Shown here piece after piece: positions 1-64,000 of a stretch of 64,000 bases of DNA. How positions within the stretch are numbered: position 1 is the first letter of the stretch; each line of letters opens with the position of its first letter. This DNA is from Bolinopsis microptera (Eukaryota; Ctenophora; Tentaculata; Lobata; Bolinopsidae): positions 17,716,475-17,780,474 of the forward strand of contig NC_087077.1 of assembly GCF_026151205.1 (NCBI RefSeq), written 5' to 3'. The translations under genes and the position numbers were made by a program. The notes beneath the pieces were generated by a model, which had not been told where the DNA came from, made no database searches, and saw only the letters and a list, made by a program, of their open reading frames with translations.

Positions 1-2435
1 GGATCAATGTGGGACGGATCGAAGAACATTAAAATGAGCGAGTTGACATTTTAGGCTTTCTGATGTTTTATTGCCTTCTTCGAGCTGTCAATGAGCCATG
101 ACGACAAGTAGAAGTTTTTTACAGACCCATCAAATGCGATATGACTCATATTGCATTTGGTGGGTGATGTAATTATTATGAGCTATAATAAATCACATTT
201 ATTGCACAACTCGGTCTAATTATTGATGAAAAGAAGAGGTAGATGGTAATCCAGGTAGGCTGGTTCAGATTAGCACGATTGACGGTACAGACTCAGAGAT
301 GTTTTATTTGTTACATATTATCGTAGTACAGCAGGCTATCGGCTCGATCTTAAATGTGCCTTTGGTGCAGTTTCTGTAAAAATCGATAAGGATATACTGT
401 AATTAATTATAAAACTCTAATATCCTGTGGTTAACGTTTTTCAGTTTCAGTCCTTTTATCTATTTCGATTTAATAATTCCTGATTACTAAAATCTGCCAA
501 GATTTACTGAACTCCAACTACAAATATATAAGTGATTTTAGTATTCTTGAAAATATAAATTCACGAAGTGTTTTTAAAAAGCATTTTTCTCCACGTTTCA
601 TGCAATTTGATAACTTTTGGCGAAAAAAATTTCGAAAATTCGAAAAAATTTTCTAAGTCTCGAAAAAAAAATGTTAGTGAAAAATTTTCGAAGTTTTTCT
701 AAAAACTACTTTTCTCCGTGTTTTAAGCTATTCCAATCATTTTGAGCCAATAAAAAATTTTTTAATTTTTGCTAATTAGCTAATTGATAATTATCCAATT
801 AATTGATTATCTGAGGAAAAAATTGTATCAACAAAAGTTTTTCTTCTTGATAATATGAACACCCTCGTTTAATCTGCAACTTTCTACGATGTTCACAACT
901 AAAGATATTTGACAAACAAGAAAGGTGGTAAAAAGTGGTAAAGTGGTAAAAAGTGGCCTTAAGACACGTGGAAAAGTTTGGAAAAGTTGGTCAGCCATAA
1001 AGGACACCTATTAGGACTCAAAAACGTCAAAAATCCTTTGTAAGCTTTGTGTGTCGGCAAATCGATTTTTTCAGACGGATTTCCCTGTACTAGTTTAAAT
1101 ATCATACTTTATAAGGTATAAAGTTTCGTATTATTAATCAAAAGTTGGTGTAATATCACACGTAACACGTTTTAGATATTAAACAGAAGAAAGTTTTTTG
1201 TCCTAGATCAAGAGCTGCTCATTTCTCACAAGCAGTGTGGTCGGGGTTCTGTTCTTCGATTCTTGCTGCCTTTGTCTTTCGCACGCAAGTAGGAGTACCC
1301 TGAGGATTAGAGGCAATAATAATAATAACGCTTTATTTGTATACCGCTTAGGCCGTATAATCAACCATGAATTATTAAAATTTTATAGTTCTACAATTGG
1401 AACCTGCGACTTGTTTTGCAGTGAATCACAATCCAGACGAAATGTGTAATTTTAAAAAGTATAGGTACACACCTGTCCGTAGTTTCTCGTACATCACGCG
1501 TGACGTCCGGCTAGAAGGAGTTTCTCCCAGGTCTGCTGTCTAGGAAGAGAGAATGGGAGATGAGAGCTGTCAGATGAGATGGTGGTCCAAAAGAAACTGC
1601 TGGGAGCCTGACAGAAAACCGTATTGCAAGCCCCGAAACGGTGTCAGGTTTGTGACTGAAGATTCTGATCAAGCTCAGGGTTGAGTCTACACAGTGTCGC
1701 CACTTGCCGATGCCAGTTGATGCGACAGGACACTGATTTAAGTGGGAAGTTGTGTCTAAGAAACAGCGTGTGGTTCGGGTGCCGGTTGAACGCATGTAAT
1801 AGGGAGGGTATATCCGTATTTCGTTGCTAGGAGGTGGTCCGCAGATTGCGTGAAGATGCCTACTTTTAAACCTATCAATAGGTTCAATAGGTAGGTGCTA
1901 GTGATGCAGTCCTTGACCCGGAAGCTAAGGCTTCCCCGTTTCTCGCTCATTTGTGCTCCGATGTTCTTGTGACCTCTGCAGGGGTCAAGTGCAGGATGAG
2001 GGACATGGCCGACCAAGAGAAGGTTGTTTTTGAGAGGTATTTTTATACAGTTTAACTGTATCATTACCCTTGGAAATCTCTCGACCCAAACGATGCCAAA
2101 TTCTGCCTCCGAGCACAAGTACTTTGTAGGGGGTCAGCGAGTCATTTCATGTCTATTGTTCAATGTCGTTGAGCAAGGGGGAGGTTAGCTGCTGTCTACT
2201 GCCGTTATTCTCCAATTCTTAGAGTTCGTCTTTCGCACGTGAGTAAGTTTCCTGGGGAAAATAGATAGTCAACCAAAAATTATTAATAATAAACATAGAT
2301 GGACTTCCCACAATTATAACCAGTAAATCTGACACCTGCTAGCTGGCGTAAATTTAAAATTTAACACGCAGTGCGCGCGCCGCGCGCTAAAAATATCTCA
2401 AATTTGAAAACTGATGTGGTTCTTATTACCGAAAA
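1..2435. other. AT-rich region with no supported gene
   Basis: No spliced or long coding region can be supported here. At about 1,310-1,345 an (AAT)n run is followed by a CTTTATTTGTATACCGC-like stretch. Read on the minus strand this resembles the 3' end of an L2/CR1-type retroposon (an AATAAA-like signal followed by an (ATT)n tail), so a short 3' fragment of such an element is possible. Two overlapping minus-strand frames of 94 and 120 codons at 1,511-2,118 show no recognisable motif and are probably chance. Confidence 0.4.
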
Positions 2436-4790
2436 TCGAATTCGCGCCAGCCACAGAAGATGAATCCGAGATTGTGGAACCAGATGATACGGTTTTTGAG
2501 GCATTTTGATACGGTCATTTTAGTCTGTTTAAGTAGTTTCAGAGTGCTGGAAATGGTTTCACGGTGTAGGGGGATGTGTTTACTAACTATTTTGACGTCA
2601 AAATTGTCGCCAGAGGCTCCCTGAGTCATGGAATGAACGGAATGAACAAAATGAAACGCCCACTAGAGACTTGATTCCATTTCCGTATCAAAAAGCTGGT
2701 TCCTGAGTATCCGATATTGATACGGTCATTTCAGTCTGTTAAAGGGGCTGCAGAGTGCTGAAATCCTCGTCTGAGTCGACAGAAGGTTTGACTGAACGTT
2801 TACGTGACTGATTATCTAACTTGGCACCTAGTTCCTGCCTATTCTGGAGTACCTGTTCGGCAGAACAAATCATAACAGAGTACGACTTGTCTGGCCGAAC
2901 TTCCTCAACAGAATGAAACAACTGGTCAGAGTATCTAACAAAAATCTTAGAACTTATGGAGGTGTGGAAACTTGCAACTATTCCATCTAATACTTTCTGG
3001 CTCTCCAAGAGATTACACTTAAGAGACCTATCAGTTAATCAGTTATTATGCAGCTATATAAATTTAAGAGAGCCTCTACAGAGCCATCCTTATCTAGTGA
3101 GCAGTGGTCAGAACATTCATATACATCTAAAGTGTGCTTACAGGGGAAAAAGTGCTTAAAGAACTGTTGCAACTTATCAGATAAAGGAAACATGAACTGA
3201 ACTCAGGAACTACAAAACAATCTAACGTGGGGTATCTTAGGACCTGACTTAAGATCAGAAATGAACACATAAGAACCACACTCTAACCGCAGTACTACAG
3301 AGGAGCACACGGTCAGGGGGTCAGAATAAGCATGTGATAAAGGAGGCAAAGCATCCTGGATATTATGATAATATACACCTAAAGATGAATCGAACTTGTG
3401 GGAGTCACGAATGAGCTCAACCACGGCATTTACCTGAGATGTATCCATAGGGAGTAGTCGTGTTGACTGAGTTAGCTGTAAAAAACAGCCAATAAGTAAA
3501 ACTCAGATAGGGAGAAGTTTAGTCAAAGAACTGGTTGTAGGAAACAACACAGTCCAGATAGGAGTAGGAAGGGAGGACTCAGAACTAGTTGTAGAAAACA
3601 ACGTAGTTTAGAGTAAAGTAGGCAAAGAAGACAGGCACGTAGCGTAAACTACAAAATAAAAATGTGTATTTGAAAGATAGAGCTTAAAGTTGAAATGTCA
3701 AAAGATTGTACTCAGTGTGTGAAATAGTAAACTGAAACCGGGTGAGCTATATTTCGCGAGGGTATTTATACCCGCTTCATCGTGACAGGGATAACGAGCC
3801 AATTGTTTACAAACAAGCAGCAAGCATGTGAATCCTTCTTGATAAGGTTCAGATCACGTTTGATCGCATGCAGGGTTCTTGTCTCCGATAGATCAGATCA
3901 TTGTCTTCTAAGAAGATCATATCCTCGTTCTTGCCCCCTCTGGCTCCAGTGGATCTCATCATTACTCGATAAGCATCGGATCAAATGATTGCCTCAAAAA
4001 CCGTATCATCTGGTTCCACAATGTCGGATACTCAGGAACCAGCTTTTTGATACGAAAATGGAACCAAGTCTCTAGTGGGCGTTCTGGGAGTGCTAAGGCC
4101 ACCAAACTTTGCAGGAACACTATTAGGGTCAATAACAAACGATTCCGACCTGTTTTGGGGCAATCCGACGAGTTTTAGAAAAAATTTCATTTTTGTTCAT
4201 TCCGTTCATTCCATGACTCAGGGAGCCTCTGGCGACAATTTTGACGTCAAAATAGTTGGTAAACACATCCCCCTACACCATACAACCATTTCCAGCACTC
4301 TGAAACTACTTTAACAGACTGAAATGACCGTATCAAAATGCCTCAAAAACCGTATCATCTGGTTCCACAAGCTCGGATACTCAGGAACCAGCTTTTTGAT
4401 ACGGAAATGGAACCAAGTCTCTAGTGGGCGTTCTGGGAGTGCTAGGGCCACCAAACTTTGCAGGAACACTATTAGGGTCAATACCAAACGATTCCGACCT
4501 GTTTTGGGGCAATCCGACGAGTTTTAGAAAAAATTTCATTTTTGTTCATTCCGTTCATTCCATGACTCAGGGAGCCTCTGGCGACAATTTTGACGTCAAA
4601 ATAGTTGGTAAACACATCCCCCTACACCGTACAACCATAATTATCTATTTTTGATCCAAAATATAGTCAAAATAACGTTGGTTCCAAACCGTATCAAAAC
4701 CGTATCAAAACCGTATCATTGGTTCCAAATTGGTTCCAAAATCTCGGATTCATGAACTCGCCAGCCACCATCAGAAGATGCAGTAGATGA
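2436..4790. repeat. Inverted and direct copies of a dispersed repeat around a 1.3-kb core
   Basis: A repeat unit containing GTATCAAAAAGCTGG and the phrase CATGGAATGAACGGAATGAA occurs once in reverse orientation at about 2,436-2,740 and twice in direct orientation at about 4,024-4,386 and 4,387-4,700. The two direct copies are nearly identical. The inner arms, 2,656-2,716 and 4,024-4,083, are near-perfect reverse complements of about 60 bp. They enclose a core that carries short minus-strand reading frames and a TATA-like box. This is either a transposon with inverted ends or an inverted rearrangement of a tandem repeat; the sequence alone does not decide. Confidence 0.7.
2739..3448 (-). other. 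Possible broken or spliced gene inside the inverted-repeat core
   Basis: On the minus strand an 81-codon frame (3,448-3,203) starts about 320 bp downstream of a TATA-like box (GGTATAAATACCC on the minus strand, near 3,760-3,775). Two further open stretches follow: about 60 codons around 3,200-3,020, and an 89-codon frame (3,008-2,739) whose end is rich in charged and serine residues. Amino acid composition looks protein-like, but the pieces lie in different frames and no family was recognised. It could be the spliced or decayed gene of the surrounding element. Low confidence. Confidence 0.25.
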
Positions 4791-5260
4791 ATTCATAAAT
4801 TTGGAACATGGGCACATCACAGTATTGGCCGTATTTGAGTGCTGGGAAGGCTCAGTTCGGATTTCTAAGATGGATATAGCCGTAAGCTAGGCCTAGGAAC
4901 CATAAAAAGTCGTATAAAACTACCCATGGAATGACCAGAAATGAACGAAAATGAACATTCTTCTCAAAGTGCTCAGAATGGTTTAAAATGGGTCGGAAAG
5001 TGTTTATATTAGTCCTAGGACCACTCAAACCAAGTTTGAGAATCATTGCATGTCTAGAACCGATGTTACCAATGTTCCAAAATGTCCCAATTTTGGCACA
5101 ATAATCCTCCTGAGAATCCAGATTTTTGGAACATGGGCACATCGAAGTATTGGCTGTATTTAAGTGCTGGGAAGCCTCAATTCGGTTTTCTAAGATGGAT
5201 GTAGGTAAAAACTAGGCCTAAGAGCCATCAAAACTCAAATAACATTACCCAGGTTCATGG
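4790..5260. repeat. Tandem duplicate of a ~327-bp repeat unit
   Basis: The phrase TTGGAACATGGGCACATC begins near 4,801 and again near 5,129, with the following ~130 bp recognisably the same (GTGCTGGGAAG, CTAAGATGGAT, AGGCCTA). The unit belongs to the same loose family as the repeats to the left, since it shares the CATGGAATG and ATGAACA phrases. Confidence 0.6.
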
Positions 5261-5368
5261 AATGTATGGAAAATGAACAAAAATGAAAATAGTAGTTGAG
5301 ATGGTGGAAACATTTGATACAATTTTGGAAACATGCTTTTACAGCCGTATTTATGCTTGTACTGACTT
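5261..5368. repeat. Left part of a dispersed repeat interrupted by a transposon
   Basis: This stretch matches the unit at 7,561-7,690 (GTTGAGATGGTGGAAAC, then ACATGCTTTT, then ATTATGCCTGG-like). It is cut at 5,368, and its continuation (CTTGGAATC..ATCTGGTATGG) resumes at 7,325. The uninterrupted copies further right show that the intervening DNA is an insertion. Confidence 0.7.
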
Positions 5369-7323
5369 GGACACGTTCATAAAAAGGTGGCACTAGAGAT
5401 TGATTTTTCACTGCCAAAATTGTGTGAAGCATTTTAAAATACTTGTATCTCAAGGAGTATGCTATGAAAGTTAACCAAATTTTAATGTGGTCCAAAAAGA
5501 TTCAAATGTCACATAATAAAGTCATTCATCTCTTTATATCTGTTAATTGTGCAGATATGAGCCAGAAATCACAAAATATTCATTTCTTGCACCTCTAATG
5601 ATGAATTTACATTCTGTGAGTGTGTCCTGCTTCTCAATGTGATTATTGAACCTTTTTGAGATAGCTGAGTGTTAAAAGTGCAAAGGATCACCGGTTAAAT
5701 GTGGAGTTACGATGCAATTATCACATACAGGGTTAATTCTGACTAAGTATTTTAGAATGATGAATGTGATATGAATATCAACGGAATGATTGTAACAATG
5801 AACTCTATCAATCACAATTATATCATGCTAACTAATATTTAGAGAATTTAGATGGTTAAAAGTGCCATAATGAGTCAAAAATCACATAAATGAGCATGTA
5901 TTGAAATGATGCTGTATCAGGGGAATGTACACTGTCCATTTGAACACTGTCCATTAGTACTCCGATGAAAAAGCGATGAATGTCGATTTGCCGTGATTCT
6001 AGCTTTGTGTGTTATTGTGTGATTTCAATGCACGGCAATGAAGGGACTCAGGTACCACGATCTGGCAGACAAACATGTCTGAACAGACATAGCGAGTCAG
6101 ATCTGGTTCAGGAAATTTTATCGTTAAAGAGATATTCATATTTCATATGAATCAATACTCAGGTTTCTAATTTTGGACTCGCCCGGGGTTTGATTATGAT
6201 ACTTTGAGGAATGACATTTGATTTATAAGTTGATTTCAAATCCCCTATGGGTACCAGAAATACTGGTTTCACAACAACAACATCACTTTTTGGCTCTATA
6301 TCAGGTTGGTATTCATAGTAAATCTGCAGTAATTTGTTGTGACACTGCACTTGTTTATGGTCATGGAGAAGTTCGTTATTAGAGTAATAGTGGAATCAAT
6401 AATCACAAAACACTGATTTTAAACTGATTAAACTAGGCAAGTACTTTTACTACTCAGGCCATGATAATTTTGTCTCCATACTGTGACAAATGAATCAATC
6501 AGTTACGTATAATACTTAATTGAATTTTTGAAATGTGATTATCGATTCATTACCTTTCTTTTCAAAATGTCATTACAACTTGAACATTACATATGATTCA
6601 ATTGTCATACTTTAAAGAAAATTACATAGTTGGTAGCCAGATTTGTGTGATTTTTGAATCATTTAACCACCCAGATCAAAAATTATCGCTCAAAGGCCTT
6701 CAATATGGTATAAGCTTAGACATGGATTCAAAAATCACATAATAAGAACCATAGAATGGATATATGTTGTCATATTGTGCACTTAATTTAAGGCTTACTA
6801 TAGTGAGACTTAATAGCGCACCAATAACGAAAATGTGATTTTGAATCATATTAACTGGTTTTAATACTATTTAATACTATTTTGTACTCTAAAAAATGAT
6901 AGAAAGCCAATAAAAACGTAAGATGATTCAATAATCACTGCTCAAAATAGGCTCATTTCCAATGTTTAAGTTGTGATTTTTGAATCATTTTGGCACCAAT
7001 AACAATTTCAGATAAGACATTTTATTCCTTACATGCATTATAGTCACCATATCAATTTTGGCGTCTTTGTGAATAGTACTTTTCAGATTATCTAGTGTTG
7101 ATTCATCTTGCATTTCTAATTGTGTGATTTTTGAATCATTGGCACACAAATAACGATAACTCCTGTGATATAAGCACTACAGACTCCGTGATTTCAGGAT
7201 CATGAAATTTAATCGAATTTCTAAAGGTATAGATAGATATATCAACCAACAAAGAGCAATGACCATTTTAAAAACTCATTAAAAAAAATCAATCTCTAGT
7301 GCCACCTTTTTTTGAACGTGTCC
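5369..7323. mobile_element. DNA transposon with GGACACGTTCA ends and 4-bp target duplication (copy 1)
   Basis: The element starts GGACACGTTCATAAAAAGG and ends with the near-perfect reverse complement, giving terminal inverted repeats of about 40 bp. It is flanked by a perfect ACTT duplication (5,365-5,368 and 7,324-7,327) and splits a dispersed repeat whose intact form is visible at about 7,640 and 8,100. The 1,955-bp body has no open frame longer than 63 codons, so it appears non-autonomous. The body is peppered with a motif close to TGTGATTTTTGAATCAT in both orientations. The 4-bp duplication excludes hAT and Tc1/mariner; groups known for 4-bp duplications (Sola, some Academ, Chapaev, Ginger) remain possible. 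The superfamily is not determined. Confidence 0.85.
5490..7200. repeat. Dispersed TGTGATTTTTGAATCAT motif array
   Basis: Recognisable instances, by approximate start and orientation: 5,499(-), 5,868(-), 6,012(+), 6,396(-), 6,530(+), 6,650(+), 6,724(-), 6,833(+), 6,924(-), 6,969(+), 7,124(+). The reverse form predominates on the left and the forward form on the right. This would fit repeated subterminal transposase-binding sites, but that role is inferred. Confidence 0.6.
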
Positions 7324-8150
7324 ACTTGGAATCTATCTGGTATGGTAGAAGGACACATGTACTAACATTTCCAGCCACTTAGAAGTGCAAAATACTCCCC
7401 TGGTTCATGGAATGAATGAAATGAACACAAAATGAACATTTTCCTAGAATCCCCTGAATTGGGCTAAAACCAATTGGAATCGGTCGGTATTGATACCAGG
7501 AGTGTCCCTGAGAAGTTTGGTGTGCCTAGCATGTTCAGAAAGGGCTCTGGGGCAATGTTTCTATTTTGGTTTCAGAGTAGTTGAGATGGTGGAAACAATT
7601 GACACAAATTTAGAAACATGCTTTTTAGCGGTAATTATGCCTGGACTGGCATGGAATCGATATGGTATGGTAGAGGGGCATATTGTTTACTAACATGTTC
7701 AGCAACTCAGAAGTTTTTTTCTTTGAAATGTAATACTCCACCGAAGGGATAGGGTGCGTCAAGAATCATCCAGTTTCACATCGAAAGCACTATTTTCACA
7801 CATCAAATTGTGACATTTTTTGTTCAACTTTAAAAAAACCTTTTTAGTGCAAAATGATCCCCTGGTTCATGAAATGAACAAAAATGAACTTTACCCTAAA
7901 ATCGCCTAAACTGAGTTGAAGGCGATCAGAATCGATTGGTATCGATACCAGGAGTGTCCTTGAAAAGTTTGGTGGCCCTAGCATCCTCAGAAAAGGCTTT
8001 GTGGGCAATGTTCCATTTTGGTTTCAGAGAAGTTGGGATTCTGGAACAGAATTGAGACAAATTTGGAACAGGCTTTTTGGGCAGTAATTATGCCTTGGCT
8101 GACTTAAAATCGATCTGGTATGGTGGAGGGGTATATTAACTACATTTTTG
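7324..8150. repeat. Two diverged copies of a ~460-bp dispersed repeat
   Basis: A unit with CCTGGTTCATG, GATACCAGGAGTGTCC, CCTAGCAT and TTTTGGTTTCAGAG is seen at about 7,400-7,700 and again at about 7,858-8,150. It shares phrases with the units at 4,024-4,700, so the whole 2.4-8.15 kb stretch is one diverged array into which other elements have inserted. Confidence 0.6.
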
Positions 8151-10384
8151 GGTGTTTTCAAATTAAAGATTTCAAAGCCAGATTTTCGGCTTAAGTTGGC
8201 TGGGACATGCCCAAATTGTGTATGCTTTGATCGTGATCGGGTTTTCAAAAATAAACGATTTACCTTTCGCATATGATGGACTTTTTCCCGAAGAAGGTGG
8301 GTATTTTATCCTTGTAGTTTTCCAGAGAAGGACGTAGTCTTTTCCACATCTCTGTCATCAGAGAAGTCCTTTCGATTAAACGGTCCCTGTTTGGCACTCC
8401 TGAGATAATTGACTGTCTTATACACAATGGTTTTACCGTTTACAACATTTGCAGTAATATTTATTACCGAATTTAATTAGAATTTAACCCATACATTTTT
8501 AACACATGAACTGCTGTATCAGTAACCATCAAAATAGAAACAAACCTATGAATTTGATGTTTATCTTGTTAAGTGGGAGGTCAACCTCTTCTTGACACAA
8601 AATACCCAGTCGTCTCCTGAGATCTCCGACATGACAGAGGAAGCTACTGTCGAGTTCGATATTACAGCTAAGATAGTCAAACTGAGTGGGATCAATTTTA
8701 AGCATTACAAATCAGCAGTTATCAAGCAAATGTGATGAAAGAGCCATTATTGAAATGTAAGGCAGATCTAGAGCTAGGAATGTGTTTAGGGGCATCAAAG
8801 AATAAGTATCTGTGTACTGTTCTTTACCATACCATTTAAACGATTTAATACATGGAAGTATCACAATAATATACTTTTTCAACAACATAAACACATTTAA
8901 AAAAAGGCTCGAATGGGTTATTGATATTTCCATATAATGCAGGATTGAAATAATCTGTTTAGGAGTAATACGTTCAAATTCGATCCTGATCTACAAAAGT
9001 GTAACATGATAGCAAAATCCGCTCTGCTTTTCTATACTAGAACAAGTTTTAGTAGTCTCCAGCACATCACAGCTTAAAGGCAGTAACACTAAATCGATTA
9101 CATTAAATAATCTCTCAAGATCATTTAGTAATATCTGTATTTCAATGTGCAACGAAACAGCTTCTATACTACTTTACTACTTCTATACTACTTTACTATC
9201 AACTAGATATACGGTTTGAGCATTGAAGCTCTATGCTGTGAGCAGCAACGAAAAGAGATGGGATTGCAATATATCGACTCACTTGTGAAAATAATGATTA
9301 AATCTCCTAATTACGATTTCTAACTGCGCGGCGTAGTGCGTACTTTGAAATCCAAATAAAAATTATTTTTTGATCAAAATATTGGAAAACAAAATTACAA
9401 CATGATTCAAATCTTGTGTAAAAAAATGTTATAAACAATATGCTGTTAAAAACTTTCGTGAAAAATTTTAAAAAGCATGATTTCCACCCGATTATGTGAA
9501 GTTATCATTTTTATGACTTTTACAGGTTATAATTTTTGTCAAGAGCTTAGCCATTTGTCAAAATTTAGGTCATGGTATCATGTTATGTGACTATACAATG
9601 AGATTATAATCCGTTGATGTATAATATCTTGGAGTTTATCAGGGGATGAAATTATTTGTAGGTTTCTAAACTACCAAAACGCGCGCTGGGTTGGACTCGT
9701 TGTATAATAATAATGTATAACTATCAATACATGATACACGATAACGTAAAACTATATAAATCGATAACATATAAGATCAAATAAACCATATGGTACCAAG
9801 TTACATTAATTGATGAAATCTTTCCATGTTTTAGAATGAAAATCCATACACAAATTTCCTAGCTTTAAGTATGACACACATTATTACATGATAACGAATT
9901 GATTTAACGCGCATATGTATGCAAAATATACATGCAAAATATATTGTAATTGTATAAGAATCGACCTTGTTTTTTAAAGATTAGTCATTTAAAGTATCGA
10001 TGAGAAAATCCCTGTACAAATAGCTTCTACTTATAATCCGATAATTTATGTTGTATGATGCAATAAAAATACTCATACCGCGCGCAGCTTGAACTACGAC
10101 ATACGCAAGCGTTCAGTTGCAAATTATAAGGTCTACCGAAGTTTGTAGGGCGCGAAAAATTTTATGTTGACGTGCTCGCGCATTCTGAGTAGTCAGCTCG
10201 CGTTGGGTAATTGATTATGGGTATAAAATGAAATATTGTTTTATTTAAAATTTTGTTTTATTTTGTACACTGCCACGAAACAGCTGTTGCTGAATTTGAA
10301 TAGTTAACCTCTAAAATTGAATGGATGGGGGACAGGGGGAATAGAAGGTAAATCGGACTTTTTGAACCAAAACTATAATCTTCA
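8151..10384. other. AT-rich region, nothing recognised
   Basis: No exon, repeat end or RNA gene could be supported. Minus-strand frames of 73-82 codons at 8,024-8,933 have no recognisable features. A short duplication (CTTCTATACTACTTTACTA) occurs at about 9,160-9,200. Confidence 0.4.
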
Positions 10385-10510
10385 ATTCAGCAAACAATAA
10401 CGTAAGCATACTTTGTATCACGTTGTGACCCCATTGTCATTTCACTAAGTTTAGCGTTTTTACGATACAAGGGGAGCCGCGCACTCGTGCGCGGTGGGTC
10501 ATACAACCAA
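10385..10510 (-). repeat. Hairpin-rich repeat (copy A)
   Basis: Contains the GC hairpin GCCGCGCACTCGTGCGCGG next to GGGTCATACAACC. Its reverse complement is closely matched at 48,735-48,860, including the flanking CAAGGGGAG/CTCCCCCTG and the GGTCA..ACGTGATAC phrases. This copy is therefore on the opposite strand to the one at 48,688. It looks like a terminus of a repeated element with strong secondary structure. Confidence 0.6.
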
Positions 10511-11404
10511 AATTTGACTCGGGGGGTTAAGTTATGGGGGGGGGGGGGAGGGGGTAAAAATATAGACTGTTATAAATATGGTTCTTTGGCCCGAGAAGGA
10601 CCAAATTAGACCCCCCATGATATAATATTAACGACTAAGGTATGTTGTGAGAAACTATGCGGAGAAATCATGAGTAGATCTGAGATCAGAATATCAACAA
10701 TTCTTTTTGTCAATTTCAGCAGTGGGGTCCCCTCTTCGACCGGCCTTCATCTAGTTTGTGTGTTTGTCGCCTGTCTCGAGATATGATACCTGTGGCTATC
10801 GTGGACTCTATTATCCGTTTAGTATGGGACACATTGTGGCCACAGTAGATGCATTTTTTGTTTCATTGAGTAAACACAAATCATTATGTGCCGTTTAGCA
10901 GTAAAGTGCGATTCACTGGAAACACTCATAGGCCAATCGGTGAAAAGGGGTTCGAAAAAGTCAATATTGGCACTCGAGTCCTTGATCTTGGCGATAGTAC
11001 ACTAGGTCTTTTGAACTGCAATCTTTCAGCCAGTGCTGGTTTATGATTTATATATTAATTTGCTTGTCTTCAGCGTCTCTACTAGAAAATTATAAGTTTA
11101 TAACATATTATATAACCTACTATCTGAAACAAATATTGTACGGGTATCACCCGTTAACATATTTGTTTTTAATTTCCTTTCTGCATGTGATCAAAATTAC
11201 CCATTTAAAATATTTTCTAAAAGTTTTATTTTTCACTCAACAATTGGCAACGAAGCAAGCATGATTATACGTGCGGTGCGTCGAATAGACGATATCCTTT
11301 ACTAGGGAGTATAGTAGGCACGCCAATCCCTGTGTGTGGCGCTCTTTTCAAGCTTCTTGTACAGTGGCAGAGCAATTAGTGATAGATTAGCAAACTTTGC
11401 TCTA
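10511..11404. other. No gene seen; contains a poly-G tract
   Basis: A G-run near 10,538-10,556 follows the hairpin repeat. The rest is AT-rich and unassigned. A 73-codon plus-strand frame at 11,043-11,264 is rich in Ile, Leu and Tyr codons and has no supporting features. Confidence 0.35.
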
Positions 11405-11412
11405 ACCTCGCG

Positions 11413-11701
11413 CAGTGGCGTAACGAAAGGCCCTGCTGACCCCGCTGTGCAGGGGGGTGCCGTCTTAGGGGCGCGCCAAATCGTCGTTTGAATGTGGGAC
11501 AATTTCGAAAACTTAACTAAAGTACTAGCAAAACTGCGCGTTTTGCTCTAGATACACACTTTTTTAGAGATTTTACCGGCGTATTCTTTAAAATCACCTA
11601 ATTTGTTCAATTTTAGGGAGGGGCACCAAAAGGGGAGGGGGCGCCAACAGGGGGGCGCTTTTTTCGGCAGGGGGGCGCCAACAGGCAACGTTACGCCACT
11701 G
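11413..11701. mobile_element. hAT-like MITE with perfect 8-bp target duplication
   Basis: The 289-bp element begins CAGTGGCGTAACG and ends with its exact reverse complement. It is flanked by a perfect 8-bp direct duplication, ACCTCGCG, at 11,405-11,412 and 11,702-11,709. Inside there are G-rich blocks (GGGGGGCGCC) and no coding capacity. The 8-bp duplication and CAGTGGCG ends are typical of hAT-derived MITEs. The perfect duplication and intact ends suggest a fairly recent insertion. Confidence 0.9.
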
Positions 11702-11709
11702 ACCTCGCG

Positions 11710-13933
11710 CTTGCAGTATAAGTAGCCGTCCGTGTTGTTACCTACGTTGCTATTTACATAACCATGAGTCTTCGGCCTTTGCGTACTACGGCGGGCGCCC
11801 TCTAGTGAGTTATTATTAAATCTAAAATAGCTAATAATTTAATTAATTATTAACATGAGGCCCCTTAACGTGGGCAATAACATACGCTTTATTCCAGTGA
11901 GTAACCATAGTATTCTTGAATTGGGCTATTATATACTTTTTAATCCGCTGCTATTGCTGTATACGGCTGCAACCCAATAGGTTAAAAAGCATTATTCTAT
12001 GAGCAGCCCAGGGCCAGTGGTGCATTGCACTACATAACAAAACATATTGTATTCATGTTTTTAATCAGTAAATGTGTTTATCAACACAGAAGCCTAAGAT
12101 ACTCAGGTAATAAATCCATTAACGGGTGATTCTTTTAAAATATTTGTTCCAAATATTAGACATTTGACAAGACCGACTCTGCAGGCGTCTTGGTAAGTCA
12201 TAAACCTACAATAAATCCATTACCCAATAATTATTCAGTAATTACCTAGTCTTCACGGAATAAAGGCAAGTGAAACGCAATTAATGGTTAAAGTTTTAAG
12301 TAAAACATTATGACATTACATCATCACAAATGTTTACAAAATATCATGATCGCACTATATGAAAAAAAGTATAATAAATATTATCCCCACTTACATTAAT
12401 CATTTATCAAATAAAATATTATTAAAAAATTATCAAATACATTGTTATAATATATTAAAACCTATTCAAACTTCTTAATCATGTCAGTGGAATAAAGATT
12501 TATAAACCGCTTCTTTGCCACACAAGGATGAAACCAAGGATAATCATTATGTTTTTCTTTATTACTGACATAACGGGCTCCCTCAATTCTACGATAACAT
12601 TTCCATGACGTTTTTCTACACTAGAACCTTCGGCTGAGCTGCAAAAACGACACCACTCTTGCATTTAAATACTGTATCATCTCAAATCAGCTCAATTGAT
12701 CTCTAAAGCTCTAATGTCCTCAAATACTGTCAATTGTTCTCAAATACTGTCAAATACTTTCAATTGAATTTAAAGTCAAATTCGACCAAATCTTTTGGTA
12801 ACTTTTGGTAACTGTTTCAAAGTGCTATCAATAGTATCATCACAATCACATCATTAGTATAGCATGGCAGTCTCTATACCAAATCTTGCACACACGAAAT
12901 TTCAAATCAGATTCTGCAAGAGTTAATGATTACTGTATAGAAGTAACTAAGCATAAATGATACCATTTATGTGCCTGAAGTAGTTTCTAAATAAGTCATC
13001 GTTAGCCCCAAGTGTTTTCATTCCTACCAATCAGTATTGCCTACTAGTACTATGACATATAATTTTTCTAAAGATATAGAGAAACTGACCCTGTATCACT
13101 GAAATAAGCCCCTCACCATAGTATAAATACTCACATTTGAATAAATTATACTGTATAATCATCATGGAAAATTCTTTGATGTTGGTTAAAAGCAGAAGAG
13201 AGCAGTAAGGTGTGCATGAAGAATGTATAAATGATGGAAAGTGCAAACTAAATTGCAGTCTAGGAGGTAATGGAATGAAGTTACTGAGTGAGAAAGTGAA
13301 ATCATGGTACAGTGTCACCTTGTGAAGGTAGTGACATTGCAAGAGATTGTTCTGTAGACACTAATGCTGTCGGCATGACTAGACATAAGCCCCGGCACAA
13401 ACTCCAAAAGCGTGGTAGGGATTCTCACCGACAACATACATCACTAAGTGATGCAGTAGTCTATCCAAACAGCTACACTGTGAGGATACTACTCCTGAAA
13501 ATAAAGTATGAGATGATTCTGTGAGAGAGCTAGAGAGTACAGATGTATCAATGTCATAATATTATTATTTTCATTAAAAAGCTATCTAACTGTGTCCTAT
13601 TTGAATTGCTACCTCAAAAAATCTCAAAAGTGCTCAGCTACTACTGAGCACTTTTGAAGAGTGAAATATAAGAATTTATAAATATACAATATAATGTTAA
13701 TTCATATTTATGAACTTCTGACTAATCATAAGACCACTTTTGAGTGATTGAACTTTGTTTTTTTTTAAATCACCTGCAGTTTGTATCTTAATCAAGGAAT
13801 TTAATTCTCCCTTTGAATCAATCAAGCTAGATGATTTGTTGTAAATACTGAGATCAAACTATCAATTTACAGGCTATCGTCAAACAGGTTGCAAGGCGTC
13901 ATCTTCAGTGACATAAGCCTCAAATTATTTGTT
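11710..13933. other. Region without a supported gene; one dispersed-repeat copy
   Basis: At 12,119-12,215 there is a diverged copy of the ACGGGTGAT..AAAATATTTGTTCC..AAACCTAC repeat seen also at 44,698 and 49,376. Around 12,700-12,780 the phrase CTCAAATACTGTCAA recurs. A minus-strand 103-codon frame (13,342-13,031) and an overlapping plus-strand 70-codon frame have no recognisable domain. No splice-bounded exon set was found. Confidence 0.4.
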
Positions 13934-13937
13934 ATAT

Positions 13938-16118
13938 GGACACGTTCATTTGAGTTTGAGGATATTGGTAAATATAAGTTACCCTATTAAATGGCACAGT
14001 GTAGTTGAATTTGTCACACTATGAAATTACATAAACCCTTGATGGTTAGGATAATCGTATCATCCTCTAGGCTAACTTTGTCACATAACGATATCTTAAT
14101 CAGGTGATAAGATATCGCTTAAATACGGCCGGCACGGAAATGGTTACATTGTCACACTATAAACATGTGACGGAGTAAATATGGACCCCTTGCTGCCGTT
14201 TTTGACCAAATTTTTGAGTGTCCAGTTGATTGGATGGGTACATATGACCATTACCTACATATTTGACGACTTTTTTCGTTAGATGGTGCACTCATGTTTA
14301 CTCTGTCACACATTAAAGAAAATATGTGATGAATGTTTAGGGCACCCTGATAAGCAATGCTGAGTAGTGTAGGTTTATTTGATGGCCTGAAAGTGCTGGG
14401 AATTGTTATTATATCATATATTCGTAAGGAATTAAAACACAGAAGGCACAACCAAGTTTACTTTGTCACGTAATCTTGATGATATCTGAACATGTGTGAA
14501 ATTGAACAAATAATGATATACCAGCTTAAACCCCTTATATTACGTACTATGGATCAAACAACACTGCTAGTACCATGCACCTGCAGTCACATGAATCATT
14601 ATCAGGTGGTAATATGTTAACAGTGTCACAATTAAACTACCACAACATGGTCAAAAATAGGATAATTTCGTCACAAAAAAATTATTATAACTCTGTTAGC
14701 TCCTTGCTGGCAAAATAACTAGTTTATCGAAAAATTTTTGATGATTAAGTTTCATAGTATTCTAATAGAGGTATAGTTCTTCAAAATAGGGGCAAGACAT
14801 GTTTACTTTGTCACATCAGTTATTATAAGAGTTAGGTATTCGTCATCAGATTAAAAGATATTTTTCGTAGTTTGGATCGATTAATATACCTGTAATAAAG
14901 CACCCTATGCCAATTTTAACGTGCACTATCTTGATATTGTTGGGGCAGGGAAAGTTAATTTTGTCACATTTTCAGTGTCATTGACAAATTAATCTAAAAT
15001 TGTTAAAATTGAGCTCTGATGTTCTGGACAATATTCTTCCAATCGTTTCTGAAAGAATTTTGAATTCTAATAGAGGTATAGAATATAGATCTTCAAAATA
15101 GGGGCAAGACATGTTTACTTTGTCACATCAGTTATTATAAGAGTTAGGTAATCGTCATCACATTAACATATTATATTTTGTAGTTTGGATTGATTTATAT
15201 AGGCAATAAAGCATTCTAGTATGCCAATTTTAACACACTATCTTGATATTGTTGGGGCAGGGAAAGTTAATTTTGTCACATTTTTAGTGACTTTGACAAA
15301 TTTAACCTAAAATTGTTAAACTTAAGAATGTTGAATTCTAATAGAGGTATAGAATATAGATCTTCAAAATAGGGGCAAGACATGTTCACTTTGTCACATC
15401 AGTTATTATAAGAGTTATTATAAGAGACTATTTCATTCTATAATCATTGTTCTTAGCCTATTTACGATTTCGTATAATTTTTTGTGACAATGTAAACATC
15501 AACTGATCTTAACTTGCATCAACTACATTGTCAACATATAAAGTTTTCCCGCCTTTCAAACCAAAATCAAATATAAATAATTCGCCCAAAATTTAAAATT
15601 TCATATATTGTGACAGAATTAACCTCATTTCCCAATAACCAAGTGCCTGTATTAGCTAACTATTCAAAACGATATATTTTAGGGCTATGATTGGTAGAGC
15701 AACCATCAAATAATGAGTTGAAAGGGTTTTTAGGACACCTCACATTAGAATAGAGGTATGGTATCATGAGTGTGACAAAGTTACCCAAATATTGCCTTGT
15801 AACCGTTCGATCCGTGCCCATTAACCAATGTTGTATCATAATTGTAAGATTGACCTAATTTACTATATTTCAGACCAAGGAATGATAATTAGACATCTGC
15901 AGTTAACTAAGTCACACAAAATGTGACATTTGAACCATTATAGTGCCTAACAACAATAGATTTTCTTTCTGAGCGGTGCATATGGGAGTATGGGTTACGT
16001 GGCTAATGTTCAGAACTTCTGAACATGCTAGGTTAATAGATGTCAAAATTAAGCCACTATCGTCGAAAACGCTATTATTTTTGTTTACCAATATCCTCAA
16101 ACTCAAATGAACGTGTCC
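13938..16118. mobile_element. DNA transposon with GGACACGTTCA ends and 4-bp target duplication (copy 2)
   Basis: The element opens GGACACGTTCATTTGAGTTT and closes with its reverse complement; the inverted repeats run about 36 bp, through GGATATTGGTAAA. It is flanked by ATAT duplications (13,934-13,937 and 16,119-16,122). The outer 11 bp are identical to those of the element at 5,369, but the inner inverted repeat and the body differ. No frame longer than about 66 codons occurs in its 2,181 bp, so it is non-autonomous. The body is an array of the phrase ACTTTGTCACA, with a local ~310-bp direct duplication (about 14,755-15,000 against 15,066-15,310). Confidence 0.87.
14012..15930. repeat. Oriented TTTGTCACA motif array with orientation switch
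   Basis: The core GT(T/C)(T/A)A(C/A)TTTGTCACA appears in forward orientation near 14,019, 14,089, 14,150, 14,310, 14,466, 14,627, 14,670, 14,808, 14,967, 15,119, 15,278 and 15,396. It then appears almost only in reverse (TGTGACAAAGT) near 15,485, 15,612, 15,772 and 15,925. In the middle the spacing is regular, about 152-161 bp. Repeated subterminal protein-binding sites are the likeliest meaning, by inference. Confidence 0.75.
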
Positions 16119-16562
16119 ATATAGTAGTGTTGAAAGTATTAAAACATTGTGTTGAAAGTATTAAAACATTAGTGTATCTTAATTAATCACATTTATGCTT
16201 CCTGCATAGGATCACGTGACCCACTGACAGGGTACCTGACACAATCAAGCAGCCAATCTGCACAATAAGCTTTCTGAGATTGATCTTTGCTGTCATGAGT
16301 TGGAGATCAGCTAGCTGAGTAAACCTGACTACTAATTTAATCAGTAGCTGTTAATATTTAGTAGTAAATAAATAGACTAACGTCAGGATTTCCAAAGCAA
16401 AGATTAATATTGGTAAATTGGTTTCTATTATATAACATTTGAATGTATAGATGAAACTAAGATCAGAGGAAAACCCACATTCCCATGTGTTTTTCCTCAG
16501 ATAATAGTTCATTTGCTACACAACTTGTTAAAATTGCACAGTGGTCTGGTGTGCCAAATGAC
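16119..16562. other. Short gap between transposon and CCP gene
   Basis: A short direct repeat (GTGTTGAAAGTATTAAAACATT) occurs at about 16,126-16,165. The remainder would be the 3' untranslated and intergenic sequence of the minus-strand CCP gene. No clear polyadenylation signal was singled out. Confidence 0.4.
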
Positions 16563-19500
16563 TCATTTCGCAAGGAACTCACTTGGGAGGCAACTAGTAG
16601 GCTTTTCAGATGGTTTTAAAGTTCCATTCACACATGTGGCTGTGACACTGCCGTTGTTTCTGTAACCATCTGCACACTTAATCGTTATTCTCTCCCCATC
16701 CTTCACGGGCAGTGTTGGCACTGTCTTAGTGTTATCCCATAAAACACTGTCCAGTAGGCAGTCATGTGGAACTAAAATATAATTCTGGTTAATTTCTATA
16801 ATGGATTGCACGATTCATTCACAACAATTATGTTCATGAAAGCCAAAGTAAATTACCTAGCTATAGGAAAATCATAGTACCATAACATTGTAAAGTTTTG
16901 GTGGAATAATGAGTAAAAAATTCCAATATTTTGTTGAATTTGGGAGGTAGACTATCTTTGAAACAGTCGGCTGAGATAATTGTTAATTAACTATCTTTTT
17001 TGAACTAAAGTATACACAACAAAAAGGAGGAGACATCATAATATGTACCATAACATTGTGGAGGTATATCTGTTGGAATGAGTGTGCCATTATGACATTG
17101 TGCCGTTTCACCTCCAAAGTTACTGGTACCAGAAACACAGGTAAATGTTATCAGTGCACCGTGTTCAACAGACAACCTTGAATCTACTGTAACATTCTCC
17201 CACACAATGCTTTTAGTTGAGCAGTCACCTGCAACAAAGATCTTAAATAGCTTTGATCGAATGGCATGGAGAGTATGAAATTACATTTGATTACAAATTA
17301 ATTCTCAGAATATCTGTTAACTTTGATTTTATCCCTGACCATTATTGTTTTGCTTACGTGAACAGTTTGGAGGATTTCCTTGAGGATTGAACAGTCCGTT
17401 CTCACAGACAACTTCACTACCACCTGAGTTACTGTATCCTTCTTTGCAGCTGACTGACAGTTCAGTACCATGTTGTATAGGCATTGAGTGATTGGTCCTT
17501 GAATTGGAAGGTAGATTATCTCTGTCACAGTCAGCTGAGGTGATTTTTAATTAGTTATCTGAGCTAAGGCTTTAAAATGTAGCTTTTACATTTCAACCCA
17601 CACTGCAGAAATAAACTAATTGTTTTTGTTTCAAGATGAATTTCGATATATCGCAATGATTATATTTAGATATTATGATAATCTTTCAGTTTCATACAGT
17701 AAAAATCTAGTTTTGTGCATGAAGTTCTGATCTAATGTGAAATATTAAAAAATCATTATGTGTATTATTCTTGAATTACTATGTCTATATTTTACTGTTC
17801 TATTTCATTTCACTAAAGTTCTAAACACATATTAATTATTCTTATTCAATATCTAAATCATTGTAAATGATTTACCCATGCATGAAGGTTTTTCTGAAGT
17901 TGGTACAATATCCCCATCCGTACATGTAGCAGAGTTACCACCTAAGTTGGTATGACCAGGGAAGCAACTCAACTCTAACGGAGTTTTATGTGAAACTGGA
18001 AGTTTTGGTTCCGACGTTACTTCCTTTGACAGACTGTAGATCCTACAATCAGCTAAGAAATTAAGGTGTAGTTAATTAAATTAAAGTCAATTATAAACTT
18101 CTGATCTAGGTTAAGATTGGAAAATATAACGGCCAATTGGTTGACATCGAGACATAAGTTTGTAGGCCCTACTAAATTTAAATTTAATAAAGAATTGAGA
18201 ATAATGTATAATACCAAAACATTGTGGATCTCCATCAATTAGAACGAGTTTACCATCGTTACAATTTGCCGTTCCGCCTCCAAAATTATTGTAACCAGAT
18301 ACACAGCTGAATCTGATTGGTGCACCATGTTCAGCAGGCAAATATGGGTCTACTACTTGAACATGGTCCCAGATAATACTCTCATCTTTGCAACTAGCTG
18401 GAAAAACAAGTTTGTTAAAGTACTTGGCAAGGAATAGCTCTGTGCTTTTGAGTAGCTTTTAAGAATATCAATTTGAATTATATCATTTTTGATCAGCTCC
18501 TATATCAAGAATGAAAATTATAACTTTTGTAATCCTACCTAAACATTTTGGTGCTTCACTAGCGATGATGATTCCATCCTGACACCGGATATTACTGTTT
18601 CCTCCGACGTTTCTGTGACCATGTTTGCAACTGACTGACAGTTGAGTTCCATGTTTAACTGGTAGTTGGTCCATTTCTTCTATGTTAGACCAATCTGGCG
18701 CCTTTCCACAGCATTTTGTATCCCCTGAATTTTATGAGCGTGTGTAGTTATGAAACAGTTTGATGAAACGTGCCATATTATGTGCAATGAGCATATAATA
18801 TCACTTGTATTGACGATTTCACTGGGTTCCACTTAATGTTTGCACACTATGATAATCATAAGTCATAACAATACATTTACAAGCTACTTACCTTCGGTAT
18901 CAATTCTTCTTGCGATTGTTATTTCTTTCAGACTCAGTTGCATGTTTGGTTTGCTTGCTTGTCTGTGCAGTTTTACTGCATCCCCGAGTACACATTTAGG
19001 CATAGGGAATCTTCATCTTTCATTAGCCTATTTCCATCATAGATTTCTACTGAAAGATCGCCACATCTATCTTTTGCAGAACCATGGCCACTGATAATGC
19101 CGCACGAAAAGGTGTAGGTGCATTCACTTCCTCCCCTTTCAACTACGATTTTGCTGATGCAATACACTTCTGCCAATTGTGCTTCCCACCATGCTGCTGC
19201 TTCAAAGTCTGTCCATGATTGTGTGTTGTTATTTCCATCTATGGCATTATTTGCACCGTAATCGCCGTCAGCATAGCTTGACTGTCTTGCCGATGTTGGT
19301 GTGATGACTTCATCTACAATTATTAGATATAGAAATTACTTTTTATAGAATAATTTAATCTCTGAGACCAAATAATTCTTGGCTTGTTTTTTTCTTTGCG
19401 ATGATTCATTTATTCAATTATTTATGACTAACTAGATAAAACAGATCCACTTACAGCATATAGATTTTACATATACTTATAGTACAATGATTGCAAAAGT

Positions 19501-21452
19501 ATCTGACAAATGTTCCTTACCAAATCCACAGATTGGGGGTTTAGTACCAACCAGCTCTAACTTCCCATCCTTACATTGAGCTGCATCCCCTCCTGAGTTT
19601 ATTTGGTCTGGTGGGCAGCTTAACCTTAACTGAACCCCATGTCCTACTGGCAACTGTGGGTTCGTTGTTACATTCCCCCACTTCTGACTGTTGGCTTCGC
19701 AATCTGCTCAGATATGTCTAAGTAAATGGTAAATACGCTGCACCTCCTTATCGAACAAATTTTGAGCGACAGAAACTTTGGGCGGCCCTCTCGCCCAAAT
19801 GTTTCGTACTCAAATTAATGGTAAATAAGTTAAATTAATGGAAAATAAGTCCAAATCTCCAACCCAAATTTTTGGTAGTCAAATTTATTGAGCACCAAGT
19901 TTTGACACACACATTTCTGGAAACTAAGCTAGTTGCCTGAGCTGGCCTGCATTATTTTAGCCAATAACCTTGTTTTAAACTATGTCTGGCCGCTTCGGTA
20001 AAACGTATCTAAAGTATGTTGGTACATAGTAATAATTATACTTAGAATTATATAATGGGTTTTGCTTACCAAATCCACAAATTGGGGGTTCAGCACTAGC
20101 CAGCACTAACTTCCCATCCTTACATTCAGCCACATCCCCTCCTGAGTTGGTTTTACCGGGTTCGCAGTTCAAATTTAGCTGAACCCCATGTTTTACTGGG
20201 AGTGGTGGGTCTGTTGTTACATTCTCCCACTTCAGACTGTTGTCTTCGCAATCTGAGATATGTCTGAGTTACATTATGCATTGAATAAAACTAATCCTAA
20301 AATGCGACTGTCACTAGGTTAGTTCATGTAAAATCCGGATTGGAGTATTATTTATGAGTCGCATTGTTGTAATGTATTCCGTGTAAAATTATCTTTATCC
20401 CGGTTGTAAACTCCTTTCCCTAATAAGAGCATTTTTACTTGTCGCAACAACCGGGATAAAGATAATTTTACACGGAATACACGAGGTTAGTTAATAAACA
20501 TGACTCAATGATACGTTGCTTTTTTCTTCGATTTGTCATTGCATTTTATCAAAATGTACTTAAAACTACTCACTTATGAATAATTCTACGATTCTTATTT
20601 CACATACACAGAGGCTACTATAGATACTAAATCGTATTTTTACAGTGTCCCCTATTAAACACCCAGATCTGCTAGAAGGGGAGGAGGTGGTAGAATCTGT
20701 TGAGCCGTTGAAGATGTCCAGATAGAGATTTTCACAGTTCCCTGTACGTTCTAATGGGGCATCGCTTAAAACCGTGAAGTTGCAGTCCCTAGAGAATGGT
20801 CTCTTAACATGAACTTGTGCAATACAATGCATTCCGTCAAGTTTAGCTTGAAACCAGGGATTTGAATTCATTTTCGTGCATGCACTCGTTTCGTTGTTTC
20901 CATCAATGATGTTGTTGATGTTGTCACGTCCTGTCGAGGAGGAGGACTCCACAGATAATGGTGTTACAGATAATAATGTTACTTCTCTTCCTGTGAAATG
21001 GAATTTATTTCCATATTGTTGCTAATATTATTTTTAAAGTCTTGTGAAACTTACAATTCACTACAAAACGTTCAATATTTAATTGTACTATCATGATGTG
21101 ATATAATACAGTGAACACTTGCAGTATTGTAAGCCCACATCCAAGAAGTTTTAAATTTCTTCGCAAATTTTCCCTCTCTAAAAATTTTTATGCCCTTAAA
21201 AAGGTCAGGTCTTTTTAAAATGTCCTCTTTGTCACAAAATTTCCGCCGAAATCCTAGAGGCTTATCTGCCGATCTACAGCCTTTCTGGATGTGTGATTAT
21301 AAATAACATAAAAAACTGAAATGACTTAGTTGCAATAATTATTGAAAGTTATTATTTAATATAAGTAGATAGTACAAATTGTATCGTTACTCACCATTAG
21401 CTGATAGGTATATCAAGCCTAAACAGAGAAATATCGAATATCTGTCGTTCAT
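16563..21452 (-). CDS. Secreted protein with two galactose-binding-like and eight sushi (CCP) domains
   Basis: Eleven exons in transcript order: 21452-21395, 20990-20574, 20252-20070, 19703-19521, 19313-18892, 18724-18539, 18397-18215, 18052-17876, 17534-17358, 17228-17049, 16771-16563 (about 791 aa). Exon 1 encodes a hydrophobic signal peptide (MNDRYSIFLCLGLIYLSAN). Exon 2 is a fucolectin/F5-8-type C-like fold (IDGNN.., NPWFQAKL). Exons 3-4 are CCP, exon 5 is a second galactose-binding-like domain (AIDGNN, WWEAQL), and exons 6-11 are CCP with four cysteines each. Every intron is phase 1, the classic shuffling pattern. Exon 5 contains a one-base frame break at the CCCC run 18,982-18,985; the domain continues in the other frame to a good donor. 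No transmembrane segment follows. The role is probably extracellular glycan or protein binding; the precise family is not known. Confidence 0.9.
18982..18985 (-). other. Single-base frame break in CCP gene exon 5
   Basis: At this four-base homopolymer the reading frame of the second galactose-binding-like domain changes. Downstream codons still fit the domain, and the exon length becomes a multiple of three, like its neighbours, only if one base is missing here. Either a sequencing or assembly error, or a recent mutation. Confidence 0.75.
20373..20481. mobile_element. 109-bp palindromic MITE-like insertion in a CCP gene intron
   Basis: The left arm TGTATTCCGTGTAAAATTAT.. and the right arm ..ATAATTTTACACGGAATACA are reverse complements over about 35 bp, including CTTTATCCCGGTTGT. 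A ~40-bp loop lies between them. It sits in the intron between exons 2 and 3 of the CCP gene. No clear target duplication was seen. Confidence 0.75.
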
Positions 21453-22403
21453 CTCAAGCTAAAGGATTACACACCCATACCGTGTCTCTCTTGATAGACT
21501 ACATTGTAAACTGATCTGGTACCCTTTGAAAAAGTAATATTCAACTTACAGTCTATGCAACGATGATTGATGTACGATGACCGACTACAACAACCTATCA
21601 AAATGCGAATAAAAATGGCCGTGTCTTTACTATATTAAATTGAGAACTGTACGATATGATGGATGTACTGACAACATTTAAAACATTATAATATAATATT
21701 ATGAAGGGTAGGATTTAAGTACGCTAAAAAATCCAAGTAAAGTGGAGACAATTCAAACAAAGAAGTTTATAAAGACAGGAGCTTGAGACCTGGTGTCCCC
21801 TCTAGATTTACATTCTATTTCCTAAAGCTGCGCTATATTCACAAGATGAACTATACGTAGTTAGCGGATCCAATACTCAACAGCAGCTTAAGATTTGGTA
21901 GTTACCCAAGTTTTATACACAAATCTTGATCTCAGGGCTCTCAAGCAATGAACCAATCAAATTGCTCTGCTGAGTTCTGTGGTAGAAGCTTTTTGTTCAT
22001 AAGAAGTACTCACTGTATAAATTCAAAATTTTCTAATTATCTTGTTGGTCCAAGTAGAGTCTCGTGATCAGAAGCAATTCTGCTGTCAACGTCACAACTC
22101 CTTCTAAAGAAATTACTCGCACAGCTACAATTAGCTTTAAATGGTTCCTCAGAATAATACGCTCTACTTCCAGAATTATTGAGAAAATCCCATATCTGAG
22201 TGTCGTGTGGTGGATGGCCGTTGTACTTTATTTATTGAAATATTGCTGAATTAAACATACAGGATGTAAACACAATGTCATCGTTGGATCTAGAGTTAGG
22301 ATAGTTCAAGGTCGATAATATGAAAAGAATAGATAACTGTAAACTTTTTAAGTTCTATTGAATTGACTCCTCCATCTAACTTGTATCTGACCCTAGATGA
22401 GAT
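21453..22403. promoter_or_regulatory. Shared 951-bp interval between divergent gene starts
   Basis: The CCP gene (minus) and the coiled-coil gene (plus) start at either edge, so both promoters and 5' UTRs must lie here unless untranslated upstream exons exist. No convincing TATA box was singled out and no other feature was recognised. Confidence 0.35.
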
Positions 22404-25400
22404 ATGGCTCAAGTTGTGAGGAGAAGAGAGCAACCTGCTGTGCTCACCTCACCTCTCTTACTAAGGTCAGTGATTAGGTATCTAGATATATATCTAGATA
22501 ATAGATACATGGATATCATATATCTAGATAATACATCTAGATATATATCTAGATATATATCTAGATATTATATATCTAGATATATAATATCTAGATAATA
22601 CATCTAGATAATACATCTAGATAATATATCTAGATAATACGTTACGGTATTAAATCTCAGTATACACAGTTACGTAATACGTGAATATAATATGTAGAAC
22701 AAATGAAACAAAGTTCAAATGGCAACTTCAACTTCATGTTAAATCATACTACAGTAATTAAACTAAAGTATAATATAATATATGTATAAACTTGTGTTTT
22801 GCGTGTTCCAAATTAGGGTTAATTCTAGATAATTACTCAATATATTTTCATATTAACATCTCAGTGTTGGTATCAAATCAAATGATTCTACTACAAGTTC
22901 CGGTTCGATTTCACCTTCAGGTCACCTCAAGGCTCTCACATCTCAAGTTGAGGTAGGTCAATTTGGAGTCAGTTCAGAATAATATAATGTACATCACTGT
23001 CCGTTGCCTCCGTCACTGTTAAACTTTTTCATCAGATTAGTTTATAACTATCTATTTTATAATATATCGTCGCTACAAGAACTAGTTGCCCGACCATTAT
23101 ACAATAACCTCCCTGGCAAGGACGGACAATGGGCAGCAAAGACCAAAGAAAGGCAGTTAGTCAGGGAGAGAGGGACCCTGCTGAAAGAAGTCCGGGAGTT
23201 ACACCACTCAACCACTGTATTCAATCGAGGTTTGGTTTTATTTGTATTTTTGTGTTTTGCTCCAGTGTAAACTTTAAAATGGAGAGGTTTTTTTAGGATG
23301 TAAAGTATTTAATTTGAAGTGCTTGTTTCATTGATTATGATTCAGCGAAAACAGAGGAGTCAAAGGAACATTTTAACGAACTGCAGCAGAAGATTAACTT
23401 TCTTTCAAAACTACATTCTGGCTCTTATCAGCTCAGCAAGCGAAACACTATCAACAGGTCAGTTATTAGTTTATTTTTTTGCTTTTTTGCTGACTCATCA
23501 TTGGAATTTGGATCCACTAGTTTTAAGTTTCGTGATGTTAAATATTTTACAAAATAAAACAAGCGATCATTTCTTCAAATCTTTCTTTTCGTTAGCGCAT
23601 TAGTGGTCCCAAAACAAAAAAAGTCTGATATAAAATGATCGTTTAAAATGTGAGAATGTAAATTATCAAAATGTTCAGGATAGAAAGCAATAGAAAACGT
23701 CTACAGTTGGCTAGAGAGGATGGCAGGAAATACAAAATGTCACTGTAAGTAGTTTTAACATTTAAATCAATTATATCATAGTGTTACTTTATCTTGTAAA
23801 TGATGAATTTAGGGAAACAAATTGACAAAACCTAGGGTTGCAGGTGCAGGTAAATAAAGCTTGAAACATTAAAAATTTCAAGCAGTTCTGTTAAAACGTC
23901 TTATCTCATAGCTGCGAAAATTGTTATCCTCAAAAAATTAAAAAACAACATTCCGCACCGAAGAAATTCTTACTAATTCCTATGTTGTGATCGTGGTGTA
24001 ACACGATTCAGTTAGTTAGCACGAGATAGCGTGTCTTAAAACAGGTGTTATCACTCCCAAGTACCATATATTACTACTCATTACCCATATTCTTCAATTC
24101 AAGACTTGTAACCAAGAACAACATCTCACAACTCATGAACATCCTCCACAGCAACAAACCTGATCATATGAAATGACAAATCCCTGGTCCAAAACTCGTT
24201 CAAACTGAACAACTCAACAGAAAGCTCATCCTCCTCCTCAAACTTATACCCCACCTCCATGAGTGTATTGAAGGTGTTGTCCCTGTATACTGGGACCCAC
24301 TCCCAATCAGAACTGAGATTCTGTAGGGTCCTGAGATCAATGTACCCAACATTATCTTCTCTTGTGGCACTGTGTTTAACTGATACCATGTATAAGTTCC
24401 TGATGTTGTGACATGGCCCTTTTATTTTGTAATACAGATTGTACCGCCCCGTCGGTAGTATAATGTTTTGCACTCTGAATCGTAACCAAGATATTGCGTT
24501 TACCTTCAAATATGTAAGGTATTTATTGTTCGTTCCATCGTCTTCGTATGTTATGTATTTGAATGAGGACAACGTATCGTCCAGCCATCGTACCCAACTA
24601 TTTTCAAGATAGATAGAAAATGAAATACTTGACGATGCAGAATCGCTGGGAATTCTCAGATCATGGGAGAAACCATAAGGATGCATCTGGTATAAGTTCA
24701 GTCCATTAAGCGACGCTTTTTCAACTTTAAAGTCTCTGAAGCTGTCAACATACTTCTCATAGTTTGTGAATAATTCTTGATAAAAGTCTCTGAATTCTAT
24801 AATAAGCTTGCTGCATGTCAACTTATCTCTGATTGGAATCAGGTAGAATATTATCTCCCATATCTCCCGAGGTAGAATTGGCTTTATTTCTCGTATAACG
24901 ATCTTATCAGTCTCATTTGGTTCTGATATTTCTTGCTGTTTAGTTGTCATATTTATCAACTGAAACGTTAAGTATTGATTTGAAAAACAGTTTATCAAAA
25001 AAATTCCTCACAATTTTCAAGAATAACTCTTAATCAAATAATAAAGGGCAAATAATAACGAATCTCAGAAAATTGCTCAAAGATTGCTGACAAAGCGACA
25101 CTATGAAATTAGCAGAGTTCATCGTAAATTACAAAACAAAGCAAATAGCTCACACAGCACACTATAAACAGACAAAGTCAATATACATTACATCACCAGT
25201 GTAGTTCAGGAAGGAGATGTAGTAATTTTACTGTGCCTGTGACCTGGTCAACATCGCCTCTAAATGGTGTGACAATGTGTAAGCTCGCCACGATGCCCTG
25301 GCGTAATTTGAGTATCCGGCCAATATCTAGATAATATCCGTACACAGTGTTTGGAAGCATCTAGATTCGATTACTATAATACAGTATTTTGATATTATGA

Positions 25401-28400
25401 TCAAGTTATCGTGGTTTACTAATAAATAATCTCGCAGAAACCTCCTGTGGTTGCGGCCCTGTCTTTGGTCCCCAAAATAATAATGCGTTTTGTAAAGCGC
25501 GCGTAGATTTTACTGTTAAAAGGGCACAATTTCAGCAGTCACTATGACATAAACTGTACATTTATTCACGTGGTTTAAAGACCTAAATTCAATTATGCGT
25601 GATATCGAATTACATTTCTTAGGTTACTAATGAAATCGCCTTGGCAACCAAAATAATTTTGTAAAGATAGCCTAGCTCCATTATATTAATCATACTTACG
25701 GGATTCCACACTTCATTCACTAATGTATAACGCTTTTAGAATGAAAGTGTGAACAATGAAGGCGCATTACTAAAAAGTAAAAACTGGGTGCTATTAAAAT
25801 GTGATTAAATGGTATGTAGTATTGCAACTACTGTAACCATCTGAAAACCTGTTCAATGACTCCTCCTCGTGTCTGTGAAAACGACGATCAACTTTGAAGA
25901 TTGCCCGATTAGTGAGATAAGATACGCTGTGACCAAGAAAAGAAGAAAAGAAGAATGAAATTTAGTCCCTAAATTGATTTAACTGAATCAGTCCGCCAAT
26001 TACTAGCACACCTTGTTCTCACGCCACATTTAGATGTGTTCGTTAAACCGACCTTAATTCTCACATAATTTGTTAGTGGGTTGTGATGAAATAACACTTT
26101 AACCAGCGTCGGATTTCACTTACGGCCAGTTAACCAAACTCTGATTACAAGTCCAGGATTTTAACCATCTTATTATCTGATGTTGTGTGGACCGCTTAAC
26201 TGGTTCGAAAAATGTTTACTAACGACTATTTCTCAGAAGGTTCAACCCGAAAAACTTAAAATCATGTTTATTAACGAACAGTGACTACAGTTTTATTGGA
26301 ATGAAATATTTACTCCTTAGAACGACTACAGAACAAAGATACCAGTCTATTCTAAACACAATGGATCAGATAGTGGTCGAGGCAGACGATCTAGCCCTCC
26401 AGTTTGAGAAACAATTGCGTGAGAAGGTTAACTTCTGTTTGCTACTTTATGGTTTATAACTCCTTTGTAAATTTATTTAAAGATATTTAAAAACGTACGT
26501 CAACATTTCATGAACACCCTTATAAACTTATGCTACTCCCGATATTAAATTTTTAATCTGCAATTAAAGGAGTTAGAATAAAATGGCTACTTTTCTAACA
26601 TACTGTCTGAATTCTCTAACAGATTTTTAGTTAGCTGTTTTCAGGCCAGAAGGCACCACGAACTAGGGAATGAGCTGAAGGAAGTCGGAGCTCAACTTAG
26701 ACTCGAACAAGCGAAGAAAGATAAATTGATTAAGGTTCGAACTTAGAAGTCTTTTTCATTTGAAGGATCACTGTACACTTAAATCATGTTATTATGCTCG
26801 GAGGCTAAACTGAACTATATGTAAAGAACCCGATATATCAGATATTTCCTCAGGAAGAAGAAAAGCACAAAAGGGAGGAAGCGCTCGAACGTATCTCTCA
26901 ATGGAGAGACTCTGAGGTGGTCGACCAGCATCTCAAATATCAGCATCAGACTCACGAGAAAAAGTTCCTTGACAAAACAAGGTTTTAAAGTCGCGATTAT
27001 TCTTGGTTACAGTTGCACTTTACAGCAAATATTCACTAACTCTCTAGTTTTTTATCATATCATCGACAATTTCCAAAATTCTTAGTATTTTTTCGTCAAT
27101 CGAATCCACAGATTCTTATCTTACTACAACCAATTCAAACATTCATAACAAGCCAATGAAATTAACTTTTCCAAACAGGAGTTTGGGTAAAAAGCTCCGC
27201 AACACGGACCACGATGTAAAACTGAAGCAAAGAGAGTACGGGAGGAAGCTGCAGGATGTAAACTGTTTGCTGGGTAAAGTGGGCGAGGAACAGAGGAGAC
27301 TCAGTGAGAACAAGATTCATATCGATAATATGGGTACAATACAGGAGAACGAGCAGAATGTCCAGGTTTAAATTTGGGAGGGAGACTGGGAGATATAAGC
27401 GTTATTACTCTGTAATGATTATTCACATAACATTATTATTATTATCTGCCAAAACTGAACAAGTTTCACCTACCAGTGCAGTACTCTTACATCAACATTA
27501 ATTGTACCACCGTATAATCCATTTAAAAACTGTCTTGAACTAAGAATTCCAGTTCACACATTTAAAAACTTTGCTATTTGCTACAGGATCACATATCAAA
27601 ACAGAAGACTATCCTGGCACAGCGACAAACGAAAGCGAACAAATGGGAGCCAAAGTTACGGCAACTAGCCAAGGAAAACGAGCAGAGACTAAACGAAATG
27701 GAACGGCAAATCCTATTTGTGAGTCAAGAAGAGTACAAACATGTACAAAGTTGAACAATTGAGCGATTGCACTTATTACACTCTAGTATAACATGCTTAG
27801 TAAACACTATAGTATCATGTAACATGTAATGATTTACCTTCTTTAATATCATACATCCATACTTAACATTGGTCCATTTTTGTCTCATGACTGTTAGCTT
27901 GTTAGTATGGTCATTGGATATTTCTAATTGGACCTAATTAGTTAATTGTCTCATTAAACATGACTGACTGACTTATCATGCCTCATCAGATGTTAATGAG
28001 AGTACTTATAATTCAAGATTATGTAAGTTACTAGTGAAACCCGTGCCTACGGCCGGGACTTTACTATCGCAGTTGAATTGCAAAAGTGTAAACGGTGGCA
28101 AAGTTAAAACGGTGCAAAAATATACACTCGCCGAAACCGGCCGCATTAGAGTAAATTTAATTCTGGGCGTATCCAATAGTAATACTGAATAGGAAATCTT
28201 GCGGAAATAGAGAGAGTGTGAGAGATGGACAAAAAGTCTGAAAAAGTGAGTCACTTCAATATCACATTTGCAGTACAAAACCATCAATTAAACCACTTAC
28301 CACCAGCCGATTTTTTTTTAATTTGCACATCGGCTTCTTCAGAGTTTTTTCGAAACTATACCGAAAAAACCAGTCCCATAACTCTTACCATTTTCTTGAT

Positions 28401-29244
28401 TAAACCGTTAGGAAATTACACACCCACCCACCCACACATTTATTGGGACTATTAGTATAGATAGAGATATGATATATTTATTGGTATTATATGTTTCCCA
28501 TTCTAGAAAAACCCAGCCATCAGAGTGGTGCTCAAAATATTAGCCACATTAACCCTCGTATTTCCCACTCATCCCTTCCACCAAAGAAATACCAAATCTG
28601 TTACAATTACTTCACATATCAGGAGGACGTAGCGAAGGCCGGAGGTAAAGAACGAACCCTCTATAGGAATATGCGGAAGTTGGAAAGTGAGACCAGGAAA
28701 CAGGAGCAGATCTGCAACAGCAAGAAGGCACTGGTGGAAGCAGCTAACACTGCCGCCAGGAAACATGCCCAGGACCAACTGAGAGCTGTTGACTCCCACC
28801 AGCTTGAGGTATCTAGCTATTAGATTGTTAAATGGGTTTCATGGGTTCAGGTTTCTCTATCATTCATGATATCAAGAATGTACTGTATAGTTGACGATAA
28901 AGTACATGATTTTTAAAATTTTTTGATAATAAGATCTATATTGATTGATGTTATATATAACATCAATTCCATATGCCAAAACCCCCTCAAATTTCAAGAA
29001 TGTAATTATTGTTTTGAATAAGCAAGGTTTGAATTTCAATGTGTCATTCTGACCTCCAATCACTCAATCTCAGCTCGGAGAGCAAGTTGCGAAAGAAGAA
29101 GCCTTTCTTCGGCAGTTGATAGTTCAAAGAGACAATGCTCTAGCTGATTATAGGCAACACCAGACCGGCCTGAAAGACATTATACAACTTTTCCAGACTT
29201 TGTCAAGTGAACAGGAGAGAAAAATTAAACTCTCCGAGTCATAG
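22404..29244 (+). CDS. Coiled-coil protein, 477 aa, family not identified
   Basis: Eleven exons: 22404-22465, 23036-23229, 23346-23457, 23679-23744, 26321-26426, 26645-26734, 26854-26981, 27179-27365, 27587-27718, 28623-28808, 29074-29244. Phases agree at every junction, and most donors are GTAAGT- or GTCAGT-like. The product is almost wholly charged alpha-helix (Glu, Lys, Arg, Gln rich) with heptad-like Leu and Ile from about residue 45 to the end; no membrane segment or catalytic motif. This resembles cytoskeletal or ciliary CCDC-type proteins, and DNAL4 in the same window shows the organism has axonemes, but no named member could be assigned. The first exon join (22465 to 23036) is the least certain. 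Intron 4 is 2.6 kb and contains an opposite-strand gene; intron 9 carries a hairpin repeat. Confidence 0.82.
22470..22640. repeat. TCTAGATA(TATA) microsatellite
   Basis: Repeats of TCTAGATA and ATATATCTAGATAATA over about 170 bp in intron 1 of the coiled-coil gene, directly after the donor site. Most are self-complementary. Confidence 0.85.
24126..24998 (-). CDS. Intronless F-box-like protein with a possible PP2-like C-terminal domain
   Basis: A single 290-codon frame on the minus strand lies wholly within intron 4 of the coiled-coil gene. The second ATG (24,950, residue 17) gives a more typical polar N-terminus and may be the true start. Residues ~37-75 (ILPREIWEIIFYLIPI..) fit an F-box: Leu-Pro, then alternating hydrophobics, then a Cys/Arg segment. 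The C-terminal ~170 residues contain a WLRFRVQNIILPTGRYNLYY-like segment and an RDLSFHMIRF segment near the end, reminiscent of PP2/FBA-type beta-sandwich domains found behind F-boxes. If correct, it would be a substrate adaptor of an SCF ubiquitin ligase. Both domain calls rest on pattern reading. The absence of introns suggests retroposition or a lineage-specific family. Confidence 0.65.
   Translation of the reverse strand: MINCFSNQYLTFQLINMTTKQQEISEPNETDKIVIREIKPILPREIWEIIFYLIPIRDKLTCSKLIIEFRDFYQELFTNYEKYVDSFRDFKVEKASLNGLNLYQMHPYGFSHDLRIPSDSASSSISFSIYLENSWVRWLDDTLSSFKYITYEDDGTNNKYLTYLKVNAISWLRFRVQNIILPTGRYNLYYKIKGPCHNIRNLYMVSVKHSATREDNVGYIDLRTLQNLSSDWEWVPVYRDNTFNTLMEVGYKFEEEDELSVELFSLNEFWTRDLSFHMIRFVAVEDVHEL
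28030..28460 (+). repeat. Hairpin-headed repeat with CCCA-rich tail (copy 1, in intron 9)
   Basis: Starts ACTAGTGAAACCCGTGCC and forms a hairpin with the adjacent GGCCGGGACTTTACT. Its second half contains ACAAAACCATCAATTAAACC and ACTATACCGAAAAAA, and it ends in a (CCCA)n tail (ACCCACCCACCCACAC). The same order of parts is seen at 35,652-36,404. This looks like a short non-autonomous retroposon, or the end of a larger family; no internal coding. Confidence 0.65.
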
Positions 29245-29889
29245 TTTTATCAGAATTAATGGTCGATATGAAATGGATCCCCGAGACTTTAGGTAATATC
29301 AGATCATTTGAAATATCTGGTGAGAAAATTATCCATGTTGATACGGTGTCAACTGTCAATAGCACTGATTAGCGATAACGATGTTAAAAGAAAGATCCCG
29401 CATTATATTACAATAGCTCTCTGACTGAAACCGTAACCCTTACACGAGAACCTTGTCGTAATATAGTGCTGTCGTGATATAGTATACCTCGACGCCATCT
29501 GATTTTAGGTATATGTAAATAATCTTGTTCAATCTTTAGAATTTCCATAGAAACTATAGAATTTACAGATCTTGCTGCAGAGCTACTTGTTGGTGATTTT
29601 CTTTGTCGCGGCTACAGAATATGATGATTTTAATGTTGACGATAAGTGATAACCATACAAGTTGTGTTAATATAATGTACTGTTATAGGCAAATGATTTA
29701 TAGTTAAAGTTTATTTTAATCTTGCTGTTTCATTTTTCATTTAATTCCTGCTGAAGTTGACAGAAAATCGATTAAACGGATTAAACGTTTATTAGTCAAG
29801 AGAAGCCCTGACACTCCTGGCTTGACAATACAAGAATTAAATCATATCATAGAAATAAGATACAAAAACCGTGAAGAAACATATACTAT
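29245..29889. other. Gap downstream of the coiled-coil gene
   Basis: AT-rich. The coiled-coil 3' UTR probably occupies the first part. No gene or repeat boundary was recognised. Confidence 0.35.
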
Positions 29890-30139
29890 AATTTAAGCTA
29901 AGTCTCTCGGGAAACGAAGTGCACCCAGATCTAGTATCAACTAAAAATTTAGCAATCTCTTTTAAAAGCTTTGGTTGAGTGAATATGACATCCATTCCCT
30001 CGAAGAGGTTGGTTTTAGCTTCAGGGCTAAGGCGGTCCCTGTTGTCTTGGTAGAGGGGGCAGGTTCTAAGCACATGAACCTCATCTTTAATGACCCTGTT
30101 CATTAGAAACACCCCTAAAAGTTCGTTTTTTGACAACAA
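29890..30139 (-). pseudogene. C-terminal remnant of a non-LTR retrotransposon polyprotein
   Basis: A minus-strand frame contains the motif DEVHVLRTCPLYQDNRDRL followed by a segment of the LLKEIAKFLVDT type. This is the usual end of jockey/CR1-like retrotransposon proteins (a late Cys/His knuckle of the pattern E-x-H-x-L-x-x-CPLY). Only about 70-90 codons survive; neither endonuclease nor reverse transcriptase is nearby. A 5'-truncated copy is the simplest reading. Confidence 0.7.
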
Positions 30140-30289
30140 ATTTAAAACTTCTGTAATTTCATTTCTGTTTTAGTTACGCATTTGATTTTTGGTATGCGCA
30201 TAGAAAATTGATACAGCTTTGCCTTTAAAATACGATGTTCGATGACCTCCTAACTTACTGATACTCACTACTAGACTCAGTACAGTAGG

Positions 30290-32150
30290 AGTGATTGAAC
30301 TGCGAGGGACAAATGAGGCTAACGAATTATAAACCTCATCACTTAAAAAAATAACTTTCTCATGTTACGTCCATGATATACGTCCCTTAGATCTCGATAC
30401 TTGATCTAATCGAGAATCTAAGCTTTAAATGTTCGAGGTGAAAATGAGGCTAACCACCTTTTGAGAGGGTGAAATGAGGCTAACAAGTATACTTTCGTGT
30501 ATATTTTCGAGCAGGTTCGGTATTGTGACTATATAATGTGTCAACAATAAAGATTGATTCATCCTCTTCGAGTTCAACATTTCAGAAACCACCGAGTCTA
30601 CTTGTACTTGTAGGAGGCCAAAATGAGGCTAATAAAGAATTCGAGTTTCGACCGCATTTTAACTTTAATGTACGGAAACAGGTTAAAGACTCACTAATAA
30701 ACTTGTTATTATAGCCTGCAGGTTATTGAGACTTTATCATAATTTATGTGAGGTTGGATTGAAGCTACCCTCTTTCCACGGGAGGCGAAATTTGGGCTAA
30801 CAGACACTGTTGATTTTCAGTCCCTAGATATTGACTATTGTACTGTCACAACTCACAAGTTACTTGATATCCGTGTTGCACATGAAATTCCTTGATTATA
30901 CTTTTAAGTATATTTAAAGCTTAGATATCAATTAAAATCGATATCTAAGCTTCCAATATTCGAGGTGAAAATGATGCTAACCATCTTTTGAGAGGGTGAA
31001 ATGAGGCTTTCAAACAATTTGAAGGGCTAGCCGCTAGTCCGAAGAAGCAGTAGAACAAGTAATGAACAAAACCTTGATAGTTAGCCTTATTTGATCCTCC
31101 ATCAAAAGACAGAAAGTGGAAAGGGTAGGTGGAGTCTACCATCGACCTAAGTATCCATATATGTATACCAGGTCAAAGGATAGTTTAATATAAAGGACGT
31201 TATTATTCAAACATAATTCAAAAATTATAAATTATTAGCCTTACTTTACCCTCCTTTAAAAGGAAAAAAGGGGTCGGCCTTCGAACTTCAACTACCTTAC
31301 AAGACATATTTATGTGGATCATAATTCTGGGGATCGGAATTATGGGGGAACGAAAATATGGGGATTTTTTTCAGAAATCCCCAAATTTCGTACCCCAAAT
31401 TAAATTGTCGCATTTTCACGCTAAATTATTTCAGAGAAATCAAAATCAGTTTTTGATGGAATTTTTAAAAATCGTGAAAAACTAAATTAATTAAAAATCA
31501 TTCTCTTCGTTTAAATCGTCTTCATCGTCGTCTCTTTCACCTTGAGTCTGCTCACCGGTGTAGTCCCAGGTGTATGCCTCTCTCAACAGGAGTTTGAGCT
31601 TGTCAATTAAGTCTCCCAGCTACTCTTGAATGTGAGACTAAGTTAGACTTCTAACCCTCCAGAGGGTATCGGCGATCGGCGTGGTATCCTTGTCTCACAA
31701 AACACGTAAAACAACTTATTTGACAAATTCACCTCAAATTAGCCCTATTTAAGCCAATTACATAAAAATTAATGTGTGGGATTTTGAAATGGCGGCCACA
31801 ATTTTGGTAGTACGAAAATATGGGGATTTTTTCCAAAAATCCCCAAATTTCGTACCATATAAATATGTCTCGTAAGGTAGATAGAGCGTCCATCTAATGT
31901 ATTTTAGGTCAGAGGATACTTTGGTGGACGTTATTATTCAAATAAAATTCAAAAATTAAAAATGACTTGTTAGCCTCATTTTCCCCTCAATTAGCGAAAA
32001 AATGTCTCTCTTTAAGTTTAAAGATTCTGAAAGAGTTCGATCTGATGAATCGATTTAACACGTTTAAACTTTTATTTCATGCTTGGCAGCTGTCATTATA
32101 AAACAAAATTTAAAATGAATCGTTAGCCTTAATTTTTGATTGACGATGTC
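30290..32150. repeat. Oriented GAGGCTAAC motif array, possibly a third motif-array transposon
   Basis: GAGG(T)GAAAATGAGGCTAAC-like phrases occur forward near 30,304, 30,440, 30,467, 30,612, 30,780, 30,958 and 30,990. They then occur only in reverse (GTTAGCCTCATTTTCCCCTC-like) near 31,079, 31,227, 31,735, 31,969 and 32,122. The switch lies at about 31,000-31,080. The plan equals that of the two GGACACGTTCA elements, but I found no matching terminal inverted repeats or target duplication. A duplicated ~60-bp block (CCCCAAATTTCGTACC) also occurs near 31,379 and 31,840. Confidence 0.55.
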
Positions 32151-32420
32151 AACCCTTCCAGATCGTTGCTCTGCAAATTAGCAGAGCATGTCTCATGCAG
32201 ACTGGCTGGCGGCAAGTTTCAAAGGTATATGGCATAATATTAATAACATATATCATTATTACTCTCGCAAATGACCTCACGATGTTCGGTCATTAATATT
32301 ATCTGTTGTCACGCGCGGCTCTCAAAGTGTGAAGATATTATCATGTTATATTTATTTATATTATTATATCACAATGCTGGCAAGCATTACCGTCGCCCTT
32401 ATATTCACAATACTATTTAC
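32151..32420. other. Short unassigned stretch
   Basis: Contains ATAATATTAAT and its complement at 32,235 and 32,294 and a GCAGAG..CTCTGC mini-palindrome near 32,165-32,190. The words GACGATGTCAA..CTTCC match the start of the dimeric repeats at 44,531 and 49,109, so a truncated copy may begin at about 32,143. Confidence 0.35.
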
Positions 32421-33831
32421 CCCCTATACTAGTATATCCCCTTAATTGTTTTCCAGGCATTAAGACTCATCGAAAGTAGTTCAGCAGGCATATTTAAGTT
32501 CAAAACATTCTAATTCAATGTTAAAGATGACAGGAATAAGAAATAGTTATGTGGAGGTTTTTAAGAAATTTGCGCAAAATATGCGCCGGCATTTTATACG
32601 AAATTAGGTAAAAACCCCAAAATCGCCATATTCAGGTGTCTTAAAAACCATGTTAAAATTGAGTTAGAAATATGAAACTTTGCAGGGCGTCTAGACCTTG
32701 TCCAAATCGACTGTAAAAAAAATTTCATGTTTCAGGAGTATCGGGAAGTGGGTTTTCTGGAACCCCTGTTTTACAACAGATTGTCGTGAAGTATAGTATA
32801 TAATATGTATAGACGCTTTTGGCAGTCAATTGTAGCCTACATTTAAGTGTCCGTAGATTCAAAAGTATAAAAGATACAGTCATTTCGAACCACAGGTTTT
32901 AAAGATAATAGTTTATACTTTAGTTTACATTATATTGAAAAATAATTTAACGTCATCATCATCACTTGATGACGTCATCAAGTTAAGTGTTTCGAAAACC
33001 TGATTTTTTACAAAATAACAACTTTTCAAATCGATTTAACACCATTAAGGAGTAATTTTATTCAAAATCTGAGGACATTTTCACCTTAGATAATTGTTCA
33101 AGCATTCTGAAAATCTACCGGAAAAGTTTCCTACCTTGCTCCTTCATAAAGATATTCGCTATTGAAGTTAGTGCTTTTTGAAGAATAATTTTATAAAAAC
33201 ACAAAAGTTGTGAATTAGTATTCTCCGGTGTTGGGCCATCCCTTGGGTTGTGGAGCTCAATTTTGCTTCCTAAAGGTCTAAATTGTGTTATAGGCTAGTT
33301 TTAAAGTTGAAAATCGAAAAGTTGCACACGTGGGGACACGCCCAAATTGATTTAAAATAGCTAAAATCACTGAAAATTGTTATTTTCACGATTTTTACCA
33401 ACTTTGGAGTCCCGTTGTGATCCAAGTTCTTTTTGAAATCTTCTGAAACTTTTCATGCTTATCAAACTATATATTAAATATCACTATACAAAAATTAACG
33501 GTGATTCAATATTTTATGCGCACGCAACGTCCGCTCAAAGTTTGCACGTGCGAAAGGTGAGAATATTGCTCATTCGTGATTTCGAATATATTCTGCTTTC
33601 CCACGATATTTAAATGGCATTATCAATTATATATATGAATTTAATGCCAACTTGAATGAGTAAAAAGTGCCATATTCAGTCTGTTATTGACAGATATGCC
33701 TACCTAAACACAAGGAAACGTTTTCAAAGGTAAAATTTCGAAATCGTTGAAATTATACCTCCTTATTATTATTAATGAAGTTTCGACTGTGTAAATTATC
33801 CTGACATTATAATCAAAAAGAGATGATATTT

Positions 33832-34150
33832 GACCAAAACCCATAATCATGGGTAGAGTGAACCGCTGCCAGTGTCTCTCTTTTCCAAACAAAAGAAAAT
33901 GATATTAATTTGAGGAACCGTCCGCAAATGCAAATTGATACCGAGAATGAAATCGGTCGCTCGCTTTTCCCATTCATTCACGGCTTACGTATTGTAATAA
34001 AGCTTATTGAATGGGAAAAGCGAGCGACCGATTTCATTCTCGGTATCAATTTGCATTTGCGGACGGTTCCTCAAATTAATATCATTTTCTTTTGTTTGGA
34101 AAAGAGACACTGGCAGCGGTTCACTCTACCCATGATTATGGGTTTTGGTC
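33832..34150. repeat. Central palindrome 1
   Basis: Runs from GACCAAAACCCATAATCATG to its reverse complement, with a loop around 33,980-34,010 containing CACGGCTTACGTATTG. It could form a long cruciform or hairpin. It is the mirror image of palindrome 2. Confidence 0.9.
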
Positions 34151-34171
34151 AAATTTTATATATACATATTA

Positions 34172-34492
34172 GACCAAAACCCATAATCATGGGTAGAGTG
34201 AACCGCTGCCAGTGTCTCTCTTTTCCAAACAAAAGAAAATGATATTAATTTGAGGAACCGTCCGCAAATGCAAATTGATACCGAGAATGAAATCGGTCGC
34301 TCGCTTTTCCCATTGAATAAGCTTTATTACAATACGTAAGCCGTGAATGAATGGGAAAAGCGAGCGACCGATTTCATTCTCGGTATCAATTTGCATTTGC
34401 GGACGGTTCCTCAAATTAATATCATTTTCTTTTGTTTGGAAAAGAGAGACACTGGCAGCGGTTCACTCTACCCATGATTATGGGTTTTGGTC
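34172..34492. repeat. Central palindrome 2
   Basis: Same arms as palindrome 1, but the loop (CAATACGTAAGCCGTG) is inverted, so the two palindromes form the tips of the larger inverted repeat. A ~20-bp AT spacer separates them. Confidence 0.9.
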
Positions 34493-35651
34493 TAATATCA
34501 TCTCTTTTTGATTATAATGTCAGGATAATTTACACAGTCGAAACTTAATAAGGAGGTAATTTCAACGATTTCGAAATTTTACCTTTGAAAACGTTTCCTT
34601 GTGTTTAGGTAGGCATATCTGTCAATAACAGACTGAATATAGCACTTTTTACTCATTCAAGTTGGCATTAAATTCATATATAATGCCATTTTAATATCGT
34701 GGGAAAGCAGAATAATGAATATATTCGAAATCACGAATGAGCAAAATTCTCACCTTTCGCACGTGCAAACTTTGAGCGGACGTTGCGTGCGCATAAAATA
34801 TTGAATCACCATAAATTTTTGCATAGTGTTATTTAATATATAGTTTGATAAGCATGAAAAGTTTCAGAAGATTTCAAAAAGAACTTGGATCACAACGGGA
34901 CTCCAAAGTTGGTAAAAATCGTGAAAATAACAATTTTTAGTGATTTTAGCTATTTTAAATGAATTTGGGCGTGTCCCCACGTGTGCAACTTTTCGATTTT
35001 CAACTTTAAAACTAGCCTATAACACAATTTAGACCTTTAGGAAGCAAAATTGAGCTCCACAACCCAAGGGATGGCCCAACACCAGAGAATACTAATTCAC
35101 AACTTTTGTGTTTTTATAAAATTATTCTTCAAAAAAGCACAAACTTCAATAGCGAATATCTTTATGAAGGAGCAAAGTAGGAAAACTTTCCGGTAAATTT
35201 TCAGAATGCTTGAACAATTATCTAAGATGAAAATGTCCTCAGATTTTGAATAAAATTACTCCTTAATGCTTTAAAATCGATTTGAAAAGTTGTTATTTTG
35301 TCAAAAATCAAGTTTTAAAAACACTTAAATTGATGACGTCATCAAGTGATGATTATGACGATAAATTATTTTTCGATATAATGTAAACTAAAGTATAAAC
35401 AATTATCTTTAAAACCTGTGGTTCGAAATGACTGTATCTTTTATACTTTTGAATCTACGGACACTTAAATGTAGGCTACAATTTACTGCAAAAGCGTCTA
35501 TACATATTTTCGATATAATGTAAACTAAAGTATAAACAATTATCTTTAAAACCTGTGGTTCGAAATGACTGTATCTTTTATACTTTTGAATCTACGGACA
35601 CTTAAATGTAGGCTACAATTTACTGCAAAAGCGTCTATACATATATATATA

Positions 35652-36404
35652 TATACTAGTGTAACCCGGCCTACGGCCGGGATTTCACTGCCGCAGTTAA
35701 AAAGGGTAGGAGTAATTACCCGCTGAGTCAAAACCCGCATTAGGTGACCCAATAGTTTCTTAAACAATAATCTCATAATCGGTTATTTCTTGTGGATAAT
35801 TAAGTCATTATAAGCCATGAGGCACCACACTCCATGATCATAAGGTCTGAACACCGAGTATTACACCTCATCACTCCCGTCTTGAACCGCTTTCTATTTT
35901 TATTTAAATCGTTATAGAAATTAACCCTTGTTAACTCCGCACCACACCCGCATATTATATTTGAAAACACGCATAACATTGTCGTATGAACTCTCTCTCT
36001 CTCTCTCTCTGCAGTCCAAACAGACCCCAAACACTAACAGTCCCCCCTCCCCTAATAAGCTTAAGGTATAACATTACAGCGAATCTTCCGGGATAATCCA
36101 ATTATGACGCTACTTAAATGCAGCTATAACATATTACACAGTAATTAGAGAGAGAGAGCAAGCCCCGTAACTCTTGCCGTTCTGCTCACGCAATTTTATG
36201 TAACATTTGTGGTACAAAACCATCAATTAAACCACTTACCATCGGCCGATTTAAAAAAAAATTTCCTATGGGCTTCATCAGAGTTTTGTCGACACTATAC
36301 CGAAAAAATCAGTCTCGTAACTCTTACCGTTTTTTTTGTATAACCGACCGGAAATTACACACGGACAGACAGACAGACAGACACACACACACACACACAT
36401 TCTG
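35652..36404 (+). repeat. Hairpin-headed repeat (copy 2, in the foldback right arm)
   Basis: Starts ACTAGTGTAACCCGGCC-TAC-GGCCGGG with a near-perfect stem extended by GTGTAA/TTTCAC. Its second half matches the repeat at 28,030 (ACAAAACCATCAATTAAACC; CACTATACCGAAAAAA). It ends in (GACA)n(CA)n at about 36,363-36,400. It also contains (TC)n at 35,991-36,011 and GAGAGA at 36,147. The left foldback arm lacks it, so it inserted after the arms formed or was lost there. Confidence 0.7.
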
Positions 36405-36561
36405 GTGTAAATTTCTTAAAAACCTCCACATAACTATTTCTTATTCCTGTCATCTTTAACATTGAATTAGAATGTTTTGAACTTAAATATACCTGCTGAA
36501 CTACTTTCGATGAGTCTTAATGCCTGGAAAACAATAAAGGGGATATAATAGTATAGGGGGT

Positions 36562-36752
36562 ATATATATATGTATGTTTCATTTTTCATTTTTAATTCCT
36601 GTTTAATATAATTTAATTCCTGTTTAATATATATTATACACAATTTTACACCCCATGTATTTCTAGTTTCTACCCCATACGGCTATACCCGCCAACAGTA
36701 ATACTTTCAGCAGACGCAGTACGCACCCCAATTAATCATTTAGTTACTCCTT
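36562..36752. other. Short gap before the reverse transcriptase remnant
   Basis: AT-rich, with a direct repeat TTTAATTCCTGTTTAATATA near 36,590-36,630. No coding potential, so the neighbouring retroelement is truncated at 36,752. Confidence 0.4.
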
Positions 36753-38179
36753 AGCCAAAACCTGCCAAGACATGGATAGTGGTGAAGCCTGATTTTGAAC
36801 AAGCTGCGAAAGAGATGTTTCCTGATATCAACATCACAACAGTTGGGAAAGGGTATTTAGGCAGTTTTATTGGGTCAATAGAAGGGCATCACAGCTTTAT
36901 AGACCAGAAAGTGGAGGAATGGTGTCGTGACGTAAAGCAATTAGCAGGAATTGCATCAAGAGAGCCTCAAGTTGCATACTCTGCATTTGTATATGGACTT
37001 TCGAAAAGATGGAACTATGTGTGTAGGACTACACCTGAGATAGCAGATAGACTTCAACCACTCGAACTTACCATCAGAGAGGAGTTCATTCCAGCAATCC
37101 TTGATAGAGCATTTAGTTGCACTGACACTCTTAGAGAGATCTTTTCTCTACCACCAAGGTATGGAGGGCTGGGTATCCCTATAATAACAGATTTGGCCAA
37201 CTCAGAGTTCCTGTATTCAGTCAAAGTAACAGTTTTGCTAAAAACGGCTATACTAAGCCAAGAGGTAAACTATCTTGAAGACAAGGATAAAAGCCATGAA
37301 ATCAAGACATCCATCAGTAAAGATCGCAATGAGTATTACACCAGAAGACAGGAGGCAATTCAGGAGTCTCTGCCGCAAACATCTAAACTTATGTTACAGC
37401 TAGCAGCAGAGAAGGGTGCAAGTTCCTGGCTAACCACCTTACCACTCAAAAGCTATGGTTATCTCCTGAATAAGCAACAGTTTTCAGATGCTATAGCTTT
37501 AAGATATAACCTGAAGCTGAAAGATTGTCCAAAACTTTGTACTTGTGGTGATTCCTACTCCGCAAACCATGCCCTCACGTGTAAACTTGGGGGTTATGTG
37601 ACCTTGAGGCATAACTCACTTCGAGATACAATAGCTAATATCATGTGGACAGTCAAATGCAAAGACGTTCAGACAGAGCCCCCTCTTCTTCCAGTCAGCG
37701 GCATGCAGTTACCACGAGGTACTGTAACTGGAGATCAAGCCCGACTAGATATATCAGCAAGATCAGTTTGGAATGCGTTGGAAAGAGCATTTTTTGATGT
37801 AAGAGTGTTTCACGCTCCTGCTCCAACCAACGCCGCTAAACCAATTCCTATGATGTATTTGGCTCACGAGACTGAGAAGAAAAGAGCATATAATGCAAGG
37901 GTCCTAGAAGTGGAAAAAGCTACCTTTACACCTTTAGTTTTCTCCACAACAGGAGGCATGGGAGTCGAAGCGCAACGCTTGATTTAAAAGCTTGCACAAA
38001 AGATGGAATCTCCAACGGGTCAGCGTTATTCAGACTCAGTTACATATCTCAGAAAGCGCTTGCGCTTTGAGGTATTAAAGACAACGGTTATTTCGATAAG
38101 GGGGGACAGAGGGCCCAAGTTGCGATATAAACCAGACAATATTGAAGATTTAGATTTAAATATTGAGCCCTTTGGCTAG
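36753..38179 (+). pseudogene. 5'-truncated reverse transcriptase with conserved C-terminal domain
   Basis: The open frame begins just after the catalytic region (PAKTWIVVKP), runs through the thumb (YLGSFIGS, QVAYSAFVYGLSKRW, PPRYGGLGIP) and a Cys/His segment (CTCGDSYSANHALTCK), and ends with a conserved block (ARLDISARS, AFFDVRVF, TFTPLVFSTTGGMG). This arrangement is familiar from retroelement proteins common in cnidarian and other invertebrate genomes; the FDVRV block may be a nuclease-like core, which is inference. The 402-codon frame meets an in-frame TAA at 37,985-37,987, after which the same frame continues as family-like sequence to TAG at 38,177. The N-terminal half of the polymerase, including the catalytic aspartates, is missing. 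No promoter is evident, so it is not expected to be active. Confidence 0.85.
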
Positions 38180-39042
38180 AGAATACTTTCTTGAATATTT
38201 TCGATAGTTTTTAATATTGGTAATGTTAATGAATTGTAATTGATTGATATGTAATATTTAGGCCCGTGGCCAGTTTTCATAACGTTACTCCTTACTTGAG
38301 TACTTGGGGACCCCTGCTGCAGCAGTGAGGCTATTATGTTCATAAATAGAGATTCTGCGGAATGACAGGCTGAGCACCGGCGCGGTTTGATCTAATTTCT
38401 CGGTTCGATCTAATTACATCTTCATGTTTACAGTTTACATCCGAGCTCAGTTTACCTTGTATTGTTCTCTCTTGCTGTATATTACTATTTGCATTGACAT
38501 TGAGTCGCCGATAATTGGTACGTGTGAAATTCCGAACTACGAATACTCTATTTTTTCCCTCGATCAATCGTGTTTGGTATGTAATTGTGATTGGTGTTAC
38601 ATGGTAGTGTTGCAGTTTTGAAGAGGTAAGTTAGAGTGTACTGTGTAAATTTTAATGTACTTAGGTATAACTATACTGCGTACCTTTCAAATCAGCAGTG
38701 GTTTATTACTCAGAGGTTTTCCAAAATACTTAACTGCATATCAAAAATGCTGTTTTAAGGATTTACCATCGTAAAAAGTGTTTATAATTTGACAAAGTTT
38801 TGAATACTTTGTGCTCGAAATTAAAAAGTAAATACTTTTTCATACTTCATAGTAAGTAGTACACATAATAAACCAGTTTATACTAAAATATTGACTCCTT
38901 AGAGTAGGAATTGTGTTATAAAATTACATTTTATTCTGATATAATCATCTGTCACTTTTATTGGTACCCATCATGATTTATTTCTGATTTCAGGAATTAA
39001 CAATTTCTAAAATTTCAACTAAAATACGACACCTGGCGTTAA
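38180..39042. other. Upstream region of the helicase gene, with left inverted repeat
   Basis: Holds the left copy (38,301-38,384) of an inverted repeat matched at 43,891-43,984. The rest is AT-rich and would contain the promoter and 5' UTR of the helicase gene. No TATA box was chosen with confidence. Confidence 0.4.
38301..38384 (+). repeat. Left inverted repeat of the helicase interval
   Basis: Contains TACTTGGGGACCCC, AGGCTATTAT, GTTCATAAA and GCGGAATGACAGGCTGAGC. These blocks occur in the same order, with small insertions, in the reverse complement of 43,891-43,984, and again at 49,284-49,360. Confidence 0.7.
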
Positions 39043-41871
39043 ATGGACGGACAAGAACCATCGACCTCATTCTCGTCAGCGAAACTAGGTATGAACATTT
39101 ACCCCACACTAACATTATATAGCACACCGGCGTGCCCACATGAACGACGTGTCTCATACTAAAGCCTATTATAAATGTCTACAGATGAGTTGTCGAGTTG
39201 GTACAACTTCCCTGACCTCGCTGGTACTGTTTGGAAATGGGCAGATAACATTAACGGATTAAACCGCAAGTGCCGCATCCAGTTCTTACAAGACGAAAGT
39301 TTGAAAGTGAACAAGAAGTGTCAAAAGCAAAGTTACTGGAAACTGAAGAACTATGGGAAGGTTCTGGAAGCAAAGTTTCACGGTTCGGTCTGGGAGTTAA
39401 AATACATCCCCGAAGAAAGGAAAGCCGTCGTCATAAACTCATATATATCTCCTACAAGCGTTATGTGGGGTTAGTGAATTGACATATCATGTCACATGAG
39501 TTTACCCGACCACTTAATTGAAATTTTTTTCCATTGGGTTTTAACTGATGTTTTTTCAAAGGATAACTCTTCAGGTCTTGACTGCACATATGTTGCTACT
39601 TGTTTTGATTTTCAATAACTTGAGTATTAATTCCTCCCAGAAACACTGACAACTCTATCGGATTATGAAGAAAGGGGAAAAGATATTGAAGTACGTTATT
39701 GCTCATCGAAGGACAGACGTCCCTTCATGTCACCCCCTGCCCCAAGAAACACCTATAAAGACCAGTATCCTGACAACGCTGGTGAAACGGATCCTCGTAT
39801 TGGAGACAATATTCGGAAACGTATTAACTACGAAGCTGAGATCATCGTCTACAGAGCTTTAGAGAGATTAGATGAACATATGATTGTTGGAAGGGGGTTG
39901 ATTGTTCTTCACGGGTTTAGATGTACACATTACCAATACAAAATTTGCGACTCTAGCTTTGATATGGCGGGTTGTAATGCCAAGAATTCGACGGAGTGTG
40001 ATTTTTTGATAATCGGTGAGAACTTCATTGTGGTGATAGAGGTGAAAAACACTACATTTGCAAGTATCACAAATGGTGATGATAATCTACTGATAGCATT
40101 TCAGAAATCCTTAGTACAAAGAGATAGGGTTAGGGGACTGATTAAATCCATCCATCCTGACGCTACTGTTCTTTTATTCACCGCCTTTCCTAGCATACAC
40201 TCTACCATATTTAATCACTTTAATGACGCACAGTCATCTGTAACGACAATAACTGGAACAGATAAAGAATCGATGATTTTTAAGGACGATCTTTTGAAGA
40301 AGAACGATCTTTTTAAGGACGGTCTTTTTAAGGACGATGTTAAGCATTTCTCTTCATGGTGGCTGAATAATGTGCAACCAAATATTCCTTCAGTTTCTTC
40401 ATCAAACATCTCAGAGCATGAAAAAGCAAAGCACATTTTGTTAGCAATATCATGTACTGAAGAAGACGTACCTGATGAGTCTACGTTCAGTCTATCAAGG
40501 ACTGTGAGGAGAATAGATAAAGAATTAAGGGAAGGTGAAATAACGCTTGAACAACATTTTAAAAAGTCAAATGGTAGACTTAGCATTAACCCGGGAGTTG
40601 TGGAGGCTCCTAAAGTGATACAGGATTTTGTTGGTGTGAAATATCTGACGAGAGATCAAGAACAAGTGTTCAAATCAGAACAACAGCTGCTTTGGTTGAA
40701 CGGGCCAGCCGGGAGCGGAAAAACGTTTCTACTAGCTGGAAAATTGATACAACTCGTGCTATCAGATCGTTATAAGAAAGGTGTGGTTTTTACAGTTTCT
40801 GAAGGTATCAAAAATTCGACAACTTATCAGACTGCATGTCATAAAGCTGGTTTGGAATTTGAAGTGTTATATACAAGAATGAACACTCGCCCAAAACTAA
40901 TTAAACAGATAAATCGAAGTGGTAAAACTGTAGTAATCGTGGAAATAGATTTCAGTGGAGTTAAATGGCTTAAACAATTATTCCCTGAGTACCTTCGTAA
41001 CTGTATTGTGATTGTGGACGATATTCAATATGTGTCAGGTGTGTTGAGGGCATCTGAGATGAGTTCACTGTTAAGAGAACTGATACATTTTTCACACAAG
41101 TTACCAGATACCAACACAGTTATGGTATCGTGTGATTCAGTGCAGGGTTCCTGGCGTTTTAAGGATGGCTTATTGGGTGAGGTACATGATAGAAATAGAA
41201 TGTGCGAAGATCCACGTATAAAGTTTAGACAATTATCAATGAATCTACGGAACACTTGTGATTTGGCTGAAGCTGTAAATGTTATAAGGAAAAAGTTTTT
41301 TGATACATCGAGTAAAATAGGAATGGGCTTTATGTATCCCTATCAATATTCAGGGCACTTTATTGGTGGCCCAATGACTGAATTTCATATATTTAATATT
41401 AATCATATTGATCTTATTGGTAATATTTTAAACAAAGAATTAGTTAAATTATGTATGATTAACTATTTAGATAACTGCAATGTCGCAGTTGTTTATAATT
41501 GTGATTTTTCAAAGAATTTGATTGAACACACACCTTATATGGTCACGGGATAAGATGACAAAATGTCATTGTTTAGATAGCTACTCAGCGGAGTGGACTG
41601 CTGTAGTCGTGTTATTTAGAGTAAAATTGTCTCGGATCCGGACCATTACTATGGCTGAAGCGGTGGCGGAGATTTAGCCGAATTAAAACCGTGTAAAAAC
41701 AAGGACAATGTGGTGGGTGACCTGGCTCAGCTTTATATAGCCATATCACGTGCACGTGTTAAGTGTACAGTTTTGTTATACCCAGAGGATGATGGAATGT
41801 TGAAGGACGAAAAAGTCTGGTCAGATTTAATAAATAAACTGGAAACTGTAGCACACGTAATAAAATATTAA
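39043..41871 (+). CDS. NERD-domain superfamily 1 helicase-like protein
   Basis: Exons 39043-39088, 39185-39469, 39641-41620 and 41704-41871, with phases agreeing. In order: an unrecognised N-terminus (~residues 1-140), a NERD nuclease-like domain (~175-290; ECDFLI and IEVKN fit the catalytic D..ExK pattern), a short Lys-Asp repeat linker (~325-343), then an SF1 helicase core with Walker A GPAGSGKT (~465-472), Walker B IVIVDD (~566-571) and an LSMNLRNT segment typical of motif IV. The frame closes at TAA 41,551, but a SAEWTAVVVLF segment and, in exon 4, a motif VI (LYIAISRARVKCTVLLYP) continue in another frame; the break is at GGG 41,547-41,549. Expected to cleave or unwind nucleic acid, perhaps in genome defence, by analogy with prokaryotic NERD helicases. 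An alternative plus-strand frame in exon 2 leaves its translation uncertain. Confidence 0.83.
41547..41549 (+). other. Frame break in the helicase gene
   Basis: The frame ends two codons after this GGG run, while family-like helicase sequence (SAEW block) resumes in a frame that fits one surplus base here. Same type of homopolymer break as in the CCP, SWIM and copia genes. Confidence 0.65.
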
Positions 41872-42649
41872 TTTTATAAATTCACTTGCCGCAGTATTTA
41901 GTTGAACACTGATTTCTAACTTTATTTTTTATTTAAGTCTCCATGTTAACAATATTTCTTTGCAGACGCTATGTATTTTTCATGATTAATCGTACTATTG
42001 GCCAAGAAAAACTTGTCTAAATGCTAAAATCTTCGTATAATATACAGGGGGGGGGGGCCGGGGCAAAAGTCAGTACCCATACGTTGGTCTTAATCGCTCA
42101 GTCACTGAGTGCCAAATTGAAATAATCATTTCTGGTATGACTTACTACCACCACTGGTTCGAGGAATTTGTCAAGCCGAAAAATATTCCTGTCCATTTTT
42201 TTCAAATGAAGGTTCATTTTCGCATTTATTTGATAGTTTGGATAGTCGAATCGAGCCAAATGTTATTGAATGGTGTTTGCCGTTTGGCCATTTAAATTAC
42301 GTTTGTCCTGAAAAAATGAGAGTTCTAGCTTCTCAGATGACCGAGATATGAAGCATAACGAGTTTGTTCATTACGTGTGATCAGGTGATTGGGTTGAGGC
42401 TAGATCCGCATTATATGGGAATCGTGCAGTACAGAGAGCCCAATTACGGTGTCGTAATTGGGTAATCATTAAGAACCCAATCAATTTTGCTAACGAGATA
42501 AACAAATTGCTTGATAAATTCGTCATTTTAAATCCGTTTCGCACCATCTTTTCAGATTATATTCCGGATTAAATTACAACCTACTGTAATATAGGGGGGG
42601 GGGGGGGGGGGTAAAAATTGCCAAAATATTGATTACGTAATATGTGAAC
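41872..42649. other. Poly-G tracts and coding-like fragments
   Basis: G-runs of 11 or more lie near 42,048-42,063 and 42,592-42,612. Between about 42,120 and 42,360 the plus strand has two short coding-like pieces in different frames (HHWFEEFVKPKNIPVHFF and EPNVIEWCLPFGHLNYVC), too short to classify. They may belong to the broken region that follows. Confidence 0.35.
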
Positions 42650-43875
42650 GACCCCTTCCCACTTTCACAAACCGAAGGGACATCTTAGCAACGTTAGAAA
42701 CCAGAATACTGGACAAACGAATGGTTGATGACGTCATAACCGGACCCGATGACGTCACAAAATTCTTTAGTAGAGTGTTCCCAGAAGTTTAGCTTCAGCA
42801 CAACGCTGGATTAAACAGGACTAGTGATTATAAGATCTGGGACGAGGGTGAGAACGAGATAACTATTGAAGAGGATCTCGAACCTGTTTCGGATAATAAA
42901 AAGAAGTGGGATGTTTATGTGGGGTGCCCTGCCGCGATATTTGGCGCTGTGATACAAGCACCCGGAGTGGGGAAGGGGGTAATGTTTTGTACGTACCGGT
43001 ACACGATGGAATAAGAGGAATATCTAACTGGAAAGGATAGCTGCAGGAACTTATATAATGACGGATGCGTGTCCGCTGTACCACAATGCTGGTTACAACG
43101 CTGTGTATGTTAATGTAGTGTTTCTCACGCTCCGTGATGCACTCCAAGTCCATCGCCGGGTTAACTTGGCTGGATACCTTAACAGGATCAAGACAGATGC
43201 GATGTGGATGAATGTTAGAATAACAGTGTTACGAGATCCTGGACTATGGTTACTAATTTTGAAGAACCAGTGGAACGCACTTAAAGACGTTGGCCTGTAT
43301 GTACACGGAACAGCTCTTAATCCAGTTCACAAAACTATTGCGTACACCTCAATTCACCACGCCAGTTTAACACCGGTGATACTGAGGAAACTCAACCTGC
43401 CCTACACTGTACTTTAGTTTTACATGTCTGACGATAGATCCATGTCCCTGGACGCAACACCGGGTAAAGACTAAAGAGAATCCGAAAAAGAGAAAGTTTG
43501 TGTACGCCGAGAGACGAATGGAGGAAATAGTTGGAAGTGAGATGATTGAGGAGAGGGTTTTATCAAAACAAGAAACTTTAAACCGGGGATATGATGTTGG
43601 ACACGTGTTTAACTTGACCGAGAGGCCGGGAAGTGGAGCGTTTCCGATGAGTATTCAGTATTGATAAAGATATAATGGAGCGAGATATTATCAGTGGTGG
43701 GGGTGAGGTGAGAGATATAAAAAATAGACAGGTGAGTGGCCTCGTTAAACCGGTGAGAGGTGGTGAGGACTGTCAGGTCACTAGTCGAGTAAGGTGGGAG
43801 GACACTATTACCGGTCAAATGTCTACTACAGTGGTTAACTCTCTGATCATCTCGATGGGACCCTCCATGATATGA
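42650..43875 (+). pseudogene. Unrecognised coding region broken by stops and frame changes
   Basis: Four plus-strand pieces of protein-like composition follow one another. (1) About 42,672-43,014: RRDILATLETRILDKRMVDD.. to ..CTYRYTME, with one in-frame TAG at about 42,790. (2) 43,058-43,417: 119 codons, including NVVFLTLRDALQVHRRVN and QWNALKDVGLYVHGTALNP. (3) About 43,430-43,662: KKRKFVYAERRMEEIVGSE to PGSGAFPMSIQY. (4) 43,675-43,875: ISGGGEVRDIKNRQVSGLV to NSLIISMGPSMI. I do not recognise the family. The pieces could be one decayed gene, exons whose splice sites I missed, or a gene hit by homopolymer errors. It lies between the helicase and the right inverted repeat, so it may share an origin with them. 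Confidence 0.4.
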
Positions 43876-43890
43876 CCACATTTAAAAGTA

Positions 43891-43984
43891 GCGGCGCTCA
43901 GCCTGTCATTCCGCCAAATCTTTACTATATTATTATTATGTTTATGAACAAATTATAATAGCCTGGGGAGTGGGGACCCCAGTA
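43891..43984 (-). repeat. Right inverted repeat of the helicase interval
   Basis: The reverse complement carries GTACTGGGGTCCCC, AGGCTATTAT, GTTCATAAA and GCGGAATGACAGGCTGAGC, as at 38,301. A third copy in this same orientation lies at 49,284-49,360. Confidence 0.7.
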
Positions 43985-44960
43985 CAGGTGAAGCAGCTCG
44001 CTATATCATATATAAAATATAACGAGTATCGATCAGGAACGATTGACGAGCGGTCCCCAAGTTTAACGGATGTTACTCGTCTAAATTTCTTCGAAGTAGC
44101 GCGCGCCGCTTTTTTCTCGAAATGGCCCGATGGCAAGAGCTACGAAGTAGCGCGCGCCGGGCCAGATCATTAACAATGGTCAGTACCATTTTACTGACAC
44201 CACGACATCAACTTTAACACATTAACTTTCCGCAAAAACCGTAAAGATATTTACCTAACCATGTGCTTTCGCGCCACTTCGGGAACGCTTGTTTCACAAG
44301 TCAAGTCATTACCGCCGTGAGACGGGCGCGCGCTACTGCAAGCGTAAGGGCTCTGGATAGAGCAAGTAAAGATATACAACTTAAACTTTTTTGACTGGTT
44401 CAAATGCTCTAATGGTCTTCAAATCAGCATGAAAAATAAAAATTGACCAAGTGCAAGGAATAATAATTTTAGTGCCCAAAATGTGGATTCCCAAGTGGTG
44501 TCAAAAACGCAAATTAAATAGGTAATAATTTTAATTGACGATGTCAATTCATGGCAGCTCGGCGCGGCACATGTGTGATGTGCACAGTAGCGCATTTCGC
44601 CGATCTAGCTGTGAGAATTGCCTTATTAAGTGCGCGGCGCGGCACAGTAACGCATCGCGCTACAAGTAATAATTATTCTAGTCTTTTGAGTCTTGATTAA
44701 CGGGTGATACTCGTAAAATATCTGTTCCATATATTGGACCGTCGACGAGTCCAACTCGGCGTGCGTCCTGGGGTAAACGTTAAAAACTAGTGGAGCCGCG
44801 GCAAAGTACTAAAATGCGCGGGCAATTCTAAAATTTATAATGTCGCCGCGCCTCACGTCTTGTATTATTATTACTAGACAACAACATCAAATTCACTGTC
44901 CATATTTTGTAACAAAATCTAAAATTTCATAATACATGGTGTTGTATATGTTTTAATATC
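43985..44960. repeat. CG-rich dispersed repeats
   Basis: Contains a duplicated CGAAGTAGCGCGCGCCG block (44,093 and 44,142) and a TGCTTTCGCGCCACT..CTTGTTTCACAAG block (44,268; matched at 49,659). It also holds the dimeric unit GATGTCAAT..CAGCTCGGCG..GCATCGCGCTACAA (44,531-44,665) and an ACGGGTGATACTCGTAAAAT unit (44,698-44,775). All recur in 49,100-49,960 in the same order, so both areas derive from one repeat family. No gene. Confidence 0.65.
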
Positions 44961-45050
44961 ACTATAACTAAAGCGGACAAGCTTTTTGTTTTACAACAAT
45001 ATCATTCGGTCTCCTTGTCACTGTAACACTTGGAAAGAAACACGAAGATT

Positions 45051-46712
45051 GAACAGCGAGACAGAGAATGGACCGTGAGACAGAAATTGAACAGTGAGAC
45101 AGAAAATGAACACCGAGAAAGATTGAAAGGTAAGACAGGGAATTAACTCTAAAATAGAGAATGAACACTGATGCAGAGATTGAACAATGAGACGGAGAAT
45201 TAACGTCGAGACAGGAATGAACAGTGATTTAATAGTTAAACAGAGAATGATCACTGAGAAAGAGATTGAATAGTTAATCAGATAATGAACGTCGAGACAG
45301 ATTGAATAGTGAGACGGAGAATGAACACCGAGACAGATAATGAACATTGAGACAGATTGAATAGTGAGACGGATAATGAATGTCGAGACAGAGAATGAAC
45401 GCTGAGACAAAGATTGAACAGTTAAACAAGAAAATGAACAGTGAGACAGAGATTGAATAGTTAAGCAGATAATGAACGTTGAGACAGATTGAATAGTGAG
45501 ACAGAGAATTAACGTCGAGACAGAGAATGAACATTGAGACAGATTGAATATTGAGACGGATAATGAATGTCGAGACAGAGAATGAACGCTGAGACAAAGA
45601 TAGAACAGTTTAACAAGAAAATGAACAGTGAGACAGATATTGAACAGTTAAACAGATAATGAACATTGAGACAGATTGAATATTGAGACGGATAATGAAT
45701 GTCGAGACAGAGAATGAACGCTGAGACAAAGATTGAACAGTTAAACAAGAAAATGAACAGTGAGACAGATATTGAACAATTAAACAGATAATGAACATTG
45801 AGACAGATTGAATAGTGAGACGGAGAATGAACGTCGGGACAGAGAATGAACATTGAGACAGATTGAATAGTGAGACGGAAAATGAACGTCGAGACAGAGA
45901 ATGAACATTGAGACAGATTGAATATTGAGACGGATAATGAATGTCGAGACAGAGAATGAACGCTGAGACAAAGATTGAACAGTTAAACAAGAAAATGAAC
46001 AGTGAGACAGATATTGAACAGTTAAACAGATAATGAACATTGAGACAGATTGAATAGTGAGACGGAGAATGAACGTCGGGACAGAGAATGAACATTGAGA
46101 CAGATTGAATAGTGAGACGGAAAATGAACGTCGAGACAGAGAATGAACATTGAAACAGATTGAATAGTGAGACGGATAATGAATGTCGAGACAGAGAATG
46201 AACGCTGAGACAAAGATAGAATAGTTAAATAAGAAAATGAACAGTGAGACAGATATTGAACAGTTAAACAGATAATGAACGTTGCGACAGATTGAATAGT
46301 GAGACGGAGAATGAACGTCGAGACAGAGAATGAACAGTGCTCGACAGATATTGAATATTGAGACAGAGAATTAACGTCGAGACAGGAATGAACAGTGATT
46401 TAATAGTTAAACAACGAATGATCACTGAGAAAGAGATTGAATAGTTAAACAGATAATACACGTTGAGACGGATTGAATAGTGAGACGGAGAATGAACGTC
46501 GAGACAGAGAATGAACATTGAGACAGATTGAATAGTGAGACGTAGACGGATAATGAATGTCGAGACAGAGAATGAACGCTGAGACAAAGATTGAATAGTT
46601 AAACAAGAAAATGAACACTGAGACAGAGATTGAATAGTTAAACAGAGAATGAACGTTGAGACAGATTGAATAGTGGGATGGAGACAGATCGAATAGTTAG
46701 ACGGAGAATATC
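45051..46712. repeat. 1.66-kb minisatellite of ~19-20-bp units
   Basis: Built on variants of GAGACAGAGAATGAAC(A/G)(T/C)(T/C)G alternating with GAGACAGATTGAATAGT and GTTAAACAAGAAAATGAACA. A marker phrase GCTGAGACAAAG recurs at about 45,401, 45,588, 45,720, 45,962, 46,203 and 46,578, showing higher-order duplications (two of about 241 bp). Overlapping minus-strand frames of 60-160 codons are a by-product of the repeat and are not called as genes. Confidence 0.92.
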
Positions 46713-46805
46713 ATATTATGGTTAGTTTAATATCTAATATCTAAAATGCTGCACGGCTTTTAAAGTAATGTATTATCAAATATAATCGTATCTATGTTAT
46801 CTATA

Positions 46806-47757
46806 TTAGTTTCTTTTGTAAATATAGGATGCCACATCATTTGCGGTATCTGACAGTTTCTTTAAACATAATGCACGGACATCATCGTCCATCACGTCAA
46901 ACTCGGGATCATTAATGAAGGAAGTTATTCTGTTTGAAAGCTCCGCCAATCTCCTTTATAGTCTATGTCCCGTTTCTTCTTTCTTTTATCCCCATTTTCT
47001 CCAACCTCATCATCTTGTACTTCTTCATCCTCGTCTTCTGATGCTGGATAATCGCAGCATTTGTTTACATCTGCATCAGCTGGCCATATCCCAATATCAC
47101 TTCCTGCAAAAATAATATCGGATTTTATATTTTGACTATTATAAGAATTGGAAGCAAAGCAATATTAGGGAAAACCTGGCAAACCCTGCGGAGATGTGAT
47201 TTATGACTCTGATGGCAGAGAGTGATAACCCACTTTAACAGACAAAATTATCTTTGTCTTTCCAACCCTGATAACAACCAGGGTCCACACGGATACCTCG
47301 CCTCGGAGGTCGAAGTAATACCCTGCCTTTGATATTGATAATAATATTTACTGTTGGAAACTTCATATTTTCTCTACTAGCAGGCTCCACACCTCTTACA
47401 TCGACGCGGACGCACGGCCATAGCACATGAACGAGTTTATAAACCTCAATTTTGTCTTGTCTATTCAAATTGGATTGTAAACATGTATACAGATCAATTT
47501 AACAGACCTTTATCTTTTACGAAGAACGGTATGTTTCTGTAATCTTCAGGTAGGTCCTCCCATTTCATTAAACCATCATCGATAGCTTGAAAAATATGTC
47601 TGCAGGGGAAGTGGGTCCTGCTGAAGTTTCTGCAGGTGCAAGTTGGTCCTCTGATGTTCAGTTGGTGGGGCTCAGACCGGTGAGAGGATTTCACATGGAA
47701 TACTCCATCAACGACCTTGCACACTTTGCTTGACCGTTTACCTTCTAAAATTACTGG
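46806..47757 (-). CDS. 3' exons of a SWIM zinc-finger protein gene
   Basis: Two minus-strand exons: 47757-47508 and 47103-46806. The first encodes a SWIM zinc finger (CTCRNFSRTHFPCRHIF, pattern CxC..CxH) followed by a WEDLPEDYR segment. The second encodes an acidic stretch, a KRKKKRD basic stretch and a helical C-terminus (RALCLKKLSDTANDVASYIY). Both are joined in phase 1. A one-base frame break lies at 46,954-46,956. SWIM domains bind DNA or protein and occur in ZSWIM proteins and in MuDR-type transposases; with only the end visible I cannot tell which. Upstream exons were not found. The 91-bp tandem array starts 79 bp upstream of the SWIM exon. The gene may be a host gene or a transposon remnant. 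Confidence 0.6.
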
Positions 47758-47835
47758 CTGTTATTCAAAAAATCAAACCAAGAGAGAACACATAATATTT
47801 TGTCGCTTTATAATTCAAATTATTACAAAAAAACA

Positions 47836-48690
47836 GCTGCATAGAGTCCACTAGTATTTAATATTAGCCTGTACTGGCCCAATAAAATGTGACCTCCAGA
47901 TCAGTAAAATTAGGGGTGCTGTAAGAGCTGCATAGAGTCCACTAGTATTTAATATTAGCCTGTACTGGCCTAATAAAATGTGACCTCCAGATCAGTAAAA
48001 TTAGGGGTGCTGTAAGAGCTGCATAGAGTCCACTAGTATTTAATATTAGCCTGTACTGGCCCAATAAAATGTGACCTCCAGATCAGTAAAATTAGGGGTG
48101 CTGTAAAAGCTGCATAGAGTCCACTAGTATTTAATATTAGCCTGTACTGGCCCAATAAAATGTGACCTCCAGATCAGTAAAATTAGGGGTGCTGTAAGAG
48201 CTGCATAGAGTCCACTAGTATTTAATATTAGCCTGTACTGGCCTAATAAAATGTGACCTCCAGATCAGTAAAATTAGGGGTGCTGTAAGAGCTGCATAGA
48301 GTCCACTAGTATTTAATATTAGCCTGTACTGGCCCTATAAAATGTGACCTCCAGATCAGTAAAATTAGGGGTGCTGTAAGAGCTGCATAGAGTCCACTAG
48401 TATTTGATATTAGCCTGTACTGGCCTAATAAAATGTGACCTCCAGATCAGTAAAATTAGGGGTGCTGTAAGAGCTGCATAGAGTCCACTAATATTTAATA
48501 TTAGCCTGTACTGGCCTAATAAAATGTGACCTCCAGATCAGTAAAATTAGGGGTGCTGTAAGAGCTGCATAGAGTCCACTAGTATTTAATATTAGCCTGT
48601 ACTGGCCTAATAAAATGTGACCTCCAGATCAGTAAAATTAGGGGTGCTGTAAGAGCTGCATAGAGTCCACTAGTATTTAATATTAGCCGC
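47836..48690. repeat. Tandem array, nine 91-bp units plus a partial tenth
   Basis: Units begin GCTGCATAGAGTCCACTAG and include GTACTGGCC(C/T)AATAAAATGTG and AGATCAGTAAAATTAGGGG. Starts are exactly 91 bp apart (47,836, 47,927, 48,018 and so on to 48,655). Copies differ by only a few substitutions, so the array is young. The last unit stops sharply at TATTAGC and continues into the hairpin repeat. Identical spacers and long units argue against CRISPR. Confidence 0.95.
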
Positions 48691-48870
48691 GTCCTGGTAG
48701 GTTGTAAACCTACAAAGTCTTGTCATACGTTGTATGACCCACCGCGCACGAAGTGCGCGGCTCCCCCTGTAGCGTCGAAGACGCTACAGTGAAGACGCTA
48801 TAGTGAAGACGCTATAGTGAAACGACCGTGGGGGTCACCACGTGATACAAACAAAGTCTTGACACCACTT
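48688..48870 (+). repeat. Hairpin-rich repeat (copy B)
   Basis: Successive small palindromes: GTAGGTTGTAAACCTAC, CATACGTTGTATG, CCGCGCACGAAGTGCGCGG and TGTAGCGTCGAAGACGCTACA. A triplicated GAAGACGCTA(C/T)AGT follows, then CACCACGTGATACAAAC. It matches the reverse complement of 10,385-10,510 in order. Confidence 0.7.
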
Positions 48871-50404
48871 TAGTGTTTAGACAGGTTTCTGCTAATTATT
48901 ATAATATTTAGGCCGTTGCAACTTGTGTCAATATTTTCCAAATCTTTAAAATTTTCTTTCTCGTTTATGGTTTAGTTCTTCACAAGCGAGAGGGCTCAGG
49001 GCTCTGGTTAAATGTTAAAGCAAATATAGTTCCGTCCACGTTTGACTTTGCCACTCGTCATAATTGATCATGCTTTTATGTTCATGAATGCAAATCACAA
49101 ATATTTGATTCGCGATGTCAATCCTTCCTAGCTCGGCGAGGCCCAGTGGTGCATGTCGCCGATCTACGGAAGTTGCGAGAAGCATTATTGGATACGAAAA
49201 GCATTATTCATTATTGGATGCGCGCGCGACCCAATAGTGCATCGTGCTACAACACAACTATCAAATATATAAATGTTACTGGGCCGCGCTCAGCCTGTCA
49301 TTCCGCCAAATATAAATCTTTATTATGTTAATGAACATAATAGCCTGGGGTCCTCAGGTAAATATAAATGATGTTAACGGGTGATACTCGTAAAATATTT
49401 GTTCCATATATTAGGACCGCGTCGACGAGTCCAACTCGGCGCGTGTCCTGGTAGGTTATTATTATATAAACCTACAAGAATTATGATGAAGAAGAAAGAG
49501 CTACGCGCTATTTTGTACTTTGAAAATAAATGTAGACGAGTACAGTACGATCATCCTATCCGTAGCTGTGTCAAATTTTACGTAATATGTAACGTATAGC
49601 TCGCACATATGCAAATTAAATATGCAGTATGCACGGCGGTTTCACCTAACCACAAACTATGTGCTTTCGCGCCACTGCGGGCGCGCTTGTTTCACAAGTA
49701 AGTGAGGCGGGCGCGCGCTACTATATACTGCAAGCGCAAGGGCTCTGGATTAGATAAAGCAACACGGCGGTCAAGGGGGCTCTTCTTCAAAAATTTCTTT
49801 TTATATTCTGATTGATTCACGATGTCAATCCTTCGCAGCTCGGTGAGGCACAGTGGTGCATCTCGCCGATCTACCGAAGGTTGCGAGAAGAATTATTTGA
49901 TGCGCGGCGCGACCCAGTAGTGCATCGCGCTACAAATATTCTGATAATTTCCTGTTTATCAAAGCTTTCTTCGGAAGGTGCAGTTTATATCTCCGCCAAA
50001 AGCACACTCCCCAAATTGCGCGCATTGCTGTAAATTCTTTCAAACTTCATGAATCGAGATAATTTATTTTGCGATGTATTCAGAGTTAATATATGCACCT
50101 ATGCAAATCACTTGGAATACTTTTGAAAGAGAATAACAAGCGTAGCTTAAAAACGCTACTGACGTATTTCTCCATAACAAGCACAATAGTGTGAAAAGCC
50201 TTTGTCGATGTGCCTCGAAAGTGATCTTAAACGATTCCCCGTTCAATTTTGGTCGCAGAACGCTTGACATACGTTGCATGCCACTTTTCGCGCGCCAACT
50301 TAGTGCATAATCAAGGAAATTATAGACATATTTCATATTTCATACGTATCAAATTGGATGTGCTTTTGGCGGAGATATAACGTGCGCCTTCTTTGGAAAT
50401 AGAA
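48871..50404. repeat. Second cluster of CG-rich dispersed repeats
   Basis: Holds two dimeric units (49,109-49,258 and 49,813-49,942), the third copy of the GCGGAATGACAGGCTGAGC repeat (49,284-49,360, reverse), an ACGGGTGATACTCGTAAAAT unit (49,376-49,470) and a CTTTCGCGCC..TTTCACAAG block (49,659-49,700). Short plus-strand frames here (60-73 codons) coincide with these repeats and are not called as genes. Confidence 0.6.
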
Positions 50405-50930
50405 CTTTGAGTTCCTCAATCGTATCTTGTGGCTGTGCCACCCTGGGCGACCTTGTAAAATGGTCATTCAAGAAAATTCTCAATTCAGTTAAATTTGGGT
50501 CGAAGAGAGCTGAAATTCAAATATGTCGTACCGGACATACCGGTAGGACATATTCAAAATTACCATTGCATCAAAGTTTTCTCTGGATATACTGCTGGCT
50601 TCCAGTACCTTGATCGGTAACTTGTGTCACTCTCACCAACCTCACTGATTGTTTACTTGTCACTGGTCAAAATTTCAGTCAAAGCCGCGAAATTTCGGTC
50701 AAGGGGACAGGAGAAAAGCTCCTTTTCAAAAATCTTGCAAACTCTCTATTTATATTCTGAAGATTTTCTGTTTATAACAGATTTCTTTGAGAATAGAACT
50801 TTCAGTACCTCAATCGTGTCTTGTGCCATCCTCAGTGACCCTGTTGGATGGTCATTCAAGAAAAATTCAGTCAAAACAGTTTAATTTGGGTCGCGAAGAG
50901 CTGAAATTCAAAATGTGCATTGCAGCAATT
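50405..50930. repeat. Diverged ~350-bp satellite-like units (left group)
   Basis: Phrases such as GAGTTCCTCAATCGTATCTTG, GCATCAAAGTTTTCTC.GGATATACTG and AAAATTTCAGTCAAA recur here about 1.5 times. They match the better preserved tandem units at 59,940-60,775. Confidence 0.7.
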
Positions 50931-52680
50931 TGCAATTTGCAATAACAGCTGATGAACTCAAAGACCTGGTCTCAAAGATGTCCTTGAACTAGTTCGCTGC
51001 TTGGATCCAATCCCAGCATTTCTCTTAAAAATCTGTGTTGCTTTTTTACTCCACGTCTTGAACTCATCCTTAAAGACTGGAATCTTTCCCTCGGATATAA
51101 AGAAAGCAGTCATCAAGCCGAAGGAAAATGCTAATCAGTTAAACAAAAATTCAGTTTAACAAAAATTCAATTTTATGCCATTTATTACAGAGTAAACAAG
51201 TTTACAATAAATCAATTTGATATTTAAAGGAATCCTAAGTCAATGTGTAGTATGGTTGTCACTCTTTAAATAGATTAGATGTAGGTTGACGGGGCAAAGG
51301 AGTGTGCGTGCTGTTCGCTATTGCTCACACCAAACGGCAACCTAGTAAATGTTTTGTATGGACACCGGTCTCCATCACGATACAAAATTAGGATTGTAGA
51401 ATTTATTGTATAACTTTTAGTGCAGTGGAGGAAGCGGTGTGGTGCATTAATAGAGTGACTGTTATGTTGATATTCTCAGTAACTATCGACCAGTCTCTAA
51501 CCTTTCTGCCTTCTCCAAGATCCTAGAGAGAATTGTACTAAACCAGCTCAATAAATGTCCATCTCACGAATCCCAGCCTTTACTCAGAAGTCACAGGGTG
51601 GTGGGGGGGGGGTGGGCTGAAACCAGGTTTTCGATCAAACGCTGCCATTTGTAGCCATTTGTCGCCAAAAGCGAAAAACCTCATGACATAGTTGCTCTCG
51701 TCCAATGAAATTGCTGCATTTTATAAGCCAAGCTCCGCATACGAACATATGTAATTTAATTATGCATAATGATTTGCAAAATGCAGCGATTTCATTGGAC
51801 GAGAGCAACTGTATCATAAGGTTAATTGCTTTTGGCGACAAATGGCTACAAATGGCAGCGTTTGATCGAAAACCTGGTTTATGCAGCTGATTCCCAACTG
51901 TACATCTCATTTCAACCAAACCGTGTGGTACAGTTCACTGATGTCCGAGACAGAACAAACAAATGTCTGGCAGAGATAAAAGCATGGATGGTGAACAATT
52001 TCATGAAACTGAATGAAACAAAGACAGAACTACTGGTGTTAGGAAAGAGCCATGTTCTAAAAAAGTGTGAACTCAGTGTCCTCAGTCAGCTGGAAGCACC
52101 AAAATTCTACCTACGTAGTGAAGGCATTAAATTGATGTTGGTTCAAAACAACTGGTTATATCTAAGTTAGATTACTGTAATTCTCTGTACATGAATCTAC
52201 CCAAGACCAGATTAAACAAACTTAGATCCATCCTTAATGGGGCAGTTTTTTTTTCATTAGATAACATAGAAGACAGAACCACGGACTTAATTGCCTTCTT
52301 TTTGAATGCCCACATACTCCCTATAGACCAGCGAATCTTCTTTAAAGTTCGTCTATTAACCCACAAATCAGTTCAGGGTACTGTACCTGGTTACCTCAAA
52401 GCATTACTGGATGTGGATGTAGTGGATACAGAACTCTCAAACACTGTGATCAGGTCGAAGAGACCAGATTATCATCTCATGCTCAAGATACCAAAGAGTA
52501 AAAAGTCCAAAGTTGATGACAGACGTTTCTTAAGCCATGCACCGGTTGCATGGAACTCTTTTCCGCTGATGTTTAGATGTATTACTGATACCAACTGTTT
52601 CAATCGAATGTTAAAGAACCATTTATATCATCAGTTTTGATGTTTTTCTTTTCATTTGTCTTCACTTTGTAAGACACCTT
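50931..52680 (+). pseudogene. Fragmented L2/CR1-like reverse transcriptase with nested insertions
   Basis: Reverse transcriptase pieces appear in the right order. LDPIPAFLLKICVAFLL..IFPSDIKKAVIKP is at 50,999-51,130, NYRPVSNLSAFSKILERIVL at 51,483-51,598, YAADSQLYISF (the YADD box, already altered) at 51,881-52,165, and SKLDYCNSLYMNLP through the C-terminal domain (..LLTHKSVQGTVPGYLKALL.., VAWNSFPL) to a stop at 52,638. It is interrupted by about 340 bp of unknown DNA (51,140-51,478) and by a palindromic MITE. The 3' UTR is split by the copia element and resumes at 57,669. The endonuclease domain was not seen. Inactive. Confidence 0.8.
51620..51880. mobile_element. 261-bp palindromic MITE inside the L2-like element
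   Basis: The arms AAACCAGGTTTTCGATCAAA and its reverse complement pair over about 110 bp with few differences, around a short AT loop near 51,745. A poly-G run (51,598-51,612) precedes it. It lies between the NYRPVSN and YAAD blocks of the reverse transcriptase. Confidence 0.85.
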
Positions 52681-52843
52681 TGTTAACTTTAAATGGATCA
52701 CTATGCAATGAAACACACCAGTTGTTACAAGTAATTATCAAACCCCACAGACAACATGTTTGTGGTACATTCTGAAATAGAACACAATTAGTATATATTA
52801 TATCGACTATCATAAATATATAAACCAAATATATAGCAATTCA
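52681..52843 (-). repeat. 3' LTR of the copia element
   Basis: 163 bp, TGAATTGC...TTAACA on the minus strand (TG..CA ends). Identical to the LTR at 57,506-57,668. Confidence 0.96.
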
Positions 52844-53115
52844 CAATCTCCCATTCTTTCTTAAAAAGGCTTTGAAAGATTTAAAATATTAAATATAAAA
52901 TAAAGGTGTCACAAGAAAGACTATAATCTTTCTAAATATAACTTCCCTCTTTGTGGATACATGCACAACATGTAATAGAAAATCGTTTTAAACGAGCACA
53001 TTATATAAATCACAAATACCAATATATTCACTCTTTTAACTTCTTTAAGTTTCAAATTATTAAGATTATTAAAATCCTTCACACACAATATTAACAACTT
53101 TGAATACAATGTTTA

Positions 53116-54008
53116 TTATTGGAATACAATTCTAAACAGTTCATTGTCAAATTCTCCTGACGACAATACCTCCCGTAGCAGTGAAGTTGGAGCTCCAGCT
53201 TTAGTCAAACAATCTGCAAGCTGTTTCTTTGTTGAAATCCAACGAACTGTCATTTCACTATTGTTCACTCGCTGTCTCAGGCAAGCTATTGGTATCCTCA
53301 ATCCCTTGTCATCAACATTTTTCGAGGTTTGGATAGCATCATGTAGAGACTTGCAATCAGTCATTACAATTACATCAAGTTTTCCAGATAACATGATCTC
53401 ACTCAGCTGAGCTTGGATCAACTCACATGTTTCCACTGCTTCGATCATTGCCCAAATCTCCGCTGCTAAAGTACTTTTACATACTCTCCGGATTTTTCTA
53501 CTCTGCCATGTAATGGGGCAAGATTTTCCTGTAAGCGAAACAAGGAAAATTATGAAGCCTCCCTGAGAGCTACCATCCTTCAAGTTTCCATACGATGCAT
53601 CACAGAAAACCACTAAGACTGACTCAGGCAACAGTAGTTTCTTAAACCTGAGTGTTAGAGGATTCTTTTCTAAGAACTTTACTGTTTTGTTTACCATTTT
53701 CAAATCTGCGATGGTCCCTTCAGTCACAGAATTACTAGCAAAACATGTAGCATAAGCTACATCTGGCCGTGTCTGTGTTGATACCCACAACAACTGTCCG
53801 CACACAGTTCTCAGTTGTTGCTTTTCTTTCTCGTTGATTGGGAGCGTATTTCGATTCACTCGGGTGGGGTCGATCTCTATTCTTGAAATCTGGTCTGCAT
53901 ACCCCAGTTGTGATACCAGAATTCCAGATTGTGTTTGCTTTACATCAAGACCAGTATAAGCAAATTCAACTTCGACCTCCGTACTTAGACGAAACTTCTT
54001 CTTCAGTT
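53116..54008 (-). pseudogene. copia pol, C-terminal part: end of reverse transcriptase and RNase H
   Basis: The open frame continues the polymerase beyond the break at 54,009. It includes the connection segment (QLLWVSTQTRPDVAYATCF) and RNase H (FCDASYGN, STLAAEIWAM, DCKSLHDA) with the expected acidic residues, and ends at 53,116. Length and motif order are normal for copia elements. The frame upstream of the first Met (53,859) is open back to the break. Confidence 0.88.
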
Positions 54009-54011
54009 CCC

Positions 54012-54982
54012 AATAACTTCCTTTTCAAACTTCTTGCTTCCACTGAACATCAGATCATCAACATGCACAGCAATGATACCCTCGAGTTTTCCTTCATCAT
54101 ACCAGAACATGAATGACTCATCATATGACGATACCACAACATTTAACTTCACTAGAGTATCACGAAGCTCAACATACCACATTCTAGGTCCGTCTACTAA
54201 CCCGTAAATACATTTGTTCAGTTTCCAGATTTTCCTCGTTTCAGCTTCCTTCGGAGGAATAATGAAGACATCTCTTGAAATCTTCTTGCCTTGCAAGAAG
54301 GCAGCCTGAACATCGATGTGTTGTAACTTCCAACTTTCTGTTGCAACTATTGTAAGGAGCAGTCTTATAGAGTCCCTGTTACATGTTGGGGAGTCCTTTC
54401 GTATGTTGCTACTATTTTCTTGATAACCAAGTGCCACTAAACGAGCTTTAACAGAACCTTCTGCTTTCTTTGTAATTACCCAACGAACACCAACATTGGA
54501 CTGTTCGTTTGCATCAACTTCCACGTAAACCTTGTTTACTTTGAACTTCTCAAGCTCTGCTTGCTTGGCATCTACAACTGCTTGGTCATACATACTCACA
54601 CTGGACAGCAACACCTCTTCTTCTGTTTCTGGTGACAGGTCATCTCTCCAATTCACAGCAAGCTCATACCAATCCACACATTGGATGCTCTCCTCACCAT
54701 CAAGTTGAATATTTACACAGTTTTTGTAACTGCCAGTTGATTTTCCCGCACGGCTATGGATATAAGCTTTATGCCAGATCTCACCATCCTCCTCTGGATA
54801 CTTTGGAAGAAACTCCACGTGACTTCTTGCTTTAGGAAGTCCTGATTTGTGCTGAGGTCTGATTGTTGCTGTTGTCTCACTTTGAGGCAGTGTTTCTGTT
54901 TCCGGTACAGAAACTGCTGTTTCCATAGAGCAAGATGGTTGATCCTCTAGGAAATTTCTCTGCGTCTCTAACATGGGGATTT
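54012..54982 (-). pseudogene. copia pol, reverse transcriptase part
   Basis: A 323-codon frame with the copia reverse transcriptase blocks: RWVITKKAEGSVKARLVA, then LQHIDVQAAFLQG, then the catalytic VHVDDLMFSG. Frame breaks at both ends separate it from the integrase tether and from the RNase H part. All catalytic residues of the polymerase core appear present. Confidence 0.9.
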
Positions 54983-55107
54983 TGGTGAACTTGATACAAT
55001 ACTCGGGTTAGGTTGCCCAACAACTGACTCTGAGGTAATGGGATATCCTGTTGTTGTATCCCTGGTTAGATGACATGCACTGCACTTATAATACTGATTT
55101 CCATGCT

Positions 55108-57483
55108 TTAAAATATATAAATGAGTAATGTCTCTCCCCAGTATAACACCTGGCCCACTCCATTTTGCAGATCTCCTTTTCTCTTGTACATCACCTTTTC
55201 ACCGTTGCTATAATACTCATCATTGCTTGTCCGAACTTGGCTTTGCAGAGCTCTACGTATCTTGTTGCTACTTTCACACTTTGCAAATGCTTGCCTTGCA
55301 CTGTGCATTGCATTAACATTATCAGCCACGGTTTTACTCACCGTTGTTTCTTCTAAAGCTGGCAGTCTATCATCGATGACATTCGGAAGTGTAGGGTTAC
55401 GGCCCATTGTCAACTGATTTGCAGAAAACCCACCAAACATCTGCATGGAGTTTTTCGCACTTAGTGCCCAACACAATGCAACTTCCCAGTTGCATTTTGA
55501 ATCTTCCTTCGTTTTTACCATCATCTCTGTCAGCATCTTATGATGACGTTCTACAATCCCATTGCTCCAAGGGCTCTCGGCAGCTGAATTTTGCACATCC
55601 ACATTGAATCTTTGACACATCTCAGTAAACTCCTCATTGGCGAACTCTCCACCATTATCAGCCATGAATTTCTTTGGATTTCCAAAGATGGATATCCATC
55701 CAGAGCAAATTCCTTGGATGATTGTCTCTTTCTTCTTATTGTAGATTATTCTAGCTGCTGAATATCTTGTCACCGAATCAATCATATGCAAGATATACAC
55801 ATTAGGAGTGCCAGGAACATTCTTAAGGTCCATTGCAACACATTCGTTGAACACCTTTCCTCTTGGGAGACCCACCACTGGTCTTGACTTAGGTTTCTTG
55901 TACATCAGACATATTTTACAACTGCTGGATACCTCATCAATTGCTTTCATGTATTCTGGTCTCTTAAATCCTGCAGTTTTCAGCAATGTTTTCAGTTTAT
56001 CACTAGGAGGGTGTGAGAATTGTTTGTGGATTTTTTCCACTTTCCTCCTAATCTCCTTTTCGTCAGTACCAAACAAACCTTCTTCGCTGATTGTCATCAC
56101 CCGATGTGGGGTCTTTCGATCTGGCGGCCCAATGGTCATGCGTCTTTTATTACAAAGAGGAACGCAATAGTGCTTTGATTTAGTTTCAAACAAATCAACA
56201 CAATCTCCACTGAATCTCATTGTATCATTTGTGAAATCCAACACAGCACCAGCTCTCTTTAACGATGCTTTACTGAGAAGCAACGGCAGTTCTTTCTCAA
56301 CAATGTTTGCTTCTATCCGAACATCTGTCTTTCCTATTCGCCCAGGGATGATAGTCTTTTCTGTGGAAATGACTTCGAGTCCATCCCCAAATCTAAAAGG
56401 CGTCGAGCAAGGTTCACTAACCATCATTTTCAGTTGTTTTTCTTCCAGAGTTTCTCTGTAGTGATTCACCCAGTTCCTACCAACAACTGTCTTTGTACAT
56501 CCGGAATCAATAACTGCACATGCTAATGACTCATATACAAGAGAACCAAGGTTCGTATCACTCATCAGGCACTCTTCAGGAATCTCAACAACATCTTCAG
56601 ATTCAGACACCACCATGAATGTTAAGAATGCACCCTCTGCTTCCATGGCCGTAACATTCTCAGCACCATCTTGTGCGAAATACTGTGCATTATCTGTTGA
56701 ACTTGAAGAAGCTCTGTTCTTGCTTGTGCACCATCTTGCAATATGGTTTTTATCGCCACAAGCATAGCATCCAGTATACGCACTCTTTTGTCGATTATAC
56801 GGATGATGATGATTCCCACGTCCTCTTGACATCCTTCTGTAGTTTCCTCGTCCACCTCTTGGGGTTGAGTTGTATGTATAGTTACATTCCTCATGTTCCA
56901 CCTTCACTGATATTGACGCAGGCGGTGTGGAAAGGTTTGATTGGACGGAGAAGATTTTCCCGATCGTTTCACACATATCTTTATGAGTAAGATCCTTAAC
57001 AGTTGCCAAAGCGAGATCATATTTTTCTGACGGAAGGTTAGCGCTGTTAAGGAATCTGTAGGCCAGGACTGCTTCAGGAAGAGTGATTTTGTGTCTCCTG
57101 AGATCCGCTAGCAACTTTTCAAACTCAGATATGTAACTCTGTAAAGACAACCCTTCTGGTCTCACATATTTTTCAAACTTACCGTAAACTCGGTAACAGG
57201 TTTGAGCTGAGTCCTCTAAATAGATTTTGTCAAGATGACTTAAAATCTTCGCTATTGCATCCTCTGCAATTAGGACATCTTTCCCCAATGATCGTACTGT
57301 ATCCTTTATCTTCCCTTGTTTCAATTCTAAGAGCAACGCAGTTCCTTGTCTCTTTTTCTCTAAACCCGTGAACTCTTGCCACAGCTGCAGGTCTAACTTC
57401 CAATTGCAGTAGTCCTGATCCTCACTGTATGCCGGTGGGGCTTTGTAATTACTAGTTACTCTAACTGTCTCTGGGGGTGCCAT
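55108..57483 (-). pseudogene. copia gag, protease and integrase
   Basis: The likely start is the ATG at 57,483, just after the primer-binding site; the frame is open a little further upstream. In order: gag capsid region, zinc knuckle (CYACGDKNHIARWC, ~residues 240-252), aspartic protease (AVIDSGCTKTVVG, ~325-337), and integrase with an HHCC domain (HKQFSH..CKICLMY) and the D,D,E core (MADNGGEF; SPWSNGIVERHH). A frame break at 55,163-55,166 ends it early; the integrase tether continues in another frame to about 54,984. Confidence 0.92.
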
Positions 57484-57492
57484 TGCGTCCTT

Positions 57493-57503
57493 CTCTGCTA
57501 CCA
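57493..57503 (-). other. Primer-binding site of the copia element
   Basis: TGGTAGCAGAG on the minus strand, two bases inside the 5' LTR, matches the complement of the 3' end of metazoan initiator methionine tRNA over 11 bases. This is the usual primer for Ty1/copia elements. Confidence 0.85.
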
Positions 57504-57505
57504 CT

Positions 57506-57668
57506 TGTTAACTTTAAATGGATCACTATGCAATGAAACACACCAGTTGTTACAAGTAATTATCAAACCCCACAGACAACATGTTTGTGGTACATTCTGA
57601 AATAGAACACAATTAGTATATATTATATCGACTATCATAAATATATAAACCAAATATATAGCAATTCA
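57506..57668 (-). repeat. 5' LTR of the copia element
   Basis: 163 bp, identical to the 3' LTR at 52,681-52,843. Confidence 0.96.
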
Positions 57669-58730
57669 CTTTTATTTTCTACCGCACTCCATTTTATGTC
57701 TTGATCTCTACCTTTCTAGGATCTGTATCTTTCTTGATTGATTATGTCACTGTACTTACCTTAATTATACCTCTACATGTATTGTATGGTTTCTACTTCT
57801 ATTTAGTTTAGTGTGGTTTGAAATGAAATGAAATGAAATAATGTGCTTATATCCCGCCCATATGGTCTTACTAACGTGTGTGAGCGCAGTGTAGTGAGAA
57901 AGTGTTTTTAACAGATTTATTATTAGACTTAGGATTATGATTTTTAATATATTACATTGATATAAGATTTATTTTTGATAGGTACTTAATAAAGTTGATG
58001 AATTTCCCTCCCTATTAAAATTTTAAACCCATTTAGTGAAAATTGATAAACGAAGATCTAGATATTGATACATATTATAACCAACATTGCTTATATTCTG
58101 CCTTGTAAACAAAGAGCAAATCTTCTTAATGCCTTCTTCCTGTCCTAAAACTAAAACTTCATCCTATTAAAGTAAAGGCCAGTTGTTACCACAAGCTATT
58201 ATACCGTCCCTCTCAAAAACATGCCTCAGCCTCCATCAAAAACAATTTTAGTTTTCAGTCCTTCTAGTTTCCAAAAATCTACCGAGCTAGTGTTCTGGTG
58301 TGCACAAAAGCCCCTAAGCCCGTGCATTCCTTGCCCCGCTAGCTGCCAGTCCTTGACAAACTTCCAATAGCAAAGATCAACTAGTCATTTACAAATTGAG
58401 CACTATACAATTTTAATTGTTTTAAATATTTGACTTTGTAAAATGAGCTAAAACATTGATTTATTAGTTTCATTGATTTATTAGTTTCATTGTTAGCAGC
58501 CGGCACAAGTGCCAGCTACTAACCATGTCAGAGCGGCTCTAAAGGGTGAGTGAAAAAGACTAGCGCGGTGAAAATAAATATGACAATGTCGTAAATAATT
58601 TAAATTAGTCTAGGATCTTGTCCTCACAACAAATAATACCACTTCTGACATGATATAATATCGTCTATTCAAATCGTCCTTTGCCTTCTGTTTCATTTCC
58701 AATACCAGCAGATGGTGTTTGGTTTGCTCC
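57669..58730. other. Displaced 3' end of the L2-like element, then unassigned DNA
   Basis: 57,669 to about 57,862 continues the L2-like 3' UTR cut by the copia insertion, or includes the 3' end of a minus-strand copy. It carries a (GAAAT)n run (about 57,818-57,842) next to GTGCTTATATCCCGCC, a sequence typical of L2/CR1 3' ends. GAGCGCAGTGTA occurs at about 57,887 and again at 59,426. The remainder is AT-rich with no feature recognised, apart from a palindrome GGTTTGCTC..GAGCAAACC at 58,721-58,745. Confidence 0.5.
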
Positions 58731-59396
58731 TCAGGTGAGCAAACCAATATTGTTGGTATTTGTGACCGATATTTTGACAGGTCTGGTCTTGTCGGCTAAT
58801 CTCCTTCCAATCCTGACAGCTTCATAGCGTGGTTCGTTTACTTTATCGGATAGTTTCTCATCATCTGTCTCCATTAAACCAAACACGACCAATTTCCTAC
58901 TGCGGTCCTCTTTCGATACAGCACTTTGAACTACCCTTTTCAAGCTCTGTTCTGTCAGTGCAGTTTCCGGCGGGACCTTCGAAACAGCTTTACTGTATGA
59001 CCTGATCTCAGCTTGTACACTTTCCTGAACGGCAGATTTTACGGTGGTCTGAACAGATTCCAACTGCTTTGATTTGCCCTCAAGAAGTTAACTCTGCAGT
59101 TTAATCACCGAATTTTGTGACCGAATAAGAGAGCTCTTCAACTCCTCCACATCTTCTTTCATTTTGACAGCTTCTCTGACAAATTGTTTCATATCTCTGT
59201 TCACACTGTACAATAACTTTGACATAACTTTCTTAGTTGGATTCCCTGGTTTTTCAAATTGTTCTGCTGAGAACTCTGATTCATCACAGTTTGAGGCTTC
59301 TTCAACTTCTGTAATCCAAAAATGGAACTCCCGATGCGTTTCAGTCACATACACAGAGCGAGCTGACAAACGTTCTAATAATTCCATATCGTCCAT
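58731..59396 (-). pseudogene. ORF1 of an L2/CR1-like retrotransposon, broken by one stop
   Basis: The minus-strand frame starts MDDMELLERLSARS at 59,396 and reaches an in-frame TAA at 59,088-59,090. It continues in the same frame to 58,731. It contains a coiled-coil stretch (VKMKEDVEELKSSLIRSQNS) followed by an RRM-like segment (RSRKLVVFGLMETDDEKLSD and RIGRRLADKTRPVKI), the layout of non-LTR ORF1 nucleic-acid-binding proteins. It ends at a short palindrome; the rest of the element is absent. Confidence 0.75.
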
Positions 59397-59939
59397 GATG
59401 TACTTAAAACTTGTATTACAAGGCTACACGGTGAGCGCAGTGTAATTAAACGATTTTACTGATAAGAGAGCAACTGTTATCAACACACAAGCTAAAAGGT
59501 TAAATAAGGTTTACAATAAAAAATGTTTTAATTTTGTCTTTATGAAATTTCTCTCGAAATTGATTTTATAGGTATTTCTGATAGAGGGGAGTGATATCTA
59601 TCTGCTGCTTTTAATCCCATGGAAAAATATTGTTCCTGGCTGAAGTTATCGCCGGCCAAAGGTCAGCGCTCATGTGTAATTGTATTGCGCGAGCGATTTT
59701 CAATCGCACACCCTGAAAATCGAGTCTAAAAATCTATCTTCTCCTACATTTTTTGAGCAATCACCTTGAATCTTTCAGGATATGTTCTAAAGTCCATTTA
59801 GAAGATTCAATTGTATTAGAATTTTAAGATAGGCCTTAGAAAACTTTAAATTCGATTTTGAAAATCTTGGACCTGGAAAAATCGTCAAAAAACGAGGTCC
59901 AAGATTTTGTGTTGTTGGTTAATCATATGAGCGGGATAT
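59397..59939. other. Likely 5' UTR of the ORF1 element and unassigned DNA
   Basis: GTGAGCGCAGTGTA at about 59,423 repeats the phrase at 57,884. No gene. A short inverted phrase (AAGATTTT..AAAATCTTGG; CCAAGATTTT) occurs near 59,860-59,910. Confidence 0.35.
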
Positions 59940-60775
59940 AAATACCTCATTTCATCAAAGTATTCTCCGGATATACTGCTTTCAGTACCTTAATGGCGAC
60001 TTGTGTCATTCTCACCTACCTCACTGATTGGTCACTGTTCAAAATTTCCGTCAAAACCGTGAAATTTCAGTCAAGGGACTAGCAGAAAGGCTCCTCTTCC
60101 AAAATATCTTTTTATATCCTAATGATTTCCCGTTTATCAAAGCTTTTTTTGGGAATAGAACTTTGAGTACCTCAATCGTATCTTGTGCCATCCTGAGTGA
60201 CCCTGTAAGATGGTCATTTAAGAAAAATTCAGTCAAAACAGTGAAATTTTGGTCGCGGAGAGCTGAAATTAGAATACGTCTTAACGGTTAGGACATATTA
60301 AAATTTTGCATTGCATCAAAGTTTTCTCCGGATATACTGCTTCCAGTACCTTAATGGCGACTTGTGTCATTCTCACCGACCTCACCGATTGGTCACTTGT
60401 CAAAATTTCAGTCAAAACCGCGAAATTTCAGTCAAGGGGACTGCAGAAAGGCTCCTCTTCAAAAATCTTCCAAAATCTCTTTTTATATCCTGATGATTTT
60501 CTGTTTATCAAAGCTTTCTTTAGGAATAGAACTTTGAGTACCTCAATCGTGTCTTGTGCTATCCTCCGTAGGATGGTAATTCAAGAAAAATGAAAAATTC
60601 AGTCAAAACAGTCAAATTTGGGTCACGGAAAGCTGGAATCTGACATTTTCAAACTTTTTCTCTCATCAAAGTTTTCTCCGGATATTCAGTTTCCAATACC
60701 TCGATCGTGATTTGTGTCCCTCACACTAACCTTACTGATTGAACACTGATCAAAAATAGAATATGCAACGAGATA
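59940..60775. repeat. Three tandem ~350-360-bp satellite units
   Basis: Units begin near 59,957, 60,319 and 60,668 with (T)CAAAGTTTTCTCCGGATAT. They share CTTGTGTCATTCTCACC.ACCTCAC, AAATTTCAGTCAAGGG and GAACTTTGAGTACCTCAATCGT. The third is partial. The same family lies at 50,405-50,930, on the other side of the retrotransposon block. Confidence 0.85.
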
Positions 60776-61692
60776 ATATCTTGATAACATTATTGGCGAT
60801 AATTGGGTCAATATTGTTTCTCGATAATTTAGTACTGATAACCGTTAAAATCATAAGTCATGCACTTAATTTTTAGTAGAGCTTATTTTATGGAGACATA
60901 CTTATGACAGTGTCACGTCTTAGTATTGTTTTGATTATTAAAATTCCGATCTGTACTTTGATCACAAAATAGAGACTACTGCATAACAATGGCATTTTTG
61001 CACGAGCAATGCTAAAAGTTATTAAGTAAAATAGAAGTGTTTTAGTATAGAAGTCCCTGTTCAACAAAGCACCATACGAGAGTAATGCTTGGGCTCAGAC
61101 TCGGTTGGCTGAGGAAAAAATCTCTTTATTTAATCACAAGGGCACATTCTTGTAGAACATGGTCTTCATCTTCATCCAATGATTTTATTTTATAGATTCT
61201 GTTCAGTAGGGAGGTGGTCATGTGATACGACACCACACCGCTCCCATTATACATTGTCGGTAATCACCTCCGAGTAACAACTGTAATTTAAAGGCCAAAC
61301 AGAACGCACTACAATTTGACTCAATCCAAACATCTTTCAAATAAATATGATCACTGTTCTTATTTTATTGTCTATACAAGATTCATCCTAAGCACCTAAT
61401 GGTCAAAAGGGTTGTACTACTACTCTGTGTGACTCTGCACTACGCTCCATCTTTTAAAAGATTAACCACTACCACACACTGTGCTTGCAACAACTTCAAC
61501 TTGATATGCTAGTTCTTATGTGCTATTTATGCTGCTTACCATATAAATAAGCAACGTTTTAAGCTTTGTTGTATTCGTTGTCTACATTCAATCTAAATAT
61601 AATAATCATATTATAAATTATTTATCATGTGCATGTGACAAGAATTAATTGAATCTGGAGGTTGTTTAACCACTTTTATTTTTACTAGCATA
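60776..61692. promoter_or_regulatory. Upstream region of DNAL4, no other gene seen
   Basis: AT-rich intergenic DNA that must contain the DNAL4 promoter and 5' UTR. No TATA box or other motif was singled out, and no repeat was recognised apart from the satellite to its left. Confidence 0.35.
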
Positions 61693-62965
61693 ATGGCGGA
61701 TGATGAAAAGAAAGAAGCTGGAGATAAGAACGATCCTAGAAGACTTCACAGTTTCCCTCTTATCAGAGTAAGATTTGGCGGTTACTTCTGTGTATAAGAT
61801 TAGGTTTATATTGCTGAACCTTAATAGGGTTAGAATAAAATAGCATTAAATTTGCAAACCGGCCATGATTGATGATAGCTGCGAGTTATTTACTTGCATC
61901 GTGTTCGAAAAATTTTGATTGAGACATGGTATTTCAACACTACAAATACATCATATTTATTGAGGACTATGTAACTGGGGTGAAATTAATTCGATCACAT
62001 TTAGTTAGTCCGAATGCTGACACTCTAAAATTAAAGGCTTTAGTGGGTGGTTTTTACTTCTTCTGAATGGTCTTAACTTAACCCACCCCAACATGTACCT
62101 CATTTTCATACCAAAACAACTCGGCGATTGGTTGCTAGGCCGGTTGCTAAGGTCGAGCAAAATATATGTAGAAAGTTTCGTCGCGTTCCCTGCCTAGCTT
62201 GTTATGCCGCGCAACATGCGCGCAATCATTCGAACGATCGATCGCCTTGCCACTTGCATTGAGCACTTAACAAACGAGCAATAATCTTATCTATCTGAAT
62301 TCTGGTTCTAACTAGTAACAGGTAACTTCTATACTTATTTATAACTGTTCACTGTGAGTTATACCATTCTGTTACCGTTATTCTGCCACAGAAAGTTGTT
62401 TCCCAGACCATAGCTATAGTGCACCATTAGGGTTAGGGTCCCTAACTTAGGGTTAAAGGTAGGGTTAAGCTATTAGATCATAAGGGCAAGATTTTCTGGG
62501 GCAGCACGACTTGACTCACATCATTCCTATCTGATCTGGAGACTGAACGTGCCTTATCTTTCAGCATTCCGACATGGCAGAGGAAATGAGAACAGAAGCC
62601 ATGGAATTGTGCGTGACTGCGTGTGAGAAGTTCGCTTCTAGCAACGAGGTTGGTTGCAACAAATTTGTATTACCTAATATTACATTCCCAGAGCGACAAT
62701 GAGGCTATTTGTAATATCAATTTGGCCGCCTCAGTGAACTCCCAATTAAGGAGGTATGTTCTGACACTGTACTTACTAAATTTAATTCTCTTCATTTTAG
62801 GCAGCCTCGAAGATGATAAAGGAAAACATGGATAAGAAGTTTGGAAGCAGCTGGCATGTCGTCGTCGGTGAGGGATTCGGGTTCGAGCTGACCTACGAGA
62901 CCAAGAATTTATTGTATATGTTCTTTGGAGGTAGCCTGGCTATAGCTGTCTGGAAATGCTCGTGA
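61693..62965 (+). CDS. DNAL4: Dynein axonemal light chain 4
   Basis: Three exons: 61693-61767, 62565-62648 and 62801-62965, both introns phase 0 with GTAAGA and GTTGGT donors and TTTCAG/TTTTAG acceptors. The 107-aa product has the LC8/DLC fold signature; blocks such as RRLHSFPLIRHSDM, AMELCVTACEKF, KKFGSSWHVVVGEGFG and GGSLAIAVWKCS match the DNAL4 family closely, and the length is normal (vertebrate members have about 105 residues). The protein is a light chain associated with axonemal outer-arm dynein in cilia and flagella. The frame is intact. This is the clearest ortholog in the window. The 5' UTR and poly(A) site were not resolved. Confidence 0.96.
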
Positions 62966-64000
62966 GGGCTGAACGGGAACCGATACTAGTACTGTTAATA
63001 TGATGACCGGCAAATTTTATGTTTTTGTTTAGACCTGCCCCTTGTAAAGTTTTACTGTATATAGTCATATCCTCGTACCAGACACTTAATGTATGTGTAT
63101 TGTAAATTATGCTTCATGGAAATGCTGCAAACTATTTGCAGCAATAATGTTTTTCAGATTTTACATTCTAGTTATGACTACGGTAAAATGTTGGACTACT
63201 TTTTCCACATGTTAAATGGTGGTTTTATCCTACTGACCTTAAATTCTTCAGCATATCCGACCAATTTTTGACTATGACTTGACCTATAATATAGAAGATG
63301 TAATTTTGTAATTATTTTTGTTATCCTAATGACCTCAAATTATTTGGCATTTTCAATCAATTTTTGATAATGACTTGACCTATAATAAGATAGCATTTTT
63401 GTAATCATTCCGATACGAAACAAAACAATTTCAATACCTATTGTTAAAATGTAGTTTTTTTTTTGTATCTGCCCAAAATATAATACTTTCAATTAACTAT
63501 AACTCTATAATTATAATGATTAAACTTTTTTCTAACAATATCTCTAAAAATGTTTATAACAATGGCTGAATTCTAAAAATTTCTCTGAATTCTGAAAATG
63601 TTTCTAAAATGTATTACTGATAAAAATATCACGCACGAAAGTTATAGTTAAGTGGGCGACCATAAATGACGTCACATCTTCAGGGGTCGTATGTAGCAGC
63701 TGCTAAATGTTCTAATCATATGATTATTTGGGGAAAATAATAGAAAGACTATTGACGAAGATTTCAGCGGATGAGGTCTGAAAATACAGTAAAGAGGGGA
63801 CGTCATCTGTTAAATTGCCTCAAACAATACAAAGCATTTTAATCGTAACTTGTAAGAAAAGGGTTTAACACAAACCACAATGAGTGCAAATATAAACGAA
63901 ATAACTGTAAAATTCTTCTGTAAGTTTATCTGGAAACGATTTAAATCTGAGATTAAAACATACCTAACACTAAAAAGTACAACCAGAAAAGTGGCCTGTT
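62966..64000. other. 3' flank of DNAL4 with a ~100-bp tandem duplication
   Basis: TTATCCTA.TGACCT.AAATT..CA followed by CAATTTTTGA.(A/T)ATGACTTGACCTATAATA occurs at about 63,225-63,290 and about 63,321-63,385. The rest is AT-rich; no gene is evident to the window end. Confidence 0.5.

Follow-up and report, generated by a model that had tools for sequence, protein, structure and literature searches.

The window, i.e. the whole stretch of 64,000 nucleotides of Bolinopsis microptera DNA that was analysed, contains two elements, W1 and W2, the features of which are collected in Table 1. A first-pass annotation described them as transposons with an identical outer 11 bp at all four ends, and the exact 11-mer GGACACGTTCA is indeed found in the window at these four places, 5369 (+), 7313-7323 (-), 13938 (+) and 16108-16118 (-). 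With up to two mismatches 16 sites are found against a chance mean of 12, which is chance level, so the case depends on the exact ends. The perfect 4-bp duplications it reported, ACTT on both sides of W1 and ATAT on both sides of W2, are present, and the inner inverted repeats differ as described, that of W1 being 40 bp long with one mismatch at position 12 and that of W2 35 bp, with divergence past base 11. Long frames are absent as well, no ORF of at least 150 aa being found in W1 or W2, and the repeat said to be interrupted by W1 is confirmed by the flanks of the element which, when joined, align through the junction to two window paralogues that lack it. The description of the two bodies as unrelated stands for BLAST similarity but not for the internal motif and its spacing, which are common to both.

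Table 1. Coordinates of the two elements and of related features in the window
Feature	Position	Strand	Evidence
W1, non-coding element of group C, 1,955 bp	5369..7323		exact ends, ORF scan, BLAST grouping
W1 target duplication, left, ACTT	5365..5368		
W1 target duplication, right, ACTT	7324..7327		
W1 left inverted end (11-bp core + group C end)	5369..5408	+	
W1 right inverted end	7284..7323	-	
W1 phased internal site TCACA, left end +201 bp	5569..5573	+	
W1 phased internal site TCACA, left end +353 bp	5721..5725	+	
W1 phased internal site TCACA, left end +514 bp	5882..5886	+	
W1 phased internal site, 348 bp from W1 right end	6972..6976	-	
W1 phased internal site, 197 bp from W1 right end	7123..7127	-	
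W2, non-coding element of group A, 2,181 bp	13938..16118		exact ends, ORF scan, BLAST grouping
W2 target duplication, left, ATAT	13934..13937		
W2 target duplication, right, ATAT	16119..16122		
W2 left inverted end (11-bp core + group A end)	13938..13972	+	
W2 right inverted end	16084..16118	-	
W2 phased internal site TCACA, left end +215 bp	14152..14156	+	
W2 phased internal site TCACA, left end +369 bp	14306..14310	+	
W2 phased internal site, 506 bp from W2 right end	15609..15613	-	
W2 phased internal site, 344 bp from W2 right end	15771..15775	-	
W2 phased internal site, 193 bp from W2 right end	15922..15926	-	
Uninterrupted paralogue of repeat split by W1 (empty-site evidence)	7579..7710 (approx.)	+	
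Second uninterrupted paralogue of repeat split by W1	8031..8147 (approx.)	+	

Across the 264.65-Mb genome there are 1,266 occurrences of the exact 11-mer, compared with 94 of the reversed control. The genome search for inverted pairs with 4-bp duplications, which had been proposed as the check, was carried out on 42 copies (40 non-redundant, all chosen by exact core ends), and a perfect target site duplication (TSD) was found in 37 of the 40 non-redundant pairs, the exceptions being L005, L018 and L022. The duplication is 4 bp long, the fifth base matching as well in two rows only. ATAT accounts for 20 of the 37 TSDs, TTAT for six and other types for 11, and the insertion target is WTAW-like. 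Mismatched pairs used as a control gave a high level of matching (508/1,722) because ATAT is common, and the weight is therefore carried by the non-ATAT copies, in which 17 of 19 left flanks have a matching right flank. Inverted ends, a TSD of fixed length and the empty site of W1 are together characteristic of a cut-and-paste TIR transposon. In all 42 scored copies the core in plus orientation is present once, at the left end. The bases that follow the core fall into a few patterns, namely TAAAAA (78 in the genome, 0 in the control), TTGAAG (377 and 0), TC or TG (78 and 9), A, C or G (119 and 68), TTHH (18 and 4) and TAB (11 and 11), while the remaining 585 ends, a number obtained by subtraction, are taken to be mostly of type A; among the ends listed these patterns revealed no further paired end type. 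A long type A end had no match in viral contigs, and a type C/D end had none in bacterial and archaeal genome contigs.

By BLAST the copies sort into four body groups, A to D, with a divergence of 0.2-6.4% from the group consensus. Groups A and B are related at about 75%, and the bodies of A, C and D have no mutual BLAST similarity at E 1e-10. Frames of at least 100 aa are absent from 11 of the 15 longer loci, these 11 being the ones without an insert, frames of at least 90 aa are absent from L062, L065 and L066, and the 3.8-kb copy L028 has no long frame. Nine copies longer than 4 kb were inspected as candidate autonomous elements and none showed a transposase of its own. Seven of them (L001, L019, L035, L040, inspected over 10 kb within a 12.3-kb pair, L060, L061 and L090, the middle of a further pair) carry frames which, read by eye, are non-LTR retroelement-like; in L020 there is a TTAA element, nested and bearing an exonuclease-like exon; and in L089 (1,051 bp, the middle of a pair) nothing but a continuation of the A/B array was seen, long frames being absent. 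No transposase was thus seen inside the GGACACGTTCA pairs inspected, which were drawn from part of the 1,266 ends.

One superfamily to which the elements could belong is Kolobok, possibly near KolobokP, and a profile search of the genome with PF20700 (Kolobok-type transposases) gave 18 matches. Six of these were fetched (L068-L073) and none has GGACACGTTCA ends; the Kol0 elements L068 and L069 differ in having TTAA and AGGTGCACACC ends. KolobokP encodes a His-Me finger nuclease besides its transposase; PF05551, which we take to be a model for nucleases of the I-PpoI type, has 0 matches in the genome, although it was equally silent in every control genome. The passages on KolobokP in PMC9587614 describe RR...YY ends, TIRs of 11-18 bp, TSDs of 3-4 or 4-5 bp that are not TTAA-specific and, in the Pacific oyster, non-autonomous families of 1.7-3.3 kb. 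The short TIRs and TSDs and the size of the present elements are in accordance with this, as are their GG...CC termini, which are of the RR...YY form but are fixed by the exact core used for selection. TTAA, the canonical Kolobok target, is the TSD in two of the 37 copies, which speaks for Kolobok in the wide sense though not for its canonical form; the target here, however, is ATAT-rich, whereas no strong target preference is reported for KolobokP in those passages (PMC9587614). Long terminal direct repeats with TIRs of their own, as in KolobokP, were not seen in the 42 scored copies: the extra internal end of L027 is a tandem duplication of the right end, with copies 630-634 bp apart, and L033 has the same layout. 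We hold membership of Kolobok to be improbable.

The feature that joins the body groups lies inside the elements. In each of the four groups TGTGA/TCACA is over-represented and forms part of a longer motif specific to the group, and the TGTGA count in each of nine element copies exceeds that in all 200 shuffles, which is the case for none of four control stretches (observed and expected counts are 22 and 8.6 in W1, 22 and 6.8 in W2, 17 and 8.1 in L065 and 27 and 8.1 in L034). Motif models made for one group recognise the sites of others in the 10 ordered pairs tested, with an AUC of 0.62-0.90 against a background of 218 genomic TCACA sites. The motif centres, compared by eye, are GTTTACTTTG in A, GTAAACATCG in B, GATTCAAAAA in C and GCACAATAA in D, alike within a group and different between groups. 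This difference might mean that the body groups are served by a separate transposase each, the 11-bp end being a common ancestral cleavage site and the centres reflecting co-evolved binding domains. We regard this as possible but doubtful, as no such enzyme was seen for any group among the pairs inspected and groups A, C and D have one and the same site spacing.

A single common spacing of 151-154 bp is present in six of six arms of groups A, C and D (B was omitted as a relative of A) and in 0 of 3,000 random placements, in a test of a pattern that had been noticed first and was tested afterwards. A scan of periods over eight arms gave 158 bp as the best (p about 0.002). Counted inward from each end, the first internal sites are reached at about 200, 350 and 510 bp, and their positions are concordant across arms at a tolerance of 12-16 bp (p 0.002-0.005) and show no significant agreement at 8 bp (p 0.21). 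Inward orientation was found for 15/23, 21/27, 14/22 and 11/17 of all sites in four representatives, which is significant for L034 only; when scored with the motif models the bias is significant in none of the four. It is conceivable that the array is simply a relic, the bodies having arisen long ago by tandem repetition of a unit of about 155 bp, and that nothing binds its motif. Local tandem repeats in the bodies (L027), the spacings of 111 and 152 bp that recur regularly in L034 and the weak residual similarity between some of the arms (C_L/C_R z 6.9, A_R/C_R z 4.4) are in accordance with such an origin. The motif and its spacing nevertheless persist on both sides of elements whose A, C and D bodies are without BLAST similarity, which suggests constraint, and we hold a relic to be unlikely.

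PF25273 (DUF7869) and two protein searches yielded Sola2-like loci of several lineages, 15 of which were fetched (L074-L088). We assume that these DUF7869 proteins are Sola2 on the basis of the pattern D...D...GHxxxxxD, with 4-bp TSDs at some loci also taken into account; a predicted structure of one Sola2-like core (mean pLDDT 48.5) was too poor for use. In the stretch of about 2.5-4 kb examined at each gene, ends that match the core with at most one mismatch are missing from all 15 loci. The combined motif model gave 0-7 hits in them (2.7-4.4 expected), compared with 14-23 in four elements (1.0-1.4 expected), while the C, D and C+D models gave up to 10 hits in single loci, e.g. L074. Four of the nine loci of one kind (L080-L088) have CTGCCG ends and a 4-bp TSD, namely L081 (CGTG), L082 (TATG), L087 (AACT) and L088 (ATTT), L081 and L087 sitting in longer inverted repeats that yield further end pairs. 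Near both ends of L087 and L088 a motif recurs at distances of 160-214 bp, seven of its eight copies pointing inward; L082 lacks this motif and in L081 it is sparse. In the five loci of two other kinds (L074-L076 and L077/L078) ATAT stands directly outside the right end, and since no left end was found there it may be part of the element.

The GGACACGTTCA ends could instead belong to another superfamily, e.g. Academ, Chapaev or Ginger, or to one not yet described. The copies inspected gave no encoded transposase, and a literature text search with the 11-mer or its complement matched 16 papers, the ten listed of which bear titles on other subjects. Yet the Sola2-like elements of this genome already show 4-bp duplications, ATAT beside the ends and repeated internal motifs, and another superfamily is a possibility to which we give the smaller weight. 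Of the superfamilies that the first-pass annotation had named, Sola, in its Sola2-like form, is the sole one examined and the best circumstantial fit.

From all these results we favour, with a probability of about one half, a Ds-like set of non-autonomous cut-and-paste transposons, comprising four or more body groups, that is mobilised in trans by a transposase of the DDE/D type which reads both the end and the internal motif. The helper is probably encoded elsewhere, and a Sola2-like enzyme is its likeliest, though circumstantial, source. Such a transposase would cut at the 11-bp end and would bind the internal TCACA-containing motif of about 25 bp with its group-specific centre; that it is of the Sola2 kind is a weaker proposal than these two steps. 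With first internal sites about 200, 350 and 510 bp from the ends, each functional end would extend over several hundred bp, beyond the inverted repeat of about 35-40 bp that can be seen. The earlier proposal that one transposase mobilises the diverse bodies is thus partly sustained, by the shared 11-bp end, the 4-bp TSD, the diverse non-coding bodies and the shared internal motifs; no coding copy was found among the ends listed, and the group-differing motif centres would also fit several related transposases.

More speculatively, the functional ends could be used like a ruler, with a cleavage site of 11 bp followed by binding sites at intervals of one nucleosome length (about 152 bp and then, in most arms, about 161 bp), whose layout was kept as other sequence was replaced and on which one transposase, or one lineage of enzymes, assembles as a chromatin-scale array. 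We consider this rather unlikely, but if it were true it would account for elements of 2 kb that are non-coding and have no visible homology to one another. Should the spacing have a function, most of the defining features of such elements would escape similarity searches and TIR finders, and groups filed as unrelated would be parts of one trans-mobilised system. The finding also allows one to test directly if sites at nucleosome-scale intervals are read by a eukaryotic transposase. If the array is only a relic, the elements are still a large, well-supported Ds-like group with a helper to be found.

Among known systems, Ginger has an integrase-like transposase and TGT ends and Chapaev has CACTA-type termini; the ends here are GGACAC. 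The part of PMC10741241 on Sola describes 4-bp TSDs and very variable termini with TIRs from 11 bp, and that of PMC3627910 on Sola2 describes either 12-13 bp TIRs with AT-rich AWWT TSDs or 21-bp TIRs with ATAT, AAAT or ATTT. The GGACACGTTCA elements resemble Sola2 in their 4-bp AT-rich TSD and differ in that no fetched Sola2-like gene is flanked by GGACACGTTCA ends. In organisation they are similar to maize Ac/Ds (hAT), described in the relevant part of PMC3260210 as a heterogeneous non-autonomous group with common 11-bp TIRs, varied bodies and a subterminal motif that recurs and to which the transposase binds, such binding being predicted here. The end sequences of the two differ, the TSD of Ac/Ds, as expected of hAT, is 8 bp long and not 4 bp, and the Ac hexamers lie within the terminal 200 bp, whereas the sites here extend through about 2 kb at a spacing of about 150 bp.

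The window, G000:C6:17716475-17780474 in an assembly of 264.65 Mb, holds two non-coding transposons, W1 and W2 (see table). The first-pass annotation had described an identical 11-bp core at all four of their ends, 4-bp duplications around both and no long frames, and we found the four perfect ends at exactly these coordinates, the same duplications, and no ORF of at least 150 aa in either element. That W1 interrupts a repeat is also borne out, as its flanks joined with a single ACTT align across the junction to two uninterrupted paralogues nearby in the window. W1 and W2 would fall in one superfamily by the Repbase rule, which in the excerpted text of PMC4455052 asks for equal target site duplication (TSD) length and tolerates no more than one mismatch when positions 1-11 are aligned. 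Elsewhere in the window (53116-57504) three minus-strand ORFs were judged by eye to be a Copia-like retroelement.

Main features of the elements and compared loci
Feature	Position	Flanks	Remark
W1	5369-7323	ACTT	core at both ends
W2	13938-16118	ATAT	core at both ends
Uninterrupted paralogue of W1 target	~7579-7710		flank alignment
Second uninterrupted paralogue of W1 target	~8031-8147		flank alignment
L031 (group A)	215/369/531 and 193/344/506		inward TCACA positions
L008 (group C)	203/355/516 and 197/348/487		inward TCACA positions
L065 (group D)	206/359/519 and 345/496		inward TCACA positions
L081		CGTG	4-bp duplication at CTGCCG ends
L082		TATG	4-bp duplication at CTGCCG ends
L087		AACT	4-bp duplication at CTGCCG ends
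L088		ATTT	4-bp duplication at CTGCCG ends

The exact 11-mer occurs 1,266 times in the genome versus 94 times for the reversed control. From 100 of these sites, all on C1, 36 convergent pairs were chosen by eye, 35 being fetched entire and one by its ends alone. The 42 copies scored (40 non-redundant) also include W1, W2 and five pairs added afterwards; they were chosen for exact cores and without regard to TSDs. The genome check proposed in the annotation, for inverted pairs with 4-bp duplications, yielded a perfect duplication in 37 of the 40, all except L005, L018 and L022 (ATAT 20, TTAT 6, TTAA 2, ATAA 2, GTAT 2 and five singletons). Mismatched pairs of flanks match in 508/1,722 cases because ATAT is common, and the copies with another left flank, 17/19 of which match, are stronger evidence than the ATAT cases. 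A 12.3-kb pair (L036/L037) inspected at its ends alone has ATAT on both sides and stands outside this count. TC/TG ends number 78 genome-wide, part of which were inspected.

BLAST of ten representatives (E 1e-10) separates four groups: A (W2-like), B, C (W1-like) and D (L004, L065, L066). A and B are ~75% identical. The bodies of W1 and W2 had been called unrelated, which holds for BLAST similarity, but an internal motif is common to the groups. Divergence from the group majority consensus is 1.3-3.2% in A (18 copies) and 4.0-6.4% in B (6 copies), and roughly 0.2-3.5% in C and 0.2-0.7% in D (3 copies each); with such low values, movement was probably fairly recent. Nine copies longer than 4 kb were inspected. 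Seven have frames that look retroelement-like, an eighth contains a nested TTAA element, and the ninth, viewed in its middle part alone, shows more of the A/B array. The nested TTAA-flanked element (L020:2138-7927, G000:C1), with GGGGGCA ends, long inverted repeats and a DnaQ-like exonuclease exon (PF16473, score under cut-off), resembles the KolobokD lineage of PMC9587614. Two group B loci on G000:C1 (L027, L033) possess a second, internal GGACACGTTCATG end, which in L027 arose when the right end was duplicated in tandem, the copies lying 630-634 bp from each other. Like-oriented group C ends also stand in rows, 3.4-24 kb apart, at G000:C11:1632122-1691006 and G000:C10:10707585-10714488; one fetched unit from each combines a truncated group C element with a gene-like frame, of 353 aa (receptor-like by eye) and 195 aa, respectively.

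The common motif, TGTGA/TCACA, was flagged across groups by k-mer count. Against 200 dinucleotide shuffles per sequence its count exceeded every shuffle in all nine element copies tested (observed versus expected: W1 22 and 8.6, W2 22 and 6.8, L065 17 and 8.1, L034 27 and 8.1), while in four control segments of 2 kb taken from the window the count was 3-8 versus 3.7-6.3 expected. When the sites are aligned, TCACA proves to be part of a longer motif whose centre differs from group to group. The matrix of one group ranks sites of other groups above 218 genomic TCACA sites (AUC 0.62-0.90; 10 ordered pairs, p 0.046 to 2e-8) and above shuffled own flanks (AUC 0.61-0.86).

The new part of the finding is the spacing of these sites, some of which are listed in the table. 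A spacing of 151-154 bp is present in 6/6 arms, i.e. element ends read inward; random placement reached a common spacing in 0/3,000 trials at widths of 4, 6 and 8 bp and in 9/3,000 at 12 bp. Spacings of 150-155 and then 158-163 bp occur in 4/6 arms, the random maximum being two (5,000 trials). The pattern was noticed before the test, which took one representative per group, excluded B because it is related to A, was confined to sites at distances of 150-600 bp from the ends, and assumes independent arms, though some are weakly similar. Positions agree across arms at 12-16 bp tolerance (p 0.002-0.005) and not at 8 bp (p 0.21). Taken over the full set of sites, orientation is mixed.

No coding copy was found among the core-bounded elements examined. 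Six fetched loci of 18 PF20700 matches lack core ends; they include near-identical Kolobok copies of the Kol0 kind, which encode a THAP transposase as well as a P2RX7_C protein and have TTAA adjoining the end. Two of these (L068, L069; G000:C7, C8) are 99% identical and possibly young; their THAP-transposase frames are open, and a P2RX7_C-like frame is also present. A PF25273 (DUF7869) profile search gave three long frames. Protein searches with one such frame, then with a locus so recovered, extended this to further lineages, with 18 and 145 match rows, respectively, many of which are pieces; the 145 rows are for the protein of the L081/L082/L087/L088 loci, and many of them are fragments of a single copy. 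The aligned proteins conserve W, D, Q, N, K, G, H and D columns, a pattern which we take to be of Sola2 type. CTGCCG ends (CTGCCGTTTTCT ends) with 4-bp duplications were found in 4/9 loci of the L080 kind; L081 and L087 also yielded other end pairs because both sit in longer inverted repeats. ATAT adjoins the right ends of L074-L076 and L077/L078, whose left ends were not found. In L087 and L088 a motif is repeated 160-214 bp apart near both ends, inward in 7/8 copies; L082 has none and L081 few. Since none of the 15 Sola2-like loci (L074-L088) has core ends or the internal TCACA-type motif at element-like density, the case for a Sola2-like transposase as the likeliest helper is circumstantial.

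From these results we can conclude that the core-ended elements are a real, large Ds-like group, which was probably recently active. According to excerpts on Sola, its TSDs are 4 bp long, its termini vary and its TIRs measure 11 bp or more (PMC10741241); some Sola2 elements have AT-rich TSDs (PMC3627910). KolobokP (PMC9587614) shares RR...YY ends and short TSDs with our elements; its defining feature, long terminal direct repeats, is absent from our copies. Maize Ac/Ds, as excerpted from PMC3260210, combines varied bodies with TIRs of 11 bp and with binding sites that recur in the subterminal regions, in accordance with the same way of working, although its duplications are 8 bp instead of 4 bp and the array is far longer in the core-ended elements.
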